The notes beneath the pieces were generated by a model, which did no database searches, was not told the origin of the DNA, and saw only the letters and a list, made by a program, of their open reading frames with translations. From positions 620,001 through 684,000 of the forward strand of contig NZ_CP035319.1 of the NCBI RefSeq assembly GCF_004328705.1: DNA of 64,000 nt, read 5' to 3'. Every line of letters starts with the position of its first letter. The stretch's first letter is position 1. A program made the position numbers and the translations under genes. This DNA is from Rhodococcus sp. ABRD24. Its GTDB lineage: Bacteria > Actinomycetota > Actinomycetes > Mycobacteriales > Mycobacteriaceae. Below, one piece after another: positions 1-64,000 of the stretch.

Positions 1-1590
1 TGGTCCGGCGCGGCGATCGCCGCCGCAGGCGGAATCGGCGACGCAATGACGGCGACTCGCACGTCTCTGAAGGTACTCGGCGTCGGCATCGGGATAGTGG
101 CGCTGGTCGGTGGCGGCGTCTTCCTGTACTTGCGGAAGAAGCGGAGCGACCGACTCGAGGACACCGTCGCTGCTGCCCGTCAGATCGATCCCACTGACCC
201 CGAAGCCCTGGCTGCACTGCCGATTCCGGCGCTCGACGCGCTCGCGAAGGACGCACTGGTCGAGATGGACAACGCGATCCGCACCAGTGAGGAAGAGCTG
301 AACCTGGCCGTCGGCGAGTTCGGCACCGATGCCACCGCGCCGTTCACCTCCGCGTTCGACCAGGCCCGCGCGACACTGGCGGCCGCATTCACCATCCGCC
401 AGCGACTCGACGACGAACTTCCGGAAACCCCGCAGCAGCAACGCGAGCTGCTCCTCGAGCTCATCACCACGTGCGGGCGCGCCGACCGCGAACTGAACGC
501 CCGCGTTGCGGAGTTCGACTCGATGCGCGATTTGCTGCTCGACGCCCCGGCCCGCCTGGACGCGCTCACTCGGGATGTCGTCGCCCTCACCGTCCGGATC
601 CCCGCAGCGGACGCAACCCTCACCGCGCTGCGCGGCGAGTTCCCCGCCTCGGTGCTGGCGACCGTCGAGCACAATCCCGCCATGGCGCGGGAGCGGATCA
701 CATTCGCGGAGCAGAACATCGCAGCCGGACGCGACGCCACGGCTCTTCCGGCCGGAAAGCAGGGGCCCGCGGTGATCGCGATCCGCGCGGCGGAAGGGGC
801 GCTGAACCAGGCCCGCCAGCTACTCGACGCCGTCGAGCGCGCCGACACCGACATCCGGCACGCCATCGCGACCCTCCCTGCCGCGATGGACGATGCCGCG
901 CAGGGCATCGCGGCCGCCGGCCCGCTCGCCCAGCAGGGCGGAAAGAAGCTCTCCGATGCCCGCGATGCCGCGGACGCGGCCCTGCGAATGGCGCAGGACG
1001 CCAAGGACACAGATCCGCTGGGTAGCTTCACCAAGATCGTCGAGGCCGACGCGAAGCTCGATGCCGTTCTGGCCGAGGCAAGGGAGGCCGGCCAACAGGC
1101 CGACCGGGCGCGCGCACGGCTGGACCAGGATCTGACGGCGGCGCAGTCTCAGGTCACCGCCGCCGCAGACTTCATCTCGACGCGCCGCGGGGCCGTCGGC
1201 GCCGAGGCGCGGACCCGCCTGTCGGAGGCACAGCGGCACCTCGAGGCGGCCCGGCAACTCACCGCGTCCGATCCGTCCAAGGCTCTGCAGCACGCCCAGA
1301 CCGCCACCGAACTGGGGTCGCGCGCGCTGTGGGCTGCGCAGGCAGACGTCAACCGCTATCAGGACAACCAACGACCGCCGAGCGGCGGTGTCGCTGGAGG
1401 TGGCGCAAACGCGGCCGGCGCGATCCTCGGTGGCATCCTGATCGACAGCATGCTTCGAGGCGGTTTCGGTGGCCGAGGCGGCAACTGGGGTGGCCGCGGT
1501 GGCGGCGGCTGGGGCGGGCCGGGACCCGGTTCATTCGGTGGCCCGAGCAGTTCCGGTCGGATCGGCCGCGGTGGCGGAGGCCGGTTTTAG
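1..1590 (+). CDS. TPM-domain membrane protein, C-terminal part (5' end outside window)
   Basis: The reading frame is open from the first base, and the ATG at 46 is probably internal, so the true start lies upstream; 529 residues are visible. A membrane segment (VLGVGIGIVALVGGG and following, about 25 residues into the visible part) is followed by a basic stop-transfer RKKR. After it comes a long Ala/Gln/Arg/Glu-rich region that looks alpha-helical or coiled-coil, then a Gly-rich tail of GGRGG-type repeats ending in GGRF. This layout matches the C-terminal two thirds of actinobacterial TPM (TLP18.3/Psb32/MOLO-1) domain proteins, whose TPM domain would sit upstream of the membrane segment and is not visible here. 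Its biochemical role is unknown; TPM domains are often extracytoplasmic. The family call rests on recalled similarity of the helical region and tail. Confidence 0.72.
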   Translation, partial: WSGAAIAAAGGIGDAMTATRTSLKVLGVGIGIVALVGGGVFLYLRKKRSDRLEDTVAAARQIDPTDPEALAALPIPALDALAKDALVEMDNAIRTSEEELNLAVGEFGTDATAPFTSAFDQARATLAAAFTIRQRLDDELPETPQQQRELLLELITTCGRADRELNARVAEFDSMRDLLLDAPARLDALTRDVVALTVRIPAADATLTALRGEFPASVLATVEHNPAMARERITFAEQNIAAGRDATALPAGKQGPAVIAIRAAEGALNQARQLLDAVERADTDIRHAIATLPAAMDDAAQGIAAAGPLAQQGGKKLSDARDAADAALRMAQDAKDTDPLGSFTKIVEADAKLDAVLAEAREAGQQADRARARLDQDLTAAQSQVTAAADFISTRRGAVGAEARTRLSEAQRHLEAARQLTASDPSKALQHAQTATELGSRALWAAQADVNRYQDNQRPPSGGVAGGGANAAGAILGGILIDSMLRGGFGGRGGNWGGRGGGGWGGPGPGSFGGPSSSGRIGRGGGGRF

Positions 1591-1599
1591 GGCCTGCGG

Positions 1600-1645
1600 C
1601 CCGTGCGCGGTTGGCGAGTCCAGGGACTCGCCAACCGCGCACGGG
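1600..1645. terminator. Long inverted repeat between convergent genes
   Basis: Perfect 22-bp arms (1600-1621 and 1624-1645; left arm begins CCCGTGCGCGG) are separated by only two bases. The repeat lies between the TPM gene stop and the glyS stop, which converge. There is no clear T-tract, as is common for actinobacterial terminators; the symmetry would serve both strands. Confidence 0.75.
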
Positions 1646-1647
1646 CG

Positions 1648-3054
1648 CTAGGCGCCTAGCAAGCGCTGCGCGAGGTAGCCCTCGACCTGGTCGAGAGCGA
1701 CGCGTTCCTGCGCCATGGTGTCGCGCTCACGGACGGTGACCGCGTGGTCGTCGAGGGTGTCGAAGTCGACAGTGATGCAGAAGGGGGTACCGATCTCGTC
1801 CTGACGGCGGTAGCGACGGCCGATGGCGCCGGCGTCGTCGAACTCGATGTTCCAGTGCTGACGCAGCGTGGTCGCGAGATCCTTCGCCTTGGGCGAGAGG
1901 TCGGCGTTGCGGCTCAGCGGCAGCACCGCGGCCTTGACCGGCGCCAGGCGACGATCCAGGCGGAGCACGGTGCGGGTGTCGACGCCGCCCTTGGCATTGG
2001 GGGCCTCGTCCTCGGTGTATGCGTCGACCAGGAACGCCATGAGCGAACGCGTCAGGCCCGCCGCCGGCTCGATGACGTACGGCGTGTAGCGCTCACCGCT
2101 GGTCTGATCGAAGTAGTTCAAATCCGTGCCCGACGCCTTCGAGTGCGTCGCCAGGTCGTAGTCGGTGCGGTTGGCGATGCCCTCGAGCTCGCCCCACTCG
2201 CTGCCCTGGAAGTGGAAGCGGTACTCGATGTCGACGGTGCGCTTGGAGTAGTGCGACAGCTTCTCCTGAGCATGCTCGTACAGGCGCAGATTGTCCTTGT
2301 TGATGCCCAGGCCCGTGTACCAGTCCATCCGGTAGTCGATCCAGTACTGGTGCCACTCCTCGTCCTCGCCGGGCTTGACGAAGAACTCCATCTCCATCTG
2401 CTCGAACTCGCGCGTGCGGAAGATGAAGTTGCCGGGGGTGATCTCGTTGCGGAAGCTCTTGCCGATCTGGCCGATGCCGAACGGCGGCTTCTTGCGCGAG
2501 GTGGTGAGCACGTTCGCGAAGTTCACGAAGATGCCCTGCGCGGTCTCGGGACGCAGGTAATGCAGGCCGGTCTCGCTGTCGACCGGGCCGAGGTAGGTCT
2601 TGAGCAGGCCGGAGAACTCCTTGGGCTCGGTCCACTGCCCCTTTGTGCCACAGTCCGGGCACACGACCTCGGTCATCTGCACGGCATCGGGGTCGTCGAG
2701 CTTGTTCTTCTCGGCGTACGACTCCTGGAGATGGTCCTGGCGGTGACGCTTGTGGCAGTTGAGACACTCGACCAGCGGGTCGGAGAAGACCTCGACGTGG
2801 CCGGAGGCCTCCCATACCTGCCGGGGCAGGATCACCGACGAGTCGAGTCCGACGACGTCCTCGCGGCTGGTGACCATGTTGCGCCACCACTGCTTCTTGA
2901 TGTTCTCCTTGAGCTCGACGCCGAGCGGACCGTAGTCCCAGGCCGACTTGGTACCGCCGTAGATCTCACCGCATGGGTAGACGAGCCCCCGGCGCTTGGC
3001 GAGGTTGGCGACGGTATCGATCTTGGACTTGGGTGCCACTTGGGTGCTCTCCAT
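1648..3054 (-). CDS. glyS: Glycyl-tRNA synthetase (alpha2, class II)
   Basis: Charges tRNA-Gly with glycine in the cytoplasm. The 468-residue product has the expected length for the homodimeric bacterial enzyme. Visible features are a two-CxxC zinc-like module (CLNCHKRH ... CPDCGTKG), class II motif 2 ([19 protein letters not shown]), motif 3 near [14 protein letters not shown], and a C-terminal anticodon-binding domain. The frame extends 29 codons further upstream, but the ATG at 3054 ([11 protein letters not shown]) fits the family N-terminus; the extra residues look non-coding and lie over the divergent promoter region. The gene is divergent from smtB, the same arrangement as Rv2357c/Rv2358 in M. 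tuberculosis. Confidence 0.96.
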
Positions 3055-3134
3055 CTGGGTAATAGATGCGTGGTTCACGTGCGGTTTTCGCCAGTCCAGA
3101 CTATCTGTAGGCGCGCCGCCGTCCACGCACACGG

Positions 3135-3172
3135 TTGACATGCGTATTCGTGCATATCAAAATGGAATTGAT
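3135..3172 (+). promoter_or_regulatory. smtB promoter with candidate SmtB operator
   Basis: A consensus -35 TTGACA (3135-3140) and a -10 CAAAAT (3158-3163) are separated by 17 bp. A small dyad, ATGC-N8-GCAT (3140-3155), fills the spacer and a second one, ATCAA-N7-TTGAT (3156-3172), covers the -10. ArsR/SmtB repressors often bind dyads in this position. The dyads are short, so the operator assignment is an inference. Confidence 0.5.
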
Positions 3173-3226
3173 TTGCAATAAGGTGGGATCGACCACCCGA
3201 CGGGACCGCACGTGAGGAGCCACACC

Positions 3227-3616
3227 GTGAGTGTTGCCGATGCCGGCGACCTGCACGCCGAGTCACGAGCAGAATCGAGCGCCGACCTGCACGACCATGG
3301 CCCGTGCGCCGAAACCCCGGCCGCACCGTTGCCACCCAAGGAGACACTGACCGCGGCAGGTGAAATTCTGCGCGCCCTCGCCGCGCCGGTCCGGATCGCG
3401 ATCGTGCTGCAGCTGCGCGAATCGCAGCGCTGCGTCCACGAACTGGTAGGCGCACTCGGCGTCACCCAACCGCTCATCAGCCAGCACCTGCGAGTACTCA
3501 AGGCCGCCGGCGTGGTGCGCGGCGAGCGCAACGGCCGGGAAGTGATGTACCGACTGGTCGACGACCACCTCGCCCATATCGTCATCGACGCTGTCGCCCA
3601 CGCGGAGGAATCATGA
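3227..3616 (+). CDS. smtB: ArsR/SmtB-family zinc-responsive repressor
   Basis: Winged-helix repressor of about 129 residues, predicted to release DNA on binding zinc. The N-terminus carries HDHGPC, the HTH region includes HELVGALGVTQPLISQHLRVLKAAGVV, and the last helix reads DDHLAHIVIDAVAHAEE. That helix reproduces the alpha-5 metal site spacing of SmtB (Asp-x-His, then His eleven residues on, then Glu three further). A GTG at 3212 is also in frame, but the GTG at 3227 has an AGGAG seven bases upstream and is preferred. The gene lies upstream of zur and divergent from glyS, as in mycobacteria. Its stop codon overlaps the ATG of the first of three mini-ORFs leading to zur. Confidence 0.88.
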   Translation: MSVADAGDLHAESRAESSADLHDHGPCAETPAAPLPPKETLTAAGEILRALAAPVRIAIVLQLRESQRCVHELVGALGVTQPLISQHLRVLKAAGVVRGERNGREVMYRLVDDHLAHIVIDAVAHAEES

Positions 3617-3690
3617 CGGAGCTTGTCACGGAGGAAGCATGACGGAGCTTGTCACGGAGGAAGCATGACGGAGCTTGTCACGGAGGAAGC
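3613..3690 (+). repeat. 26-bp tandem repeat (x3) encoding chained mini-ORFs
   Basis: Three identical 26-bp units begin at 3613, 3639 and 3665, and the zur start at 3691 repeats the first nine bases. Each unit contains an ATG and a GGAGGA Shine-Dalgarno. Each ATG opens a nine-codon ORF reading MTELVTEEA, whose TGA overlaps the next ATG as ATGA. The smtB stop overlaps the first ATG in the same way, and the third mini-ORF stop overlaps the zur ATG. Ribosomes leaving smtB could therefore be handed on through three tiny ORFs to zur. Most likely the original smtB-zur overlap was duplicated. Confidence 0.93.
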
Positions 3691-4128
3691 ATGACGGAGA
3701 ACGTGGTGGACAGGACCGAGCGGCGCGGGCGCGCCGTGGTGGGCGTGCGCTCCACCAAGCAGCGCAGCGCGATCTCCGCCCTGCTCGACGAGATCAGCGA
3801 GTTCCGTTCTGCTCAGGAACTGCACGACGAACTCCGTAGGCGCGGCGAGGGCATCGGCCTCACCACCGTCTACCGGACGCTCCAGGCCCTCGCCGACGCC
3901 GGCACCGTGGACGTACTCCGCACCGACACCGGCGAATCGGTGTACCGGCGCTGTTCGAGTGGACACCATCACCATCTCGTGTGCCGCAGCTGCGGATTCA
4001 CCGTCGAAGTGGATGGTCCCGCAGTCGAGCAGTGGTCACAGACCATCGCCGACAGCAACGGCTTCACCGACGTCAGCCACACCCTGGAGATCTTCGGCAC
4101 CTGCCGCGATTGCGCCGAGGCGCAGTAG
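3691..4128 (+). CDS. zur: Zinc uptake regulator Zur (FurB)
   Basis: Fur-family repressor of 145 residues, predicted to shut off zinc acquisition genes when zinc is plentiful. The winged helix includes AQELHDELRRRGEGIGLTTV. The C-terminal domain holds HHHHLVCRSCGF and FGTCRDC, that is, two CxxC structural zinc motifs and the His cluster typical of mycobacterial FurB. The ATG at 3691 is the last in the chain of repeats; a TTG at 3649 is in frame but would read through the repeats and is unlikely. Co-transcribed with smtB, so zinc-bound SmtB relief would drive zur expression, as established in M. tuberculosis. Confidence 0.93.
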   Translation: MTENVVDRTERRGRAVVGVRSTKQRSAISALLDEISEFRSAQELHDELRRRGEGIGLTTVYRTLQALADAGTVDVLRTDTGESVYRRCSSGHHHHLVCRSCGFTVEVDGPAVEQWSQTIADSNGFTDVSHTLEIFGTCRDCAEAQ

Positions 4129-4129
4129 T

Positions 4130-4157
4130 TCGGAGTCGGCGGTCGGCCGAACTCCGA
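4130..4157. terminator. Hairpin terminator after zur
   Basis: Stem TCGGAGT-CGGC paired with GCCG-(A)-ACTCCGA around a short loop, located directly after the zur stop and before the converging YbjN-like gene. No T-run follows. Confidence 0.55.
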
Positions 4158-4224
4158 GCACGTTCTGTACAAGATGAAGCCGGTGCTGATCGATGGTCGC
4201 CGGCCGACACGCGGTGCGGACCCG

Positions 4225-4620
4225 CTACGCCAGCAGGCCCTTCCGAGCCTCCTCGGCGCCCGACAGCACCAGCAGCAGCATCGTGGTGAGCGGCGCGCCC
4301 GACAGACCCGTCGCCGGAAACGTGTAGCGCAGCACCATATCCGCGAGCTTGCCACGCGTAATGACACTGATGGACCCGAACTGCAGTTGCGCATTCCGCT
4401 CGGCCACCCGCTTGTGCAACGCGGGCTTGATCGTCCGATCCCACGCCAACACGCCGGTCAGCGACAGCACATCGAGTCCCTCGGCGAGCGTTACCGCCCG
4501 CAGTGAACACAGCGCGCCGCCGTACTCGAACCGCAGTGAGCCGTCGGCGTCCGAATCGACGGTCACGAAACTCCCGAGCGCCTCACGCGCCCGACCCTGC
4601 AACGCCTCGGCGGAATCCAT
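4225..4620 (-). CDS. YbjN-like conserved protein
   Basis: A 131-residue soluble protein beginning MDSAEALQGRAREALGSF. It has the mixed alpha/beta pattern of the YbjN / type III secretion chaperone-like fold and corresponds in position to Rv2360c downstream of uppS. No catalytic motif is visible and the function is unknown. The ATG at 4620 lies two bases after the uppS stop, so the two are almost certainly co-transcribed and probably translationally coupled. Confidence 0.75.
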   Translation of the reverse strand: MDSAEALQGRAREALGSFVTVDSDADGSLRFEYGGALCSLRAVTLAEGLDVLSLTGVLAWDRTIKPALHKRVAERNAQLQFGSISVITRGKLADMVLRYTFPATGLSGAPLTTMLLLVLSGAEEARKGLLA

Positions 4621-4622
4621 GA

Positions 4623-5435
4623 TCACTCGTACTTCACGCCGCCGAAGCGACGATCGCGGGACGCATACTCGACACACGCCGCCCACAGATCGCGGCGGTC
4701 GAAATCGGGAAAGAGCTTCTCCTGGAACACCATCTCCGCGTATGCCGACTGCCAGATCAGAAAGTTCGACGTCCGCTGTTCGCCGGACGGACGAAGGAAC
4801 AGGTCGACGTCCGGCATGTCGGGCTCGTCGAGGTACCGCGCGACGGTGGCCTCGGTGATTCTCTCCGGATCGAGCTGTCCTGCCGCCACACGACGGGCAA
4901 TTTCCCTTGCCGCGTCTGCGATTTCGGCACGCCCGCCGTAGTTCACGCACATCGTCAGCGTCATGACGGTGTTGTCCTTGGTGAGCTCCTCGGCAACCTC
5001 GAGTTCCTTGATCACGCTGCGCCACAGGCGCGGACGACGACCGGCCCACCGCACGCGCACACCCATCTCGTGCATCTCGTCGCGCCGACGTCGGATCACA
5101 TCGCGGTTGAAGCCCATCAGGAACTTGACCTCATCGGGGCTCCGCTTCCAGTTCTCCGTGGAGAACGCGTACGCGGACAGCCACTTCACGCCGATCTCGA
5201 TGCAGCCTTCGAGGGTGTCCATGAGGACCGCCTCGCCGCGCTCGTGCCCTGCGGTGCGAGGCAACCCCCGATCCTGAGCCCAGCGCCCGTTACCGTCCAT
5301 CACCAGAGCCACATGCTGCGGGATCAGTTCCGGCTGCAGAATCGGCGGACGAGCCCCCGAGGGGTGCGGGGCGGGCGGCCGGACGGCCCGGTCAGGCTGA
5401 GCTTGCGGTTCGCGTCGTCGAATCACGCTCACCAT
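4623..5435 (-). CDS. uppS: Decaprenyl/undecaprenyl diphosphate synthase (cis-prenyltransferase)
   Basis: Elongates a prenyl diphosphate with isopentenyl diphosphate to the polyprenyl carrier used for peptidoglycan, arabinogalactan and LAM synthesis. The signature [13 protein letters not shown] contains the catalytic Asp (about residue 47). Further family blocks are [15 protein letters not shown] and the C-terminal [18 protein letters not shown]. The first 35 residues are Arg/Pro-rich and probably disordered. Starts at 5435 (ATG), 5432 (GTG) and 5426 (GTG) all fit; 5435 was chosen but its Shine-Dalgarno is weak. All of these overlap the end of recO, by 44 bases for 5435. Corresponds to Rv2361c. 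Confidence 0.93.
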
Positions 5436-6207
5436 CCTGCCTGACCGCACCCGAGTCACCCTCTGCCGCATGGGGCCGGGCCCGCTCGATCAGCGGAAGA
5501 GTGCGCAACTGCCGCTCGAGATGCCATTGCAGATGTGCGGCGATCAGCCCACTGGCCTGGCTGCGCAGTGACGAGGACGCCATGTCGGTCTCGGCCCACT
5601 GCCCGCGGGCAAGCGCATTCATGAGGTCGAGCACCCCAGGCGACGGCGTCGCCGACCCGGGCGGACGGCAGTGCACGCATACCGCGCCACCGGCTGCAAC
5701 ATGGAAGGCGCGGTGCGGCCCCGGTGCGGCGCAACGGGCGCAGTCGTCGAGCGCGGGCGCCCAACCGGCGTAGCCCATCGCTCGCAGCAGAAATGCATCG
5801 AGAACCAGTTCCGCCGGACGCACCTGATCGCACACCGCACGCAGCGCGCCGACAGTGAGACTGTGCAGTCGCGGCGCCGGCGCCCGCTCCTCACCCGCGA
5901 GCCGTTCCGCGGTCTCGAGGATTGCGCAGGCGGTGGTGTAGCGGCCGTAGTCGTCGACGATGTCCGCACCGAAGGCGTCGACGGTCTGCACCTGGGTGAC
6001 GATGTCGAGACTGCGCCCCGGGTACAGCTGCACATCGATGTGAGCGAACGGTTCGAGACGGGCACCAAACTTCGACTTGGTGCGGCGCACACCCTTGGCG
6101 ACCGCGCGCACCAGGCCCTGCTGCCGCGTCAGGAGGGTCACGATGCGGTCGGCCTCGCCCAGCTTGTGCTGGCGCAGCACCACCGCATGGTCCCGGTACA
6201 ACCTCAC
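5392..6207 (-). CDS. recO: DNA repair protein RecO
   Basis: Recombination mediator of the RecFOR pathway that helps load RecA on SSB-coated single strands. The 271-residue product starts at a GTG ([20 protein letters not shown]), with the N-terminal OB-fold followed by the helical region. A zinc-finger-like set, CARCAAPG ... CVHC, lies near residues 160-185. The frame is open for about 1 kb upstream of 6207 on this strand, but that part is only the antisense of the amidase gene. The 3' end overlaps uppS, so recO-uppS-YbjN form one operon. Confidence 0.93.
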
Positions 6208-6310
6208 AACAACCTCACGTAGCCCAGTCTCCCACGGCGCACCGACGAGTCCCGACAGGCGCGTGCACGCACGGCCCCTGGAAAGCCCACGGGAGAAAAT
6301 AGAACTTGTT

Positions 6311-6332
6311 ACTGTTCGTTCGAACGAACAGT
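6311..6332. promoter_or_regulatory. Perfect 22-bp palindrome, likely TetR operator
   Basis: ACTGTTCGTTC followed directly by its exact reverse complement. It ends 19 bases before the amidase ATG. Perfect palindromes of this size are typical operators of TetR repressors, and the gene after the amidase encodes one. The intergenic region is shared with divergent recO, but the site is much closer to the amidase start. Confidence 0.8.
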
Positions 6333-6351
6333 CGGCATCGATGGGGTGAAA

Positions 6352-7782
6352 ATGAGCGCTGAACTGGAGGAACCGGCCACCGGGCAGCATTCGCTCGGCC
6401 TCGAGGATCAGGCCCTCGCACTCGCCGCGGGACGCACGACGTCCGTGGTCGCGGTTTCCTCCGCCCTGGACCGGATCGAGGCCAGCCAGCCCACCCTCAA
6501 CGCCTTCCGGGTGGTACGCCGCGCCGCCGCACTCGCCGAGGCCGTCGACGCCGACCGTCGCCTCGCCGCCGGAGAGCGGCTGCCGCTCCTCGGCGTCCCG
6601 ATCGCCGTCAAGGACGACGTCGACGTCACGGGCGAGCCCACCGCGTTCGGATGTCCGGGCCAGTTCCCCGCCAAGACCGTCGATTCGGAGGTGGTTCGCC
6701 GCCTGCGCGCCGCCGGCGCGGTGATCGTGGGCAAGACCAACAGCCCCGAGTTGGGCCAGTGGCCGTTCACAGGCGGCAGCGCCTTCGGCCACACCCGCAA
6801 TCCGTGGGACCGCGGCCGCACGCCGGGCGGATCGTCCGGCGGCAGTGCAGCCGCAGTGGCCGCCGGGCTCGTGCCCGCCGCGATCGGCTCGGACGGCGCC
6901 GGATCGGTACGCATCCCCGCCGCGTGGACCCACCTGGTGGGCATCAAGCCGCAGCGCGGACGCATCTCGACATGGCCCCAACCCGAGGCGTTCCACGGAA
7001 TCACCGTCAACGGTCCGCTTGCCCGCACAGTCGCGGACGCGGCGTTGCTGTTCGACATCGTCGCCGGCAACCACGACGGCGATCTCCACAAGCCGCCACC
7101 GGTTACAGTGCGTGACGCCGTCGGTCGCGATCCCGGACGGCTGAAGATCGCCCTGTCGCTGCGGATCCCGTTCACCGCAACACCCACCGCCCTGCATCCC
7201 GAGATCCGCACCGCGGTCGGCCGCACCGCGCACGCACTGCGCAAGCTCGGACACGACGTCACCGTCGACGACCCCGAGTACGGAATCCTGCTGGGACTCA
7301 ACTTCCTTCCACGCTCGCTCGCCGGTGTCGACGCCTGGCTCGGCCAGCTGCCGGATCCGTCACTGGTCGACCCCCGCACCCGTGCCAACGCCCGCACCGG
7401 GCGCCTGCTGTCCGGGCTGCCGCTGCGCGCAGCCCGCGCGGCCGAACCCCGGATGCGCCGACGCGTCGGAGCAATCTTCGACGACTACGACGTGATACTC
7501 GCACCCACCACCGCGACTCCCCCGCCGCGCGTGGACGGGCTCGACGGGATCGGCGGTGTCGAGACCGACAAGGTGATCACTGCGGCATGTCCGTACACGT
7601 GGCCGTGGAATATCCTCGGCTGGCCCAGCGTGAATGTGCCCGCCGGATTCACCGCCGACGGGGTGCCGATCGGCGTGCAGTTGATGGGCCACGACAACGC
7701 CGAGCCCCTACTGGTTTCCCTTGCCGCGCAACTCGAAACCGTCGGCCGGTGGCACGAGCACCGACCCGCTCGGTGGTGGTGA
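6352..7782 (+). CDS. amiA2: Amidase-signature family hydrolase (AmiA2-like)
   Basis: Hydrolyses carboxamide bonds; the natural substrate cannot be told from sequence. The 476-residue product has the amidase-signature layout. VPIAVKDD supplies the catalytic Lys (about residue 89). The Gly/Ser loop TPGGSSGGSAAAVAAG and SDGAGSVRIPA supply the cis-Ser and nucleophile Ser. In the latter motif an Ala stands where the usual DGGGS has Gly. The ATG at 6352 and a GTG two codons earlier are both possible starts. The operator just upstream and the TetR gene three bases downstream suggest repression by that regulator, so the substrate or its product may be the inducer. Position matches Rv2363. Confidence 0.88.
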   Translation: MSAELEEPATGQHSLGLEDQALALAAGRTTSVVAVSSALDRIEASQPTLNAFRVVRRAAALAEAVDADRRLAAGERLPLLGVPIAVKDDVDVTGEPTAFGCPGQFPAKTVDSEVVRRLRAAGAVIVGKTNSPELGQWPFTGGSAFGHTRNPWDRGRTPGGSSGGSAAAVAAGLVPAAIGSDGAGSVRIPAAWTHLVGIKPQRGRISTWPQPEAFHGITVNGPLARTVADAALLFDIVAGNHDGDLHKPPPVTVRDAVGRDPGRLKIALSLRIPFTATPTALHPEIRTAVGRTAHALRKLGHDVTVDDPEYGILLGLNFLPRSLAGVDAWLGQLPDPSLVDPRTRANARTGRLLSGLPLRAARAAEPRMRRRVGAIFDDYDVILAPTTATPPPRVDGLDGIGGVETDKVITAACPYTWPWNILGWPSVNVPAGFTADGVPIGVQLMGHDNAEPLLVSLAAQLETVGRWHEHRPARWW

Positions 7783-7785
7783 CCG

Positions 7786-8355
7786 ATGGAAGCGACGACG
7801 GTCCGCGACCGCATTCTGGCGGCCGCGCTGCACATCGTCGGCACCGAGGGGGTGCCGGCGCTGACGAACCGCCGAATCGCTGCAGCGGCGGGCGTCTCAC
7901 TGGGATCGATCACCTACCACTTCCCCACCCAGTCCGACCTCCTGCGGGCGGCGCTGACCGGGTTCGTGGCCGAGGAGACGGCCCGGCTGCTCGAACTCAC
8001 GGAGAGCTACCGGGACACGGGTCTGAGCCTGCACGGCGCCGCGGCGCTCGCTGAACGGGTGGCGCGCGACCTCGCGTTCTCGGCGGAGCGGATCGCCCCG
8101 TTCGAGCTCTACATCCATGCCGGACGCGACCACGAACTGCAGACAGCGGCATCCGACTGCTTCGCCGCGTACGACGCGCTCACCGTCTCGATCCTCGCCG
8201 CGCTCGGAGTACCCGGCCCGGAGGCTCTGGCACCGACCCTGGTCGCCACGATCGCCGGCCTGCAGCTGCGTCGACTCGCCACCGGCGATGCGGGGCAGGA
8301 CATCTCGGTGGCGGTGCTCCAACTCGTTCGCGGGGCGTATCTGGCGACGCCCTGA
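7786..8355 (+). CDS. TetR-family transcriptional regulator
   Basis: 189 residues. The N-terminal HTH reads RDRILAAALHIVGTEGVPALTNRRIAAAAGVSLGSITYHFPTQSDLL across residues 7-54, a textbook TetR DNA-binding domain. The C-terminal helical domain, presumably ligand-binding, has no recognisable family. It starts three bases after the amidase stop and so is in the same transcript. The 22-bp palindrome before the amidase is the obvious binding site, giving an autoregulated operon. Confidence 0.88.
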   Translation: MEATTVRDRILAAALHIVGTEGVPALTNRRIAAAAGVSLGSITYHFPTQSDLLRAALTGFVAEETARLLELTESYRDTGLSLHGAAALAERVARDLAFSAERIAPFELYIHAGRDHELQTAASDCFAAYDALTVSILAALGVPGPEALAPTLVATIAGLQLRRLATGDAGQDISVAVLQLVRGAYLATP

Positions 8356-8375
8356 CCCATGCCGCGCCCGAAACA

Positions 8376-8411
8376 GTCGTGCCGCTCCCCCGATCGGAGG
8401 AGCGGCACGAC
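8376..8411. terminator. Hairpin terminator between tetR and era
   Basis: Perfect 13-bp stem (GTCGTGCCGCTCC and its complement) around a 10-base loop that itself contains CCGATCGG. Lies between converging tetR and era stops. Confidence 0.8.
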
Positions 8412-8431
8412 GAGAACCGGAGCGGCGAACG

Positions 8432-9349
8432 CTAGAACCCGAGGCGACCCAGCTGCTTCGGGTCACGCTGCCAGTCCTTGGCAACCTTCACGTGCAGCTC
8501 CAGGAAAATCTTGGTGCCGAGCAGCTTCTCGATCTGATGGCGGGCATTGGTGCCGACCTCGCGCAGGCGGGCGCCGCCCTTGCCGATGACGATGCCCTTC
8601 TGGCTCGGCCGCTCCACGTACAGCAGTGCGTGCACGTCGAGGAGCTCGCCCTGCTTCTCGGTGCGTCCCTCGCGGGGGATGACCTCCTCGATCACGACGG
8701 CCAGCGAGTGCGGCAGCTCGTCACCGAGCCCCTCGAGGGCGGCCTCTCGGATGAGCTCGGCCATGAGCGTTTCCTCGGGCTCGTCGGTCAACTCGCCATC
8801 CGGATAGAACGCCGGCCCCTCCGGCATGGCCTTGGCCAGCACCTCGACCAGCAGCTCCACCTGCTCACCGGACGCGGCCGACACCGGGATCACCTCGGTC
8901 TCGGGGCCGAGCACCTTCGACAGCGCCAGCAGCTGCTCGGCAACCCGGTCCTTGCTCACCTTGTCGATCTTGGTGACGACGCCGATCAGCTTGGTCTTGG
9001 GCGCCATCTGCCGGATCTGGTCGAGGATCCACCGGTCACCGGGGCCGATCTTCTCGTCCGCTGGGATGCACAGGCAGATCACGTCGACCTCGGAATACGT
9101 GTCCCGCACAAGGTCGTTCAGGCGCTGGCCGAGCAGAGTACGCGGACGGTGCAGGCCCGGCGTGTCGACCAGGATCAGCTGCCCGAAGTCGCGGTGCACG
9201 ATGCCACGGATGGTGTGCCGGGTGGTCTGCGGCCGCGACGAGGTAATCGCGATCTTGCTGCCCACCAGCGCGTTCGTCAGCGTCGACTTACCCGTGTTGG
9301 GCCTCCCGACGAAACAGACGAAGCCGGAACGGAATTCGGTATCGGTCAT
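8432..9349 (-). CDS. era: GTPase Era, ribosome assembly factor
   Basis: Binds the 3' end of 16S rRNA during 30S maturation. The 305-residue protein has G1 GRPNTGKSTLTNAL, the switch region SSRPQTTRHTIRG, G3 DTPGLH and G4 TKID. A C-terminal KH domain includes GIVIGKGGARLREVG. The ATG at 9349 was chosen because AGGAG lies five bases upstream; a GTG at 9355 overlaps the preceding stop. Last gene of the phoH-ybeY-CorC-era cluster. Confidence 0.96.
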   Translation of the reverse strand: MTDTEFRSGFVCFVGRPNTGKSTLTNALVGSKIAITSSRPQTTRHTIRGIVHRDFGQLILVDTPGLHRPRTLLGQRLNDLVRDTYSEVDVICLCIPADEKIGPGDRWILDQIRQMAPKTKLIGVVTKIDKVSKDRVAEQLLALSKVLGPETEVIPVSAASGEQVELLVEVLAKAMPEGPAFYPDGELTDEPEETLMAELIREAALEGLGDELPHSLAVVIEEVIPREGRTEKQGELLDVHALLYVERPSQKGIVIGKGGARLREVGTNARHQIEKLLGTKIFLELHVKVAKDWQRDPKQLGRLGF

Positions 9350-9351
9350 GG

Positions 9352-10677
9352 TCACTCCTGGTTCACGCTTCCGTCGTCTTCGACGCTGGTCTGGTCTTCG
9401 GCCTGCTCAGATGGCACCCGCTCGACGAACACGGTGCTGATCCGTACCCGGCCCCGCACGTCGGCCCCGCCCTCGCCGCGCAGTCGCAGCCCGGCGGTGA
9501 CGACCTGCGAGCCCGGCAGCGGCACGCGGCCCAGCTCATAGCCGAGCAGACCGCCGACAGTCTCCACCTCGTCGTTGTCGATCTCGATGTCGAACAGTTC
9601 GCCGAGGTCCTCGACCGGCAAACGAGCCGAGACCCGGAAAGTTCCGTCGCCGAGATCCTCCACGGGCGGGGTCTCACCGGTGTCGTACTCGTCGGCGATC
9701 TCGCCGACGATCTCCTCGATCACGTCCTCGATCGTCACCAGCCCGGCGATGCCGCCGTACTCGTCGACCAGCACCGCCATGTGGTTGCGGTCGCGCTGCA
9801 TCTCCGCGAGGAGACTGTCGAGCGGCTTGGAATCCGGTACGAACACCGCCGGACGCATCACCTCGCCCACGGTGACGCTGCGGCCACCGTCGGATGCGTA
9901 GTACGTCTGCTGCACCAGGTCCTTCAGGTAGACGACACCGAGGACGTCGTCGACATTCTCACCGACCACCGGGATTCGGGAGTGCCCGCTGCGCACCGCA
10001 AGCGACGTCGCCTGGCCAGCCGTCTTGTCGGCCTCGATCCACACCATCTCCGGACGCGGCACCATCACCTCGCGCGCGGAGGTGTCACCGAGCTCGAACA
10101 CCGACTGGATCATGCGACGTTCCTCATCGGCGACGACACCACGCTCCTGCGCCATGTCCACCAGCTCGCGCAGCTCGATCTCGGAGGCGAACGGACCATT
10201 GCGGAAGCCCTTACCGGGGGTGAGGGCATTTCCGATCAGTATCAGCAGCCGGCTCACCGGGCTGAGCAGCGCAGCGAGCGCGAGGAGCGGCACTGCTCCA
10301 GCGAGCGCAATCGAATACGCATGCTGGCGACCGAGTGTCCGGGGGCCGACGCCGATTGCGACGTAGTCGATCAGCACCATCACCGCGATCGTGACCGTCA
10401 TGCCCCACGTAGAGCCCAGCAGGTCGATCAGGGCACCCGCGAGCACCACCGCGGCCGCGATCTCGCACAGGATCCGCAGCAGCACCATGAGATTGACGTA
10501 CCGAGGACGGTCCGCGACGACCCGGGCCAGGCGGACGGCACCTGGCCGGTCATCCTTGGCCATCTCGTCGATCCGTGCCGGCGAAACCGTGTTGAGCGCG
10601 GAGTCGACAGCCGCGAACAGGCCACCCAATGGAACCAGGACGACGGCGAGAACGATAAGTGCTGTCGCACCGCTCAC
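9352..10677 (-). CDS. CNNM/CorC-type membrane protein with CBS pair
   Basis: 441 residues. The N-terminal DUF21/CNNM region has four hydrophobic segments within about residues 1-150. It is followed by two CBS repeats ([16 protein letters not shown] ... [11 protein letters not shown] and [15 protein letters not shown] ... [18 protein letters not shown]). A CorC/HlyC-type C-terminal domain ends near residue 415. The family is linked to divalent-cation (magnesium/cobalt) export or tolerance; the direction of transport is not shown by sequence. It sits between ybeY and era exactly as Rv2366c does, with 24 bases to ybeY and a stop nearly touching the era start. Confidence 0.88.
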
Positions 10678-10701
10678 GGGAACCTCACCGCCGCGCCGGC
10701 A

Positions 10702-11244
10702 CTACTGTTCGGGGCCATCGAAGAACCCGGCCTTACCGAGCAGCTTCCGGTCCCGTGCGGCGAGCTCGGCCTCGTGCTCGGCGCGGCGCAGATCCTCGTA
10801 CCACTCCTCGAGGAGGCGGTTCTGCAGGCCGAACATCTCTTTCTCCTCTTCCGGCTCGGCATGGTCGTACCCGAGAAGGTGGAGGACGCCGTGAACTGTC
10901 AGTAGCGCCAGCTCGTGATCGAGCGAATGGCCGGCTGTTTGGGCCTGGTCCGCCGCGAAGGAGGGGCACAGCACGATGTCGCCGAGCATCGACGGACCGG
11001 GCTCGGGCGCGTCGGGTCGACCGCCCGGCTCGAGCTCATCCATCGGGAACGACATGACGTCGGTGGGACCGGGCAGGTCCATCCAGCGCATGTGGAGGTC
11101 CGCCATGGTCGCCGAATCGACCAGCACCATCGACAGTTCCGCGGCTGGATGGACATCCATCCGCGCGATCACGAAGCGCGCGACGCTGATCAGGTCCACT
11201 TCGGAGACGTCCATCCCCGATTCGTTGGAGATCTCGATACTCAT
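10702..11244 (-). CDS. ybeY: Endoribonuclease YbeY (rRNA maturation)
   Basis: Single-strand endoribonuclease involved in 16S rRNA 3' processing and ribosome quality control. The 180-residue product carries the zinc-binding signature [11 protein letters not shown] (H-x3-H-x5-H pattern) near residues 125-135, and the conserved stretch [11 protein letters not shown] upstream of it. The ATG at 11244 is the natural start; frame continuation upstream is non-coding. Operon with phoH upstream and the CNNM gene downstream. Confidence 0.95.
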
Positions 11245-11302
11245 GTACGTCGCTCTTTCGTAGGCCGCGGACACGCGGTAGCCGTTCGGGGCGGAAACAA
11301 CC

Positions 11303-12394
11303 CTACCGCCGCTGCGAACGCGTCTGGACCGCCCGTCGGTGTGCCCGGTTGCCCAGCGGGACATCGATATCGCGATCGGACTCGAACCGTTCGTAGGCGT
11401 CGACGATGTCCGAGACGAGCCGGTGCCGGACCACGTCGCTGCTGTCGAGCAGAGCGAAGTGGATCCCGTCGATGTCGTCGAGTATCTCCGTGGCCGCCCG
11501 CAGCCCCGACCGTGCCCCACCGGGAAGGTCGACCTGCGTGACGTCGCCGGTGACGACGATCTTGGAGCCGAAGCCGAGGCGGGTGAGGAACATCTTCATC
11601 TGCTCGGCCGTGGTGTTCTGTGCCTCGTCGAGAATGATGAACGCGTCGTTGAGGGTGCGGCCACGCATGTATGCGAGCGGCGCGACCTCGATGACACCGG
11701 CCTGCATGAGCTTCGGGATCGCCTCGGGATCCATCATGTCGTGGAGGGCATCGTGCAGTGGTCGCAGATACGGGTCGATCTTCTCGTGCAGCGTGCCAGG
11801 CAGGAAGCCCAACCGCTCACCAGCCTCGACCGCGGGCCTGGTCAGAATGATCCGGGTCACTTGTTTGGTCTGCAGCGCCTGGACCGCCTTGGCCATTGCC
11901 AGATACGTCTTGCCGGTGCCGGCGGGGCCGACGCCGAACACGATGGTATTGGTATCGATCGCGTCGACGTACCGCTTCTGATTGAGCGTCTTCGGCCGGA
12001 TCGTCTTGCCGCGGCGCGACAGAATGTCCAGGCTGAGCACCTCGGCCGGGGATTCGGACAGCCCCTGCGTGAGCATTCCCACGGTCCGGCGGACCGCGTC
12101 CGGGCTGAGCGGTTGCCCGCGCCGGACGATGGCGGCCAGCTGCTCGAGAACCCGCTCGGCCAGTGCCACATCGGCAGGCGTCCCGGTGAGCGTGACTGCG
12201 TTGCCCCGCACGTGGATATCTGCGTCGAGGAGCTGCTCGAGCACATTCAGATTCTCGTCGGCGGACCCGAGTAGAAGCGGCATCACCTCGGGCTGGAGTT
12301 CCATGCTCGAGCGCACGGTGCGCTCGGCCGGCTGCGTAGAGTCCTGCAGGGAGTCGCGGTAACGCGACGTACCGTTCTCGACTTGTTCACTCAC
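11303..12394 (-). CDS. phoH: PhoH-like ATPase
   Basis: PhoH family P-loop ATPase; members fused to or encoded beside RNase-type domains suggest RNA remodelling, but the role of this stand-alone form is not settled. Walker A is [11 protein letters not shown] and Walker [12 protein letters not shown], inside a highly conserved block starting [20 protein letters not shown]. The GTG at 12394 gives 363 residues, and an internal ATG (MELQPEVMP) would give a shorter protein. The first 30 residues are poorly conserved, so the start is uncertain. It heads the phoH-ybeY-CNNM-era cluster, as in Rv2368c-Rv2364c. Confidence 0.92.
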
Positions 12395-12489
12395 GTGAGA
12401 GCTATGGCCTTCTTCCAGGTCCGATCCACCACGACGAAGTGCCGCGCGTGCCCAAAGTCTAGCGCCCGACGGTGACCACGCCCACCGAG

Positions 12490-13158
12490 TTACCCCATTC
12501 CGGTGCCGTCCGGTCCACCCGGATCGTCCAGCCACTGCCGCGCTTCGCCGACAACCTCGGCCGCCACTTCGGGACGCAGGCCCAGCAGCACCAGGCCAGC
12601 CGTCGCGAAGGTCTCACCCCGATCGGTGACGGTGCCGCGATTGGCGTGTTCGAGCAGCGTGAGCGTCATCCCCTCGTACATCGCAACGACCAGCGTGGGT
12701 GGCAGATACCCGGAGAACACGCCCTCGCGCTGGCCACGTTCGACGTTGCGGACCGAGCTGGCCCGCAACGGCTCGAGCAGGTCGTGGATACGCTCCTCAC
12801 CGAGTTCGCGACGAGCGAACGACAGCAGGATCCGGAAGCGGTCGCCGATCGGCCAAGTACGCAGAGCCAGCACCGCGACCGCAAGATCCGGACGTTCCGG
12901 CTCGGCGGGTCCCGCGATCAAGCTGGATGCGATGGCGGCAGACGCCTCCGCGACGAGCCCCTCGATCAGCGCCTCCCGGCTCGGGAAGTGCGAATACACC
13001 GTGCGCCGAACGACGCCGGCCGCCTTCGCCACCTCATCCATGCTCGCGTCCGGATCCGCCGCGAACGCCGTGATCGCGGCCTCGAGGATGCGGGCGCGAT
13101 TTGCGCGTGCCTGCGGACGCAGCGGCGGCGCGGCGGGCAACGGGGGCTCGGAGGTCAC
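12490..13158 (-). CDS. TetR-family repressor of the adjacent MFS gene
   Basis: 222 residues from the GTG at 13158, which has GGGGAGGA at good spacing; another GTG at 13176 is in frame. The HTH is RANRARILEAAITAFAADPDASMDEVAKAAGVVRRTVYSHFPSREALI. The C-terminal domain is of unassigned ligand specificity. It is divergent from an MFS efflux gene, and the gap holds two near-identical palindromes over overlapping promoters. That points to a repressor of both itself and the pump, induced by a pump substrate. The pair is absent from the mycobacterial version of this region, so it is probably an insertion between phoH and the rsmE cluster. Confidence 0.9.
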   Translation of the reverse strand: MTSEPPLPAAPPLRPQARANRARILEAAITAFAADPDASMDEVAKAAGVVRRTVYSHFPSREALIEGLVAEASAAIASSLIAGPAEPERPDLAVAVLALRTWPIGDRFRILLSFARRELGEERIHDLLEPLRASSVRNVERGQREGVFSGYLPPTLVVAMYEGMTLTLLEHANRGTVTDRGETFATAGLVLLGLRPEVAAEVVGEARQWLDDPGGPDGTGMG

Positions 13159-13251
13159 GATGCCATCCTCCCCCACCGTGCCTGGTTCCCCACAGCGCCC
13201 AGCTCCCGTTCATTTCCCGGCACCTGCCGTGCGATCCAGATCGAACCTTCC

Positions 13252-13296
13252 TTGCACACCGGTGTGCAATTAGCTAACTTGCACACCGATGTGCAA
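13252..13296. promoter_or_regulatory. Twin TetR operators over symmetric divergent promoters
   Basis: Two 18-bp palindromes, TTGCACACCGGTGTGCAA (13252-13269, perfect) and the same with one change (13279-13296), sit 27 bp apart centre to centre. On the plus strand TTGCAC (13252-13257), a 17-bp spacer and TAACTT (13275-13280) form a promoter for the MFS gene. On the minus strand TTGCAC (13296-13291), a 17-bp spacer and CTAATT (13273-13268) form one for tetR. Each palindrome therefore holds one promoter's -35 and the other's start site. Confidence 0.8.
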
Positions 13297-13341
13297 TTCC
13301 TTCGGCACGGCGACTGCCGAGGTACGGGAAGGGGACGAACG

Positions 13342-14970
13342 ATGTCAGTGCGAACGACAGCGCCGACGACGAGGACGCTGACACGCCTGCCGGGGCTGGC
13401 CACCACCCCGGTGGACCGCATGACGGAGCCGTACCGGCATCGGTGGGCCGCGCTGGGCGTACTGTGTCTGAGCCTGCTCATCGTGGTGATGGCAAACACG
13501 GCCCTGATCGTCGCCGCGCCGGATATGACTCGCGATCTGAAACTGACGAGTTCGGATCTGCAGTGGGTGATCGACGGCTACACCGTGCCCTATGCCGCGC
13601 TGATGCTGCTGTTCGGCGTCATCGGCGACAAGTACAGCCGCCGCGGGGCACTCTTCCTCGGTCTGCTGGTGTTCGGCACCGGCGCCGTGTTCGGCAGCCT
13701 CGCCGACAGCACCACGTCCGTGATCGCGGCCCGGATGATCATGGGCGTCGGCGCCGCAATCATCATGCCGGCGACACTGTCACTGCTCGTTGCCACCTTC
13801 CCCGCCGCCGAGCGCGCCCGGGCGATCGCCGCATGGGCCGCAACGTCCGGGCTCGCGATCGCACTCGGGCCACTGCTTGCGGGCTGGCTCCTCGAGAGTC
13901 GCTCGTGGCACTCGACGTTCCTGATCAACGTGCCGATCGCCGGGTTCGCAATTCTTGCCGCGCTCGTGCTGGTGCCGCCGTCGAAGGCCGAGGGCCTGGG
14001 CCCGATCGACTGGATCGGCGGCCTGCTCTCGGTGGTGACCATCGGCACGCTCGTGTTCGCGATCATCGACGGGTTCCACTTCGGCTGGAGCTCGCGATCG
14101 GTCGCGCCGGCAGTCGTCTCGGCCGTCGGACTCGCGGGATTCGTGTTCTGGGAGCTGCGGCACGAGCAACCCCTGCTGAACGTCCGCAAGCTCGGCGAAC
14201 GCACGGTCGGCGGCGCGGCGCTCGCGGTGATGCTGATGTTCCTCGCGGCCTTCGGCGCGCTGTTCTTCGTCGCCCAGCAGTTCCAATTCGTACTCGGATT
14301 GGGGCCACTCGACACCGGCGTCCGGTTGCTGCCACTCGCCGCCGCGGTCACCGCGGGTGCCGCGGCCAGCGCCCGACTGTCACCGCGAATCGGTACCCGC
14401 GCCACCGTCTCCGGAGGCATGGCCGTGGCCGCGCTCGGCGTCCTGCTTCTGGTCCGAGTCGACGGCGGCTCGACCTACCTCGACTTCGTCCCGACGCTGG
14501 TACTACTGGGGGTCGGCGTAGGGCTCTCCGTCTCCCCCGCGACCGACGCGATCATGGGCAGCTTCCCGGACAACGACCTCGGCGCCGCGGGCGGCCTCAA
14601 CGACACCGCGATCGAACTAGGCGGCTCACTGGGCATCGCAATCCTCGGTTCGGTCCTCGCATCCACATACAAGGACGGCATCGCCGGATTCCTCACATCG
14701 ATGCCCGTGCCGAAACTGGCCGGGCCACAAGCGGATCTGGTGACCCAGGCACTGGACGCGTCCAGCGAATCGGTGGGCGGCGCGGCGATCGTCGCCGAGG
14801 AGATGTCGAAGAGCATGTTCGCTGCCGCCCAGGCTCAGCCGCTGATGGACGCCGCCACCGTCGCCTTCGCCGACGCGATATCACGGGCCAGCCTGGTGGG
14901 CGGGCTCCTCCTCGCAATCGGCGCCGTCCTCGTGGCGATCCTGATGCCGGGTCATCGTCGGTCCGCGTGA
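13342..14970 (+). CDS. MFS drug-efflux transporter, DHA2 (14-TM) family
   Basis: 542-residue proton-driven exporter in the EmrB/QacA class. Motif A reads GVIGDKYSRRGALF after the second membrane segment. The motif C-like stretch is ATSGLAIALGPLLAGWL. The hydrophobicity pattern fits 14 segments, with about 45 soluble N-terminal residues and a roughly 80-residue soluble loop before the last segment. AAGGGG precedes the ATG at 13342. Substrates cannot be predicted; the linked TetR gene and operators suggest an inducible multidrug or toxic-metabolite pump. Confidence 0.92.
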   Translation: MSVRTTAPTTRTLTRLPGLATTPVDRMTEPYRHRWAALGVLCLSLLIVVMANTALIVAAPDMTRDLKLTSSDLQWVIDGYTVPYAALMLLFGVIGDKYSRRGALFLGLLVFGTGAVFGSLADSTTSVIAARMIMGVGAAIIMPATLSLLVATFPAAERARAIAAWAATSGLAIALGPLLAGWLLESRSWHSTFLINVPIAGFAILAALVLVPPSKAEGLGPIDWIGGLLSVVTIGTLVFAIIDGFHFGWSSRSVAPAVVSAVGLAGFVFWELRHEQPLLNVRKLGERTVGGAALAVMLMFLAAFGALFFVAQQFQFVLGLGPLDTGVRLLPLAAAVTAGAAASARLSPRIGTRATVSGGMAVAALGVLLLVRVDGGSTYLDFVPTLVLLGVGVGLSVSPATDAIMGSFPDNDLGAAGGLNDTAIELGGSLGIAILGSVLASTYKDGIAGFLTSMPVPKLAGPQADLVTQALDASSESVGGAAIVAEEMSKSMFAAAQAQPLMDAATVAFADAISRASLVGGLLLAIGAVLVAILMPGHRRSA

Positions 14971-15085
14971 CGCTGCGAGTCGGCCTGCCGGCCAGCACCT
15001 CTCGCCAGCCGCCGAATGCTCCGCCATGCTCCGCCAGCGGCTACTCTGTGAATCCACATGTCCGGTTTCATCACGAGTGGGTGAT

Positions 15086-15670
15086 ATGTCCGTTAGTTCA
15101 TCCGTGAGCGACCATGAACTGCTCACAACCTCGCGGCCGCGATTGACTCAGATGAAAGCGGCAGCATGGTTGACGGTGGGATTGATTGCCGTGCCCGGGA
15201 TTCCCGCTCTTCTCGCGCCCGCAGTCCCGGAACCGGAGTGGGAGTCGGTGGCCGACCTCGAAGCGATCACGCTGACCAGCTCGGAGGGCACCGAGGTCTC
15301 GGTGATCCCGCCGATCGGCTGGGACACCCGCAACGTCGGTACCGGACAGGTCTTCCAGTCGGGCGAGTCGACGATCCTGGTCATGCTCTACGACCGGGAG
15401 GGCCGCGACGCGGACGCGCTCGCGGAGCGACTCATTCGTGCCGCCCGCCTGAACGGGACGAACACCGCGTTCACCGGCCAGGTCGTCTCCAGCGCCGACG
15501 GAACACTGACCGGCAGGGCCTGCACGGTCGTTTCCAGCGACCGCAACGGGCCGTGTGCGTTCCTGTCCGATGACGAGGTGGTGGTGGCCGTTCGGTCGCT
15601 GGGGACCGCGGACGACCCCGCCGCGCCGATCGACGACATGGTGGCTTCGATGACAGGACGACAGCGATGA
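15086..15670 (+). CDS. Single-pass membrane protein coupled to PrsW-like protease
   Basis: 194 residues from the ATG at 15086. About 20 polar residues precede one membrane segment (AAAWLTVGLIAVPGIPALLAP). An extracytoplasmic domain of about 150 residues follows, with one Cys pair (RACTVVSSDRNGPCAF) that could form a disulfide. No known domain is recognised. Its TGA overlaps the ATG of the downstream PrsW-like gene as ATGA, so the two products are made together. It could be a partner, substrate or adaptor of the protease; this is inference from coupling only. Confidence 0.72.
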   Translation: MSVSSSVSDHELLTTSRPRLTQMKAAAWLTVGLIAVPGIPALLAPAVPEPEWESVADLEAITLTSSEGTEVSVIPPIGWDTRNVGTGQVFQSGESTILVMLYDREGRDADALAERLIRAARLNGTNTAFTGQVVSSADGTLTGRACTVVSSDRNGPCAFLSDDEVVVAVRSLGTADDPAAPIDDMVASMTGRQR

Positions 15671-16791
15671 GCGCATCGACCCTCGAGCAGTCGACCGCCG
15701 CGCAACGCCGCGCCGTGGTCTACCGCCCCGAATCCGCAGTGTTCTGGGTGTTCGCGGGCGCACTGGTCTTCGGAGTCATCTCCCTGATGGCGTTGAACGG
15801 GGCGGCCATGCACGCCACGCTCGACGCCAGCCTCGCACTGGTACCGGTATGGCTGCTGTTCATCGTCGCTCTGGTATCGCTGATGCTCCGCTTCGACCCT
15901 TTCCGCAGCGTCCGCCGCTATCCCCAAGTGCTGGCGGCCGGCTTCTCCCTCGGCGGGACCATCACGCTGGTCATGGCGATGCACGGCAACGACGCACTCG
16001 GCAGGATCTGGCAGAGCGTTCTCGACCCCGAGGTGTACGCCCGCTGGGATGCCGCACTGAGCGCGCCTCTCATCGAGGAAGCATCGAAGGCGATGGCCGC
16101 AGCAGTGGTCCTCGTGCTGTGCGCGGGCGTGATGAATCGCATCTCGCACGCCCTGATGGTCGGCATGTTCGTCGGATTCGGATTCGACGTCATGGAAGAC
16201 CTCACGTACTCGGTGAGCGGTGCACTCAGCAACCTGGACTCCGACCTGGCCGGCGCCCGCGACGGCCTGCTCGTACGTATCTTCACCGCTGTACCGTCGC
16301 ACTGGGCGTTTACGTCGCTGACCGCGGTCGGCGTGCTCCTGCTGCTCCCGTCGTTCGACAACCGCGCCGGGTGGACGGCGGGACGGCGTCGCCTCGTCGC
16401 GGTCGGGCTGTTCTTCTCCGCCTGGCTCATGCACTTCGTGTGGAACTCCCCCAACCCCGATGAGCTTCAGCTGCCCGTCATGGCGGCGAAGCTGCTGTTC
16501 AGCCTGACGCTGTTCCTCACCATCGCTGCGCTGTTGTTGCGTCACGAACGACGCTACGTGCAGGCGCGGATCGACCAGGCGCGCATCGATTCCACTGATC
16601 CCGTCTCCGCTGTCGCTCCGGAGATTCTGGACAGCCTGCCCACTTACCTGATGCGGCGCTCGCTGCGACGGACGGCCCGGCGCGGCGGTGGGCGTGGGGC
16701 CGCGCGAGCAGTGAAACTCCAGCAACGACACGCACTCGACCTGATCCAGGAATCAAGCGTTACCCGAGACGCGGTTCCTGCCGGCCCATAG
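15667..16791 (+). CDS. PrsW-family intramembrane metalloprotease
   Basis: 374 residues with about eight membrane segments. The family's three motifs are visible: SAPLIEEASKA (EExxK) near residue 137, FVGFGFDVMEDLTY near 175, and the metal-ligand histidines in PSHWAFTSLTAVG and MHFVWNSPN. PrsW proteins cleave membrane proteins, in Bacillus subtilis the anti-sigma factor RsiW; no anti-sigma factor is evident here. The C-terminal 80 residues are basic and cytoplasmic. Translation is coupled to the preceding single-pass protein. Confidence 0.86.
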   Translation: MSASTLEQSTAAQRRAVVYRPESAVFWVFAGALVFGVISLMALNGAAMHATLDASLALVPVWLLFIVALVSLMLRFDPFRSVRRYPQVLAAGFSLGGTITLVMAMHGNDALGRIWQSVLDPEVYARWDAALSAPLIEEASKAMAAAVVLVLCAGVMNRISHALMVGMFVGFGFDVMEDLTYSVSGALSNLDSDLAGARDGLLVRIFTAVPSHWAFTSLTAVGVLLLLPSFDNRAGWTAGRRRLVAVGLFFSAWLMHFVWNSPNPDELQLPVMAAKLLFSLTLFLTIAALLLRHERRYVQARIDQARIDSTDPVSAVAPEILDSLPTYLMRRSLRRTARRGGGRGAARAVKLQQRHALDLIQESSVTRDAVPAGP

Positions 16792-16854
16792 CGGCGGGCG
16801 CGCAAGCGAGATGACCGGCGACGGCGGATGGACGCACCGAGGTTGTGGCGATAC

Positions 16855-16889
16855 CGTGGTTGCCCCCTGGAAACGAAGGGGCAACCACG
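16855..16889. terminator. Hairpin terminator between converging genes
   Basis: Perfect 12-bp stem (CGTGGTTGCCCC and complement) with an 11-base loop, directly before the stop of the minus-strand hydrolase and after the PrsW-like gene. Confidence 0.8.
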
Positions 16890-17645
16890 TCAAAGTTGTT
16901 CGGCAAGAAGCAGTTCACGCGAGAGCTTCCAGCTGCGGGCATTCGGGTCGAGAAATGCAAAGTGATCCTCGCCATCGATCAAATGCAACTCCACCGGATC
17001 GCCGGACGCCTGTGCGGCCGCGTGATAACGGGAGGCGACCTGCGCCGGTACCTGGACGTCCTCGGTGCCGTGGAGGCAGAACACAGGCACCCCTACCGGA
17101 ACCCGGTGCTGTGGTGAGGCCGAACGGTACAACTCCGGATCATCGTCGAACGGAACTCCGAACAAGTCCTCTATATAGCTGATCCGGCGCCCCCGTTCGG
17201 CGGCAGACGCCAGATCCAAGGCCCCGGCCTGAGACACGACAAGCTGCGGCCGGACCCTCGTATCGTGTTGTCCGGCAAGCCACACCGCGAGCTGACCGCC
17301 CGCCGAGTGCCCGACGACGCGAACCCTGCCCAGGTCCAGCGGAACCGGTGACGCCGCCGCGACCGGTCCGGCGATCGCCTCGAGTGCCGCAACCACGTCC
17401 ACCGACATCTCCGGCCAGCGACCGCCGTCACCGATCCGGCGGTACTCGATGTTCCATACCGCTACCCCGCTTCGGGACAGCTCGACCGCGAACGAGGTCC
17501 CGAGATTGAGGTGGTACTTCCCACTCCAGTAGCCACCATGGATCACCATGACGACAGGTACCGGTCCGTCGGCGTCGCCCTCCGGCGGATAGAAGTGCCC
17601 GAACTGCTGTGGTTCCGAGCCGTAGTCGATGCGGGTCCTGGGCAT
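16890..17645 (-). CDS. Alpha/beta hydrolase, arylformamidase-like
   Basis: 251 residues. The oxyanion-hole motif HGGYWSGKYHLNLG and the nucleophile elbow GHSAGGQ are clear. HGTEDVQVP supplies the Asp and DGEDHFAFLDP the His. HGGYW is characteristic of kynurenine formamidase-type hydrolases, but no other tryptophan-catabolism gene lies nearby, so the substrate stays open. The ATG at 17645 was chosen (MPRTRIDYGSEP); upstream frame extension overlaps rsmE. It starts five bases after the rsmE stop and ends the hrcA-dnaJ-rsmE cluster. Confidence 0.82.
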   Translation of the reverse strand: MPRTRIDYGSEPQQFGHFYPPEGDADGPVPVVMVIHGGYWSGKYHLNLGTSFAVELSRSGVAVWNIEYRRIGDGGRWPEMSVDVVAALEAIAGPVAAASPVPLDLGRVRVVGHSAGGQLAVWLAGQHDTRVRPQLVVSQAGALDLASAAERGRRISYIEDLFGVPFDDDPELYRSASPQHRVPVGVPVFCLHGTEDVQVPAQVASRYHAAAQASGDPVELHLIDGEDHFAFLDPNARSWKLSRELLLAEQL

Positions 17646-17650
17646 AGTCG

Positions 17651-18439
17651 TCACTCCAGCGGAGCTGCGCCGCAGGCCTCGTCGAGTGGGGCCGCGCACC
17701 AGCGGTCGGTGAGGACACCGATTGCCCCGAGCGCCACCGCGGCAGCGGTCGAGGTACGCAGCACCGTCGGACCGAGCAACACCGCGGTGGCGCCGGCTGC
17801 AGTGAGCGCGGACACCTCGTCGTCGGACAAGCCACCCTCAGGGCCGACAATCAGGACCAGCTCGGACGCCTCACGCAACGGCAGCGATGCGAACGGCTGT
17901 CGAGCGGACTCGTGCAGCACCGCCACGACTCCGCCGCGGCCGGCCACCTCCCGCACCCGCTCGAGGACCTGCGGTGTGTGGTGCAGTTCAGAGACCTCCG
18001 GCACGAACGAGCGCCGAGCCTGCTTTGCCGCAGCAACCGCCGCGTTGCGCCAACGGGTAACACCCTTCTGCGTCTTGGCGCCCTCCCATCGCGCGACACA
18101 CCGGGACGACTGCCACGGCACCACCGCGTCGATACCCGCCTCGGTGGCGAGTTCAACGGCCAGCTCGGACCGCTCCGCCTTGGGCAGGGCCTGCACCAGC
18201 GTCACCGACGGGGTCGGCGGCTGCTGGGCGCGTCGGGCAGTAACCTCGAGGTCGAGCCGATCCTTCGCGGCGGCGGTGACCGTCGCTTCGGCGATACCGC
18301 CTCGGCCGTCGGCGAGCACCAACCGTTCGCCGGCCTTGATCCGGCGCACCGTCGCGGCGTGCCGACCCTCCGGGCCGTCGAGAACAGCCGGCTGCCCGAC
18401 GTCGGGCAGCGGATCGAGATAGAAGACCGTCGCGGCCAT
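17651..18439 (-). CDS. rsmE: 16S rRNA (uracil-1498-N3)-methyltransferase RsmE
   Basis: SPOUT-fold enzyme that uses S-adenosylmethionine to methylate U1498 in the decoding centre of 16S rRNA. The 262-residue protein begins with a PUA-like domain (VFYLDPLPDVG ... GPEGRHAATVRRIKAGE). The SPOUT knot carries LIVGPEGGLSDDEV and VLLGPTVLRTSTAAAVALG. Eighteen bases separate it from dnaJ, as in Rv2372c-Rv2373c. Confidence 0.94.
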   Translation of the reverse strand: MAATVFYLDPLPDVGQPAVLDGPEGRHAATVRRIKAGERLVLADGRGGIAEATVTAAAKDRLDLEVTARRAQQPPTPSVTLVQALPKAERSELAVELATEAGIDAVVPWQSSRCVARWEGAKTQKGVTRWRNAAVAAAKQARRSFVPEVSELHHTPQVLERVREVAGRGGVVAVLHESARQPFASLPLREASELVLIVGPEGGLSDDEVSALTAAGATAVLLGPTVLRTSTAAAVALGAIGVLTDRWCAAPLDEACGAAPLE

Positions 18440-18457
18440 CAGCGCACCCGAGTCGGA

Positions 18458-19606
18458 TCAGCGGCCACTGAAGGCGTCCCGCAGGCGGGAGAACAGGCCG
18501 CCGCTGTGCTGCGAGCCGGTGGAGACCACCTCGGCATGGTCCCGGTCACGGTGGTTCTTGAACTCCTGCAGCAACTTGCTCTGCTTGCCGTCGAGTCGAG
18601 TCGGAATGACCACCTCGAGGTGCGCGTGCACGTCGCCGCGCACACCCGACCGCAGCTTCGGCATGCCGTGCCCGCGCAGTACCGACACGGATCCCGGCTG
18701 AGTGCCCGGGTCGACGGTGATCTCGGTGGGTCCGTCGATGATGGTCTCCAGCGTCACCGTGGTGCCGAGCGCCGCGTCGACCATCGGCACCCGGATGGTG
18801 CAGTGCAGATCGTCGCCGTCGCGCACGAACACCTCGTGCTGTTGCTCCACCACCTCGACGTACAGATCGCCGGGGTGGCCACCTCCGGGACCGACCTCAC
18901 CCTGCGATGCGAGCCGGATCCGCATTCCGTTGCTGACGCCCGCGGGCACCTTCACGGAGATGTCGCGGCGCGCACGAACGCGCCCGTCGCCGCCGCACTT
19001 GTGGCACGGATCGGGGATCGTCTCGCCGGCGCCGCGGCACGTGGGGCACGGGCGCGACGTCATGACCTGGCCGAGGAACGAACGCTGCACGGACTGGACC
19101 TCACCCGCGCCGCCACACGTCTCACAGCGGACCGGCTGGGAGTCCCCGTTGGTGCCCGACCCGGTGCACCCATCGCACAGGATCGCGGTGTCGACGGTGA
19201 TCTGCTTCGTGACTCCGGTGGCGCACTCGGCGAGGGTCAACTTGGTACGCAGCAGCGAATCGGCGCCCGGCTGCACACGGCCCCGGGGTCCGCGGCCACC
19301 GCCCGCTCCGCCGAAGAATGCCTCGAACACGTCGCCGAGACCGCCGAAACCTGCGCCGCCGAAACCTGCACCGGCGCCGCCGGCCCCCGATTCGAGCGGG
19401 TCGCCACCAAGGTCGACGATCCGCCGTTTCTCCGGATCCGACAGCACCTCGTACGCGGTGGAGACCTCACGGAAACGCGCCTGCGCCGTCTCGTCCGGAT
19501 TGACGTCCGGATGCAGTTCCCGCGCAAGCTTGCGGTACGCCCGCTTGATCTCCTGGTCGGTCGCCTTCGGCGCGACGCCGAGTGTGCCGTAGTAATCCCG
19601 TGCCAC
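18458..19606 (-). CDS. dnaJ: Chaperone DnaJ (DnaJ2)
   Basis: Hsp70 co-chaperone of 382 residues. The J domain (residues 1-70) includes the HPD motif in [11 protein letters not shown]. It is followed by a Gly/Phe-rich linker and four zinc-finger repeats ([32 protein letters not shown]), then the two C-terminal substrate-binding domains. The start is GTG ([11 protein letters not shown]). Because it follows hrcA it is the heat-shock-linked DnaJ paralogue rather than the one that usually lies with dnaK-grpE. Confidence 0.95.
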
Positions 19607-19703
19607 TTGGGTATCTCGTCCTTCTCTGCTTCGTTCTCACCACATGGAGCGCGGCGCACCGACCGGTTGGTCGACACCGCCCCGCGAGCCGCTCGTACGT
19701 GCT

Positions 19704-20747
19704 TCAGCGCTCGGCGAGTACCTCGCCGATGTACCTGGCAACGGCGGCCACCGAGGCAATTGTTCCCGGGTAGTCCATTCGGGTGGGGCCGAGGACCCCT
19801 ACTCCGCCGAACACGGTGCCCGCCGCACCGTAGCCGGTGGATATCACCGAGGTGCCTCGCATCTGCTCAACCTGTGTCTCCTCGCCGATCTGGACGGTTA
19901 CCCGTCCCGCATCCTGCGTCGCGGCGAGCAGCTTGAGCACCACCACCTGTTCCTCCAGCGCTTCGAGCACCGAACGCAGGGAGCCGGGCAATCCCGACTG
20001 AGTCGAGAAGTCCGCGGCGTTGCGGGTGAGGTTCGCCGTGCCGCCCAGGACCAGCCGGTCCTCGGGATGTTCGACGAGTGTCTCGACCAGAACCGTCGCC
20101 GAGCGGACGACGGCGTCGCGCAGTTCGAGTGGCGCGTCCTCGGCCAGCTCGGATACCGCAATGGACGCGGCCGCGAGTCGCTTGCCCTCGAGCGCGCCGC
20201 CGAGCAGGGCGCGCAGCCGGAACAGATTCTCGTCGTCGATCACGTCACCGAGCTCGACGATGCGCTGATCGACCCGACCGGAATCGGTGATGAGCACGAG
20301 CAGCAAACGCGCAGGCGTGAGCGCGACCACCTCGAGGTGCCGCACCGACGACGCCGACAGTGACGGGTACTGCACGACGGCGACCTGCCGCGTGAGCTGC
20401 GCGAGTAGCCGCACCCCGCGACGGAGGACGTCGTCGAGGTCCACACCGGATTCGAGGAACTCGAGGATGGCACGGCGCTCCGCCGGAGACAGCGGCTTGA
20501 CCTCGGCGATCCGGTCGACGAACTGCCGGTAACCCTTGTCCGTCGGGACTCGCCCGGAACTGGTGTAGGGCTGGGTAATGTAGCCTTCGGCCTCGAGGGC
20601 GGCCATGTCGTTGCGTACCGTCGCGCTGGAAACACCGAGATTATGCCGTTCCACCAGCGATTTCGACCCGATCGGCTCCTGCGTCGAGACGTAGTCGGCA
20701 ACGATCGCCCGGAGCACCTCGAAACGTCGTTCGTCCGTACTGGACAC
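19704..20747 (-). CDS. hrcA: Heat-shock repressor HrcA
   Basis: Represses groE/dnaK-class genes by binding CIRCE elements. 347 residues from a GTG start. The N-terminal winged helix is [23 protein letters not shown] then [20 protein letters not shown], followed by the conserved [17 protein letters not shown] and the dimerisation/insertion domains. The start has GGAGGTGG upstream. The promoter region shows no convincing CIRCE copy. Confidence 0.95.
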
Positions 20748-20933
20748 CGCTCACCACCTCCGTCATTGAGAGCACACTTCACTGCTGAGTCTAATGGCCG
20801 GTTCGATCCCGAATGTCGCAGGCCGCGCCGCGCATTCACCACCCGGCCGACGCGGGTCCACAGCCCGTACTGTAAGAGGACGGACTGGCGCTCGAGATCC
20901 AGTCCACACGTAGAACACGGGCGGAACAAACGA

Positions 20934-21245
20934 ATGATTTTCAAAGGAGTCCGGGACAGCAAGCCGTATCCCGACCACGATCTGAGGCTGCGGGACTGGG
21001 CGCAGATTCCTCCGCGGCAGGTTCGCTTGGACGAGATCGTCACCACCACGAAGGTGCTCGAACTCGATCGCCTCCTGTCGGAGGACTCCACCTTCTACGG
21101 CGATCTGTTCCCACACGCGGTGCTGTGGCGAGGCACCATCTACCTCGAGGACGGCGTCCACCACGCCGTCCGCTCCGCACTGCGCAACCGGGTGGTGCTG
21201 CACGCCCGCGTCTACGACTTCGACGCGGCGATCCCAGGCAGCTGA
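20934..21245 (+). CDS. Conserved actinobacterial protein (Rv2375-like)
   Basis: 103 residues beginning MIFKGVRDSKPYPDHDLRLRDW, very rich in conserved aromatic and charged positions (PPRQVRLDEIVTTTKVLELDRLL, STFYGDLFPHAV). Databases sometimes label this family a VapB-type antitoxin; no ribbon-helix-helix or AbrB-type N-terminus is apparent and no toxin gene is adjacent, so that label is doubtful. Function unknown. It is divergent from hrcA and converges on hemW with only seven bases between stops. Confidence 0.8.
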   Translation: MIFKGVRDSKPYPDHDLRLRDWAQIPPRQVRLDEIVTTTKVLELDRLLSEDSTFYGDLFPHAVLWRGTIYLEDGVHHAVRSALRNRVVLHARVYDFDAAIPGS

Positions 21246-21252
21246 GGCGCGG

Positions 21253-22482
21253 TCAGGCGAGGATGTCCCGCACCACCGCGTCGGCGAGCAGTCTCCCCCG
21301 GTCGGTGAGTACCAGGTGATCGTTCTCGACCACCGCCAATCCGTCCGCGACCACCCGCTCGGCGGCGGCGCGCTCGTGCTCGCGCAGGTCCTCGAGCGGA
21401 AGGCCTGCCCGTAGCCGCACGGTCAACATCACCCGCTCGACGTGGATGTCCTCGCTGCTGAGGGTTTCGATACCGCCCACGGGCAGGTCGCCGGCCGTCA
21501 ACTGTTCCGCGTACCGGGCCGGGTGTTTGACGTTCCACCAGCGCACCCCACCGACGTGGCTGTGTGCGCCGGGCCCGGCACCCCACCAATCGCCGCCGTC
21601 CCAGTAGCCCAGGTTGTGGCGGCAGCGTGAATCCCCCGTCGCTGCGCTCGCCCCGTGCGCATCGTCGGCGGACGCCCAGTTCGACACCTCGTACCAGTGC
21701 AATCCCGCGTCTGCGAGGCGCGCGTCGATGCGCTCGTACCGCGAGGCCAGCACATCGTCATCGGGCGCGGGCAGCTCACCGCGTCGGACCTTTCGCGCCA
21801 GCGCGGTGCCGTCCTCGACGATCAATGCGTACGCGGACACGTGATCGACGCCAGCTCCGAGCACCGCGTCGAGCGAGGCGTCCAGGTCGGCATCCGTCTC
21901 GCCTGGGGTGCCGTAGATGAGATCGAGGTTGACGTGGTCGAATCCGGCTCCGCGCGCCTCCTGGGCTGCCGCAACCGCGCGGCCGGGCGTGTGGGTGCGG
22001 TCGAGGATCTTCAGTACGTGCGGTGCCGCGGACTGCATGCCCAGCGAGATCCGGGTATATCCGGCGTCCCGCAGCGTCGAGAAGAACTCCGGCGACGTCG
22101 ACTCCGGGTTGGACTCGGTGGTCACCTCCGCGCCGACGGCCAGACCGAAGCTGCCGCGGACCGCGCCGAGAACCTCCGCCAGCCCGTCACCGCCGAGCAG
22201 TGAAGGCGTGCCCCCTCCGATGAACACGGTATCCGCTGGGGGCGCACCGGTGATCTCGGCAGCCCGCCCCAATTCTCGTTTCAGCGCTTCGAGCCACGAC
22301 TGCGGCGACGCCGAAGTGCCGAGTTCACCCGCGGTGTAAGTGTTGAAATCGCAGTAGCCACACCGCGTCGCGCAGAACGGGACGTGGACGTAGATCCCGA
22401 ACGGACGCGTTCCCACCCCGTCCAGGGCCGACGCGGGAAGTTCCAGACGCGGCTGCGCGCCGTCGATCAGCGATCCAATCAC
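21253..22482 (-). CDS. hemW: Radical SAM heme chaperone HemW
   Basis: 409 residues from a GTG start. The radical-SAM cluster motif is HVPFCATRCGYCDF (CxxxCxxC), followed by FIGGGTPSLL. The HNLGYWDGGDWWGAGPGAHS segment and the early Cys context mark HemW rather than true coproporphyrinogen dehydrogenase HemN. HemW proteins bind heme and deliver it to respiratory enzymes. The frame continues upstream into the sulfur-operon leader region, which is not coding for this gene. Position as in Rv2388c. Confidence 0.92.
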   Translation of the reverse strand: MIGSLIDGAQPRLELPASALDGVGTRPFGIYVHVPFCATRCGYCDFNTYTAGELGTSASPQSWLEALKRELGRAAEITGAPPADTVFIGGGTPSLLGGDGLAEVLGAVRGSFGLAVGAEVTTESNPESTSPEFFSTLRDAGYTRISLGMQSAAPHVLKILDRTHTPGRAVAAAQEARGAGFDHVNLDLIYGTPGETDADLDASLDAVLGAGVDHVSAYALIVEDGTALARKVRRGELPAPDDDVLASRYERIDARLADAGLHWYEVSNWASADDAHGASAATGDSRCRHNLGYWDGGDWWGAGPGAHSHVGGVRWWNVKHPARYAEQLTAGDLPVGGIETLSSEDIHVERVMLTVRLRAGLPLEDLREHERAAAERVVADGLAVVENDHLVLTDRGRLLADAVVRDILA

Positions 22483-22540
22483 GGTTTCAGTGTCCCAGCT
22501 TCGAACCGGGCAGCCACGCACACCCGTCCGATCAGGACAT

Positions 22541-22611
22541 TTCCCGCGATTTCGGGGGAAATACCTCCCCGATGGTCGGCATTCGGGAAATCCCGTGGCA
22601 GAATGGCCGCC
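22541..22611 (+). promoter_or_regulatory. Promoter/operator region of the sulfite reductase operon
   Basis: A -10-like CAGAAT (22599-22604) ends seven bases before the leader ATG, so transcription should begin at or next to that ATG, i.e. a leaderless start. Upstream lie several dyads: ATTTCCC-N10-GGGAAAT, TCGGGG-N9-CCCCGA and CGGGA-AA-TCCCG. They are candidate sites for a sulfur regulator. No good -35 is present, compatible with activation. All assignments are by eye. Confidence 0.5.
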
Positions 22612-22701
22612 ATGACAGATCTCGGAGTGCGACTCGTGGCGCGGCGCCACGTCGACTTCAAGCGTGTCTGCAGCTGTTGTTGTCTGCCCTGCGGCGTGTA
22701 A
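22612..22701 (+). CDS. Cysteine-rich leader peptide of the sulfate reduction operon
   Basis: A 29-codon ORF starting MTDLGVRLVARRHVDFKR and ending VCSCCCLPCGV, with five Cys codons in eight positions near its end. It lies 170 bases before the sulfite reductase start and is preceded by a -10-like element but no Shine-Dalgarno, matching leaderless poly-cysteine short ORFs described in mycobacteria as cysteine-responsive attenuators. Ribosome stalling at the Cys run when Cys-tRNA is scarce would alter folding of the downstream RNA and raise expression. An in-frame ATG three codons earlier is possible but less consistent with the -10. Confidence 0.85.
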   Translation: MTDLGVRLVARRHVDFKRVCSCCCLPCGV

Positions 22702-22786
22702 CCAGCGCGACGTCCCGACTGCACTGAGCGGTCCACGTCTGCCAGCGTTCGTCTCCACCGTTTCAGCCCGCTAATCCCGGCCGGCC

Positions 22787-22829
22787 GAGGACGATCCCCG
22801 CGAGGAAGCAGCTCTCCTCTTCTGTCCTC
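22787..22829 (+). promoter_or_regulatory. Candidate attenuator hairpin between leader peptide and sirA
   Basis: GAGGAC (22787-22792) can pair with GTCCTC (22824-22829), and within that span GAGGA (22802-22806) can pair with TCCTC (22815-22819); the purine-rich segments are interchangeable partners. Alternative pairings of this kind suit an attenuator, but no folding calculation was done. Confidence 0.35.
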
Positions 22830-22871
22830 GACCGGTGCACCGTGAGATTCACGAAATTCAGGAGCACCCCC

Positions 22872-24587
22872 ATGACGTCGAGTCCCGACGCCGACACCGC
22901 CGCGAGCCCGGCACCCCGGGCCCGCACGGCTCGCCCCACGAAGACCCGCGCCGAGGGCCAGTGGGCGCTCGGCTATCGCGAGCCACTCAACGCCAATGAG
23001 CAGACCAAGAAGGACGACAACCCACTCAACGTCCGGGCGCGCATCGAGAACATCTACTCGAAACAGGGATTCGCGAGCATCGACAAGAGCGACCTGCGCG
23101 GCCGGATGCGCTGGTGGGGCCTGTACACGCAGCGCGAGGAGGGCTACGACGGTACCTTCACCGGCGACGAGAACCTCGACCTGCTCGAGGCCGAGTACTT
23201 CATGATGCGAGTGCGATGCGACGCCGGCGCCCTGAGCGTCGCGCAGTTGCGCACGATCGGCGAAATCTCGACAGAGTTCGCCCGAGACACTGCCGACCTG
23301 TCGGACCGCGAGAACGTTCAATACCACTGGATCGAGATCGAGAACGTCCCCGAGATCTGGCAACGCCTCGAGGCCGTCGGACTCAAGACCACCGAGGCCT
23401 GCGGCGACTGCCCGCGCGTCGTGCTGGGCTCACCGCTGGCCGGCGAGTCGTTCGACGAGGTTCTCGACCCGACACCCGCGATCGACGAGATCGTCCGCCG
23501 TTACATCGGCGACCCCGAGTACTCGAACCTCCCGCGCAAGTTCAAGACTGCGATCTCCGGTCAGCAGGACGTGGTGCACGAGATCAACGACGTCGCCTTC
23601 ATCGGAGTCAACCACCCCGAGCACGGCCCGGGCCTGGACCTGTGGGTCGGCGGCGGCCTGTCGACAAACCCGATGCTGGCGCAGCGCGTCGGCGTGTGGG
23701 TACCGCTCGACGAGGTGCCGGATGTGTGGGAGGGCGTCGTCTCGATCTTCCGCGACTACGGCTACCGCCGCCTGCGCACCAAGGCGCGCCTGAAATTCCT
23801 GATCAAGGACTGGGGTATCCCGAAGTTCAGGGAAGTCCTCGAACAGGAATACCTGAAACGTCCCCTACTCGACGGACCAGCGCCGGAGCAGCCCACGCGC
23901 CCCATCGATCACGTAGGTGTGCAGCGGCTTCGTAACGGGCTCAACGCCGTCGGCGTCGCACCGATCGCCGGCCGTGTGTCCGGCACCAAGCTCGCGGCGG
24001 TCGCGGATGCCGCCGAGCGTGCGGGCTCGGACCGGATCAGGTTCACGCCCTACCAGAAGCTGATCGTCCTCGACGTCGCCGACGACAAGCTCGAGCAGCT
24101 GATCGGTGAACTCGACGAGTTGGGCCTGCCGGCGCGGCCGTCACACTGGCGCAAAAACCTGATGGCCTGCTCGGGCATCGAGTTCTGCAAGCTCTCGTTC
24201 GCCGAGACCCGCAGGCGGTCGCAGGTGCTGGTGCCGGAACTCGAGGACCGTCTCGCCGACATCAACGCGCAGCTGGACGTCCCGATCACCATCAACATCA
24301 ACGGCTGCCCCAACTCGTGCGCGCGCTCGCAGATCGCGGACATCGGGTTCAAGGGACAACTGGTGGACGACGGCGACGGCAACCAGGTCGAGGGCTTCCA
24401 GGTGCATCTCGGCGGCAGCCTCGGATTCGACAGCGCATTCGGCCGAAAACTGCGGCAGCACAAGGTGACCAGCACCGAGCTCGGTGACTACATCGACCGA
24501 GTCGTGCGCAATTTCGTGAAGCACCGCTATGAGGGCGAACGGTTTGCCCAGTGGGCGGTCCGGGCAGACGAGGGGGACTTGCGATGA
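22872..24587 (+). CDS. sirA: Ferredoxin-dependent sulfite reductase
   Basis: Reduces sulfite to sulfide with six electrons from ferredoxin. The 571-residue product is about the length of M. tuberculosis NirA/SirA (Rv2391). Siroheme/4Fe-4S ligands lie in MACSGIEFCKLSFAETR and INGCPNSCARSQIADIG. Two ferrite-like repeats and two siroheme half-domains follow family order. GGAG lies seven bases upstream of the ATG at 22872; a GTG at 22842 is also in frame. First structural gene of sirA-cysH-cysD-cysN-chelatase, with ATGA overlap into cysH. Nitrite specificity is less likely given the cys neighbours. Confidence 0.94.
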   Translation: MTSSPDADTAASPAPRARTARPTKTRAEGQWALGYREPLNANEQTKKDDNPLNVRARIENIYSKQGFASIDKSDLRGRMRWWGLYTQREEGYDGTFTGDENLDLLEAEYFMMRVRCDAGALSVAQLRTIGEISTEFARDTADLSDRENVQYHWIEIENVPEIWQRLEAVGLKTTEACGDCPRVVLGSPLAGESFDEVLDPTPAIDEIVRRYIGDPEYSNLPRKFKTAISGQQDVVHEINDVAFIGVNHPEHGPGLDLWVGGGLSTNPMLAQRVGVWVPLDEVPDVWEGVVSIFRDYGYRRLRTKARLKFLIKDWGIPKFREVLEQEYLKRPLLDGPAPEQPTRPIDHVGVQRLRNGLNAVGVAPIAGRVSGTKLAAVADAAERAGSDRIRFTPYQKLIVLDVADDKLEQLIGELDELGLPARPSHWRKNLMACSGIEFCKLSFAETRRRSQVLVPELEDRLADINAQLDVPITININGCPNSCARSQIADIGFKGQLVDDGDGNQVEGFQVHLGGSLGFDSAFGRKLRQHKVTSTELGDYIDRVVRNFVKHRYEGERFAQWAVRADEGDLR

Positions 24588-25333
24588 CGGTAGATGTCCA
24601 GACAGCGTCCGAAGCCGAGCTCCGCAGAATCGCCACGCAGGGGGCGGCGGATCTGGACGGTGCGTCGGCAGTCGAATTGCTCCGCTGGACCGAGGAGACG
24701 TTCGGGACCGCCACGGGTGCCGCGGCGGGCGAGCGTGACGGTTACATCGTCGCGTCGAACATGCAGGACGGGGTGCTCGTTCATCTTGCCGCACAGGTCC
24801 ATGAATCGGGTCCTCTGCCAGTGCTTTTCCTCGACACCGGCTACCACTTCGCCGAGACGATCGGCACCCGCGACGCAGTGGAGCAGGTCTACGGTGTCAA
24901 CGTCATCAATGCGCAGGCCGCGGCCAGTGTCGCCGAGCAGGATGCAGCCGAGGGCAAGGACTTGTTCGCCCGCGAACCCAACCGCTGCTGCGCGCTGCGC
25001 AAGGTGGCCCCGTTGAAGGCGACGCTGCAGAACTACCGGGCGTGGGTCACCGGCATCCGCCGGGTCGAGGCCCCCACCCGGGCGAACGCACCATTGATCT
25101 CGTTCGACGAGGCGTTCGGACTGGTGAAGATCAATCCCATCGCCGCGTGGTCGGACGACGACATGCAGGCGTACATCGACGAGCACTCGATCCTGGTGAA
25201 TCCACTTGTCGACGAGGGATATCCGTCCATCGGGTGCGCTCCGTGCACCGTCAAACCTCTCCCCGGCGCCGATCCGCGCAGCGGTCGGTGGGCCGGTTCG
25301 GCCAAGACAGAATGCGGGTTGCACGCCTCATGA
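24584..25333 (+). CDS. cysH: Assimilatory adenylylsulfate (APS) reductase
   Basis: Converts APS to sulfite and AMP using thioredoxin. 249 residues. The Cys pairs RCCALRK and GCAPCT are the four ligands of the 4Fe-4S cluster that separates APS reductases from PAPS reductases. The catalytic Cys is in the C-terminal TECGLH. ATGA overlaps at both ends couple it to sirA and cysD. Use of APS agrees with the lack of a CysC kinase gene or domain in this operon. Confidence 0.96.
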   Translation: MTVDVQTASEAELRRIATQGAADLDGASAVELLRWTEETFGTATGAAAGERDGYIVASNMQDGVLVHLAAQVHESGPLPVLFLDTGYHFAETIGTRDAVEQVYGVNVINAQAAASVAEQDAAEGKDLFAREPNRCCALRKVAPLKATLQNYRAWVTGIRRVEAPTRANAPLISFDEAFGLVKINPIAAWSDDDMQAYIDEHSILVNPLVDEGYPSIGCAPCTVKPLPGADPRSGRWAGSAKTECGLHAS

Positions 25334-26271
25334 CAATCGACATCTCACTCCCCGAGCCACGGCTTCAGCTGGACGGCACCAAGTTCGACACCCTCGATGC
25401 TCTCGAGTCCGAGGCCATCCACATCTTCCGTGAGGTGGCCGGCGAGTTCGAGCGACCCGTGATCCTGTTCTCAGGCGGCAAGGACTCGACGGTGCTGCTG
25501 CACCTCGCCATCAAGGCGTTCTGGCCCGCACCGCTGCCGTTCGCGTTGCTGCACGTCGACACCGGCCACAACCTGCAGGAGGTGCTGGACTTCCGCGATC
25601 ACGTCGTCGCGAAGTACAACCTGCGCCTGCACGTGGCCAAGGTCGAGGACTACCTCGCCGACGGCCGTCTCACCGAGCGCCCGGACGGGATCCGCAACCC
25701 GTTGCAGACCGTGCCGCTGCTCGACGCGATCGCCGAGAATCGCTTCGACGCCGTGTTCGGCGGTGCCCGCCGCGATGAGGAGCGAGCCCGCGCGAAGGAG
25801 CGGATCTTCTCACTGCGCAACGCCTTCGGGCAGTGGGACCCGAAGAAGCAGCGCCCCGAGTTGTGGAACCTCTACAACGGCCGACACTCCCCCGGCGAGC
25901 AGGTCCGCGTATTCCCGCTCAGCAACTTCACCGAACTCGACATCTGGCGCTACATCGCCCGCGACAACGTCGAACTGGCCAGCATCTACTACGCCCACCA
26001 GCGCCCGGTCTACCAGCGTGACGGCATGTGGATGACTCCGGGTGTATGGGGCGGGCCGACCGAAGGCGAAGAGCTGCAGACGCTCTCGGTGCGCTACCGC
26101 ACCGTCGGCGACGGCTCCACGACGGGCGCGGTGCTCTCCGACGCTGCCGACAACGAGGCGATTCTCGCCGAGGTCGCGGCATCGCGACTGACCGAGCGCG
26201 GCGCCACCCGTGGCGACGACCGAGTTTCCGAAGCGGCCATGGAAGACCGCAAGCGAGAGGGCTACTTCTGA
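25330..26271 (+). CDS. cysD: Sulfate adenylyltransferase subunit 2 (ATP sulfurylase)
   Basis: Small catalytic subunit forming APS from sulfate and ATP. 313 residues. The PP-loop is LFSGGKDSTVLLHLA (about residues 45-60). Family blocks include LLHVDTGHNLQEVLDFRD, FGGARRDEERARAKER and PLSNFTELDIWRYI. Works as a heterodimer with CysN, encoded two bases downstream. Confidence 0.96.
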   Translation: MTIDISLPEPRLQLDGTKFDTLDALESEAIHIFREVAGEFERPVILFSGGKDSTVLLHLAIKAFWPAPLPFALLHVDTGHNLQEVLDFRDHVVAKYNLRLHVAKVEDYLADGRLTERPDGIRNPLQTVPLLDAIAENRFDAVFGGARRDEERARAKERIFSLRNAFGQWDPKKQRPELWNLYNGRHSPGEQVRVFPLSNFTELDIWRYIARDNVELASIYYAHQRPVYQRDGMWMTPGVWGGPTEGEELQTLSVRYRTVGDGSTTGAVLSDAADNEAILAEVAASRLTERGATRGDDRVSEAAMEDRKREGYF

Positions 26272-26273
26272 TC

Positions 26274-27602
26274 ATGAGCGACCTTCACGAGCGTAGCCCT
26301 CGGAGCGAGACGAAACTTCTACGACTCGCTACCGCGGGCAGCGTCGACGACGGCAAGTCCACTCTCGTGGGCCGGCTGCTGTACGACACCAAGTCCGTTC
26401 TGGCCGATCAGATCGACGCCGTCACCCGCGCGTCGGTCGACAAGGGCCTGTCCACCCCCGACCTGTCGCTGCTCGTCGACGGCCTGCGCGCCGAGCGCGA
26501 GCAGGGCATCACGATCGACGTCGCGTACCGCTACTTCGCGACCCCGCGCCGCTCGTTCGTGCTCGCCGACACCCCGGGACACGTGCAGTACACCCGCAAC
26601 ACCGTCTCGGGTGCCTCCACCGCGCAGCTGGTGATCCTGCTGGTCGACGCACGCAAGGGCGTCATCTCGCAGACGCGTAAGCACGCCGCGGTGTTGGCGC
26701 TGCTCGGGGTTCCGCGACTGGTGCTGGCGGTCAACAAGATCGACCTCGTCGAGGATCCGGCGCAGGTGTTCGCCGACATCACCGCCGAGTTCCGTTCGCT
26801 GACCGGATCGCTCGGCTGGGACGACGCCGACGTCCAGGCGATCCCGGTGTCCGCGCTGCACGGCGACAACGTCGCCGTGGCGTCGGACAACACGCCGTAC
26901 TACGACGGGCCGACGCTGATCGAGCATCTCGAATCGGTACCCGTGGACAGCGACAACGAGGGTAAACACGCCGTGGGCCTGCGGTTCCCCGTGCAGTACG
27001 TGATCCGTCCGCGCACCGCCGAGTTCCCCGACTACCGCGGCTACGCCGGTCAGGTGGCGGCCGGTTCGGTGGTGCCCGGCGACGAGGTCGTTATCCTGCC
27101 GTCCGGTACCCGGACGACGGTCACCCGCATCGACACCGCCGACGGCGAACTCGACGTCGCGCACGCGGGCCGCAGTGTGACGCTGGTGCTCGCCGACGAC
27201 GTCGATGTCTCCCGCGGTGACACCATCGCGGCGCCCGCGGGCGCGCCGGAGCCGATCGACCAGTTCGACGCCACCGTGTGCTGGCTGGCCGAGAAGCCGC
27301 TGCGCCCGGGCACACGCCTGCTGCTCAAGCACGGCACCCGCACCACGCAGGCCATCGTCGGCGCCCTCGTCGAGCGTCTCGACGAGCAGGAACTGACGTC
27401 GGAGCTGAGCCCGGAGACGCTCGAGCTCAATGAGATCGGCAAGATCTCGGTGCGCGTTGCGGAACCGATCGTGGCCGACGACTACACGGTCAACCGACAC
27501 ACCGGCTGCTTCCTGCTGATCGACCCGGCCGGCGGCAACACGCTCGCTGCCGGTCTCGTCGGCGATGCGATAGCCGCAGTCGAACTCGGAGATCGGGTCT
27601 AG
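26274..27602 (+). CDS. cysN: Sulfate adenylyltransferase subunit 1 (GTPase)
   Basis: Regulatory GTPase subunit of ATP sulfurylase, 442 residues. G1 is GSVDDGKSTLVGR, G3 DTPGHVQYTRN and G4 NKIDLVEDP. They are followed by two EF-Tu-like beta-barrel domains. The protein ends shortly after the third domain, with no APS kinase (CysC) fusion of the kind found in CysNC proteins. The frame is open further 5' inside cysD, but MSDLHERSPRSETKLLRL at 26274 is the natural start. Confidence 0.95.
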   Translation: MSDLHERSPRSETKLLRLATAGSVDDGKSTLVGRLLYDTKSVLADQIDAVTRASVDKGLSTPDLSLLVDGLRAEREQGITIDVAYRYFATPRRSFVLADTPGHVQYTRNTVSGASTAQLVILLVDARKGVISQTRKHAAVLALLGVPRLVLAVNKIDLVEDPAQVFADITAEFRSLTGSLGWDDADVQAIPVSALHGDNVAVASDNTPYYDGPTLIEHLESVPVDSDNEGKHAVGLRFPVQYVIRPRTAEFPDYRGYAGQVAAGSVVPGDEVVILPSGTRTTVTRIDTADGELDVAHAGRSVTLVLADDVDVSRGDTIAAPAGAPEPIDQFDATVCWLAEKPLRPGTRLLLKHGTRTTQAIVGALVERLDEQELTSELSPETLELNEIGKISVRVAEPIVADDYTVNRHTGCFLLIDPAGGNTLAAGLVGDAIAAVELGDRV

Positions 27603-27605
27603 ATC

Positions 27606-28358
27606 ATGGCGCCGCTCATCGCCGTGGCGCACGGCAGCCGTGATCCCCGATCTGCTCGGGTCGTCACGGCTGCCGTGGCGGCGATCCGCGCCCGGCGGCC
27701 GGATCTCGACGTGCGGGTGTGCTTCCTCGATCTCAACGCACCGTCGGTGGATCAGGTGATCGACGCGGTTGCGACCGAGGGACATTCGACTGCGGTCGTG
27801 GTTCCCCTGCTACTGGGCAGTGCCTTTCACGCGCGGGTGGACCTGCCGGGAGTCCTCGCCGCCGCCCGCGCCCGGCACCCACAACTGGCGATCGTCCAGT
27901 CGAACGTCCTCGGCCACGACCACCGCCTGGTCGATGCAGTTCGGGACCGAATCGTCGCGATCGGGGTCGCCGCGGACGACACCCGGACCGGTGTCGTGCT
28001 GGCCGCGGTCGGCTCATCCGATCTCCGGGCGAACGATCGCACCCGCGCGCTGGCCGCCGTCCTCGCCGGGGACACCCGATGGGCGGAAACGACCGTTTGC
28101 TTCGTCACTTCCACCGAACCGAATGTCGGACAGGCGATCTCGCTACTGCGCTCGCGAGGAGTCGAGCGTATCGTGATCGCCCCATGGTTCCTGGCACCCG
28201 GCCGGCTGACCGACCGACTCGAGGCGGCAGCACTGCAGGCCGCACCCGACGTCGTGTTCTCCGAAACCATCGGCGCACACCCCCTTGTTGCTGACGTTGC
28301 CCTCGACCGCTACGACACCGCCGTGGTCGCGGCAGCCCGGACGCGACTCTCGGCGTAG
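27606..28358 (+). CDS. Sirohydrochlorin chelatase-like (CbiX/SirB) protein
   Basis: 250 residues. The N-terminus LIAVAHGSRDPRSARVV has the metal-binding His of type II chelatases. A second half, around VVLAAVGSSDLRAND and VIAPWFLAPGRLTDRL, indicates the two-lobed form. Located three bases after cysN; the most likely role is inserting iron into sirohydrochlorin to make siroheme for the sulfite reductase of the same operon. Equivalent to Rv2393 (che1). The metal is inferred from context. Confidence 0.85.
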   Translation: MAPLIAVAHGSRDPRSARVVTAAVAAIRARRPDLDVRVCFLDLNAPSVDQVIDAVATEGHSTAVVVPLLLGSAFHARVDLPGVLAAARARHPQLAIVQSNVLGHDHRLVDAVRDRIVAIGVAADDTRTGVVLAAVGSSDLRANDRTRALAAVLAGDTRWAETTVCFVTSTEPNVGQAISLLRSRGVERIVIAPWFLAPGRLTDRLEAAALQAAPDVVFSETIGAHPLVADVALDRYDTAVVAAARTRLSA

Positions 28359-28400
28359 GCTGCGTCGAAGCCGAACACGATTCCCGAGGATCACACTCCG

Positions 28401-28742
28401 TCAACTGGCGGGGTCGTAGTGGAACGCGCGCACCTCCTGCGCGCACCGGCAGGCAACAGCGATCTTGGCAGCCCATTCCAGTGCCGCCGCGTGGGAAGGC
28501 AACTCCAGTATCGCGTAGCCGCCTTCGAGCTGCTTCGTCTGCGGGTACGTGCCCTCGGTCACCGTGCCGTCCCCATCGACCAGGACGGGCGGAACGCTCT
28601 CGTCGATTGCGCCGCCGAACACCCAGACACCGGCCTCCTTCGCCTCCTCCACCATCGCGTGCGCAGCATCCGAAGCTGCCTGCAGATCCTCGCTGGAGAG
28701 GGCCATCGCGCCACTCGGGAACGAGATCAGGTACTTGGTCAT
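28401..28742 (-). CDS. YCII/DGPF-domain protein
   Basis: 113 residues beginning MTKYLISFPSGAMALSSEDL, with the dimeric alpha-beta barrel pattern of YciI-related proteins (GGAIDES ... EGGYAILELPS ... ALEWAAKIAVAC). The catalytic role is unknown. Its ATG overlaps the stop of the preceding helix-hairpin-helix gene, so the two are co-expressed. Confidence 0.75.
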   Translation of the reverse strand: MTKYLISFPSGAMALSSEDLQAASDAAHAMVEEAKEAGVWVFGGAIDESVPPVLVDGDGTVTEGTYPQTKQLEGGYAILELPSHAAALEWAAKIAVACRCAQEVRAFHYDPAS

Positions 28743-28978
28743 GGCGTCGTCCCCTGGAAGTCTTCGACCCGGAAGCCCAGGCCTCGCTCGCCGAGCGATT
28801 CGGTGAGCACCCGGATCGCCTTGGGCCCCAGTCCGTGAAGGGCGAGCAACTCCTTCGCCGAGTGACGAGAGACGGCGGCGAGCGTGGTGATGCCAGCCTG
28901 CTCGAGCGCGCGGGTGGCCGGGCGCCCGATCCCGGAGGGAAGGTCGCCGCCGCCTGCACGATCACGGGGTGAGGTCAT
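28739..28978 (-). CDS. Small helix-hairpin-helix protein
   Basis: 79 residues from the ATG at 28978 (MTSPRDRAGGG); an ATG three codons earlier is possible. The body, GIGRPATRALEQAGITTLAAVSRHSAKELLALHGLGPKAIRVL, is one helix-hairpin-helix unit of the kind found in small pathogenicity-unrelated TfoX-C-like or RNA-polymerase-alpha-C-like proteins. It may bind nucleic acid non-specifically. Coupled to the YciI-like gene. Confidence 0.72.
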   Translation of the reverse strand: MTSPRDRAGGGDLPSGIGRPATRALEQAGITTLAAVSRHSAKELLALHGLGPKAIRVLTESLGERGLGFRVEDFQGTTP

Positions 28979-29129
28979 GCAAGCCATAGTAGGGAGCCGT
29001 AGACGTGGCGTCGACCACAGCCCGGAACAGGACACGACCGATGGCGCCGCGCACATACACTCCAGCAGATCTCCGCGCCGCCCTGACCGTCGCACAGCGT
29101 CAGACTTCGCAGCGTCTGCCGCGAATGAA

Positions 29130-29204
29130 TCGACAAGAAATGCATGTCGACATATTCATATTCGGAGCATTGTATTTGTCGTTCGGAATAGAACCCTGCA
29201 TAGT
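29130..29204 (+). promoter_or_regulatory. Promoter region of the 42-residue protein gene
   Basis: The 323-bp gap before the small gene contains an unusually AT-rich patch. TTGTCG (29176-29181), 17 bp and CATAGT (29199-29204) make a good sigma-A-type promoter and would give a leader of about 90 bases. Upstream is a dyad TCGACA-N9-TGTCGA (29130-29150) that could be an operator. No other gene is seen in the gap. Confidence 0.6.
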
Positions 29205-29301
29205 TCCGGTGTGCGGGCGCACCGGCCCGCCTGTTCCGCACGACAGAGGCGGCCGACCAGTCGTGAATCCTGGAACACCCAACGAAAGAAGGACTACTGC
29301 A

Positions 29302-29430
29302 ATGGGTTCTGCCGATCTCGCCCCCTACCTCGAATTCGTCGTCGACTTCGCCGACGCGACGTCCGACCTGTTCACGGCTTTGGGATTCTTCGCCGGCTCA
29401 CTGGAAATCGTCGGCCAGTTGCTCGGCTGA
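29302..29430 (+). CDS. 42-residue acidic amphipathic protein
   Basis: Starts MGSADLAPYLEFVVDFADAT and ends EIVGQLLG. It has six acidic residues and no Lys or Arg, one Pro, and a repeating hydrophobic spacing suitable for an amphipathic or membrane-inserted helix. AGAAGGA lies at good distance from the ATG. The gene has its own promoter and a strong hairpin after the stop, so it is probably a well-expressed single gene. Size, charge and the terminal LLG recall the small alpha-helical cell-wall channel proteins PorA/PorH of corynebacteria, but no real homology could be shown by eye. Function unknown. Confidence 0.72.
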   Translation: MGSADLAPYLEFVVDFADATSDLFTALGFFAGSLEIVGQLLG

Positions 29431-29440
29431 CGCTGATGTG

Positions 29441-29472
29441 ACGAAGTGGCGCTCGCGCGGGCCCCACTTCGT
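29441..29472 (+). terminator. Hairpin terminator after the 42-residue gene
   Basis: Stem ACGAAGTGG/CCACTTCGT (9 bp) starting ten bases after the stop, enclosing a GC-rich loop; followed by T-poor sequence. Confidence 0.7.
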
Positions 29473-29554
29473 TGCACCCAGCCGGGCGGACACTCACCCG
29501 TCGCGAGTTGAATTGCCGCACGAACACCGCTACCGCAAACCTATTCTCGTCGAC

Positions 29555-30856
29555 ATGAAGCCAACTCTCCGCCGACCACGTCCCCGGGTCGGCGCCGCGG
29601 CCCTCATCCTCACCGCGACGACATCACTCCTGCTCACCAGCGCGACCGCTCCGGCGTCCGCCACCGGCCTCGTGCTCCCGAATCCGGGATCGAGCATCGA
29701 CGATCCATGGGAGCTTCAGACAGTCGCACGTGCGGCATCTGAGGTCGTCGGCCACGTTGCGCCCGGCATGTCGATCGCCATCGTCAAGCGCAACCCGAGC
29801 AAGCCCGACGAGGCGATCACCACCACCTACCACTTCGGGATGGCGGACAAGGAGAACAAGCGCCGCGTCGGGCCGCTGACCCAGTTCGAGATCGCCTCGG
29901 AGACCAAGACGTTCACCGCCGCACTCCTGGCGAAGCGGGTCACGGGCGGCCAGGCTCAACTCGAGGACCTGGCCCAGGATTACGAGGATGACGTCACGTT
30001 CCCGACGATGGACGGATCCGCCATCACGCTCGGGGACCTGGTCACCCACCGATCGGGACTCGGCGACGACCCGGGAAACCTCGACGCGGGTTGCCCTGGC
30101 GGCGGTGCCCACCAATGCAAGGATGCGATGGCGCTGTACAACCGAACCCTCCTCTGGGAGGGCCTCGAGGCGCCCGGCGCGCTCGTGAACACCCCGGGAT
30201 CGACCTGGCTCTATTCCGACTTCGCGTTCGGCACGCTCGGCACCTTGTTGGCCGACGCCTTCGAGCCCGGACAGACCGAGCCACCGTTCGCTCAGGTTGT
30301 CCAGCGCGAACTGACCGATCCGCTCGGTATGACATCGACCGTCATCGAAACGCAGACACCGAATCTGGCTCGGCCGTACAGGAAGGGCGCCCCCGCCGAC
30401 TTCTGGAACAACACCGGGGCACTCGCCGGCGGCGGCGGACTGATCAGCACCGTGTCCGATATGGCGAAGTGGATCGCCGCCACGCTCGGCTACGGCGACG
30501 GTCCGCTCGTCCCGGTACTGCAGTCGATGCTGAACCCGATCCCCGGGGCGACATGGTCGCAGGCGCCACAAATGCAGATGGGTATGGCGTGGCAGTTGTA
30601 TCCGCCGCAGAACGGCATCTCGTACCCCTACGCGTACAAGAACGGCGCCGCCGCCGGCAGCACCAGCGCCACCTACCTCCTGCCCTCCGAAGGCTGGGGT
30701 GTGACAGTATTCGCGAACGGCAACGACAAGCGTCCCGACGGCCAGGACAACCCGGCAACCGATCGCCTCGCCTTCGAACTGATGCGGGAATTGGCTCCCG
30801 GGTACCCGGGACCCGAGACCGGCACCTCGCTGTCGTCGGGCTCGACCGGATCCTGA
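29555..30856 (+). CDS. Secreted beta-lactamase-family serine hydrolase
   Basis: 433 residues with a signal peptide (basic MKPTLRRPRPRVG, hydrophobic core, cleavage near ASA-TG). It has the class C beta-lactamase/DD-peptidase fold. The SxxK motif is SETK in FEIASETKTFTAALL. HRSGLGDDPG follows and YSDF takes the place of the YxN motif. Likely an exported D-alanyl-D-alanine carboxypeptidase, esterase or EstB-like enzyme; the substrate is unknown. The C-terminal GTSLSSGSTGS tail is low-complexity. Confidence 0.85.
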   Translation: MKPTLRRPRPRVGAAALILTATTSLLLTSATAPASATGLVLPNPGSSIDDPWELQTVARAASEVVGHVAPGMSIAIVKRNPSKPDEAITTTYHFGMADKENKRRVGPLTQFEIASETKTFTAALLAKRVTGGQAQLEDLAQDYEDDVTFPTMDGSAITLGDLVTHRSGLGDDPGNLDAGCPGGGAHQCKDAMALYNRTLLWEGLEAPGALVNTPGSTWLYSDFAFGTLGTLLADAFEPGQTEPPFAQVVQRELTDPLGMTSTVIETQTPNLARPYRKGAPADFWNNTGALAGGGGLISTVSDMAKWIAATLGYGDGPLVPVLQSMLNPIPGATWSQAPQMQMGMAWQLYPPQNGISYPYAYKNGAAAGSTSATYLLPSEGWGVTVFANGNDKRPDGQDNPATDRLAFELMRELAPGYPGPETGTSLSSGSTGS

Positions 30857-30875
30857 TCAACCCGCACACGTCGAT

Positions 30876-30902
30876 GCCCGGCCCCGCGTCGCGAGGCCGG
30901 GC
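30876..30902. terminator. Hairpin terminator between serine hydrolase and cysA
   Basis: Stem GCCCGGCC/GGCCGGGC (8 bp) with an 11-base loop between converging stops. Confidence 0.6.
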
Positions 30903-30918
30903 CTTCGGTCGCGGCGAT

Positions 30919-31866
30919 CTACGAGGTGATATCGGAGGGCCGCACGTACACGGTCTCCCCCTCCCGCAGGCCGAGACTCTCGGCGTCGCTACGAGTGATC
31001 TGCGCCGACAGCTCCTGCGCGCCGGTCTTCGGCTGCAGCTCCACCCGAACCTCGAAACCGAGGTGCACGACGCGGGACACCGTGGCCGCGAACGACTGCG
31101 GCAGCTGGGTGCGCTCGAGCCGCAGATCGTGCGGGCGCACCAGCTGACCGTTGAGCCGGGCGACGGGCCCGAGGAACGACATCACGAAATCGTTTGCCGG
31201 GGTGTCGTACAGCTCCTGCGGCGTGCCGACCTGTTCGATCCGCCCCTTGTTGAGCACCGCGATCCGGTCGGCGACGTCGAGCGCCTCCTCCTGGTCGTGA
31301 GTGACCAGCACGGTGGTCACGTGGACCTCGTCGTGCAGACGCCTCAGCCAGGTCCGCAGATCGTCGCGGACCTTCGCGTCGAGGGCACCGAACGGTTCGT
31401 CGAGCAACAGCACCTGAGGATCGACGGCCAGCGCACGGGCGAGTGCCATGCGCTGGCGCTGACCGCCCGACAACTGCGCCGGATAGCGGTGCTGAAATCC
31501 GTCGAGTCCGACGATCTCGAGCAGGTCGTCGACCTTCTTCGCGATTTCCGCCTTGGGGCGCTTGCGGATCTTGAGACCGAATGCGACGTTGTCGCGCACC
31601 GTCATGTGCTTGAAAGCTGCATAGTGCTGGAACACGAAACCGATGTCGCGCTTCTGCGGCGGCACCCCGGTGACGTCCTTTCCGCCGATCGTGATGGTGC
31701 CCGAATCGGGATGCTCGAGACCCGCGATCGAACGCAGCAGAGTCGACTTGCCGGAGCCACTGGGCCCCAGCAGCGCCGTCAGCGAACCCGAGGGGATCTC
31801 GAGGGTGACGTCGTCGAGCGCGGCGAAATCGCCGTAGTTCTTGCGCGCCCCGGTCACGGTAATCAT
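30919..31866 (-). CDS. cysA: Sulfate/thiosulfate ABC transporter ATPase CysA
   Basis: Energises sulfate import. 315 residues: Walker [11 protein letters not shown]-loop FVFQHYAAF, signature [15 protein letters not shown], Walker [16 protein letters not shown] and the switch His in [10 protein letters not shown] short C-terminal TOBE-like domain follows ([10 protein letters not shown]). Last of the subI-cysT-cysW-cysA operon; its ATG overlaps the cysW stop. Confidence 0.95.
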
Positions 31867-32669
31867 GTCGTGCTCCTCTTGCGGTCGAGCAGAGTCATCA
31901 GCAGCAGGGTCAGCAACGCAATCGACATCAGCAGTGTCGCGGCGGCGTACGCCCCGAAGGCGTTGTGGTCGTCGATGTATCGAGAGTGCACAAGCAGTGT
32001 CAGGGTCTGCGACTGCCCGGGGATACCGGACGAGACCATGATGACCGCACCGAACTCACCGAGCGCGCGGGCCACGGTGAGGACGACACCGTACGTCAGC
32101 CCCCAGCGGATCGCGGGCAGCGTGATCCGCGAGAACGTCTGCCACTTCGACGCGCCCAGGGTGGCCGCGGCCTGTTCCTGTTCGTCGCCGATCTCGTGCA
32201 ACACCGGTTCCACCTCGCGCACCACGAACGGCAGCGTCACGAAGATCGTCGCGATCACCATGCCGGGCAACCCGAAGATCACTGTGAATCCGAAGGATTC
32301 CAGGCCGCCGAACCAGCCGTTCGCGCCCCACAGCAGGATCAACGACACTCCCACCACGATCGGCGACACCGCGAACGGCAGATCCACCACCGACTGCAGC
32401 AGCCCCCGGCCCGGGAAACGACCGCGAACCAGCGCAAGTGCCGTGACGATGCCGAACACGACGTTGACCGGCACGACGATCGCGACGATGAGAAGTGACA
32501 GGTTGAGCGCCGAGATCGCGGCCGGGGTACTGATCGCCTGGTAGAACGCGATGAAGCCGTTCTCGAATGTGCGGTACAGGATCACGCCGATCGGCACGAT
32601 CAGGAGCACGAACAGGTACCCGAGAACGAAGGTGCGCAGACTGATCCGCGCCCACGGGGAGATCTTCAC
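31863..32669 (-). CDS. cysW: Sulfate ABC transporter permease CysW
   Basis: 268 residues, six membrane segments. The EAA-type loop reads [23 protein letters not shown]. Forms the membrane channel with CysT. ATGA overlaps with both cysT upstream and cysA downstream, so the three are coupled. Confidence 0.94.
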
Positions 32670-33499
32670 TGAGCCTGCTCCTCTCGGCGCTGGTTGCGCG
32701 CCGCGAAGACACGCAGCACGAACAGGGTCGCGAACGCTATCGCCAGCAGGGCCACCGACACCGCGGCAGCGCTGACCGGCCGGTCGATCTCGATCTGCTG
32801 CTGAATGTACTGCGATGCCACTTGTGTCTCCCGCGGGATGTTGCCGCCGATCAGAACCACCGAGCCGTACTCGCCGATCGCGCGTGCGAATGCCAGACCC
32901 GCACCGCCGATGACCGCTGGCGCCAGGGTCGGGAGCACCACGCGACGAAAGATCGTCCAGTTGTCGGCGCCGAGCGAGGCTGCCGCCTCCTCGACCTCAC
33001 GGTCCGCCTCGATCAGTACCGGCTGCACCGACCGGACGACGAACGGCAGGGTGACGAACGCGAGCGCCACGATCAGACCCGGCTGGGTCGCGTTGAGATG
33101 CACATCGATCGGGCTCTGCGGGCCGTACAGCGACAACAGCACAATACTGGCGACGATCGTGGGTAGCGCGAACGGAAGATCGATCAGCGCGTTGATGATT
33201 CGCTTGCCCGGGAACTCGTCCCGCACCAGCACCCACGCAATCATCGTGCCCATCACCACGTTGATCAGCGCGACGATCACCGACACGATGATCGTCACCC
33301 GCAGCGACGCCAGGGCGCCGGGCGCGGTGACCGCGTCCCAGAAGCCACTGACGCCGTCCTCGAACGAGGTGACGGTGAGTGCCGCCAGGGGCAGCAGCAC
33401 GATGACGCTGAGCCACAGCGCGGCGATACCGATGCCGAGAGGGCCGACGGTCCCGGTGACGGCCAACCAGTTCCTGCGGCGGGTCGAGGTCGTCGACAT
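32666..33499 (-). CDS. cysT: Sulfate ABC transporter permease CysT
   Basis: 277 residues, six membrane segments. The EAA loop is EEAASLGADNWTIFRRVVLPTLAPA. Partner of CysW. The ATG follows the stop of the binding-protein gene without any gap (TAGATG). Confidence 0.94.
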   Translation of the reverse strand: MSTTSTRRRNWLAVTGTVGPLGIGIAALWLSVIVLLPLAALTVTSFEDGVSGFWDAVTAPGALASLRVTIIVSVIVALINVVMGTMIAWVLVRDEFPGKRIINALIDLPFALPTIVASIVLLSLYGPQSPIDVHLNATQPGLIVALAFVTLPFVVRSVQPVLIEADREVEEAAASLGADNWTIFRRVVLPTLAPAVIGGAGLAFARAIGEYGSVVLIGGNIPRETQVASQYIQQQIEIDRPVSAAAVSVALLAIAFATLFVLRVFAARNQRREEQAQ

Positions 33500-34534
33500 C
33501 TACTTCGTCGCGTTGTCGTAGATCGCGGCGATGCTGCCACTGCCCTGCTTGAACAGTTCCTGGTCGACGACGGTCCAGCCGCCCAGGTCCGCGATTGTCC
33601 ACAGCGTCTGCGGCTGGGGGAAGTCCGCGGCGAATTCCTTCGCGACGGCCGGGTCGACGGGCCGGAAGCCGGCCTCTGCCCACAGCCTCTGGGCCTCTGG
33701 TGTGTAGAGGTAGTCACGGAAGGCGGTGGCCTTGGCGGCGTTGGGGCTGTTCGAGATCACCGCGACCGGGTTCTCGATCTTGAACGTGGCCGGCGGGGTG
33801 ACGTGCTCCACCGGATCGCCGTTGCGCTCGGTGAACAGCGCCTCGTTCTCGTAGCTCAGGAGCACGTCGCCGGTGCCCTGAAGGAACGCCTCGGTGGCCT
33901 CACGGCCGGACTTCGGCTGCACCTTGACGTGCTCGCCGACGAGTTTGTCGAGGTAATCGAGGCCGGCCTGTGGGTTCTTGCCGCCGTCGCTCTTGGCGGC
34001 ATAGGGCGCCAACAGGTTCCACTTCGCCGAACCGGAGCTGAACGGGTTGGGGGTGACGACCTCGATGCCGGGCGCGAGCAGGTCGTCCCAGTCCTTGATC
34101 CCCTTCGGGTTGCCCTCGCGCACAACGATGGTCACGACCGAGCCGAACGGGATTCCGTCGTAGGCGTCCTGATTCCAGGTCTCGTCGACCAGCCCCGCAT
34201 CGACCAGACGGGTGATGTCGGGCTCGACCGAGAAGTTCACGAAGTCGGCCTGCGCGCCGTCCTTCACCTTGCGCGACTGATCTCCCGAGGGGCCGTAGGA
34301 CGGATCGAAGCGTACGCCCGCGCCTTCCTCCGTCTCGGCGAACGCCGCGGTGACCTTGTCGAATCCAGGCTTCGGAACCGCGTAGGCGAACAGGTTGATC
34401 GTTCCACCGCTACCGTCCGCACTGGTGTCCGCGCCACCCGCGACATCGCTCGAACCGCCGCTGCACGCAGTCAGGGCTACCGCACCAATGGTGGCGAGTG
34501 CTGTCACAAACAGGCGGGAACGAGGTTGCTTCAT
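33500..34534 (-). CDS. subI: Sulfate-binding lipoprotein SubI
   Basis: Extracytoplasmic sulfate-binding component, 344 residues. The signal sequence ends in the lipobox ALTAC at about residue 24, so it is a lipid-anchored protein. The mature part is a type II periplasmic-binding fold with sulfate family blocks such as DFVNFSVEPDITRLV, NPFSSGSAKWNLL and LLSYENEALF. First structural gene of the operon, 214 bases after a short leader ORF. Confidence 0.94.
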   Translation of the reverse strand: MKQPRSRLFVTALATIGAVALTACSGGSSDVAGGADTSADGSGGTINLFAYAVPKPGFDKVTAAFAETEEGAGVRFDPSYGPSGDQSRKVKDGAQADFVNFSVEPDITRLVDAGLVDETWNQDAYDGIPFGSVVTIVVREGNPKGIKDWDDLLAPGIEVVTPNPFSSGSAKWNLLAPYAAKSDGGKNPQAGLDYLDKLVGEHVKVQPKSGREATEAFLQGTGDVLLSYENEALFTERNGDPVEHVTPPATFKIENPVAVISNSPNAAKATAFRDYLYTPEAQRLWAEAGFRPVDPAVAKEFAADFPQPQTLWTIADLGGWTVVDQELFKQGSGSIAAIYDNATK

Positions 34535-34651
34535 AGCGGATACCTTCCTACAGAGCTGGCTGACGCAGAAGAGTTCATGCGGAATCGACCCGGCAATGCG
34601 GGTCTACGGCGGAGAGAGCCTGGAGAGTGGCGTTCAGGAAACTTCGATCGG

Positions 34652-34704
34652 GCCCGGCACGGAATCCCGGACAGGCGTCCCTTGAAGGACAGACCGCGCC
34701 GGGC
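34652..34704 (-). promoter_or_regulatory. Candidate attenuator structure before subI
   Basis: Outer arms GCCCGGC (34652-34658) and GCCGGGC (34698-34704) enclose shorter competing dyads (GGAC-N4-GTCC; GTCC-N6-GGAC). It lies between the Cys-ending leader ORF and subI on the transcribed strand. Alternative folds of this kind would suit attenuation; not computed. Confidence 0.4.
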
Positions 34705-34748
34705 AGCGGGAAGCTCAGGCTACGAGTGAGCGAACACCGAAACAGAGA

Positions 34749-34823
34749 TCAACAACAGTAGATGTCGGCGACTGCGAGCCGACCGACAGCAATCAACGCC
34801 AATTCATGGCGGACCCGGTGCAC
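34749..34823 (-). CDS. Leader peptide ending Cys-Cys, before the sulfate transporter operon
   Basis: A 24-codon ORF from a GTG at 34823, beginning MHRVRHELALIAV and ending GRLAVADIYCC, so the last two codons before the stop are both TGT (Cys). The overall pattern (basic start, 'LAV-D' block, terminal Cys) resembles the leader peptide before sirA and the short 'putative leader peptide' ORFs known before sulfur genes of actinobacteria. No Shine-Dalgarno is visible, which would fit leaderless initiation. Proposed as a cysteine-responsive attenuator for subI-cysTWA. Confidence 0.65.
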   Translation of the reverse strand: MHRVRHELALIAVGRLAVADIYCC

Positions 34824-34902
34824 GGTGACTACAGACACGCGGCAAACCTTAGCAGAGCATCGAACTGCGCTCCGAATCGCCGAATCATCCCGGTCCGGAG
34901 CG

Positions 34903-34980
34903 TCAGCGGGTGAAGAACCAGGCGATGACGACAAGGATGAGCAGCGCGATCAGCGCAATCGTCACGCGTGAGCGCGGCAT
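34903..34980 (-). CDS. 25-residue single-membrane-segment protein
   Basis: Reads MPRSRVTIALIALLILVVIAW with a short charged end: a basic N-terminus and one complete membrane helix. GGTGGAGGG precedes the ATG, which overlaps the stop of the 74-residue gene (TGATG). Coupling and the Shine-Dalgarno support real translation. Function unknown; perhaps a partner of the larger small membrane protein. Confidence 0.62.
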   Translation of the reverse strand: MPRSRVTIALIALLILVVIAWFFTR

Positions 34981-35204
34981 CAGAAACCCTCCACCTTCGT
35001 TCGCTCTCCTGTACTACCGTCGGGATCGACGATCTCGGCACGCCCGAGCAGCGCGAACACCACCGAGAGGGCGCGGTCGAGCAACCACGCGATACCGAAA
35101 CAGCAGGGGATCATCACCGCGAGCACCAGGATGACCTGGGGAATGAACGGCAGGCCGGCCACCCACAGTTCGGCACCGTCCCACCAACTCGCGAGCTGAT
35201 CCAC
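34980..35204 (-). CDS. Small membrane protein (Rv2401A-like position)
   Basis: 74 residues from a GTG start: MDQLASWWDGAELWVAGLPF, then a hydrophobic helix around VILVLAVMIPCCFGIAWLL, then a second hydrophobic stretch (ALSVVFALLG) and a polar tail. The same slot between subI and the GH15 gene in M. tuberculosis holds a small membrane protein. Divergent from the GH15 gene and followed by the coupled 25-residue peptide. Function unknown. Confidence 0.7.
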   Translation of the reverse strand: MDQLASWWDGAELWVAGLPFIPQVILVLAVMIPCCFGIAWLLDRALSVVFALLGRAEIVDPDGSTGERTKVEGF

Positions 35205-35305
35205 CCGATCACCCTAGCCGCTGGGCCGGGCACTCCCGAAAACGGCAAACGACAACAGCGGCCGAACGGTGGACGGGTCGCGGCGATCGGGTCGATGATG
35301 AGCTG

Positions 35306-37321
35306 ATGACGTCCTCGACCGAGCAGTCCGTCACCACGCAGTCCGACACCACGCAGTCCGACACCACGCAGTCCGACACCACGCCCCTGGGCGATTCCGA
35401 CGAGGTGGCGCCGGAATACCGCAGGGTCTTTCCCCCGATCGACGACTATGCGTTCCTGTCCGATTGCGAGTCGAACTGTCTGGTGGCGCGGAACGGGTCG
35501 GTCGAATGGATGTGCATCCCTCGCCCCGACTCCCCCAGCGTGTTCGGCGCAATCCTCGATCGCAGTGCCGGGCACTTCCGGATCGGGCCCTACGGGCAGA
35601 ACGTGCCGGCCGCACGCCGATATCTGCCCGGCGGTCTGATCCTCGAAACCACGTGGCAGACACAGACCGGCTGGCTGATCGTGCGCGACGCCCTCGTGAT
35701 GGGTAGGTGGCACGCGAACGAGCAACGTTCCCCCACTCGTCGCCGGACACCGTCGGACTGGGACGCCGAGCACATCCTGCTGCGCACCGTGAAGTGTGTG
35801 AGCGGCACGGTCGAGGTGGAGATGAGTTGCGAGCCCGCCTTCGACTACCACCGAGTCCCTGCTCACTGGGAGTACACGGGCAAGGTGTACGAGGAAGCAA
35901 CCGCGACGTGCCGGACCGCGACGCCGGGCGAGCACCCCACCCTGCGGCTCACCTCGAACCTGCGCCTGGGGCTCGAGGGCCGTGAGGCCCGCGCACGCAC
36001 CCGCATGGTGGAGGGCGACAACGCGTTCGTAGCACTGTCGTGGTCGGACCTGCCGGCACCGCAGACGTTCGCCGAGGCCGCCGACCGGATGTGGCAGACC
36101 ACCGAGTGCTGGCGCCAGTGGGTGACGATCGGACACTTCCCGGACCATCCGTGGCGCGGACACCTGCAGCGCAGTGCCCTCACCCTCAAGGGTCTGACGT
36201 ACGCGCCAACCGGGGCTCTGCTCGCCGCCCCCACCACTTCGCTCCCGGAAACACCTGGCGGCGCCCGCAACTGGGATTACCGCTACGCGTGGGTCCGCGA
36301 CTCGACGTTCGCCCTGTGGGGCCTGTACACGCTGGGACTGGACCGTGAAGCCAACGACTTCTTCTCGTTCATCTTCGACTCGGCCCAGTCCGACGACGGC
36401 CACCCGACGCCACTGCAGGTGATGTACGGGGTCGGCGGCGAGCACACGCTCGAAGAGACGGAACTGAACCACCTGTCGGGCTACGACGGTGCGCGTCCCG
36501 TGCGGATCGGCAACGGCGCCTACAGCCAGAACCAGCACGACATCTGGGGCACGATGCTCGACTCGGTGTACCTGCACGTGCGGTCCCGGGACCAGGTGCC
36601 GGAAACACTGTGGCCGTTGCTCAAGCGGCAGGTCGAGGAGGTCGTCAAGCACTGGCGCCAACCCGACCGCGGGATCTGGGAGGTACGCGGGGAACCGCAG
36701 CACTTCACGTCGTCGAAGATCATGTGCTGGGTGGCGCTCGACCGCGGTTCCCGGCTCGCGGCCCTGCACGGCGAGAAGAGTTATGCGACGCAATGGGCCG
36801 AGATCGCCGACGACGTCAAGGCCGATGTCCTGGCGCACGGTGTCGACTCGCGTGGTGTTTTCACACAGCGTTACGGGCACCCATCGCTCGACGCCTCGCT
36901 GCTGCTGGCACCGCTGCTGCGATTCCTGCCCGCCGACGATCCGCGAATCCGCGCGACCGTCCTGGCGATCGCGGACGAGCTCACCGAGGACGGACTCGTG
37001 CTCCGCTACAAGGTGGAATCGACCGACGACGGGATCTCGGGCAAGGAGGGCACGTTCACGATCTGCTCGTTCTGGCTGGTCTCGGCGCTCGTCGAGATCG
37101 GCGAACTGCCACGGGCCAAGCAGTTGTGCGATCGACTGCTCGGGTTCGCCAGCCCACTCGATCTTTATGCCGAGGAGATCGACCCCAAGACGGGCAGGCA
37201 CCTCGGCAACTTCCCGCAAGCATTCACCCACCTGGCGCTCATCAACGCGGTCGTACACGTCATCCGGGCCGAGGAGGCGGGCGACACCGGAACATTCCAG
37301 CCCGCGCACGGACCCGCCTGA
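35306..37321 (+). CDS. Glycoside hydrolase family 15 protein (trehalase-type)
   Basis: 671 residues. After a repetitive N-terminus, an N-terminal beta-sandwich (DDYAFLSDCESNCLVARNGSVEWMCIP) precedes the (alpha/alpha)6 barrel. Barrel blocks include GGARNWDYRYAWVRDSTFALW, the general-acid region QNQHDIWGTML ... DRGIWEVRGEP, and the base region DPKTGRHLGNFPQAFTHLALIN. Actinobacterial members of this GH15 subgroup (Rv2402) hydrolyse trehalose; glucoamylase activity is the alternative. Cytosolic, with no signal peptide. The first 30 residues contain QSDTT repeats from a DNA tandem repeat and are probably disordered. Confidence 0.88.
   Translation: MTSSTEQSVTTQSDTTQSDTTQSDTTPLGDSDEVAPEYRRVFPPIDDYAFLSDCESNCLVARNGSVEWMCIPRPDSPSVFGAILDRSAGHFRIGPYGQNVPAARRYLPGGLILETTWQTQTGWLIVRDALVMGRWHANEQRSPTRRRTPSDWDAEHILLRTVKCVSGTVEVEMSCEPAFDYHRVPAHWEYTGKVYEEATATCRTATPGEHPTLRLTSNLRLGLEGREARARTRMVEGDNAFVALSWSDLPAPQTFAEAADRMWQTTECWRQWVTIGHFPDHPWRGHLQRSALTLKGLTYAPTGALLAAPTTSLPETPGGARNWDYRYAWVRDSTFALWGLYTLGLDREANDFFSFIFDSAQSDDGHPTPLQVMYGVGGEHTLEETELNHLSGYDGARPVRIGNGAYSQNQHDIWGTMLDSVYLHVRSRDQVPETLWPLLKRQVEEVVKHWRQPDRGIWEVRGEPQHFTSSKIMCWVALDRGSRLAALHGEKSYATQWAEIADDVKADVLAHGVDSRGVFTQRYGHPSLDASLLLAPLLRFLPADDPRIRATVLAIADELTEDGLVLRYKVESTDDGISGKEGTFTICSFWLVSALVEIGELPRAKQLCDRLLGFASPLDLYAEEIDPKTGRHLGNFPQAFTHLALINAVVHVIRAEEAGDTGTFQPAHGPA
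35321..35380 (+). repeat. 15-bp in-frame tandem repeat near the GH15 start
   Basis: Three exact copies of ACGCAGTCCGACACC (35336-35380) follow one degenerate copy (35321-35335). They encode TQSDT-type pentapeptides at residues 6-25. The unit is a multiple of three, so changes in copy number would only alter N-terminal length. Confidence 0.9.
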
Positions 37322-37372
37322 CGCTCTCCCGTCCGGCCGCGGATGTCGGTGGCCTGTGTCACGATCGAAACC

Positions 37373-37747
37373 ATGCTGGATCACTTGGGAATTCAATGTG
37401 CTGATATCACCGCGAGTGCCGCGTTCTACGACAAGGTCCTGGCGCCCCTCGGTGGCAGACGGCTGATGGAATACGGCGATGTCGTCGGCTACGGGGTGCC
37501 GCCGCACCCAGACTTCTGGATCAGTCCGCTCACGCCTGCCGACGCCGGCTTCCGCGAGAACCACATCGCCTTCGTCTCGGAAACCCGCACGGCGGTCGAC
37601 GCGTTCTTCGCCGCCGCCATCGAGTCGGGCGCCGAGATCCTCCACGAACCCCGCGAGTGGCCCGAATACCACCCCGGCTACTACGGCGCGTTCGTGCGCG
37701 ACCCTGACGGCAACAACGTCGAGGCGGTCTGCCACCGACCCGAATAG
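37373..37747 (+). CDS. VOC (glyoxalase/bleomycin resistance) family protein
   Basis: 124 residues from the ATG at 37373 (MLDHLGIQCADITASAAFYDKVLAPLG). The paired beta-alpha-beta-beta-beta modules are visible: HLGIQC near the start, HIAFVS at mid-length, and YYGAFVRDPDGNNVEAVCH at the end. These supply the usual His/Glu metal ligands. Substrate unknown. The next gene downstream is convergent. Confidence 0.85.
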   Translation: MLDHLGIQCADITASAAFYDKVLAPLGGRRLMEYGDVVGYGVPPHPDFWISPLTPADAGFRENHIAFVSETRTAVDAFFAAAIESGAEILHEPREWPEYHPGYYGAFVRDPDGNNVEAVCHRPE

Positions 37748-37790
37748 GGCGGGCGCCGATCACGACGCCCCGGCAAGTTCGATCGCGCTG

Positions 37791-38723
37791 TCAGAAGGTG
37801 CGGCGCAGCAGTCGCTCGGCGTCGGCCGCGATCGTCCGCACCACGTCACCCGCGGGCAGTTCCGATGTGACGAGTCCGGCGACTTCACCGGCGTACACGA
37901 CACCCTGATTCGGATCGGCCGGATCGTATGCGGCCGAAAGGGTTTCGTTGTCAGCGCCGCGACCGTGCCATCTTTCGGTGTAGTCGTTCGCCAGGGCCCG
38001 GCCGCCCCAGCGACGGGGCCATGGCTGATCGCGTGCCTGGTCGAACACCGAGGTGTAGACGGTGTCGGCGCTACCCGCCTCGATCAGCTTGCGTCGTGCG
38101 TACTCCGGGCCGATGGTTTCGGGACTCGCGAGGAGCACTGTGCCGATCATCGCGCCCTCCGCACCGGCCGCGATCACCGCGGCCAGACCCCGGCCCGAGC
38201 CGATACCGCCTGCTGCGACGACGGGCAACGGGGTCGCGTCGAGGACCTCCTGTAACAGCGGTAGCGTTCCGATCCGGCCGGTGTGGCCCCCGGCCTCTCC
38301 GCCCTGGGCAATGACGAAGTCGACCCCCGCGCGCTCGACCACCCGAAGATCCTCGACCGTGTTCACTTGGGAGACAACGAGTGCCCCCGCCGCGTGCACT
38401 CGGTCGACGTACGGCGCGGGGTCACCGAAGGACAGGGAGATCACCCGCGGCCTCTCGTCGAGCGCCGCCTCGAGCAGGGTGTCGTCATCGTCGAGCGCCC
38501 AGGTCATCATCCCGATACCCAGTGCGCCGCCACCGATCTCGCGGGCAATGGCCGACTCCGCAGCGATCCACTCGGGGGTGGCGTACCGCGCAGCTCCGAG
38601 TAACCCGAGCCCACCGGCCCGGGTCACCTCGCCCGCGAGCTTGCCTCCGGCACGGCCGCCCATCGGGGCGCCGAGGATCGGCACCTCCAGCCCGAATTCG
38701 CGGGTCAGCCAGGTGTCGATCAT
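37791..38723 (-). CDS. Nitronate monooxygenase-like flavoprotein
   Basis: 310-residue TIM-barrel FMN enzyme of the NPD/2-nitropropane dioxygenase family. It begins MIDTWLTREFGLEVPILGAPMGG. The flavin site is AQGGEAGGHTGRIGTLPLL, with the putative catalytic His, and PVVAAGGIGSGRGLAAVIAAGAEGAMIGTVLLAS binds the phosphate. The ATG at 38723 has GGAGGG upstream. The natural substrate of these short family members is usually unknown. Confidence 0.85.
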   Translation of the reverse strand: MIDTWLTREFGLEVPILGAPMGGRAGGKLAGEVTRAGGLGLLGAARYATPEWIAAESAIAREIGGGALGIGMMTWALDDDDTLLEAALDERPRVISLSFGDPAPYVDRVHAAGALVVSQVNTVEDLRVVERAGVDFVIAQGGEAGGHTGRIGTLPLLQEVLDATPLPVVAAGGIGSGRGLAAVIAAGAEGAMIGTVLLASPETIGPEYARRKLIEAGSADTVYTSVFDQARDQPWPRRWGGRALANDYTERWHGRGADNETLSAAYDPADPNQGVVYAGEVAGLVTSELPAGDVVRTIAADAERLLRRTF

Positions 38724-38750
38724 CAAAACCCTCCGATTGTCTTCTGCCCG

Positions 38751-40595
<1,845 letters not shown>

Positions 40596-40611
40596 GCCCT
40601 ATTCCCTCATC

Positions 40612-40881
40612 TCACTCGCTCACCGATGCCGATCTGGCACGGATGCCCGTCCCGCACTGGTCCCGCAAAAGGACCATATCGACTGCGTCCCGCGCCCGAT
40701 AATCATCCCCGGGCCACAGGTGCGCGCACATGTCCAGTGTGACAGCTGCCGATGCCCAGCTGAGATATTGCGCCACCATCGGCACCGACGCGCCATCGAG
40801 GATCAGCGTCGAGACAAAAAATGGAGACAGAAGAACGAGACAAGGAAGCAGCTCCCGACCCACCCCTTGATTCGGGTCCAT
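40612..40881 (-). CDS. Hypothetical small protein downstream of the ImmA-like gene
   Basis: Weakly supported 89-residue frame (MDPNQGVGRELLPCLVLLSPFF) with one hydrophobic stretch near its start. Follows the ImmA-like gene by 77 bases on the same strand. Base composition is lower in GC than the flanks. No family is recognised; the 360-bp gap before lepA may be non-coding instead. Confidence 0.28.
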   Translation of the reverse strand: MDPNQGVGRELLPCLVLLSPFFVSTLILDGASVPMVAQYLSWASAAVTLDMCAHLWPGDDYRARDAVDMVLLRDQCGTGIRARSASVSE

Positions 40882-40958
40882 CCTTCGTATATTGCGGCCG
40901 CAGGCTCGAACACCCGACGGCGTGACAGATCGGGCGGGCCCCTCGACGTGGGGACCTC

Positions 40959-41408
40959 TCAATCCATCCACTCACAATTGGCGAGCTCAGCGGCGATCTG
41001 CGCCCGCTCCACGTGAGTGAGCGTCGCCAGTCTGACGTTCAATGTGTGTCGATCGGTCCAGACCTCGTCTGCGAACTCTGCACTGGCAACCCCCTGGCAC
41101 CAACGAAGAGCGTCGACCAATGCCTCGATCGTGATCAGTTTCCGCGCGGCCAGTTCGTCGACAATAGCTTCCTCGCGCGCCACGAGAACCGGCTCTTCCG
41201 GCAGGACACCGCGATCGAGGTGACACACCTCGTGTTCGATGGTCGATCTTCGCGCAGCCTGGGTCAGCCGTCTGTCGATGTAGATCGTATTGCCGATCCA
41301 GACTCCGGCCCGGTCGCCGGGAAGCTCGTGATCGAGGTCGATAGTGATGTGCGGGAATCTGTCTCGCAACACCCGCCAAGGGTGGTGGTGCTCATTACAT
41401 GCCGTCAT
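40959..41408 (-). CDS. ImmA/IrrE-type metallopeptidase
   Basis: 149 residues from the ATG at 41408 (MTACNEHHHPW). The zinc motif is IEHEVCHLDRG (HExxH), with a downstream acidic ligand candidate in REEAIVDELAARKLI, the pattern of ImmA/IrrE peptidases. In ICEBs1 and related elements such peptidases cleave the cognate phage-type repressor to switch the element on. Here the gene overlaps by 14 bases the end of an HTH regulator gene, as expected for a repressor/anti-repressor pair. Confidence 0.72.
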   Translation of the reverse strand: MTACNEHHHPWRVLRDRFPHITIDLDHELPGDRAGVWIGNTIYIDRRLTQAARRSTIEHEVCHLDRGVLPEEPVLVAREEAIVDELAARKLITIEALVDALRWCQGVASAEFADEVWTDRHTLNVRLATLTHVERAQIAAELANCEWMD

Positions 41409-41832
41409 CGGGCGTCTCCGGGTACATCTCCTTCTCCCGCCGAGACGCCGCATGGCGTACGCCATCGAGTTCCAACACCTTCTTTCGGGACATCATGGGC
41501 GTGGGCTCTACCGCCGGAGAACTGATGGCATCCGGCGCCAAGCGCGTCACCAGCTCCACCGCCAGTTCAGCTTCACTGGCGGTGGCGAGCAGCTGTCCGT
41601 CGCTGTCCAGCCAGTCGTACACCTCCGCATACGTGAGCTTTCCGAGCTCGATGAGCGCATCGACGGGGCGAATGTGCAGTGCCCGCGCCACAACGATGAT
41701 GTCGTCCGCACCCAAGCCGGCCTCGAGTCGACTCTGACCCGTCTTGCGGGAAACGCCGAGGTGGTCAGCAATCTCCGTGACGGTGACCCGCCGCCCTGCT
41801 GCCTCACTGAACCATGCCCGCTGATCCTTCAT
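41395..41832 (-). CDS. Phage-type HTH (XRE-like) repressor
   Basis: 145 residues from the ATG at 41832 (MKDQRAWFSEAAGRRV). The HTH is TVTEIADHLGVSRKTGQSRLEAGLGADDIIVVARALHI. The C-terminal half contains ELAVELVTRLAPDA and a polar tail that could be the peptidase-sensitive part. The ATG lies exactly seven bases after the -10 of a strong promoter and lacks a Shine-Dalgarno, so translation is probably leaderless. Longer GTG/TTG starts would lie inside the promoter and are rejected. Partner of the ImmA-like peptidase. Confidence 0.75.
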   Translation of the reverse strand: MKDQRAWFSEAAGRRVTVTEIADHLGVSRKTGQSRLEAGLGADDIIVVARALHIRPVDALIELGKLTYAEVYDWLDSDGQLLATASEAELAVELVTRLAPDAISSPAVEPTPMMSRKKVLELDGVRHAASRREKEMYPETPDDGM

Positions 41833-41839
41833 GCAATTC

Positions 41840-41871
41840 ACACTAATGGGTAACTTTTTACCCGTCAAGAG
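41840..41871 (-). promoter_or_regulatory. Leaderless repressor promoter with operator in the spacer
   Basis: On the minus strand TTGACG, a 17-bp spacer and TAGTGT are followed after seven bases by the repressor ATG. The spacer contains the dyad GGGTAA-N4-TTACCC (plus-strand 41848-41863), placed so that a bound repressor would block RNA polymerase. Confidence 0.75.
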
Positions 41872-41903
41872 GGGTGCTACCTACTCCCTCGAGTAGTTAA
41901 GTC

Positions 41904-41960
41904 CCCATTCAACGGGTTACATACTTGTCGTTAAGTACCTGAATGGGTTAGCTTCTACCC
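41904..41960 (+). promoter_or_regulatory. Cro-side promoter and nested operator dyads
   Basis: TTGTCG (41925-41930), 17 bp and TTAGCT (41948-41953) form a plus-strand promoter. GGGT-N8-ACCC (41945-41960), the same 16-bp size as the site at 41848, overlaps its -10. A larger dyad, CCCATTCA (41904-41911) / TGAATGGG (41940-41947), encloses TACTT-N6-AAGTA around the -35. Confidence 0.6.
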
Positions 41961-41984
41961 ACCAAAGAGCGAATCGAGGTGACA

Positions 41985-42227
41985 GTGAGAGTATTTCTAC
42001 TCAGTCTCGATGAGATCGAGCGAGTAAAGAGAGCAAAGGGCATCCAGGGCATCACCGGCCTGGCAGAAGCGTCCGGCATGAACCGCAAGACTTGGTCCAC
42101 GGCCATGCGCGACCGCAGACCCACCCCTCAGGTCCTCGACGCGTTGGCGCGACTTGGTGCGAGGCCGGACCGCGTACTCATCGCAGACGGCCCGCTGGCC
42201 GCCGGCTTGTCGACCACCGCCGCATGA
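41985..42227 (+). CDS. Small Cro-like HTH protein
   Basis: 80 residues from the GTG at 41985, with GAGG five bases upstream; a GTG two codons earlier is also in frame. The sequence GITGLAEASGMNRKTWSTAM then PTPQVLDALARLGARPDRVL fits an XRE/Cro DNA-binding domain with little else. It is divergent from the repressor/peptidase pair, with shared operators between, the layout of a phage cI-cro switch. Confidence 0.7.
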   Translation: MRVFLLSLDEIERVKRAKGIQGITGLAEASGMNRKTWSTAMRDRRPTPQVLDALARLGARPDRVLIADGPLAAGLSTTAA

Positions 42228-42594
42228 GAAAGCCCCCAACAGGTGCAACCGGCGAAAGCCGAGTCTGAGCGTCCGACCCACACGAGCATCCAACCCAGAG
42301 AGGAAGCGACGCATGCCCGGGAGTACGGAACAGGTCGCGCCCTTGCAGGACGGCCACACCGAACTATGCGCCACCATCGGTAGCGAACCGTGCAGAGTTG
42401 CTCACGGACTCTGCGGCCGGCAGCAGGTCGACCATGACGACCAGATGTTCTGGCGCACACAGACACTCGGTGAACCAGGGCAGCCGCGCAGGGCGACCGG
42501 AGCTCATGAGGCCGAGCATGAGGACAGCGAACAACGCGTCAGCCACACGGCGCGCGATGCCAGGCTGTACCCCCGGACCAACTACGGACGCCGC
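42228..42594. other. 367-bp stretch without a confident gene
   Basis: An ATG at 42313 (MPGSTEQVAPLQDGHTEL) has AGAGGA upstream, and the frame stays open to 42870. Its later half runs antisense to a better-supported small membrane protein, and the composition looks non-coding there. It may be a short or decayed gene of the island. No RNA or repeat was recognised. Confidence 0.3.
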
Positions 42595-42777
42595 CTAGCC
42601 GCGGTCACTACTGCCGATGCAGAGGAATCCAGCCACCCCGACCATGACGGACAGAGTCGTCGCCGCTGCCGCCCACTGCCCGATGAACGAGCCGAGAACC
42701 AGAATCGACATGAGGGTCCCGGCGACACCGAGGGTAAGCAGTACACCACCTACGGCAACCGCAGCGTTTCGTTTCAT
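42595..42777 (-). CDS. 60-residue two-segment membrane protein
   Basis: Begins MKRNAAVAVGGVLLTLGVAG and continues with two hydrophobic helices joined by a short loop (FIGQWAAAATT), ending CIGSSDRG. GGAGGGTGGGG lies before the ATG. Size and pattern resemble small membrane proteins often carried on phage and mobile elements; holin-like or toxin-like roles are possible but unproven. Confidence 0.58.
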   Translation of the reverse strand: MKRNAAVAVGGVLLTLGVAGTLMSILVLGSFIGQWAAAATTLSVMVGVAGFLCIGSSDRG

Positions 42778-42876
42778 TTCGCCCCACCCTCCGCTTGTAC
42801 CTTCGATCCCCAACCGACCGTAGCGATCGCGTCGATTCGCCGTCCGCCCCGACCTCCGACACTGGGGTGAGGGCTG

Positions 42877-43098
42877 ATGCCTCGTACATACCCCGCAAAG
42901 CGGAGCCGGACGGCGACCGAGGTGGACTTGGTCCGGACGATCGCCGTATCGATGGCTGCCGGTGGTGTAGCCATTCTCGACATCCCGCGTCCATGCACAG
43001 TGTGTTTGGTCCCGATATCGCTCGGTCAACGGGTCATCGACGGGCAGATCTTCCCGCTGCACGCGAGGTGCGCCGATGCAGGGGAGGCCATGCCCTGA
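42877..43098 (+). CDS. Small zinc-finger-like protein
   Basis: 73 residues starting MPRTYPAKRSRTATEVDLVR. The second half contains CTVCLVPISLGQRVIDG and, after twelve residues, HARC: a CxxC...HxxC arrangement consistent with a treble-clef zinc site. GAGGG precedes the ATG. Divergent from the small membrane protein gene across a 99-bp gap. No family assigned. Confidence 0.58.
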   Translation: MPRTYPAKRSRTATEVDLVRTIAVSMAAGGVAILDIPRPCTVCLVPISLGQRVIDGQIFPLHARCADAGEAMP

Positions 43099-43295
43099 GG
43101 GCACCATCGTCCAGATTGACGCCTTGTGCGCGTGAAACCAGCACTCAGTGGATCGCGCCGTTGGTGTAACTGCTTCCAGACCAACCACACTCACCGACCT
43201 GCGGCACACGCTGCGCCAGACTTCTCGTCGATGGCGCACCCCCGAGCGTTTGTGCCGCACACTTCGGCAGCATTCCCCAGTGCGCCGGAGTGAAC

Positions 43296-43332
43296 GCGCC
43301 CCGCTGACGTATCCCCTGCGTCGGCGGGGCGC
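43296..43332. terminator. Strong hairpin in the 319-bp gap before the PemK-like gene
   Basis: A 14-bp stem with one mismatch (GCGCCCCGCTGACG against CGTCGGCGGGGCGC) and a nine-base loop. It lies 200 bases after the zinc-finger-like gene, in a gap with no other feature, and may terminate the island transcript. Confidence 0.5.
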
Positions 43333-43417
43333 ACCCCTCAACACTTCCCTCTCGATCGAGGCCAGCGGGGCCCGCCTCAAACGCAACAGCACACCAAGGA
43401 CACTAAAGTCGGGTCCT

Positions 43418-43975
43418 ATGGCAAGTACGTGGGGCAGGATCGGCAGAAAACTCGGCAGCTACGCCGTCGAGCAGGGAACCGAACTGCTCCGACAGCTGCA
43501 GAAGACCGAGCCGGTCAAACGCGCCACGGAGGCGATCACGGGTCCACCGCATCCCACGGTTCCGGCAGGTCGCCCGGTCACCCGGAACTCGTCGCCGACG
43601 GCGCATCGGGCCCGCCGCGTCGAATACTCCCCCAGCCTGGACGGACAGGCCGACCCCGGTGAGGTGGTCTGGACCTGGGTGGCCTTCGAAGACGATCCGG
43701 CGCAAGGCAAGGACCGGCCGGTGCTCGTCGTCGGACGTGACGGACCCACCCTGCTCGGGTTGATGCTGTCGTCGAACAGCGAGCGCGACGAAGATCGCAA
43801 CTGGCTCGCGCTGGGCAAGGGCCCGTGGGATACCGGAAACCGTCCAAGCTGGATCCGCTTGGATCGCATCCTCGACGTCCCCGAGGCCGGCATCCGGCGC
43901 GAGGGCGCGATTCTCGAGCGGGCCCGGTTCGACGCTGTCGCCACCCGCCTGCGCGCGGACTACAGCTGGACCTGA
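43418..43975 (+). CDS. PemK/MazF-like protein with N-terminal extension
   Basis: 185 residues. The first 80 are basic and not recognised (GRIGRKLGSYAVEQGTELLRQLQK, then a Pro-rich linker). The rest has the PemK-like beta-barrel pattern: DPGEVVWTWVAFEDDPAQGKDRPVLVVGRDG, then WIRLDRILDVPEAGIRREGAIL. No antitoxin gene is adjacent and the position matches Rv2405 after lepA, so it may be a housekeeping member of the fold and not an active toxin. Confidence 0.72.
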   Translation: MASTWGRIGRKLGSYAVEQGTELLRQLQKTEPVKRATEAITGPPHPTVPAGRPVTRNSSPTAHRARRVEYSPSLDGQADPGEVVWTWVAFEDDPAQGKDRPVLVVGRDGPTLLGLMLSSNSERDEDRNWLALGKGPWDTGNRPSWIRLDRILDVPEAGIRREGAILERARFDAVATRLRADYSWT

Positions 43976-44011
43976 CATCGGGCCCTCCTCGAACGAGCAC
44001 CCCCGAACACA

Positions 44012-44028
44012 ACCGTCCTCGTGACGGT
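44012..44028. terminator. Short hairpin between PemK-like gene and aqpZ
   Basis: ACCGTC-N5-GACGGT, flanked by imperfect CACAA/TTGTTGTG pairing, between converging stops. Confidence 0.4.
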
Positions 44029-44045
44029 CAGTTGTTGTGAAGACG

Positions 44046-44816
44046 TCAGTCGTTGAGTCGGTTGTAGCGTCCGAACAGTGCCCGGTAGACCACTGCACCG
44101 AGGGCTCCGCCGATCAGCGGGAACACGATGAACAGCCACAGCTGCCCCATAGCGCCGGGCTGGTACGGGGCAACAGCGATGCTGCGGGCCGGGTTGACGG
44201 ACGTGTTGTCGATCGGAATCGAGATCAGGTGGATCACCGCGAGGGTGAATCCGATCGACACCCCCGCGAGTGGAACGTCGGAAAGCTGATCGGTGGAAGC
44301 CAGCACCACGAACACCAGCAGTGCGGTCAACAGGATCTCCACCGTCATCGCGGCACCGATCCCGTAGCCGGACTCGACCAGCCGGCCGAGGGGTCCGCTC
44401 TCGGCGGACGGACTGTGCGCGCCCCAGCCATTCGCAGCCAGGCCGTTCTCGGTGCGGTTGTAGCTCGGAAGACTCTGCGCGATGGCATAGACGGCCAGAC
44501 CCGCGGCCAGACCGCCGATCACCTGAACCGCGACGTAAATGCCGGCTTTGACCGCCGAGATCCGTCCCAGAATAAAGTGCCCCAGCGTCACCGCCGGATT
44601 GACATGGCAGCCCGAGATAGGGCCGATCGAGTAGACCAGGAACATCAGGGTCAGGCCGAACGCGAGTGCGATTCCCAGTTGACCTACACCGGAACCAGAG
44701 AACACCGCAGTGCCCACCGCGGCAAACACCAGAACGAATGTGCCAATTCCCTCCGCCAGGTACTTCTTGAGGTCCGAAATCGGCTCTTTCTCGGCAACTT
44801 CCTGCGCTGTAGACAT
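44046..44816 (-). CDS. aqpZ: Aquaporin Z-type water channel
   Basis: 256 residues with six membrane helices and the two half-helix motifs, NPA in SGCHVNPAVTLGH and in NTSVNPARSIAV. His and Arg of the selectivity filter are in place for a water-selective channel. The extracellular loop with SPSAESGPLGRL is longer than in the E. coli protein. Single gene, convergent with the PemK-like gene. Confidence 0.93.
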   Translation of the reverse strand: MSTAQEVAEKEPISDLKKYLAEGIGTFVLVFAAVGTAVFSGSGVGQLGIALAFGLTLMFLVYSIGPISGCHVNPAVTLGHFILGRISAVKAGIYVAVQVIGGLAAGLAVYAIAQSLPSYNRTENGLAANGWGAHSPSAESGPLGRLVESGYGIGAAMTVEILLTALLVFVVLASTDQLSDVPLAGVSIGFTLAVIHLISIPIDNTSVNPARSIAVAPYQPGAMGQLWLFIVFPLIGGALGAVVYRALFGRYNRLND

Positions 44817-45028
44817 ACACCCACCTCTCGATCCCGGGAATCAGCTGTGTGAATCAATCGGGACCCTACGGACAGACCGGTAGTTTCACAGCAGATTCGG
44901 ATACGTCCGGGCCGATCTCACCCCGCAGTTTGGGATCGCCGCGCGATTGCTGGTAGTGTCGGCCGTCGGCACTTCCATGTGCCCAGAGCTTTTCGACAGT
45001 AACCAGCAAAGACGACAGGATTTTACGC

Positions 45029-45289
45029 GTGGCCAACATCAAGTCCCAGGTGAAGCGGATCCGCACCAACGAGCGCAACCGACTCCGCAACCAGTCGGTC
45101 AAGTCCTCGCTGCGCACGGCGATCCGTTCCTTCCGCGAGGCCGCGGCAGCCGGTGACAAGGACAAGGCCAACGAGCTCCTCGTCTCCACCAGCCGCAAGC
45201 TCGACAAGGCAGCCAGCAAGGGTGTCATCCACTCCAACCAGGCAGCCAACAAGAAGTCGGCGCTCGCGCAGGTCGCCAACTCTCTCTGA
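45029..45289 (+). CDS. rpsT: 30S ribosomal protein bS20
   Basis: 86 residues, highly basic helical bundle ([21 protein letters not shown]). Starts at GTG. Stands alone between divergent aqpZ and convergent holA, as Rv2412 does next to holA, and ends in a strong terminator. Confidence 0.97.
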
Positions 45290-45325
45290 CAAGTTTCTGA
45301 CGGTTCAACCGTCGCAAGCTCTGTA

Positions 45326-45360
45326 GAAGTAGCCCCCGATCATCGATCGGGGGCTACTTC
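45326..45360 (+). terminator. Intrinsic terminator of rpsT
   Basis: Perfect 16-bp stem (GAAGTAGCCCCCGATC and complement) with a three-base loop, followed by GTTTG. The clearest terminator in the window. Confidence 0.9.
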
Positions 45361-45451
45361 GTTTGCGCCCTGAGCCTCGTTTGCACCCCGAGCCGTCCGT
45401 CCCGAACCTCCGCAGGACGCCCAAGTCGGCGAGCGAGCGACCGGCACGGAT

Positions 45452-46429
45452 TCAGTTGCTGCCGTGGAGCTCCACGACGCGCTGCACCGCCCACTCGACT
45501 GCATAGTCCGCGTCAGCGGCCTGACCCTTCACGTCGGCGTTGAGCTTGGCCACCACCTGGAGTGCCTCACCGATCGACACCGGATCCCAGCCGCGCGCCT
45601 GTCCCTGCGCCTTCTTGATCTTCCATGGCGGCAGGCCGAGGTCCGACGCCATCCGGAACGGATCGCCCCGCCCCGCGGAACCCACCCGCGCGATCGTGTG
45701 GACTGCATCCGCCAGCGCATCAGCGAGCAGCACGTGCGCGACACCGCGGTGCATTGCCCACCGGAGAGCCTCCATCGCACCCCGCCGGTCGCCAGCGACC
45801 GCCTTGTCCGCGACGTCGAATCCGGACACCTCCGCCTTGCCCGAGTAGTAGCGCTGCACTGCGGCGGTATCGATCTTGCCGCCGGTGTCGGCGACGAGTT
45901 GCGAACAGGCGGCAGCGAGCTCACGGAGGTCGGATCCGACGGCCTCGACAACCACCTGGAGAACTTCGGGTGAGACTCGCACGCCCGCGGCGCGGAACTC
46001 ACCGCGTACGAAGTCGACTCGATCACCGGACTTGAGCTTTGCGCACTGGTGCACCGTCGCCCCGCACTTCTGCAGAACGCCCGCCATGGCCTTCGCGCGT
46101 CCGGCGCCGGAATGCAAAACCACCAGAACGACGCCCTCCGGCAGATCCGCGGCTGCATCCTGGACGAGCGTCACCGCGTCCTTACCCGCCTCGGCTGCCG
46201 CTTCGAGCACCACCACACGGTCCTCCGCGAACAGTGACGGACTGAGTAGCTCCGCCAGTTCGGGCGCACTCGCATCGCCCGCTCGCAGCCTCGAGACGGG
46301 GACGTCCTCGCTGGCGGATCCCGCAGCGGCACGGACTGCTCCGACGACGGACGCGACCGCTCGCTCCACCAGCAGTTCCTCGTCACCGAGTACGAGGTGG
46401 AGCGGTTCGGGCCGAGATGAGGTGCTCAC
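45452..46429 (-). CDS. holA: DNA polymerase III delta subunit
   Basis: Clamp-loader wrench subunit that opens the beta sliding clamp. 325 residues with the N-terminal AAA-like fold ([19 protein letters not shown]), the middle lid domain and the C-terminal collar domain ([16 protein letters not shown]). The GTG start overlaps the comEC stop as GTGA. Confidence 0.93.
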
Positions 46430-48813
46430 CGGACGATAGTCCCATGGGAACGCCCCACCACGGCAAGTGCCCCGGACCCCGACCGGACCAACGCCACATC
46501 ACCATGCCGGTCAGTGCGCATCGTGACTGCACCCAGGGCGTCGAGCTGCCGGACTATGCCCGCATGGGGGTGACCGAACGAGTTTCCGGCGCCGACACTG
46601 ACCAGCGCCACCCGGGGACGGACTTCCGCCAGGAACTCTGTTGCGGTGGTGCGAGATCCGTGATGCGGAAGCTTGAGGACATCCGCCCGCAACGGTATTC
46701 CGGAGCGGAGCAGGGCACGTTGACCCGATTCCTCCACGTCACCGGTCAGCAGTACGGTGCCCGTCGGGGTATCCGCCATCATCACCAGAGACTGATCGTT
46801 CGCGGAATCGTCCGCGTCGGCGGGATCGCGCGGCACCGGCAGTAGCGGCCCCAGCACCCGCAGCCGCAGCGTGCCCACCCTCATCTCGCGTCCGGGCTCG
46901 AGACGGACCAACGCGACACCGGTACGGGACGCGGCAGCCGACACGAACCGGAAGCCGCCTGCGGGCAACCTCGCCGGGCCGATCGCGATCGCACCGACGG
47001 TGCGGTCACCGAGAACCCCGTCCAGGCCGCCATAGTGGTCCGCGTGCAGATGCGTGACGATCATCAGCGGGATCTCCTCGATGCCGAGCCGGTCCAGGCA
47101 CGCGTCCATCAGTCGCGGATCCGGCCCGGCATCGACGACCACGCCGCGTCCGTCGCCGGTAGCGAGGACCAGGCCGTCGCCCTGACCGACGTCGCATACG
47201 ACGACGCTCCATCCGGCCGCCGGCCATCCCGGCGGATGGAGCCGCGTCGGCACCCACACCACCGCAACACCGACTCCGAGCGCCAGCATCATTCGCCTCG
47301 ACCACTGGTAGCGCAGTCCCACTCCCCCCACCAACAGGACGGCCGCGACGACGAGGGCACCTACCAGCCCAGGCGCCACCGCGAAGGTCGCGCCAGGGAA
47401 GGACGCGGCCCGGTCCGCCACCTCGAGGAGCCACCACAGCGGTGGGCCCGCGACCCGGACGAGGAGGGTTGCGGCCGGGAGCCACACAGCTGCGAACAGT
47501 GCCGTCACCGCCCCGATCACCGTGAGCGGCGCGACGACCGGCGCGACGAGGATGTTCGCGACGATCGACACGAGGCTCACGGCCCCCGACATCGCGGCGA
47601 CCACTGGCGCTGTCACCACGAACGCTGCGACCGCGACCGCACACATCTCGGCGAGCCACCGCGGCCACCCCCGTTCCCGTAGTCGGTGGACCGCGATCGG
47701 CGCGAGCAGCACCAGTCCCGCAGTCGCCACCACCGACAGTGCAAATCCGAAATCGACTGCAAGCGAGGGGAACAGCGCAAGCAGCAGAACGACTGCCGAA
47801 GCGAGGGCCGGGATGGCCTGCTTCCGACGGCCGGTCACCAACGCCAACAGCGCGACACAGCCCATCGCGGCCGCGCGCAGGACACTCGGCGACGGCCGTG
47901 CGACGACGACGAATGCCGCCAACGCAAGTGCTGCCAGCAGGGCTCCCATCCGGGGACCCACCCCGATTCCGCGGACCGCCAGCAGCACCGCGCCGAGGAC
48001 GATCGAGATGTTGGCCCCGGATACCGCCGTCAAGTGCGCTAGTCCCGCTGCAGTGAACTCGTCCTTCACCTGCTGCGGTAGCGCCGAGGTGTCCCCGACG
48101 ACCAGCCCGGGCAGTAGACCCGCCTGCTCGGGAGGCAACGCCGCCGCGGTCGCAGCAGCGAACCGGTCACGGATCGCACCGGCCCAGCGCTGCACCCGCG
48201 GCGGCTCCTCGACCCGGGTCGGCGGTCCCGTCGCCCGCACGACGGCGACCGTGAGATCGCTGCGATCGGGCGGGGCCAAGCGCCCGCGCAGGGTCACTTG
48301 TTGTCCCGGTAGCAGTACCTCCCAGTCCGCACCCTGGGCGAAGATCAGCACCGCCCCGCCCGTCCTGATCACCGACACCCCATCCCGCACAGACCGCAGC
48401 GAGGCGCGGATCATCAGCTGCCGCTGACCACCGAAACCGCTGCTGCGCAGTACTTTCGGGTCGTCGTCGAGGGCCACGTCCAGAGTTGCGGTACCGCCGG
48501 ACTGCACCCGATCCGCGAGCGGGTGCGACGCGACCGCGTGGGCCCGCACCGCGATCGCCGCGCCGAATCCCGCCCCGATCAGTGCCGCGGCGATCAGGCC
48601 TGCCGCGATGCCGGAGGCCGGCATGTTTCCGGCGCCACCTCGTCGCCGCGCCACCGCCAGTGCTAGGCCTAGTGCGGCCGCAACCACTCCGAGAACCACG
48701 GACAGGACCCCGGCGGCAACCCATCCGGCGTGCAGCCCGACCAGAGTCGCGCCCCAGCACGCCGCCGCGGCCGGAACCAGCCGCAGATCGAGTGGGCGGG
48801 AATCCGAATCCAT
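46426..48813 (-). CDS. comEC: ComEC/Rec2-type DNA channel protein
   Basis: 795 residues in the usual three-part layout. An N-terminal membrane/OB region is followed by the competence core with about eight membrane segments ([30 protein letters not shown]). A C-terminal metallo-beta-lactamase-like domain carries [14 protein letters not shown] and [10 protein letters not shown]. In transformable bacteria it carries single-stranded DNA across the membrane. Competence of this organism is not shown by the sequence; the gene is widely kept in non-transformable relatives. Confidence 0.93.
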
Positions 48814-49715
48814 CAGAGTGCAACCAGTTCGCGTAGTTTCGCCATCCGGGCCGGTCCGATCCCGTCGACCTCACCCAGCTGCTCGATATCGGTGAACCTG
48901 CCATGCGTCTGCCGCCACGCGACAATCGCCTTCGCGGTCACGGGGCCCACCCCCGGCAGAGCGTCCAGCTCTGTTTCGGTCGCGGTGTTGAGATTGACCT
49001 TGCCAACGGGTGTGCCGGACCCGACGCCCGCCGACTGCCCCGGCGCACCGGCCCCGACCCGTGCACTGCCGACCGTTCCCGGGGATCCCTCGGGCGGCGC
49101 GACGCCCACCAGGATCTGGTCTCCATCGCCCACGCGCTCGGCCATGTTCAGCCCCAACAGATCTGCGCCAGGCTTCGGCCCGCCCGCTGCCGCGAGTGCA
49201 TCTGCGATACGTGCCCCAGGCTGAAGCCGGACCAGACCCGCCTGGTTGACCAGACCCACCACGCTGACCACCACCTGCGCGTCAGGCGCAGGTGGCACCG
49301 ACTGCGCCGACGGTGGCGCCGGCACGGAAGGAACAACAGAGACAGCAGATTCCGGTCCCCCGACCTCGACCGCGGGCAACGGTGGAACGGCCTGTGCGGT
49401 CGGCCGGTCCCGCCATACCGACACCGCCGCGATCCCTGCCGCGACGAGCCCGACGACAACCAGCGCGACCGCACCCCGTCGCCCCGGATTCAGTCGTGTG
49501 CCCCGCCAGAGCCTGAACCCATGCTCAGGATCTTCGCCGTGTGCGGCGTCGTCCGGGTCCTCGAGCCAGCCCGGCATCCGCGAGCGGCCACCACGATCGA
49601 CAAACGGCGCCTCGGCCGGCTCGAAGTCCGCAGTGTCGTCACCGCGTGCTGCCTGGGGCGCGGCGGACGCCGCCAGCCTCCGGCGCACCCTCGCACGATC
49701 ATGTTCGGTACCCAT
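48813..49715 (-). CDS. comEA: ComEA-like helix-hairpin-helix DNA receptor
   Basis: 300 residues: a polar, Arg-rich cytoplasmic N-terminus of about 75 residues, one membrane segment (VALVVVGLVAAGIAAVSVW), and a Pro/Ser/Val-rich linker. A SLBB-like domain (VNQAGLVRLQPGARIADALAAAGG) precedes the C-terminal double HhH (KVNLNTATETELDALPGVGPVTAKAIVAWRQ). Predicted to bind DNA outside the membrane and pass it to ComEC, whose start overlaps this stop by one base. Confidence 0.93.
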   Translation of the reverse strand: MGTEHDRARVRRRLAASAAPQAARGDDTADFEPAEAPFVDRGGRSRMPGWLEDPDDAAHGEDPEHGFRLWRGTRLNPGRRGAVALVVVGLVAAGIAAVSVWRDRPTAQAVPPLPAVEVGGPESAVSVVPSVPAPPSAQSVPPAPDAQVVVSVVGLVNQAGLVRLQPGARIADALAAAGGPKPGADLLGLNMAERVGDGDQILVGVAPPEGSPGTVGSARVGAGAPGQSAGVGSGTPVGKVNLNTATETELDALPGVGPVTAKAIVAWRQTHGRFTDIEQLGEVDGIGPARMAKLRELVAL

Positions 49716-49784
49716 GCGGCTGACGGTAGGGCTCGCCCCCGACCACGAAATGCCCGAAAGTGCCGCGGTAAGAAAGTCTGTGGA

Positions 49785-50663
49785 TCAGTGCGCGGATGTG
49801 GATGACGGCTCCGGGCCGCCGTCCGGCGTGATCTCTTCCGCATCACCCGGACAGACCACAACTCCGACCGCGCCCGGGCCGACGTGGGCGCCGAGCACAG
49901 CGCCGATTTCGGTGACGACCAGCTCACCGATGCCTGTGATCCGCTGGCGCAACTCTGCGGCGACCGCGGCGGCACGTTCGGGCGCGTGCAAATGATGCAC
50001 CGCGAGAGCGACTGACTCCGTCCCAGCCTGTTCTACGGCGGCGTCGACCAACTTGCTCAATGCCTTCGTCGACGTACGCGTCTTCTCGCGCAGCACCAAT
50101 TTGCCCTCTACCACATGGAGGACCGGCTTCATCGCCAGTGCCGTCCCGAGCAGTGCAGCCGCAGTGCCGATGCGGCCGCCGCGGCGCAGGTGCTCGAGCC
50201 GGTCGACGACGATGAGCAACCGCCCCCGGGCCGCGACGTCCACCGCCTTCTGATACACCGCCTTGAGGCCTCCGCCGGCGCGGGCCACGCGAGCCGCGGC
50301 GAGCGCCGGATAGCCCAGACCCATTGCCGTCGACTGCGAGTCGACGATCCGCACCTTCTCGCCGAACTTCTGGGCAGCCTGCCGTCCAGCCTCCCAGGTA
50401 CCGGACAGCTGACGCGAAATGTGGACCGCGACCACACCGTCACCGTCGCTGTCGGCCAGGGCCGCAGCGTACGCGTCGGTGAGCTCCCCCGGAGAGGCGC
50501 CCGATGTGGTCACTCCGGACAGGTCGTCCGGAACAGCATCGACACCCTCTCGAAAATCCCGGCCGCCAGTGAGCACGTGCAGGGGCACGACACGGATCCC
50601 GAACCGGTCCGCCAACTCGGGTGAGAGGCAGGCCGAGGAATCGGTCACGACGACGACAGACAC
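49785..50663 (-). CDS. DegV-family fatty-acid-binding protein
   Basis: 292 residues from a GTG (MSVVVVTDSSACLSPELADRFG). The conserved DegV blocks are TDSSACL, the TSGASPGELTDAY segment, HISRQLSGTWEAGRQAA and the GRIGTAAALLG region that lines the lipid pocket. DegV (FakB-like) proteins present fatty acids to a kinase; no FakA-type kinase is in the window. Lies five bases after octT. Matches Rv2417c. Confidence 0.87.
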   Translation of the reverse strand: MSVVVVTDSSACLSPELADRFGIRVVPLHVLTGGRDFREGVDAVPDDLSGVTTSGASPGELTDAYAAALADSDGDGVVAVHISRQLSGTWEAGRQAAQKFGEKVRIVDSQSTAMGLGYPALAAARVARAGGGLKAVYQKAVDVAARGRLLIVVDRLEHLRRGGRIGTAAALLGTALAMKPVLHVVEGKLVLREKTRTSTKALSKLVDAAVEQAGTESVALAVHHLHAPERAAAVAAELRQRITGIGELVVTEIGAVLGAHVGPGAVGVVVCPGDAEEITPDGGPEPSSTSAH

Positions 50664-50668
50664 GGCCC

Positions 50669-51520
50669 CTACCCTATTTCGAGCTCGTCGCGTGCCGCAC
50701 TGCGACGGGCGATCTCGACCGCGGCGATCATCGCGGCGGCGACTTCCTCGTGGGCCTCCCAGCCCCAGTGGATGCCATCCGGGTTCGCCCGGTCGGAGAA
50801 GATGTTCTCCCGTACCGCGGCCGCGAGATCGACCATCGGAACATGCTTCTCGGTCGACCACGCCTCGAGCGCCCGCACCGCAGGCTCCCGGCCCGAGTGG
50901 ACCTGCCCGTACGCATCGCAACGGTGAACCGACGGATACGTGCCGATCACCGGCAGATCGGGGCGGATCGCCGCCAACGCGTCCCGGCAACTCTCCAGAT
51001 ACTCGACCGACAGTCTGGGCGGCAGCGCCACCGGCCTGCCCAACTTGGACAACCGCGGCTGCAGCCACTGGTAGCCGGACCGTACGATGCGGCGCAGCAC
51101 CGGCGGCCGGATGTACCGCAGCTGCTCACGCAGCGCGGTCGGCAGCGGGGACGGCAACGAATCCATCCCGCCCACCGCGAAGACGACGGCACCGGCGTGC
51201 GGAACGGACGCCCATACCCGCGGATCCTGCGTCAGCGCCCACCATGCATCCCGGCTGGTCCAGCCGATACGGGCCACCAGCTCCACTCGCCAGCCCAGCT
51301 CGCGGGCGACCAGATTGGGCCAGATCCTCGGATGATCCGCCGGCAGTCCCCCCTTGGGACCGTAGTACGAGAGCGAATCGGCCAGCACCAGTAGGACCGG
51401 CGCCCCGTCCGTCCGATCGACGGCACCGCCGTCCAGCGTCCGATCGACGGCACCGCCGTCCAGCATCCGATCGACGGCACCGCCGTCCAGCGTCCGATCG
51501 ACGGCACCGCCGTCCAGCAT
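50669..51520 (-). CDS. octT: Diglucosylglycerate octanoyltransferase, SGNH fold
   Basis: Transfers octanoate to diglucosylglycerate in methylglucose lipopolysaccharide synthesis (function established for the mycobacterial enzyme Rv2418c). The SGNH-type motifs are [17 protein letters not shown] (nucleophile Ser), [11 protein letters not shown], and the C-terminal catalytic pair NPDGIHW. The ATG at 51520 gives 283 residues; the first 35 are repeats of LDGGAVDR(T/M) from the DNA repeat. ATG codons recur inside the repeat (51466 is an alternative), so the start is ambiguous. Between gpgP and degV in one operon. Confidence 0.86.
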
Positions 51521-51541
51521 CCGATCGACGGCACCGCCGTC
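51411..51541 (-). repeat. 27-bp tandem repeat at the octT start
   Basis: Almost five head-to-tail copies of a 27-bp unit (GTCCGATCGACGGCACCGCC and seven more bases) start at 51411, 51438, 51465, 51492 and 51519. They are identical except that the first base is G, G, A, G, A; the A copies create the ATG codons on the coding strand. The last copy runs into the gpgP stop. Each unit adds nine residues in frame. Confidence 0.93.
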
Positions 51542-52205
51542 AGAGGACGTCACTGGCCACGCTCGCAGACGCGTTCCACACATCCAACCGCCATACCGGA
51601 TCTGTCCCCTCCCCGTGTCCGCTGAGCTGCACCCAGCTGGTGTTGCCGAGCCCACCGAGCACCGGCCACCGATCGACCGGAAGGTCGAGCAGACGGGCCG
51701 TCAATGCCGCGATCAAGCCGCCGTGCGCTACCAGGACCAGCGGCTGCGGCCCCCACGACTCGTGCCGGGCAAGCAGTTCCTGTACGAGAGGCAGGCTGCG
51801 GGCCGCGACCTCGATCCGGCTCTCACCGGCGGGCGGCGCCCACTCCGCATCGGTCCGCCACCGGGTCCGCGCACCCGGCGCGATCTCGTCGACTTCCGTG
51901 TGGGTCATCCCCTGCCAATCCCCGAGATGCGTCTCGCGCAGTCGGGTATCGGTCTCCACGGGCAACCCGATATGGTCGCCGAGCGCAGTTGCCGTGTCGA
52001 ATGCACGCCGCAGGTCGGAGGACACGATGACGAAGGGGCGATGCTCGGCGAGTGCCTGCGCCGCCACCTTCGCCTGCTCCCGGCCGAGATCCGACAGATC
52101 GGTATCGAGCTGCCCCTGCATCCGATTTCCGGCGTTGTAGTCGGTCTGACCGTGCCGCAGCAGAATCAGACGCCTGACCGCGGACCCGGCCGCGGTCGCC
52201 GTCAC
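51540..52205 (-). CDS. gpgP: Glucosyl-3-phosphoglycerate phosphatase
   Basis: 221-residue histidine phosphatase. The phosphohistidine motif is [24 protein letters not shown] supplies the acid and [11 protein letters not shown] the second His. The mycobacterial orthologue Rv2419c dephosphorylates glucosyl-3-phosphoglycerate on the way to methylglucose lipopolysaccharide, consistent with octT next door. Its GTG overlaps the rsfS stop as GTGA. Confidence 0.88.
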
Positions 52206-52621
52206 TGCTCCGACTCCCCCGCTACGTCGTCCGGGTCGGAGTCGATCGACAGCTGCCTCGGCTCGACACCCTCGACGGCTATCTCGGGGCAGTCCTTCCA
52301 CAACCGGTCGAGTGCATAGAAATTGCGCTCGTCGGTGTGCTGGACGTGAACAACGATGTCGACGTAATCGAGCAGCGCCCAACGCCCCTCGCGGGTGCCC
52401 TCGCGACGGACCGGCTTGTGTCCGGCCTCACGCAACCGGTCCTCGATGTTCTCGACGATCGCGTTGACCTGACGCTCGTTGGCTGCGGAGGCGATGACGA
52501 AGCAGTCGGTGATGACCAGCTGCTCCGAGACATCGAGGACCACCACATCCGAGGCCAACTTCTCGTCGGCCGCCAGTGCGGCAATCCGTGCCATTTCGAT
52601 GGCCTCGTTCGATGCACTCAC
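52202..52621 (-). CDS. rsfS: Ribosomal silencing factor RsfS
   Basis: 139 residues; binds uL14 on the 50S subunit and prevents subunit joining in slow growth. Family blocks KLASDVVVLDVSEQLVITDCFVIASAANERQV and GRWALLDYVDIVVHVQ are intact. The C-terminal 25 residues are acidic. GTG start directly after the nadD stop (TGAGTG). Confidence 0.94.
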   Translation of the reverse strand: MSASNEAIEMARIAALAADEKLASDVVVLDVSEQLVITDCFVIASAANERQVNAIVENIEDRLREAGHKPVRREGTREGRWALLDYVDIVVHVQHTDERNFYALDRLWKDCPEIAVEGVEPRQLSIDSDPDDVAGESEQ

Positions 52622-53362
52622 TCAGTGTTCTCCCGGTTCTGCTTGTTCTGAAGGTTGTGGTGGCTCCGCATGCAGCTGTCGCGCGGGAACCGGTTCGGAC
52701 ATGGTGACCGCGCCATCCAGACGCTGCACCCCGATCGGCTGGTACAGGTTTCGTTTGCTGATGTACTGCACGACCCCGTCCGGAACGAGGTACCACACCG
52801 GCCGGTGTTCCCGCGCACGCACACGACAGTCCGTCGACGAAATGGCAAGGGCCGGAATCTCGATCAACGTGACCGCGTTCTCAGGAAGCCGCTCGAGGTG
52901 CGTGGCCAGATGCTCAGTGTGCAGCTCGTAGCCCGGACGCGAGACTCCAACGAACTTGGCGAGTCCGAACAGCTCCTCCCAATCCTGCCACGACAGGATG
53001 CTCTCGAGCGCGTCCGCCCCGGTGATGAAGTACAGCTCGGCATCGGGGTGCTGAGCGCTCAGATCACGAAGAGTATCCACGGTGTAGGTGACTTTGGCGC
53101 GGTCCACGTCGACGCGGCTCACCGAGAACCTCGGATTCGACGCGGTCGCGATGACCGTCATCAGGTAGCGATCTTCGGCCGGACTGACGTCGCGGTCATC
53201 CTTCTGCCACGGCTGCCCCGTGGGCACGAAGATCACTTCGTCGAGAGCGAATCGATCCGCGACCTCACTGGCCGCCACGAGGTGACCGTGGTGGATCGGA
53301 TCGAAGGTGCCACCCATCACGCCCAGTCGGCGCCGAGGGGTGATCGCTGTCGGCTGCTGCAC
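52622..53362 (-). CDS. nadD: Nicotinate-nucleotide adenylyltransferase
   Basis: Makes deamido-NAD from nicotinate mononucleotide and ATP. 246 residues. Nucleotidyltransferase motifs are [18 protein letters not shown] and [12 protein letters not shown]. The acidic, Pro/Gln-rich last 30 residues extend beyond the catalytic core. Next to rsfS, as in most bacteria. Confidence 0.95.
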
Positions 53363-53398
53363 GATGATCCAGCTTACGTGTCGGCGCAGCTCACGAAT

Positions 53399-54844
53399 TC
53401 ACACAGGCAGCAAACCGGCGACCACCGCCGCGAGCTGCTGCGCAGAACGGCACTCGTGCATGTCGATCACCTCGTTGTAGACCAGCGCGGCCGAGTCGCC
53501 CGTACCCCATTGACCACGCGGTTCCGGGTTGAGCCAGTGCGCATGCTTGGCCACCGACACCAGATGTTCGAGCGCCGGCAGACCCGGGTCGCGGTAGTTG
53601 TTGCGCCCGTCACCGAGCACGAGCAACGAGCTGCGACTGGTTATCGAGTGGGCGTAGCGCTCCGCGAACACCCCGAGCGCATGGCCGTAGTCGGAGTGCC
53701 CGTCATACGTGATCAAATCGGCCTCCCGAACCATCCGCGACATCGCGACACCCAAATCGGAACCGCTGTCGAAGAAGCGGGTGACCTCATCCGTGGTGTC
53801 GATGAACGCGAATACCCGTACCCGCGAGAATTGCTCGCGCAGCGCATGGACGAGCAGCAGCGTGAAGTGGGAAAAACCGGCAACCGACCCGGAGACGTCG
53901 CACATCAGCACCAGTTCGGGACGGGCCGGGCGCGGCTTGCGCTGTACCAGGTCGATCGGCACGCCGCCGGTCGACATCGACTTCCGCAGCGTGCGGCGAA
54001 GGTCGATCGCGCCAGCCCGGGCCCGGCTACGCCGCACCGCCAGCCGACTCGCCAGCAGCCGTGCCAGCGGGGTGACGCTACGCCGCAGCGCCGTCAGCTC
54101 GGAGTCCGACGCGCGCAGGAAGTCCACCTCCTCGGCGAGCTTCGGCACGCCGTAGCTCGCCACGCGGTCCTTGCCTATCTGTTCGGCGGAGCGACGCCGG
54201 GTCTCGGACTCGACCATCCTCCGGAAGTCGTCGATCCGCTGGACGGCCGCCCGCTTGGCGACCTCGGACGCATAGTTGCCGGCCGGGCGGTCACCGGCCT
54301 GCTGGTTACCGAGCAGGCCGGAGAGAATCTTCTCGAGAAGTCTCTCGGGGGCGAGGTTGCGCAGCGCCTGGTACGCGGAAAAGGACGGTCCGTTGACCGA
54401 CTCGTACTTACCGAGTTCCTCGACCATCTGCGCGACAAGCGCCTCTAGTTCGGCGAGCGCCTCCGGGGAGTCATCGGACAGCAGTTCGGCGAGCACCTCC
54501 TGCAGCACATCGAGGTCGAGCTCACCGTCGGGTGTCCGCGGCAGCGACCTGTCCGCACCGCTGTCCTCGCGGACTCCGAGGCCGACGGGAAACCACAGGT
54601 CGAACAGGGCATCGAAGGTGGCGCGGTGCGTCGGACGCCGCAGCAGCGAACATGCGAGACCCTCGCGCAGCGCCTCCCGGTCGAGCAGGTCCAGCACGGC
54701 CACTACCCGACCTGCATCGACGGTCTCGGACGGGCCGACCGCGATGCCGCGTCGGCGTAGGGCCTCGACGAAGTCGACGAGATGCCCCGGTATACCGTGC
54801 GGCGCCGGCGGACCACCGCGACGGTGTGCGGGCGAGGTGGCCAT
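53399..54844 (-). CDS. CoxE-like VWA-domain protein
   Basis: 481 residues. The C-terminal half is a von Willebrand A domain with an intact MIDAS start (LVLMCDVSGSVAGFSHFTLLL). The N-terminal half is helical (HLVDFVEALRRRGIAVGPSETVDA). Such proteins pair with MoxR AAA+ ATPases as metal-insertion or assembly chaperones; the MoxR gene lies 13 bases upstream. The client is unknown. Corresponds to Rv2425c. Confidence 0.87.
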   Translation of the reverse strand: MATSPAHRRGGPPAPHGIPGHLVDFVEALRRRGIAVGPSETVDAGRVVAVLDLLDREALREGLACSLLRRPTHRATFDALFDLWFPVGLGVREDSGADRSLPRTPDGELDLDVLQEVLAELLSDDSPEALAELEALVAQMVEELGKYESVNGPSFSAYQALRNLAPERLLEKILSGLLGNQQAGDRPAGNYASEVAKRAAVQRIDDFRRMVESETRRRSAEQIGKDRVASYGVPKLAEEVDFLRASDSELTALRRSVTPLARLLASRLAVRRSRARAGAIDLRRTLRKSMSTGGVPIDLVQRKPRPARPELVLMCDVSGSVAGFSHFTLLLVHALREQFSRVRVFAFIDTTDEVTRFFDSGSDLGVAMSRMVREADLITYDGHSDYGHALGVFAERYAHSITSRSSLLVLGDGRNNYRDPGLPALEHLVSVAKHAHWLNPEPRGQWGTGDSAALVYNEVIDMHECRSAQQLAAVVAGLLPV

Positions 54845-54857
54845 CGACTTCGTCCTT

Positions 54858-55769
54858 TCAGTTCAGGCGCAGCTCAGCTGCCGCACGCTGCTGGTCGGCG
54901 CGGTGCTTGAGCACCACACCCATCGTCGCGCGAACAGCGTCGTCATCGAGAGTGTCGAGCCCCAGCGCGAGGAGAGTGCGACCCCAGTCGATGGTCTCCG
55001 ACACCGACGGCACCTTCTTGAGCTGCATGCCGCGCAACACGCCGACGGTGCGCACCAGTTGCTCGGCGACGGACTCGGGCAGTTCAGGCACGCGGCTCGC
55101 GAGGATCCGGCGCTCGAGGTCAGCGTCCGGAAACTCCAGATGCAGGAACAGGCAGCGCCGCTTGAGCGCCTCCGACAGTTCGCGGGTGGCATTCGAGGTG
55201 AGCACCGCGAACGGTTTGCGGGTCGCGGTGATGGTGCCCAGCTCGGGAATGGTGACCGCGAAGTCGCTGAGGACCTCGAGTAGCAGACCCTCGATCTCGA
55301 CGTCGGCCTTGTCCACCTCGTCGATCAGCAGCACCGTCGGATCCTCACGGCGGATCGCGGTCAGCAACGGACGCGACAACAGGAACTCCTCCGAGAAGAC
55401 ATCCTGCTTGGTCGCGTCCCAGCTGTGATCGGCAGTGACATTCCCCGTCGCTCCGCTCGTCCCAGCGGCTTGAATGCGGAGGATCTGCTTCGCGTGATTC
55501 CACTCGTACAGCGCGCGGGACTCGTCGACGCCCTCGTAGCACTGCAGGCGCACCAGCTCTGCCCCGGACGTCTGCGCGACGGCGCGCGCCAACTCCGTCT
55601 TGCCCACACCTGCAGGGCCCTCGATGAGCAGCGGCTTGCCCAGCCGATCCGCGAGGAACACCGCGGTCGCGGTCCCCTTGTCGGCCAGGTAGCCGGTTTC
55701 GGCGAGGCGCAGAGCGACATCGTCGACACTCGCGAACAGCGGCGGTGCAGTCGGCAGAGCGCGGTCCAC
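54858..55769 (-). CDS. MoxR-family AAA+ ATPase
   Basis: 303 residues from a GTG with AAAGGAG upstream. Walker A is IEGPAGVGKTELARAVA and Walker B VLLIDEVDKADVEIEG. Sensor 1 is AVLTSNATRELSEALKRRC (Arg finger at its end). Works with the downstream VWA protein as a chaperone pair. Frame extension upstream is not coding. Corresponds to Rv2426c. Confidence 0.9.
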   Translation of the reverse strand: MDRALPTAPPLFASVDDVALRLAETGYLADKGTATAVFLADRLGKPLLIEGPAGVGKTELARAVAQTSGAELVRLQCYEGVDESRALYEWNHAKQILRIQAAGTSGATGNVTADHSWDATKQDVFSEEFLLSRPLLTAIRREDPTVLLIDEVDKADVEIEGLLLEVLSDFAVTIPELGTITATRKPFAVLTSNATRELSEALKRRCLFLHLEFPDADLERRILASRVPELPESVAEQLVRTVGVLRGMQLKKVPSVSETIDWGRTLLALGLDTLDDDAVRATMGVVLKHRADQQRAAAELRLN

Positions 55770-55788
55770 GCTCGCTCCTTTCGGGCCG

Positions 55789-57072
55789 TCAGGCCGATCG
55801 GGTATGACCGTCTCCCCAGACAGTCCACTTGGTCGAGGTGAGCTCGCCCAGCCCCATCGGGCCGCGGGCGTGCAGCTTCTGTGTGGAGATCCCGATCTCC
55901 GCACCGAACCCGAACTGCTCACCATCGGTGAACGCAGTCGAGGCGTTGACCATAACCGCGGCAGCGTCGACGCGGGCGGTGAACTCACGCGCTGCGGACA
56001 AATCGGACGTCACGATCGCCTCGGTATGGCCCGTGCCGTACTCGTCGATGTGTGCGATCGCCGCGTCCATGCCGTCGACCACCTTCAAGGCGATGTCGAG
56101 GGTGAGGTACTCCTCGGACCAGTCGCCCTCGGTGGCAGGAACCAGTCCGGGCAGGTCGCCGTGGACGGTGACACTGTGCATCTGCAGTGCCTGCAGCAGC
56201 TGCGGAACGGCGGTGTCCGCGATCGCGGCATCAACCAGCAGCGTCTCGGCGGTATTGCACACACTGGGTCGACGTGTCTTGGCGTTGATGACGATCTTCT
56301 CCGCCATCTGCAGATCCGCGGCGGAGTGCACGTACACGTGACAGTTACCGACACCGGTCTCGATAGTGGGCACGGTCGCGTCGCGCACGACGGCGTTGAT
56401 CAGGCCGGCACCGCCGCGCGGGATGACGACATCGACCAGGCCGCGCGCCTGGATCAGGTGGGTGACGCTCGAGCGGTCCGCACTGGGCAGCAGCTGGACG
56501 GCGTCCTCGGGCAGACCCTGCGCGGCCAGCGCGGTGCGGAGCACCTTCACGAGCGCGGCGTTGGAATGGGCCGCCGACGAGGATCCGCGCAGCAGCGCCG
56601 CATTACCGGACTTGAGCGCGAGACCGAACGCATCGACAGTGACGTTGGGGCGGGCCTCGTAGACCATGCCGACCACTCCGAGCGGTACGCGGACCTGACG
56701 GATCTCGAGACCGTTGGGCAGCGTGGACCCGCGGACGATCTCACCGATCGGGTCCTGCAGGCCGGCGACTTGCCGCAGACCCGATGCGATGCCCTCGACA
56801 CGATCCGCGGTGAGCCGCAAACGGTCGAGCAGCGACTCCTCGGTACCGGAGGCGCGCGCGGCTTCGATGTCCTCGGCATTCGCGGCGAGGACACTCTCCG
56901 TCGCCGCCAACAGCGCGTCGGCAGCCGCGTGCAGCGCAGCATCCTTCTCTGCCGTGGTCAGCAGCGCCAGGACCCGGGACGCGACACGCGCGCGACGGGC
57001 AGCTGCGTGCACCGCCTCTCGGGTGTCTCCGGCTTCGCCGGCTGCGGGTGAAGTATGCGTTGCGGCAGTCAT
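55789..57072 (-). CDS. proA: Gamma-glutamyl phosphate reductase
   Basis: Second step of proline synthesis: NADPH-dependent reduction of gamma-glutamyl phosphate to the semialdehyde. 427 residues of aldehyde-dehydrogenase fold. The catalytic Cys is in [14 protein letters not shown]. Other family blocks are [20 protein letters not shown] and [10 protein letters not shown]. First gene of a run of eleven minus-strand genes; proB is not in the window. Confidence 0.95.
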
Positions 57073-57142
57073 GTCTACAGATTAGCGACCGTGTCAGGCG
57101 CATAATCGATCTGCCCAAGTGCCGTCCGCGAAGGAAATGTCA

Positions 57143-58528
57143 GTGTCACAGCACGAGACAATCCCAGAAGCACCGTCCGAGGGGTACAGCCGCGGACTCA
57201 ACTCCCGCACCATCCAGATGATCGCCCTCGGCGGCGCGATCGGCACCGGGTTGTTCTACGGCGCTGGCGGGGCCATCGAGGAGGCGGGCCCGGCCCTGAT
57301 CCTTGCCTACCTCGCGGCCGGCCTCGTGATCTTCGTCATCATGCGAGCACTGGGCGAACTGCTCACCTACCGGCCGGTCTCGGGCAGCTTCGCCGAATAT
57401 GCGGAGGAGTTCCTCGGCCGATTCCTCGGCTTCGCCACCGGTTGGGCCTACTGGGCCGTGTGGGCTGCCACCTGCATGGCCGAGATCACGGTGGCCGGCA
57501 AGTACATCGAGTACTGGTGGCCGAGCGTGCCCGCCTGGCTCACCGCACTCGTGGTCCTGATCGTGCTGTTCGCGGCAAACCTGATCTCGGTGAAACTGTT
57601 CGGCGAGGCCGAGTTCTGGTTCGCCGCCATCAAGATCACCGCGATCCTGGGCATGATCCTGATCGGCGTCGGCGTCCTCACGCTGGGCTTCGGTCACGCC
57701 ACCAACCCCACCGTCACGAACCTGTGGGCCGACGGCGGAGTGTTCCCTAACGGCTTCGGTAGCGCACTGATGACGCTGCAGGTGGTGATGTTCGCCTATG
57801 TCGGCGTCGAACTGGTCGGTGTCACCGCCGGCGAGGCGAAGGACCCCAAGCAGACCCTGCGCAAGGCGATCAACACGCTGCCCTTCCGCATCGGACTGTT
57901 CTACATCGGCTCACTTGTGGTCATCCTGTCGGTGGCCAGCTGGCGTGACTTCCGAGCCGGGGCCAGTCCGTTCGTCGAGGTCCTGCAGCAGATCGGCATC
58001 CCGGCCGCCGCGGGCATCATGAATTTCGTGCTGCTCACCGCTGCGCTGTCCTCATGCAACTCGGGCATCTACTCAACCGGCCGGATGCTGCGCAGCCTGT
58101 CGCTCAGACGGGAAGCACCCGCGGTACTCAGCCGACTCAGCAGCCGTCAGGTCCCCTATGCGGGCATCACCATGTCCGCCGCCGTGATGATCATCGGCGT
58201 CATCGTGAATCTGCTCTCGCCCGATCGCGCGTTCGTTTACATCACCTCGGTGTCGACGATCGGGATCATCTTCGTCTGGAGCGTGATCCTGGTCTGCCAC
58301 CTGCGCTATCGACGACTCGTCGCGCGCGGCGCGGTGCCGGCGTCCGACTACCGGCTGCCGGGAGCGCCGGTCACCAACTGGATCTCGCTCGCGTTCCTCG
58401 CTTTCGTCGTCGTTCTGCTGTTCTTCAGCACCGCCGGACGCACTGCACTGACCGTCGGCGCGGTGTTCGGAATCCTCGTCGGCGCCGGCTACTACGCCCT
58501 TCTCGGACGCGCCTCGTCCCGGTACTGA
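57143..58528 (+). CDS. APC-superfamily amino acid permease (AAT family)
   Basis: 461 residues, twelve membrane segments. The AAT signature in segment 1 is RTIQMIALGGAIGTGLFYGAGGAI. EAKDPKQTLRKAINTLPFRI is the conserved loop of GabP/CycA/AroP-type proton symporters. The substrate (D-alanine/D-serine/glycine, GABA or aromatic) cannot be fixed by eye. The GTG at 57143 has AAGGA seven bases upstream; an ATG two codons earlier is possible. Divergent from proA. Confidence 0.88.
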   Translation: MSQHETIPEAPSEGYSRGLNSRTIQMIALGGAIGTGLFYGAGGAIEEAGPALILAYLAAGLVIFVIMRALGELLTYRPVSGSFAEYAEEFLGRFLGFATGWAYWAVWAATCMAEITVAGKYIEYWWPSVPAWLTALVVLIVLFAANLISVKLFGEAEFWFAAIKITAILGMILIGVGVLTLGFGHATNPTVTNLWADGGVFPNGFGSALMTLQVVMFAYVGVELVGVTAGEAKDPKQTLRKAINTLPFRIGLFYIGSLVVILSVASWRDFRAGASPFVEVLQQIGIPAAAGIMNFVLLTAALSSCNSGIYSTGRMLRSLSLRREAPAVLSRLSSRQVPYAGITMSAAVMIIGVIVNLLSPDRAFVYITSVSTIGIIFVWSVILVCHLRYRRLVARGAVPASDYRLPGAPVTNWISLAFLAFVVVLLFFSTAGRTALTVGAVFGILVGAGYYALLGRASSRY

Positions 58529-58786
58529 CCACCGGCCGCGCCGGATTCGGTAACCCAGCAACCCCGGCCCGGCTTTGTTAGGTTGACGAAGCTAACGCTG
58601 GTAGCCCCGGATGTCCTGTTGGCATCCTGGGCACGCCGTGCGCCAGAGCCGTCCGGCGGGGGTCGGACAGAGCCACAGGGCCACGGACGACATTCCCGAC
58701 CGGCACGCCAGACGAGCGGGCGACAAGAAGATGCGTGCATCAGGCACGCGCCCCGCCGGATGGCACCGCGCTGGGGAGCGCCCACG

Positions 58787-60262
58787 ATGACACCATCAGA
58801 TCCCTCGACGGCACCGCTGGACGCGACCGCAGCCGACGAGCTCATCAGGCCGTCCGAAGTCACCGTCACCGACGACGCCGCGGTGAAACGCGCCGTGAAG
58901 GCCACCATGCTCGGAAATGCCATGGAGTGGTTCGACTTCGGCATCTACGCCTATCTTGCCACCACGATCGGCAAGGTCTTCTTCCCGGACGCCAGCGGCA
59001 CCGCGCAGCTGCTCTCGACGTTCGCAATCTTTGCTGCCGCCTTCGTGGTTCGTCCGCTCGGCGGCCTGTTCTTCGGCCCCCTCGGCGACCGGGTCGGACG
59101 CAAGAAGGTGCTCGCCACCACCATGATCCTGATGGCGGGCAGCACCTTTGCGATCGGCTTGATCCCGAGCTTCGGCTCGATCGGCATCCTCGCTCCGATC
59201 CTGCTGGTGTTGTTCCGCCTGCTGCAGGGGTTCTCGACAGGTGGAGAGTACGGCGGCGCAAGCACATTCGTCGCCGAATATGCACCCGACAAGCGCCGCG
59301 GTTTCCTGTCGAGCTTCCTCGAATTCGGCACACTCGCCGGGTATGTCGCGGCGGCCGGGATTGTCACGATCATCTCGACGGCCGTCAGCCCGGAGGCTCT
59401 CGTCGACTGGGCGTGGCGCATCCCGTTCCTGATCGCCGGCCCGCTCGGGCTGATAGGCCTCTACCTGCGAGTACGCCTCGACGAGACCCCCGCCTTCCAG
59501 CAGTTCGAGGAGGCGGAGAGGCTCGTCGATACGTCAGAGTCGATGGGCGGCCGCCTGCGAGAGACCATCGTCGTCAACTGGCGGCCACTGGTCTTGTGCA
59601 TCGTGCTCGTCGCAACATACAACATCGCCCACTACGGTCTGCTCAGTTACATGCCGACCTATCTGTCGACCACCCTCGGCTACGACGAGACCCACGGCCT
59701 GGTCCTGATGATCGTCGTGATGATCCTGATGATGGTCGGCATCACGTTCGTCGGGCGCCTGTCCGACCGGGTCGGCCGAAAGCCGCTGCTGCTCACCGGG
59801 TTCATCGGATTCTTCGCGCTGTCGCTGCCCGCCTACCTCCTCATCGGCGTCGGCAGTTACGCGACGATCTTCCTCGGCCTCGCGATCCTGGGCGGCCTGC
59901 TCCTGCTCTTCGTGGGCGTCTTCCCGTCGGTGCTGCCCGCCCTGTTTCCGACCGGAATCAGATACGGGGGCCTCGCAATCGGATACAACATCGCCGTCTC
60001 GCTCTTCGGCGGCACCACACCACTCGTACTCACCGCACTCGGGGACAGCACCGGCAGCAATCTTGTTGCACCGATGTACATGATGGTCGCTGCAGCGATA
60101 GGCGGCATCGCGGTACTTCTCATTCCGGAGACCGCACGCAAGCCTCTCGCCGGGAGTCCGCCGTCGGTTGCCACCCGAGCCGAAGCGCTCGCGATCATTC
60201 GGCGTCTGCGGCAGCGTCGGGCGAGGTCCAGCGCGGTTCCCGTAGCGCCCGAGTCGAACTGA
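58787..60262 (+). CDS. MFS metabolite/proton symporter, MHS (ProP-like) family
   Basis: 491 residues, twelve membrane segments. It has the MHS-type start MLGNAMEWFDFGIYAYLATTIGKVFF and the motif A loop GDRVGRKKVLATT. The second half repeats it as LSDRVGRKPLLL. ProP-like compatible-solute (proline/betaine) uptake is the closest match, with other carboxylates possible. The ATG at 58787 was chosen over longer frames that lack membrane-protein character. The 258-bp leader before it has no recognised element. Confidence 0.86.
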   Translation: MTPSDPSTAPLDATAADELIRPSEVTVTDDAAVKRAVKATMLGNAMEWFDFGIYAYLATTIGKVFFPDASGTAQLLSTFAIFAAAFVVRPLGGLFFGPLGDRVGRKKVLATTMILMAGSTFAIGLIPSFGSIGILAPILLVLFRLLQGFSTGGEYGGASTFVAEYAPDKRRGFLSSFLEFGTLAGYVAAAGIVTIISTAVSPEALVDWAWRIPFLIAGPLGLIGLYLRVRLDETPAFQQFEEAERLVDTSESMGGRLRETIVVNWRPLVLCIVLVATYNIAHYGLLSYMPTYLSTTLGYDETHGLVLMIVVMILMMVGITFVGRLSDRVGRKPLLLTGFIGFFALSLPAYLLIGVGSYATIFLGLAILGGLLLLFVGVFPSVLPALFPTGIRYGGLAIGYNIAVSLFGGTTPLVLTALGDSTGSNLVAPMYMMVAAAIGGIAVLLIPETARKPLAGSPPSVATRAEALAIIRRLRQRRARSSAVPVAPESN

Positions 60263-60295
60263 AACTGGACCTTGACTCGAAAGTGTGTTTGAACT

Positions 60296-60947
60296 GCGCT
60301 GTCGATACGACGCTTGGCCCGAGGCCTGCGGGAGGAACCAGAAATCCGGGAGATGTTCGACGCCGGCGAGATCTCGGCAGCCCACACGGCATTGGTGCTG
60401 ACATTCTGTCCGAAACCACCCCGCGGCCTGCCCGACGAAGCACTCTGGCCAGCCCGGCGAGTACTCCTCGACGCCGCCCGCGGTCCCGCCACCAACACCA
60501 CCTACGGTGCACACACAGATCCACAAACTCGAGCGGATCTTCGAATCCGACGACCCACCACCATCGGAAGACACCGACCGCAACGAACTCCACGTCTGGA
60601 AAACCCTCAACGCCCGCGACACCGGATGCGCCTTCCCCGGCTGCAGCACCCCACCCTCCTGGTGCGACGGCCACCACATACGGCACTGGGCCGACGGCGG
60701 ACCCACCAACCTCGACAACCTCGTCCTACTCTGCCGCTTCCACCACAACCTGCTCCACCACTCCCACTGGCACGTCCGCATCGGACCCACCCGCCACCCC
60801 GAATTCATCCCACCCACCAGCATCGACCCCCGACAACAACCCCTACCCGCCAACAACCGAACCGGCCCACCCCCGCGGCAGAGCCTGCCTGCATCGGAGC
60901 CTGCGTCAGTCGAAGTCTGCCTGCGGGCCCCTTCGACACGTCCGTAA
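60296..60947 (+). pseudogene. Remnant of a DUF222/HNH endonuclease (13E12-repeat family)
   Basis: Two pieces of one family lie in different frames. About 60296-60500 encodes a DUF222 stretch (EEPEIREMFDAGEISAAHTAL) with no start. From about 60500 to 60947 another frame encodes the HNH nuclease end (DTGCAFPGCSTPPSWCDGHH, then GGPTNLDNLVLLCRFHH). Intact members have some 300 DUF222 residues before the HNH part, so most of the gene has been deleted and the rest is frameshifted. These genes are repeated in mycobacterial and rhodococcal genomes and often mark recombination sites. Confidence 0.82.
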
Positions 60948-60984
60948 TCTCACGCAGCACGCCCCATCCGCATAGCCTCGAGTC

Positions 60985-61854
60985 ATGTCCGCACCAAAGG
61001 TCACCGTTGTCGGCAGCATCAACATGGATCTGGTGGTCACCGCGCCACGCCTCCCCGCGTCCGGGGAGACGATCCTCGGGACGTCCTTCACCACCACTCC
61101 GGGCGGCAAGGGCGCCAATCAGGCGATTGCGGCGGCGAAGGCTGGCGCCGCGGTGACGTTCGTCGGCGCAGTGGGTGGCGACACGTTTGCCCTCGAACTG
61201 CGGCAGGCTCTGGTCGACGCGGAGGTCGATGCCCAGCACCTGCGTGAAGTCACCGGCCCCAGCGGCGTTGCCGCCATCACCGTCGACGGGCAGGGACAGA
61301 ATTCGATCATCGTCGTGCCCAGCGCCAACTCACGGCTCTCCGCGCTCACCGACGACGAATTGCAGGCCGTGACGAGCGCCGAGGTGCTGCTGTGCCAGCT
61401 CGAGGTCCCGTTGGACACCGTCACCAGGGCGGCACAGCACGCCGGCAAGCACGACGCAGTCGTGATACTCAACCCCTCACCCGTCCAGCCCCTTCCGGCC
61501 GAACTACTTGCCGCCGTTCATGTCCTGATCGTGAACGAGACTGAGGAGGGTCAGCTCGGCGAGGACGCACTGGCCGCAGTCCCCCATGTCGTGACGACGC
61601 TCGGCGCATCGGGCGCGCGTTACCGTGGACCGAATGCCGTCCGGCTGACGGTGGAATCTCCCCCTGTCGATGCCGTCGACACCACCGGCGCGGGCGACGC
61701 TTTCGCCGGGGCGCTCGCCCTCGCGTGGAGCCGCGGACCGCGCGATGCGCTGACCTTCGCGTGCGCCGCCGGAGCACTCGCCACGACCCGCCCTGGCGCG
61801 AGTGCGGCCTCGCCCACACGCAGCGAGATCGATGCACTGCTGTCGTCACAGTAG
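60985..61854 (+). CDS. rbsK: Ribokinase (PfkB family)
   Basis: Phosphorylates ribose to ribose-5-phosphate. 289 residues. N-terminal signature VVGSINMDLVV and GGKGANQAIAAAKAG; C-terminal PfkB signature AVDTTGAGDAFAGALALA with the catalytic Asp. No ribose transporter adjoins it, so other pentoses or nucleosides cannot be excluded. Confidence 0.9.
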   Translation: MSAPKVTVVGSINMDLVVTAPRLPASGETILGTSFTTTPGGKGANQAIAAAKAGAAVTFVGAVGGDTFALELRQALVDAEVDAQHLREVTGPSGVAAITVDGQGQNSIIVVPSANSRLSALTDDELQAVTSAEVLLCQLEVPLDTVTRAAQHAGKHDAVVILNPSPVQPLPAELLAAVHVLIVNETEEGQLGEDALAAVPHVVTTLGASGARYRGPNAVRLTVESPPVDAVDTTGAGDAFAGALALAWSRGPRDALTFACAAGALATTRPGASAASPTRSEIDALLSSQ

Positions 61855-61907
61855 GTTCGCAACGTGCCGCCACGGGACCTGTCGGCACCCTGGTGCACGA
61901 TTGATTC

Positions 61908-64000
61908 ATGACGACCGCAACCACAGCAGATCTTCGCGACGAGGCCGAACGGTTGCTCCGGGACCTAGCGGGTCCGGACGCCCGGCTGCGTGAGGACCAG
62001 TGGACGGCGATCGAAGCCCTGGTCGTGGGTCGCCGCCGGGCGCTGGTGGTGCAGCGCACCGGGTGGGGTAAGTCCGCGGTGTACTTCATTTCCGCGAAGC
62101 TGCTGCGGGCGCACGGACACGGGCCGACCGTGATCGTCTCGCCGCTGCTCGCCCTGATGCGCAATCAGGTCGCCTCCGCCGAACGCGCCGGCGTGCGCGC
62201 GGCCACGATCAACTCCGGCAACGTCACCGAGTGGGACGAGATCCACGCGCGTGTCGCGGCCCGCGAACTGGATGTGTTGCTGGTCAGCCCGGAGCGGCTG
62301 AACAACCCCGACTTCCGCGATCAGGTGCTGCCGTCGCTCGCCGCCGACGCCGGTCTCGTCGTGGTCGACGAGGCACACTGCGTCTCGGACTGGGGACACG
62401 ATTTCCGGCCCGACTATCGACGCATCCGCACCCTGGTCGCGGAACTGGGCGATGGCATTCCGGTGCTCGCGACCACCGCGACGGCCAACGACCGGGTGGT
62501 GGCCGACGTCTCCACCCAGCTCGGCGTGGGCGGCGGCGAGACGCTGGTGCTGCGCGGCGGCCTCGAGCGTGAGTCGCTGCACCTGTCCGTGGTTCACATC
62601 GAGGAGGCCACGAAGCGCGCGGCGTGGCTGGCCGAGCACCTTGACGAGTTGCCCGGGTCCGGCATCATCTACACCCTGACGGTGTCGGCAGCCCGCGACC
62701 TCGCGAGCCTGCTCACGGACCGCGGCCACCGGGTGGCTGCCTACACCGGACAGACCGACACCGCAGAACGTGAGGTGCTCGAGAACGATCTACTCGCCAA
62801 CCGCGTCAAGGCACTGGTCGCCACGTCCGCGCTGGGCATGGGATTCGACAAGCCCGACCTCGGGTTCGTCGTGCATCTCGGTGCACCGTCGTCCCCCATC
62901 TCCTACTACCAGCAGGTCGGCCGAGCCGGCCGAGCCACGGCCAGCGCCGAGGTGGTGCTCCTGCCGGGCAGCGAGGACCGGCAGATCTGGAGCTACTTCG
63001 CGTCGGTGTCGTTCCCGCGCGAACACATAGTCCGCAAGGTCATCGACACACTCGACCCGGACCGGCCTCAATCGACCCAGGCCCTCGAACCCCTCGTGGA
63101 ACTCAATCGCACCCGTCTCGAACTGGTACTCAAGGTGCTCGACGTGGACGGCGCCGTCCGCCGGGTCCGCGGCGGCTGGGTCGCCACCGGGGAGCCGTGG
63201 TCGTATGACGCCGAGCGCTACGGCCGGCTCGAGGCAGCCCGCGAATCGGAGCAGCAGGCGATGCTCGACTACCAGCGCACCGACGAATGCAGGATGACGT
63301 TCCTGCGGCGCCAGCTCGACGATCCGGGGCTCGACGACGGTGACGGCCGCTGCGGCCGATGCGACAACTGCGTCGGCCCCAAGTACACCGCCGATGTCAC
63401 AGATGCCGCACTGCAGGACACCCGAACTCGCCTGCAGCGCCCCGGCATCGACCTACCACCGCGCAAGCAGTGGCCAACCGGCATGGCGAAGCTCGGAGTC
63501 TCGTTGTCCGGCAAGATCACCGACGGACCGGAAACCGGGCGCGTGCTCGGCCGCCTGTCCGATCTCGGCTGGGGCCAGCGCCTGCGCGGCCTGCTCGACG
63601 GCCCTGACGCGCCCGTGCCGGACGCCGTCGTCGACGCCTGCATCAAGGTGCTCGCCGCGTGGGACTGGTCTGAGCGTCCCGCCGCGGTGATGTCGCTCGA
63701 ATCACCGACTCATCCGATTCTCATGCGATCGCTCACCACGCGCCTCGCCGAGATAGGCCGACTCACCGACCTGGGCGTTCTCCACACCCGGCCCGACCAT
63801 CCACCCGTCTCCGCCGCCAACTCGGCATACCGCGTCGCGGGTCTCGACGGCGCCTGGGAGGTCCCGGATCTGAACGGACTCGACCGTCCGCTGCTGCTCC
63901 TCGACGCGGTGACCGACACCGGCTGGACTTTCACGATGGCGGCACGAATTCTGCGCCAGGCAGGCGCGCCCTCCGTCCTCCCCTTCGCTCTCGCTACCCC
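61908..64000 (+). CDS. recQ: RecQ-family helicase with phosphoribosyltransferase-like C-terminus (3' end outside window)
   Basis: ATG at 61908 (MTTATTADLRDEAERLLRD) and open to the last base, 697 codons. The helicase core has motif I QRTGWGKSAVYF (GWGKS in place of the usual GxGKS form), motif II VVDEAHCVSDWGHDFRPDY, ATTATA, and motif VI QQVGRAGRA. The RecQ zinc site is C...CGRCDNC near residue 490. After a winged-helix region the last visible part, LLLLDAVTDTGWTFTMAARILRQAG, resembles the PRPP loop of type I phosphoribosyltransferases (ComF-like). Unwinds DNA in repair; the meaning of the fused domain is unknown. Confidence 0.9.
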   Translation, partial: MTTATTADLRDEAERLLRDLAGPDARLREDQWTAIEALVVGRRRALVVQRTGWGKSAVYFISAKLLRAHGHGPTVIVSPLLALMRNQVASAERAGVRAATINSGNVTEWDEIHARVAARELDVLLVSPERLNNPDFRDQVLPSLAADAGLVVVDEAHCVSDWGHDFRPDYRRIRTLVAELGDGIPVLATTATANDRVVADVSTQLGVGGGETLVLRGGLERESLHLSVVHIEEATKRAAWLAEHLDELPGSGIIYTLTVSAARDLASLLTDRGHRVAAYTGQTDTAEREVLENDLLANRVKALVATSALGMGFDKPDLGFVVHLGAPSSPISYYQQVGRAGRATASAEVVLLPGSEDRQIWSYFASVSFPREHIVRKVIDTLDPDRPQSTQALEPLVELNRTRLELVLKVLDVDGAVRRVRGGWVATGEPWSYDAERYGRLEAARESEQQAMLDYQRTDECRMTFLRRQLDDPGLDDGDGRCGRCDNCVGPKYTADVTDAALQDTRTRLQRPGIDLPPRKQWPTGMAKLGVSLSGKITDGPETGRVLGRLSDLGWGQRLRGLLDGPDAPVPDAVVDACIKVLAAWDWSERPAAVMSLESPTHPILMRSLTTRLAEIGRLTDLGVLHTRPDHPPVSAANSAYRVAGLDGAWEVPDLNGLDRPLLLLDAVTDTGWTFTMAARILRQAGAPSVLPFALAT

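Follow-up and report, generated by a model that had tools for sequence, protein, structure and literature searches.

The junction between smtB and zur in Rhodococcus sp. ABRD24 raises the question of how three identical nine-codon reading frames came to lie between two genes, and of what they do to the translation of the second one. Overlapping stop and start codons are common, and exact tandem repeats are prone to slippage; here the two occur together. The locus lies in a window of 64,000 nucleotides (positions 620,001 to 684,000 of contig NZ_CP035319.1, forward strand), in a host genome that is one contig of 5,098,030 bases. The features on which the argument depends are the following, numbered from the first letter of the window.

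3227..3616, + strand: smtB-type gene (ArsR family; PF01022, 53.4 bits; NF033788, 87.5 bits, cut-off 55)
3604..3608, + strand: GGAGG Shine-Dalgarno (SD) sequence for mini-ORF 1, within the smtB tail (from sequence and pairing energy)
3613..3642, + strand: mini-ORF 1, MTELVTEEA and stop, its start overlapping the smtB stop; unit 1 is 3613-3638
3639..3668, + strand: mini-ORF 2, MTELVTEEA and stop; unit 2 is 3639-3664, SD at 3630-3634
3665..3694, + strand: mini-ORF 3, MTELVTEEA and stop, the stop lying in the zur start; unit 3 is 3665-3690, SD at 3656-3660
3682..3686, + strand: GGAGG SD for zur, within unit 3 (from sequence and pairing energy)
3691..4128, + strand: zur-type gene (Fur family; PF01475, 118.3 bits; start placed as in the congeners with an ATGA overlap)

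Results

Direct reading confirmed the central claim of the original prediction, namely that smtB and zur are separated by three exact 26-bp units (ATG ACG GAG CTT GTC ACG GAG GAA GCA TGA, the stop running into the next unit) that each encode MTELVTEEA and stop in the next ATG. The smtB stop (TGA, 3614-3616) and the zur start (ATG, 3691) join the chain in the same way, and four ATGA overlaps (3613, 3639, 3665 and 3691) thus stand in series. Each unit comprises a start codon, nine codons, an SD that serves the following start and a stop codon that overlaps it, and zur retains an SD and an ATG like those of the congeners. GGAGG is found 4 nt upstream of all four ATGs (3604-3608, 3630-3634, 3656-3660 and 3682-3686), and the computed pairing energy is equal at the four sites (-9.5 kcal/mol, with a 12-mer that we take to be the anti-SD sequence). 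The SD that had been assigned to every unit does serve each start, but it sits in the preceding unit or, for the first start, in the smtB tail; similarly, the range 3608..3694 covers the units, but the first SD begins just outside it, at 3604. Tandem Repeats Finder described 3603-3699 as 3.7 copies of period 26 with 98% matches and a score of 187, the second highest among 25 rows, and the repeat is not a product of chance. Because the reading frame shifts from one unit to the next, every stop falls inside the following start, and the number of units can change without breaking the chain, as had been anticipated. The proviso then attached, that this holds in spite of 26 not being divisible by three, had the matter reversed, since a length of 2 mod 3 is precisely what makes the chain work.

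For smtB, GTG 3227 was preferred as the start for its SD (energy -8.5), GTG 3212 being an alternative in a frame that is open from 3212. The zur-type gene reached the cut-off of no NCBIfam model, and the name Zur, to be taken as putative, rests on Fur-family membership, on the smtB neighbour and on homologue names; among the 120 homologues listed some are named Zur or zinc uptake regulation protein, and the closest Zur among them is 92% identical. An N-terminally extended Zur starting at TTG 3649 was also considered, as the frame is open, yet the best relatives inspected for the long query (P0001, P0002 and P0004) start at MTEN and we judged it unlikely. The odd-looking relative P0003 in that comparison is a different, longer protein.

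We then compared the junction with its counterparts in relatives. Of 151 genomes, the present one among them, 149 gave a Zur match, and parsing of the smtB/zur junction took in 110 loci, with 2 unparsed, neither from a congener. All 13 congeners presented a direct smtB/zur overlap without units (ATGA in 11, GTGA in 2); the present array was the only tandem repeat in 99 distinct junction stretches, and a search for the unit that allowed up to three mismatches found it in only 1 of 14 genus genomes, with three matches, all at the smtB-zur junction. This absence from the 13 congeners indicates that the array is lineage-specific, and the copy-number comparison that had been proposed across related strains did reveal a difference, at the level of species: three units here versus none in any congener. 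The zur gene itself is 80.2-87.8% identical in nucleotides to those of the 11 ATGA congeners, and the identity of the units in the face of this 12-20% difference implies that the expansion is recent or that the units have been kept uniform; on these comparisons the array appears to be young. Its source is hinted at by zur codon 2, where this genome and the units have ACG and all 11 ATGA congeners have ACC, suggesting that the units were copied from the zur start of their own lineage. In composition, the unit is made up of a head resembling zur (ATGACGGAG) and a tail resembling smtB (CGGAGGAAGC, the form seen in congeners G007, G010 and G012), with CTTGTC in the middle. An origin by microhomology, through CGGA at a spacing of 26 nt, is a possibility; that arrangement was found in only two of the 13 congeners (G007 and G011).

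How surprising a chain of this kind should be was estimated by simulation, in which each 10-60-bp segment across the overlap was duplicated for the 11 congeners with an ATGA junction. A self-terminating mini-ORF resulted from 5,981 of 17,952 duplications, including 99.9% of those of length 2 mod 3 and all 253 of those of length 26. As one third of such duplications yield a chain, no special design is needed, and, given a repeat, the self-terminating chain is only mildly surprising.

With regard to transcription, the following match was the only promoter-like one in 3000-4300 (1 found against a mean of 0.3 in shuffles).

3135..3163, + strand: promoter-like match TTGACA-17-CAAAAT, upstream of smtB (consensus match only)

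In agreement with a single transcript, znr-zur of Corynebacterium glutamicum acts as an operon, and gfp was expressed there only with the region upstream of znr and not with the intergenic piece (PMC2823685). These data bear on the reading in which the array is an inert passenger or acts at the level of transcription, zur being served mainly by its own SD or its own transcript while the mini-ORFs stay idle. The zur SD is indeed intact and as strong as the other three; the array RNA (148 nt) showed no structure in excess of its shuffled versions (z +0.75), z ranged from -1.43 to +1.54 over four shorter segments (one taken from G007), and 3590-3720 held no pair of inverted repeats of at least 8 bp. 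Moreover, mycobacterial interspersed repetitive units (MIRUs) can carry promoter activity and direct transcription of the gene that follows them (PMC4213456); a promoter within the smtB-zur repeats is thus conceivable. However, a scan for one promoter type found neither a sigma-70-type promoter-like site nor a terminator-like site between smtB and zur, and all 13 congeners retain a 4-nt overlap, suggesting that coupling is important. We consider idle mini-ORFs, or a role at the level of transcription, very improbable.

Other junctions of the same genome were examined with a tandem-array scan covering 2.864 Mb (56%), which found 112 arrays. Besides smtB-zur, three of them repeat a stop/start overlap between inspected ORFs, with units of 17, 23 and 36 bp (genome coordinates).

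4708128-4708182: chain of 17-bp units; flanking genes: metallophosphoesterase and PptT-type (the latter scoring over the NF042923 cut-off)
307553-307603: 23-bp duplication spanning a GTGA overlap; flanking genes: an ORF lacking a Pfam match and a helix-turn-helix gene
4431032-4431101: 36-bp duplication at the GTGA junction of acyl-CoA dehydrogenase and enoyl-CoA hydratase genes

The pptT-type chain consists of a GTGA followed by three TTGA, the last one being the gene start, and its mini-ORFs read VRETLG, LREKLG and LREKLG, each with a stop. No chain was seen in the 110 nt upstream of the gene in any of the 13 congeners, where the upstream stop, as judged by eye, mostly lies a short distance before the start without overlap; this array is therefore something other than a simply copied overlap. 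In G011 the intergenic stretch directly before the pptT-type gene has a tandem duplication of its own, with two copies of TTGTCCCGGAAACACAG (by eye). At 307,553 the mini-ORF (VTARVADQ and stop) joins the head of the downstream ORF to the tail of the upstream one, and for this gene only weak matches were obtained, in three of the 13 congeners. The 36-bp duplication gives in-frame VSEANGAIQRSG repeats plus alternative starts. Within the window, 51410-51541 holds a 27-bp array of 4.9 copies that does not duplicate a stop/start overlap; read on the minus strand, it comes after a phosphoglycerate mutase-like ORF (by eye) and forms in-frame repeats close to where the following ORF starts. A 15-bp array of 4.1 copies lies at 35323-35384.

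Beyond this genome, the strict pattern of three GGAGG-N4-ATGA modules matched 1 of 401 family genomes, the present one, and the exact form is thus rare. Looser patterns with SD spacings N6, N8, N5 and N7 matched 3, 8, 7 and 13 of 121 genomes, respectively, and the reversed control patterns 1, 2, 3 and 1; since the controls match as well, a triple match alone proves little and the junction context decides. Among 12 places inspected, 10 were at two-ORF junctions, that in G152 was not and one in G018 (33 bp) was unclear. The arrays were these.

G023, L276 660-804: five 29-bp GTGA-linked mini-ORFs, VIARRPGRPQ and stop, between a DUF7782 gene and dtd; the last unit has one mismatch
G023: three self-terminating 29-bp units before opcA; the upstream gene, presumably zwf, ends RTWRRP
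G018 and G158: self-terminating 26-bp units after ruvX
G175: self-terminating 26-bp units; the gene after them has a weak likeness to YbaB (under the Pfam cut-off)
G050: two self-terminating 23-bp units, from an ABC ATPase gene to a CbiQ-like gene
G069: self-terminating 35-bp units, downstream gene without Pfam match
G012: in-frame 30-bp units before an F420 ligase gene
G090: in-frame 24-bp units after a permease gene
G175: in-frame 30/36/30 units, short-chain dehydrogenase

G023 is the single genome examined from its genus. In the ruvX arrays a base change is common to both units within each species, and there is an older, diverged copy spaced 25 nt. Arrays of GGAGCTCGACCRTGA were seen in one genus, with periods of 35 bp (G069), 36 bp (G051, G022 and G173) and, by eye, 38 bp (G160). 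A dispersed tandem repeat, GGAGCYTGCGGARTGA, with periods of about 30-38 bp and seen only as pattern matches, occurred in G183 (nine places on seven contigs), G011, G031, G048, G058 and G067.

When 13 junction arrays were sorted by period, nine were 2 mod 3, four were 0 mod 3 and none was 1 mod 3; periods of 0 mod 3 give extra in-frame starts and those of 2 mod 3 a self-terminating relay. Under equal thirds, the probability of finding no class 1 array is 0.005 (0.008 without the discovery locus) and that of the class 2 excess 0.009 (0.019 without it), in an exploratory tally with post hoc statistics, arrays from two search designs and rows left out. The ruvX array of G018 and G158 entered by its 26-bp units. 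The rows left out were a 30-bp match at 2,090,773, genome matches whose unit does not duplicate the overlap, and the window array at 51410-51541; the 23-bp array of G152 (not at a junction); the 33-bp array of G018 (no clear downstream gene) with its likely counterparts in G083 (33) and G158 (34, class 1); G022, G051 and G173 (36) and G160 (38 by eye); the GGAGCYTGCGGARTGA family, including 34-bp class 1 arrays, for instance in G183; and matches in G004, G066, G081 and G167 that by eye looked irregular or like coding sequence. The tally is a lead, short of proof.

Discussion

We believe, with a probability of roughly 0.6, that the array is a young, lineage-specific minisatellite that arose by tandem duplication of the smtB/zur coupling junction and that would keep termination-reinitiation working at any copy number. 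A single mRNA would run from upstream of smtB through zur; a ribosome ending smtB at the ATGA would restart at mini-ORF 1, end, restart again and so proceed to zur, and each SD could also load new ribosomes. With a unit length of 2 mod 3, a terminating ribosome would precede zur whatever the number of units, and expansion would be tolerated for that reason, while other unit lengths would break the coupling or extend Zur. The net effect is likely to be modest: a partial uncoupling of Zur from SmtB translation, plus three extra 9-residue peptides. In Mycobacterium tuberculosis the smtB homologue is a repressor of the operon at low zinc (PMC2823685), and such an uncoupling would therefore shift the Zur:SmtB ratio. 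Experimental work lends support to coupling at overlapping pairs, seen in 9 of 9 tested in Haloferax volcanii and in all but one in Escherichia coli, although E. coli menDH and bioBF initiate partly or wholly de novo despite their overlap (PMC6728339), and restart by the same ribosome is still debated (PMC12548453). The strong SD at zur would likewise allow direct initiation without a relay, and this counts against our explanation.

To see what extra units might do, we used a flux model with a restart probability p and new initiation i, in 8 parameter sets. Extra units loosened the tie of zur to smtB translation in every set; with p 0.5, i 0.02 and a tenfold change of input, three units took the dependence from 7.4-fold to 2.3-fold. 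Predicted zur output fell in six sets, stayed flat in one and rose in one. This last result bears on the proposal that the additional SD-start modules gather ribosomes and raise Zur translation. Four equal SDs stand at the junction, and in E. coli short nonsense ORFs with an internal strong ribosome binding site by their stop boosted the gene after them by as much as 20-fold (PMC13255528); but output rose with unit number in only one of the eight sets, and at a spacing of 26 nt initiating ribosomes would probably hinder each other. A loading effect therefore seems to us highly improbable. The synthetic ORFs of that work resemble the array in that a short ORF with a ribosome binding site by its stop drives the next gene, and differ from it in being engineered, single-copy and in E. 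coli.

The output/input relation of the model varies with copy number, as would be expected of a selected rheostat, a contingency-type switch in which copy number within the species sets the Zur:SmtB ratio and hence zinc uptake. A parallel is offered by the rnc-fpg1 VNTR of M. tuberculosis, where, in one clade, two genes are likewise separated by an array of repeats (279-358 bp versus 1-54 bp in the other species listed) whose length is related to expression; longer repeats before fpg1 went with more mRNA, in modest fold changes (PMC2734929). That effect, however, was measured on mRNA and with another repeat type, a complex of 37/18/26/16-bp repeats for which the available text of the source notes no start/stop chain (PMC2734929). 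In addition, the array is absent from all 13 congeners, and similar chains precede unrelated genes (pptT-type and dtd), which fits tolerated duplication equally well. We regard a selected switch as quite unlikely, and think it likelier that the array is tolerated than that it was selected to tune expression.

Among known systems, the MIRUs (e.g. senX3-regX3) come nearest; they are likewise short repeated ORFs between operon genes, with a -4 nt coupling to the next gene (PMC12548453), and this geometry of a repeat ORF in 4-nt start/stop overlap with a flanking gene is present in the smtB-zur array. MIRU lengths of 77 and 53 bp (PMC4213456) are also 2 mod 3, like the 26-bp unit. Nevertheless, MIRUs are units of 40-100 bp in 41 places of H37Rv (PMC2734929), a range outside which the present unit falls, and it occupies one place; and whereas MIRUs are apparently mobile (PMC12548453), this unit resembles the local zur head and smtB tail. 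On the best reading, the array functions in the manner of a MIRU yet is of local origin, and its length and lack of dispersal set it apart from MIRUs proper. With termination-reinitiation pairs it has in common the 4 shared nucleotides, conserved as an overlap in relatives, and the SD in the upstream ORF (PMC6728339), although these pairs normally have one overlap and the array four in series; its head-to-tail, near-identical units are those of a minisatellite. No tandem stop/start chain other than MIRUs was found in the titles and abstract openings of the open-licence PMC papers retrieved, which is weak evidence of absence.

A broader interpretation would make stop-start minisatellites a recurrent class in the family: junction duplications filtered by frame (2 or 0 mod 3 surviving, 1 disfavoured) would serve as evolvable couplers, with MIRUs as one mobile offshoot. 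The frame tally points that way, but the class 1 arrays among the rows left out, together with the reversed-control matches, weaken the case, and we think this interpretation rather unlikely, to be held only tentatively.

Conclusions

If stop-start minisatellites were such a recurrent class, a lineage could adjust, with no need of a new promoter, how closely a gene is coupled to its neighbour in the operon. The junctions that nature provides, with 0, 1, 2, 3 and 5 relay steps, make up a ready test of serial restart, in which, if it is real, each relay step would multiply output by the restart probability. The frame argument gives a simple reason for the growth of repeats at gene junctions, and it points to sites where copy number may vary before regulators such as Zur.
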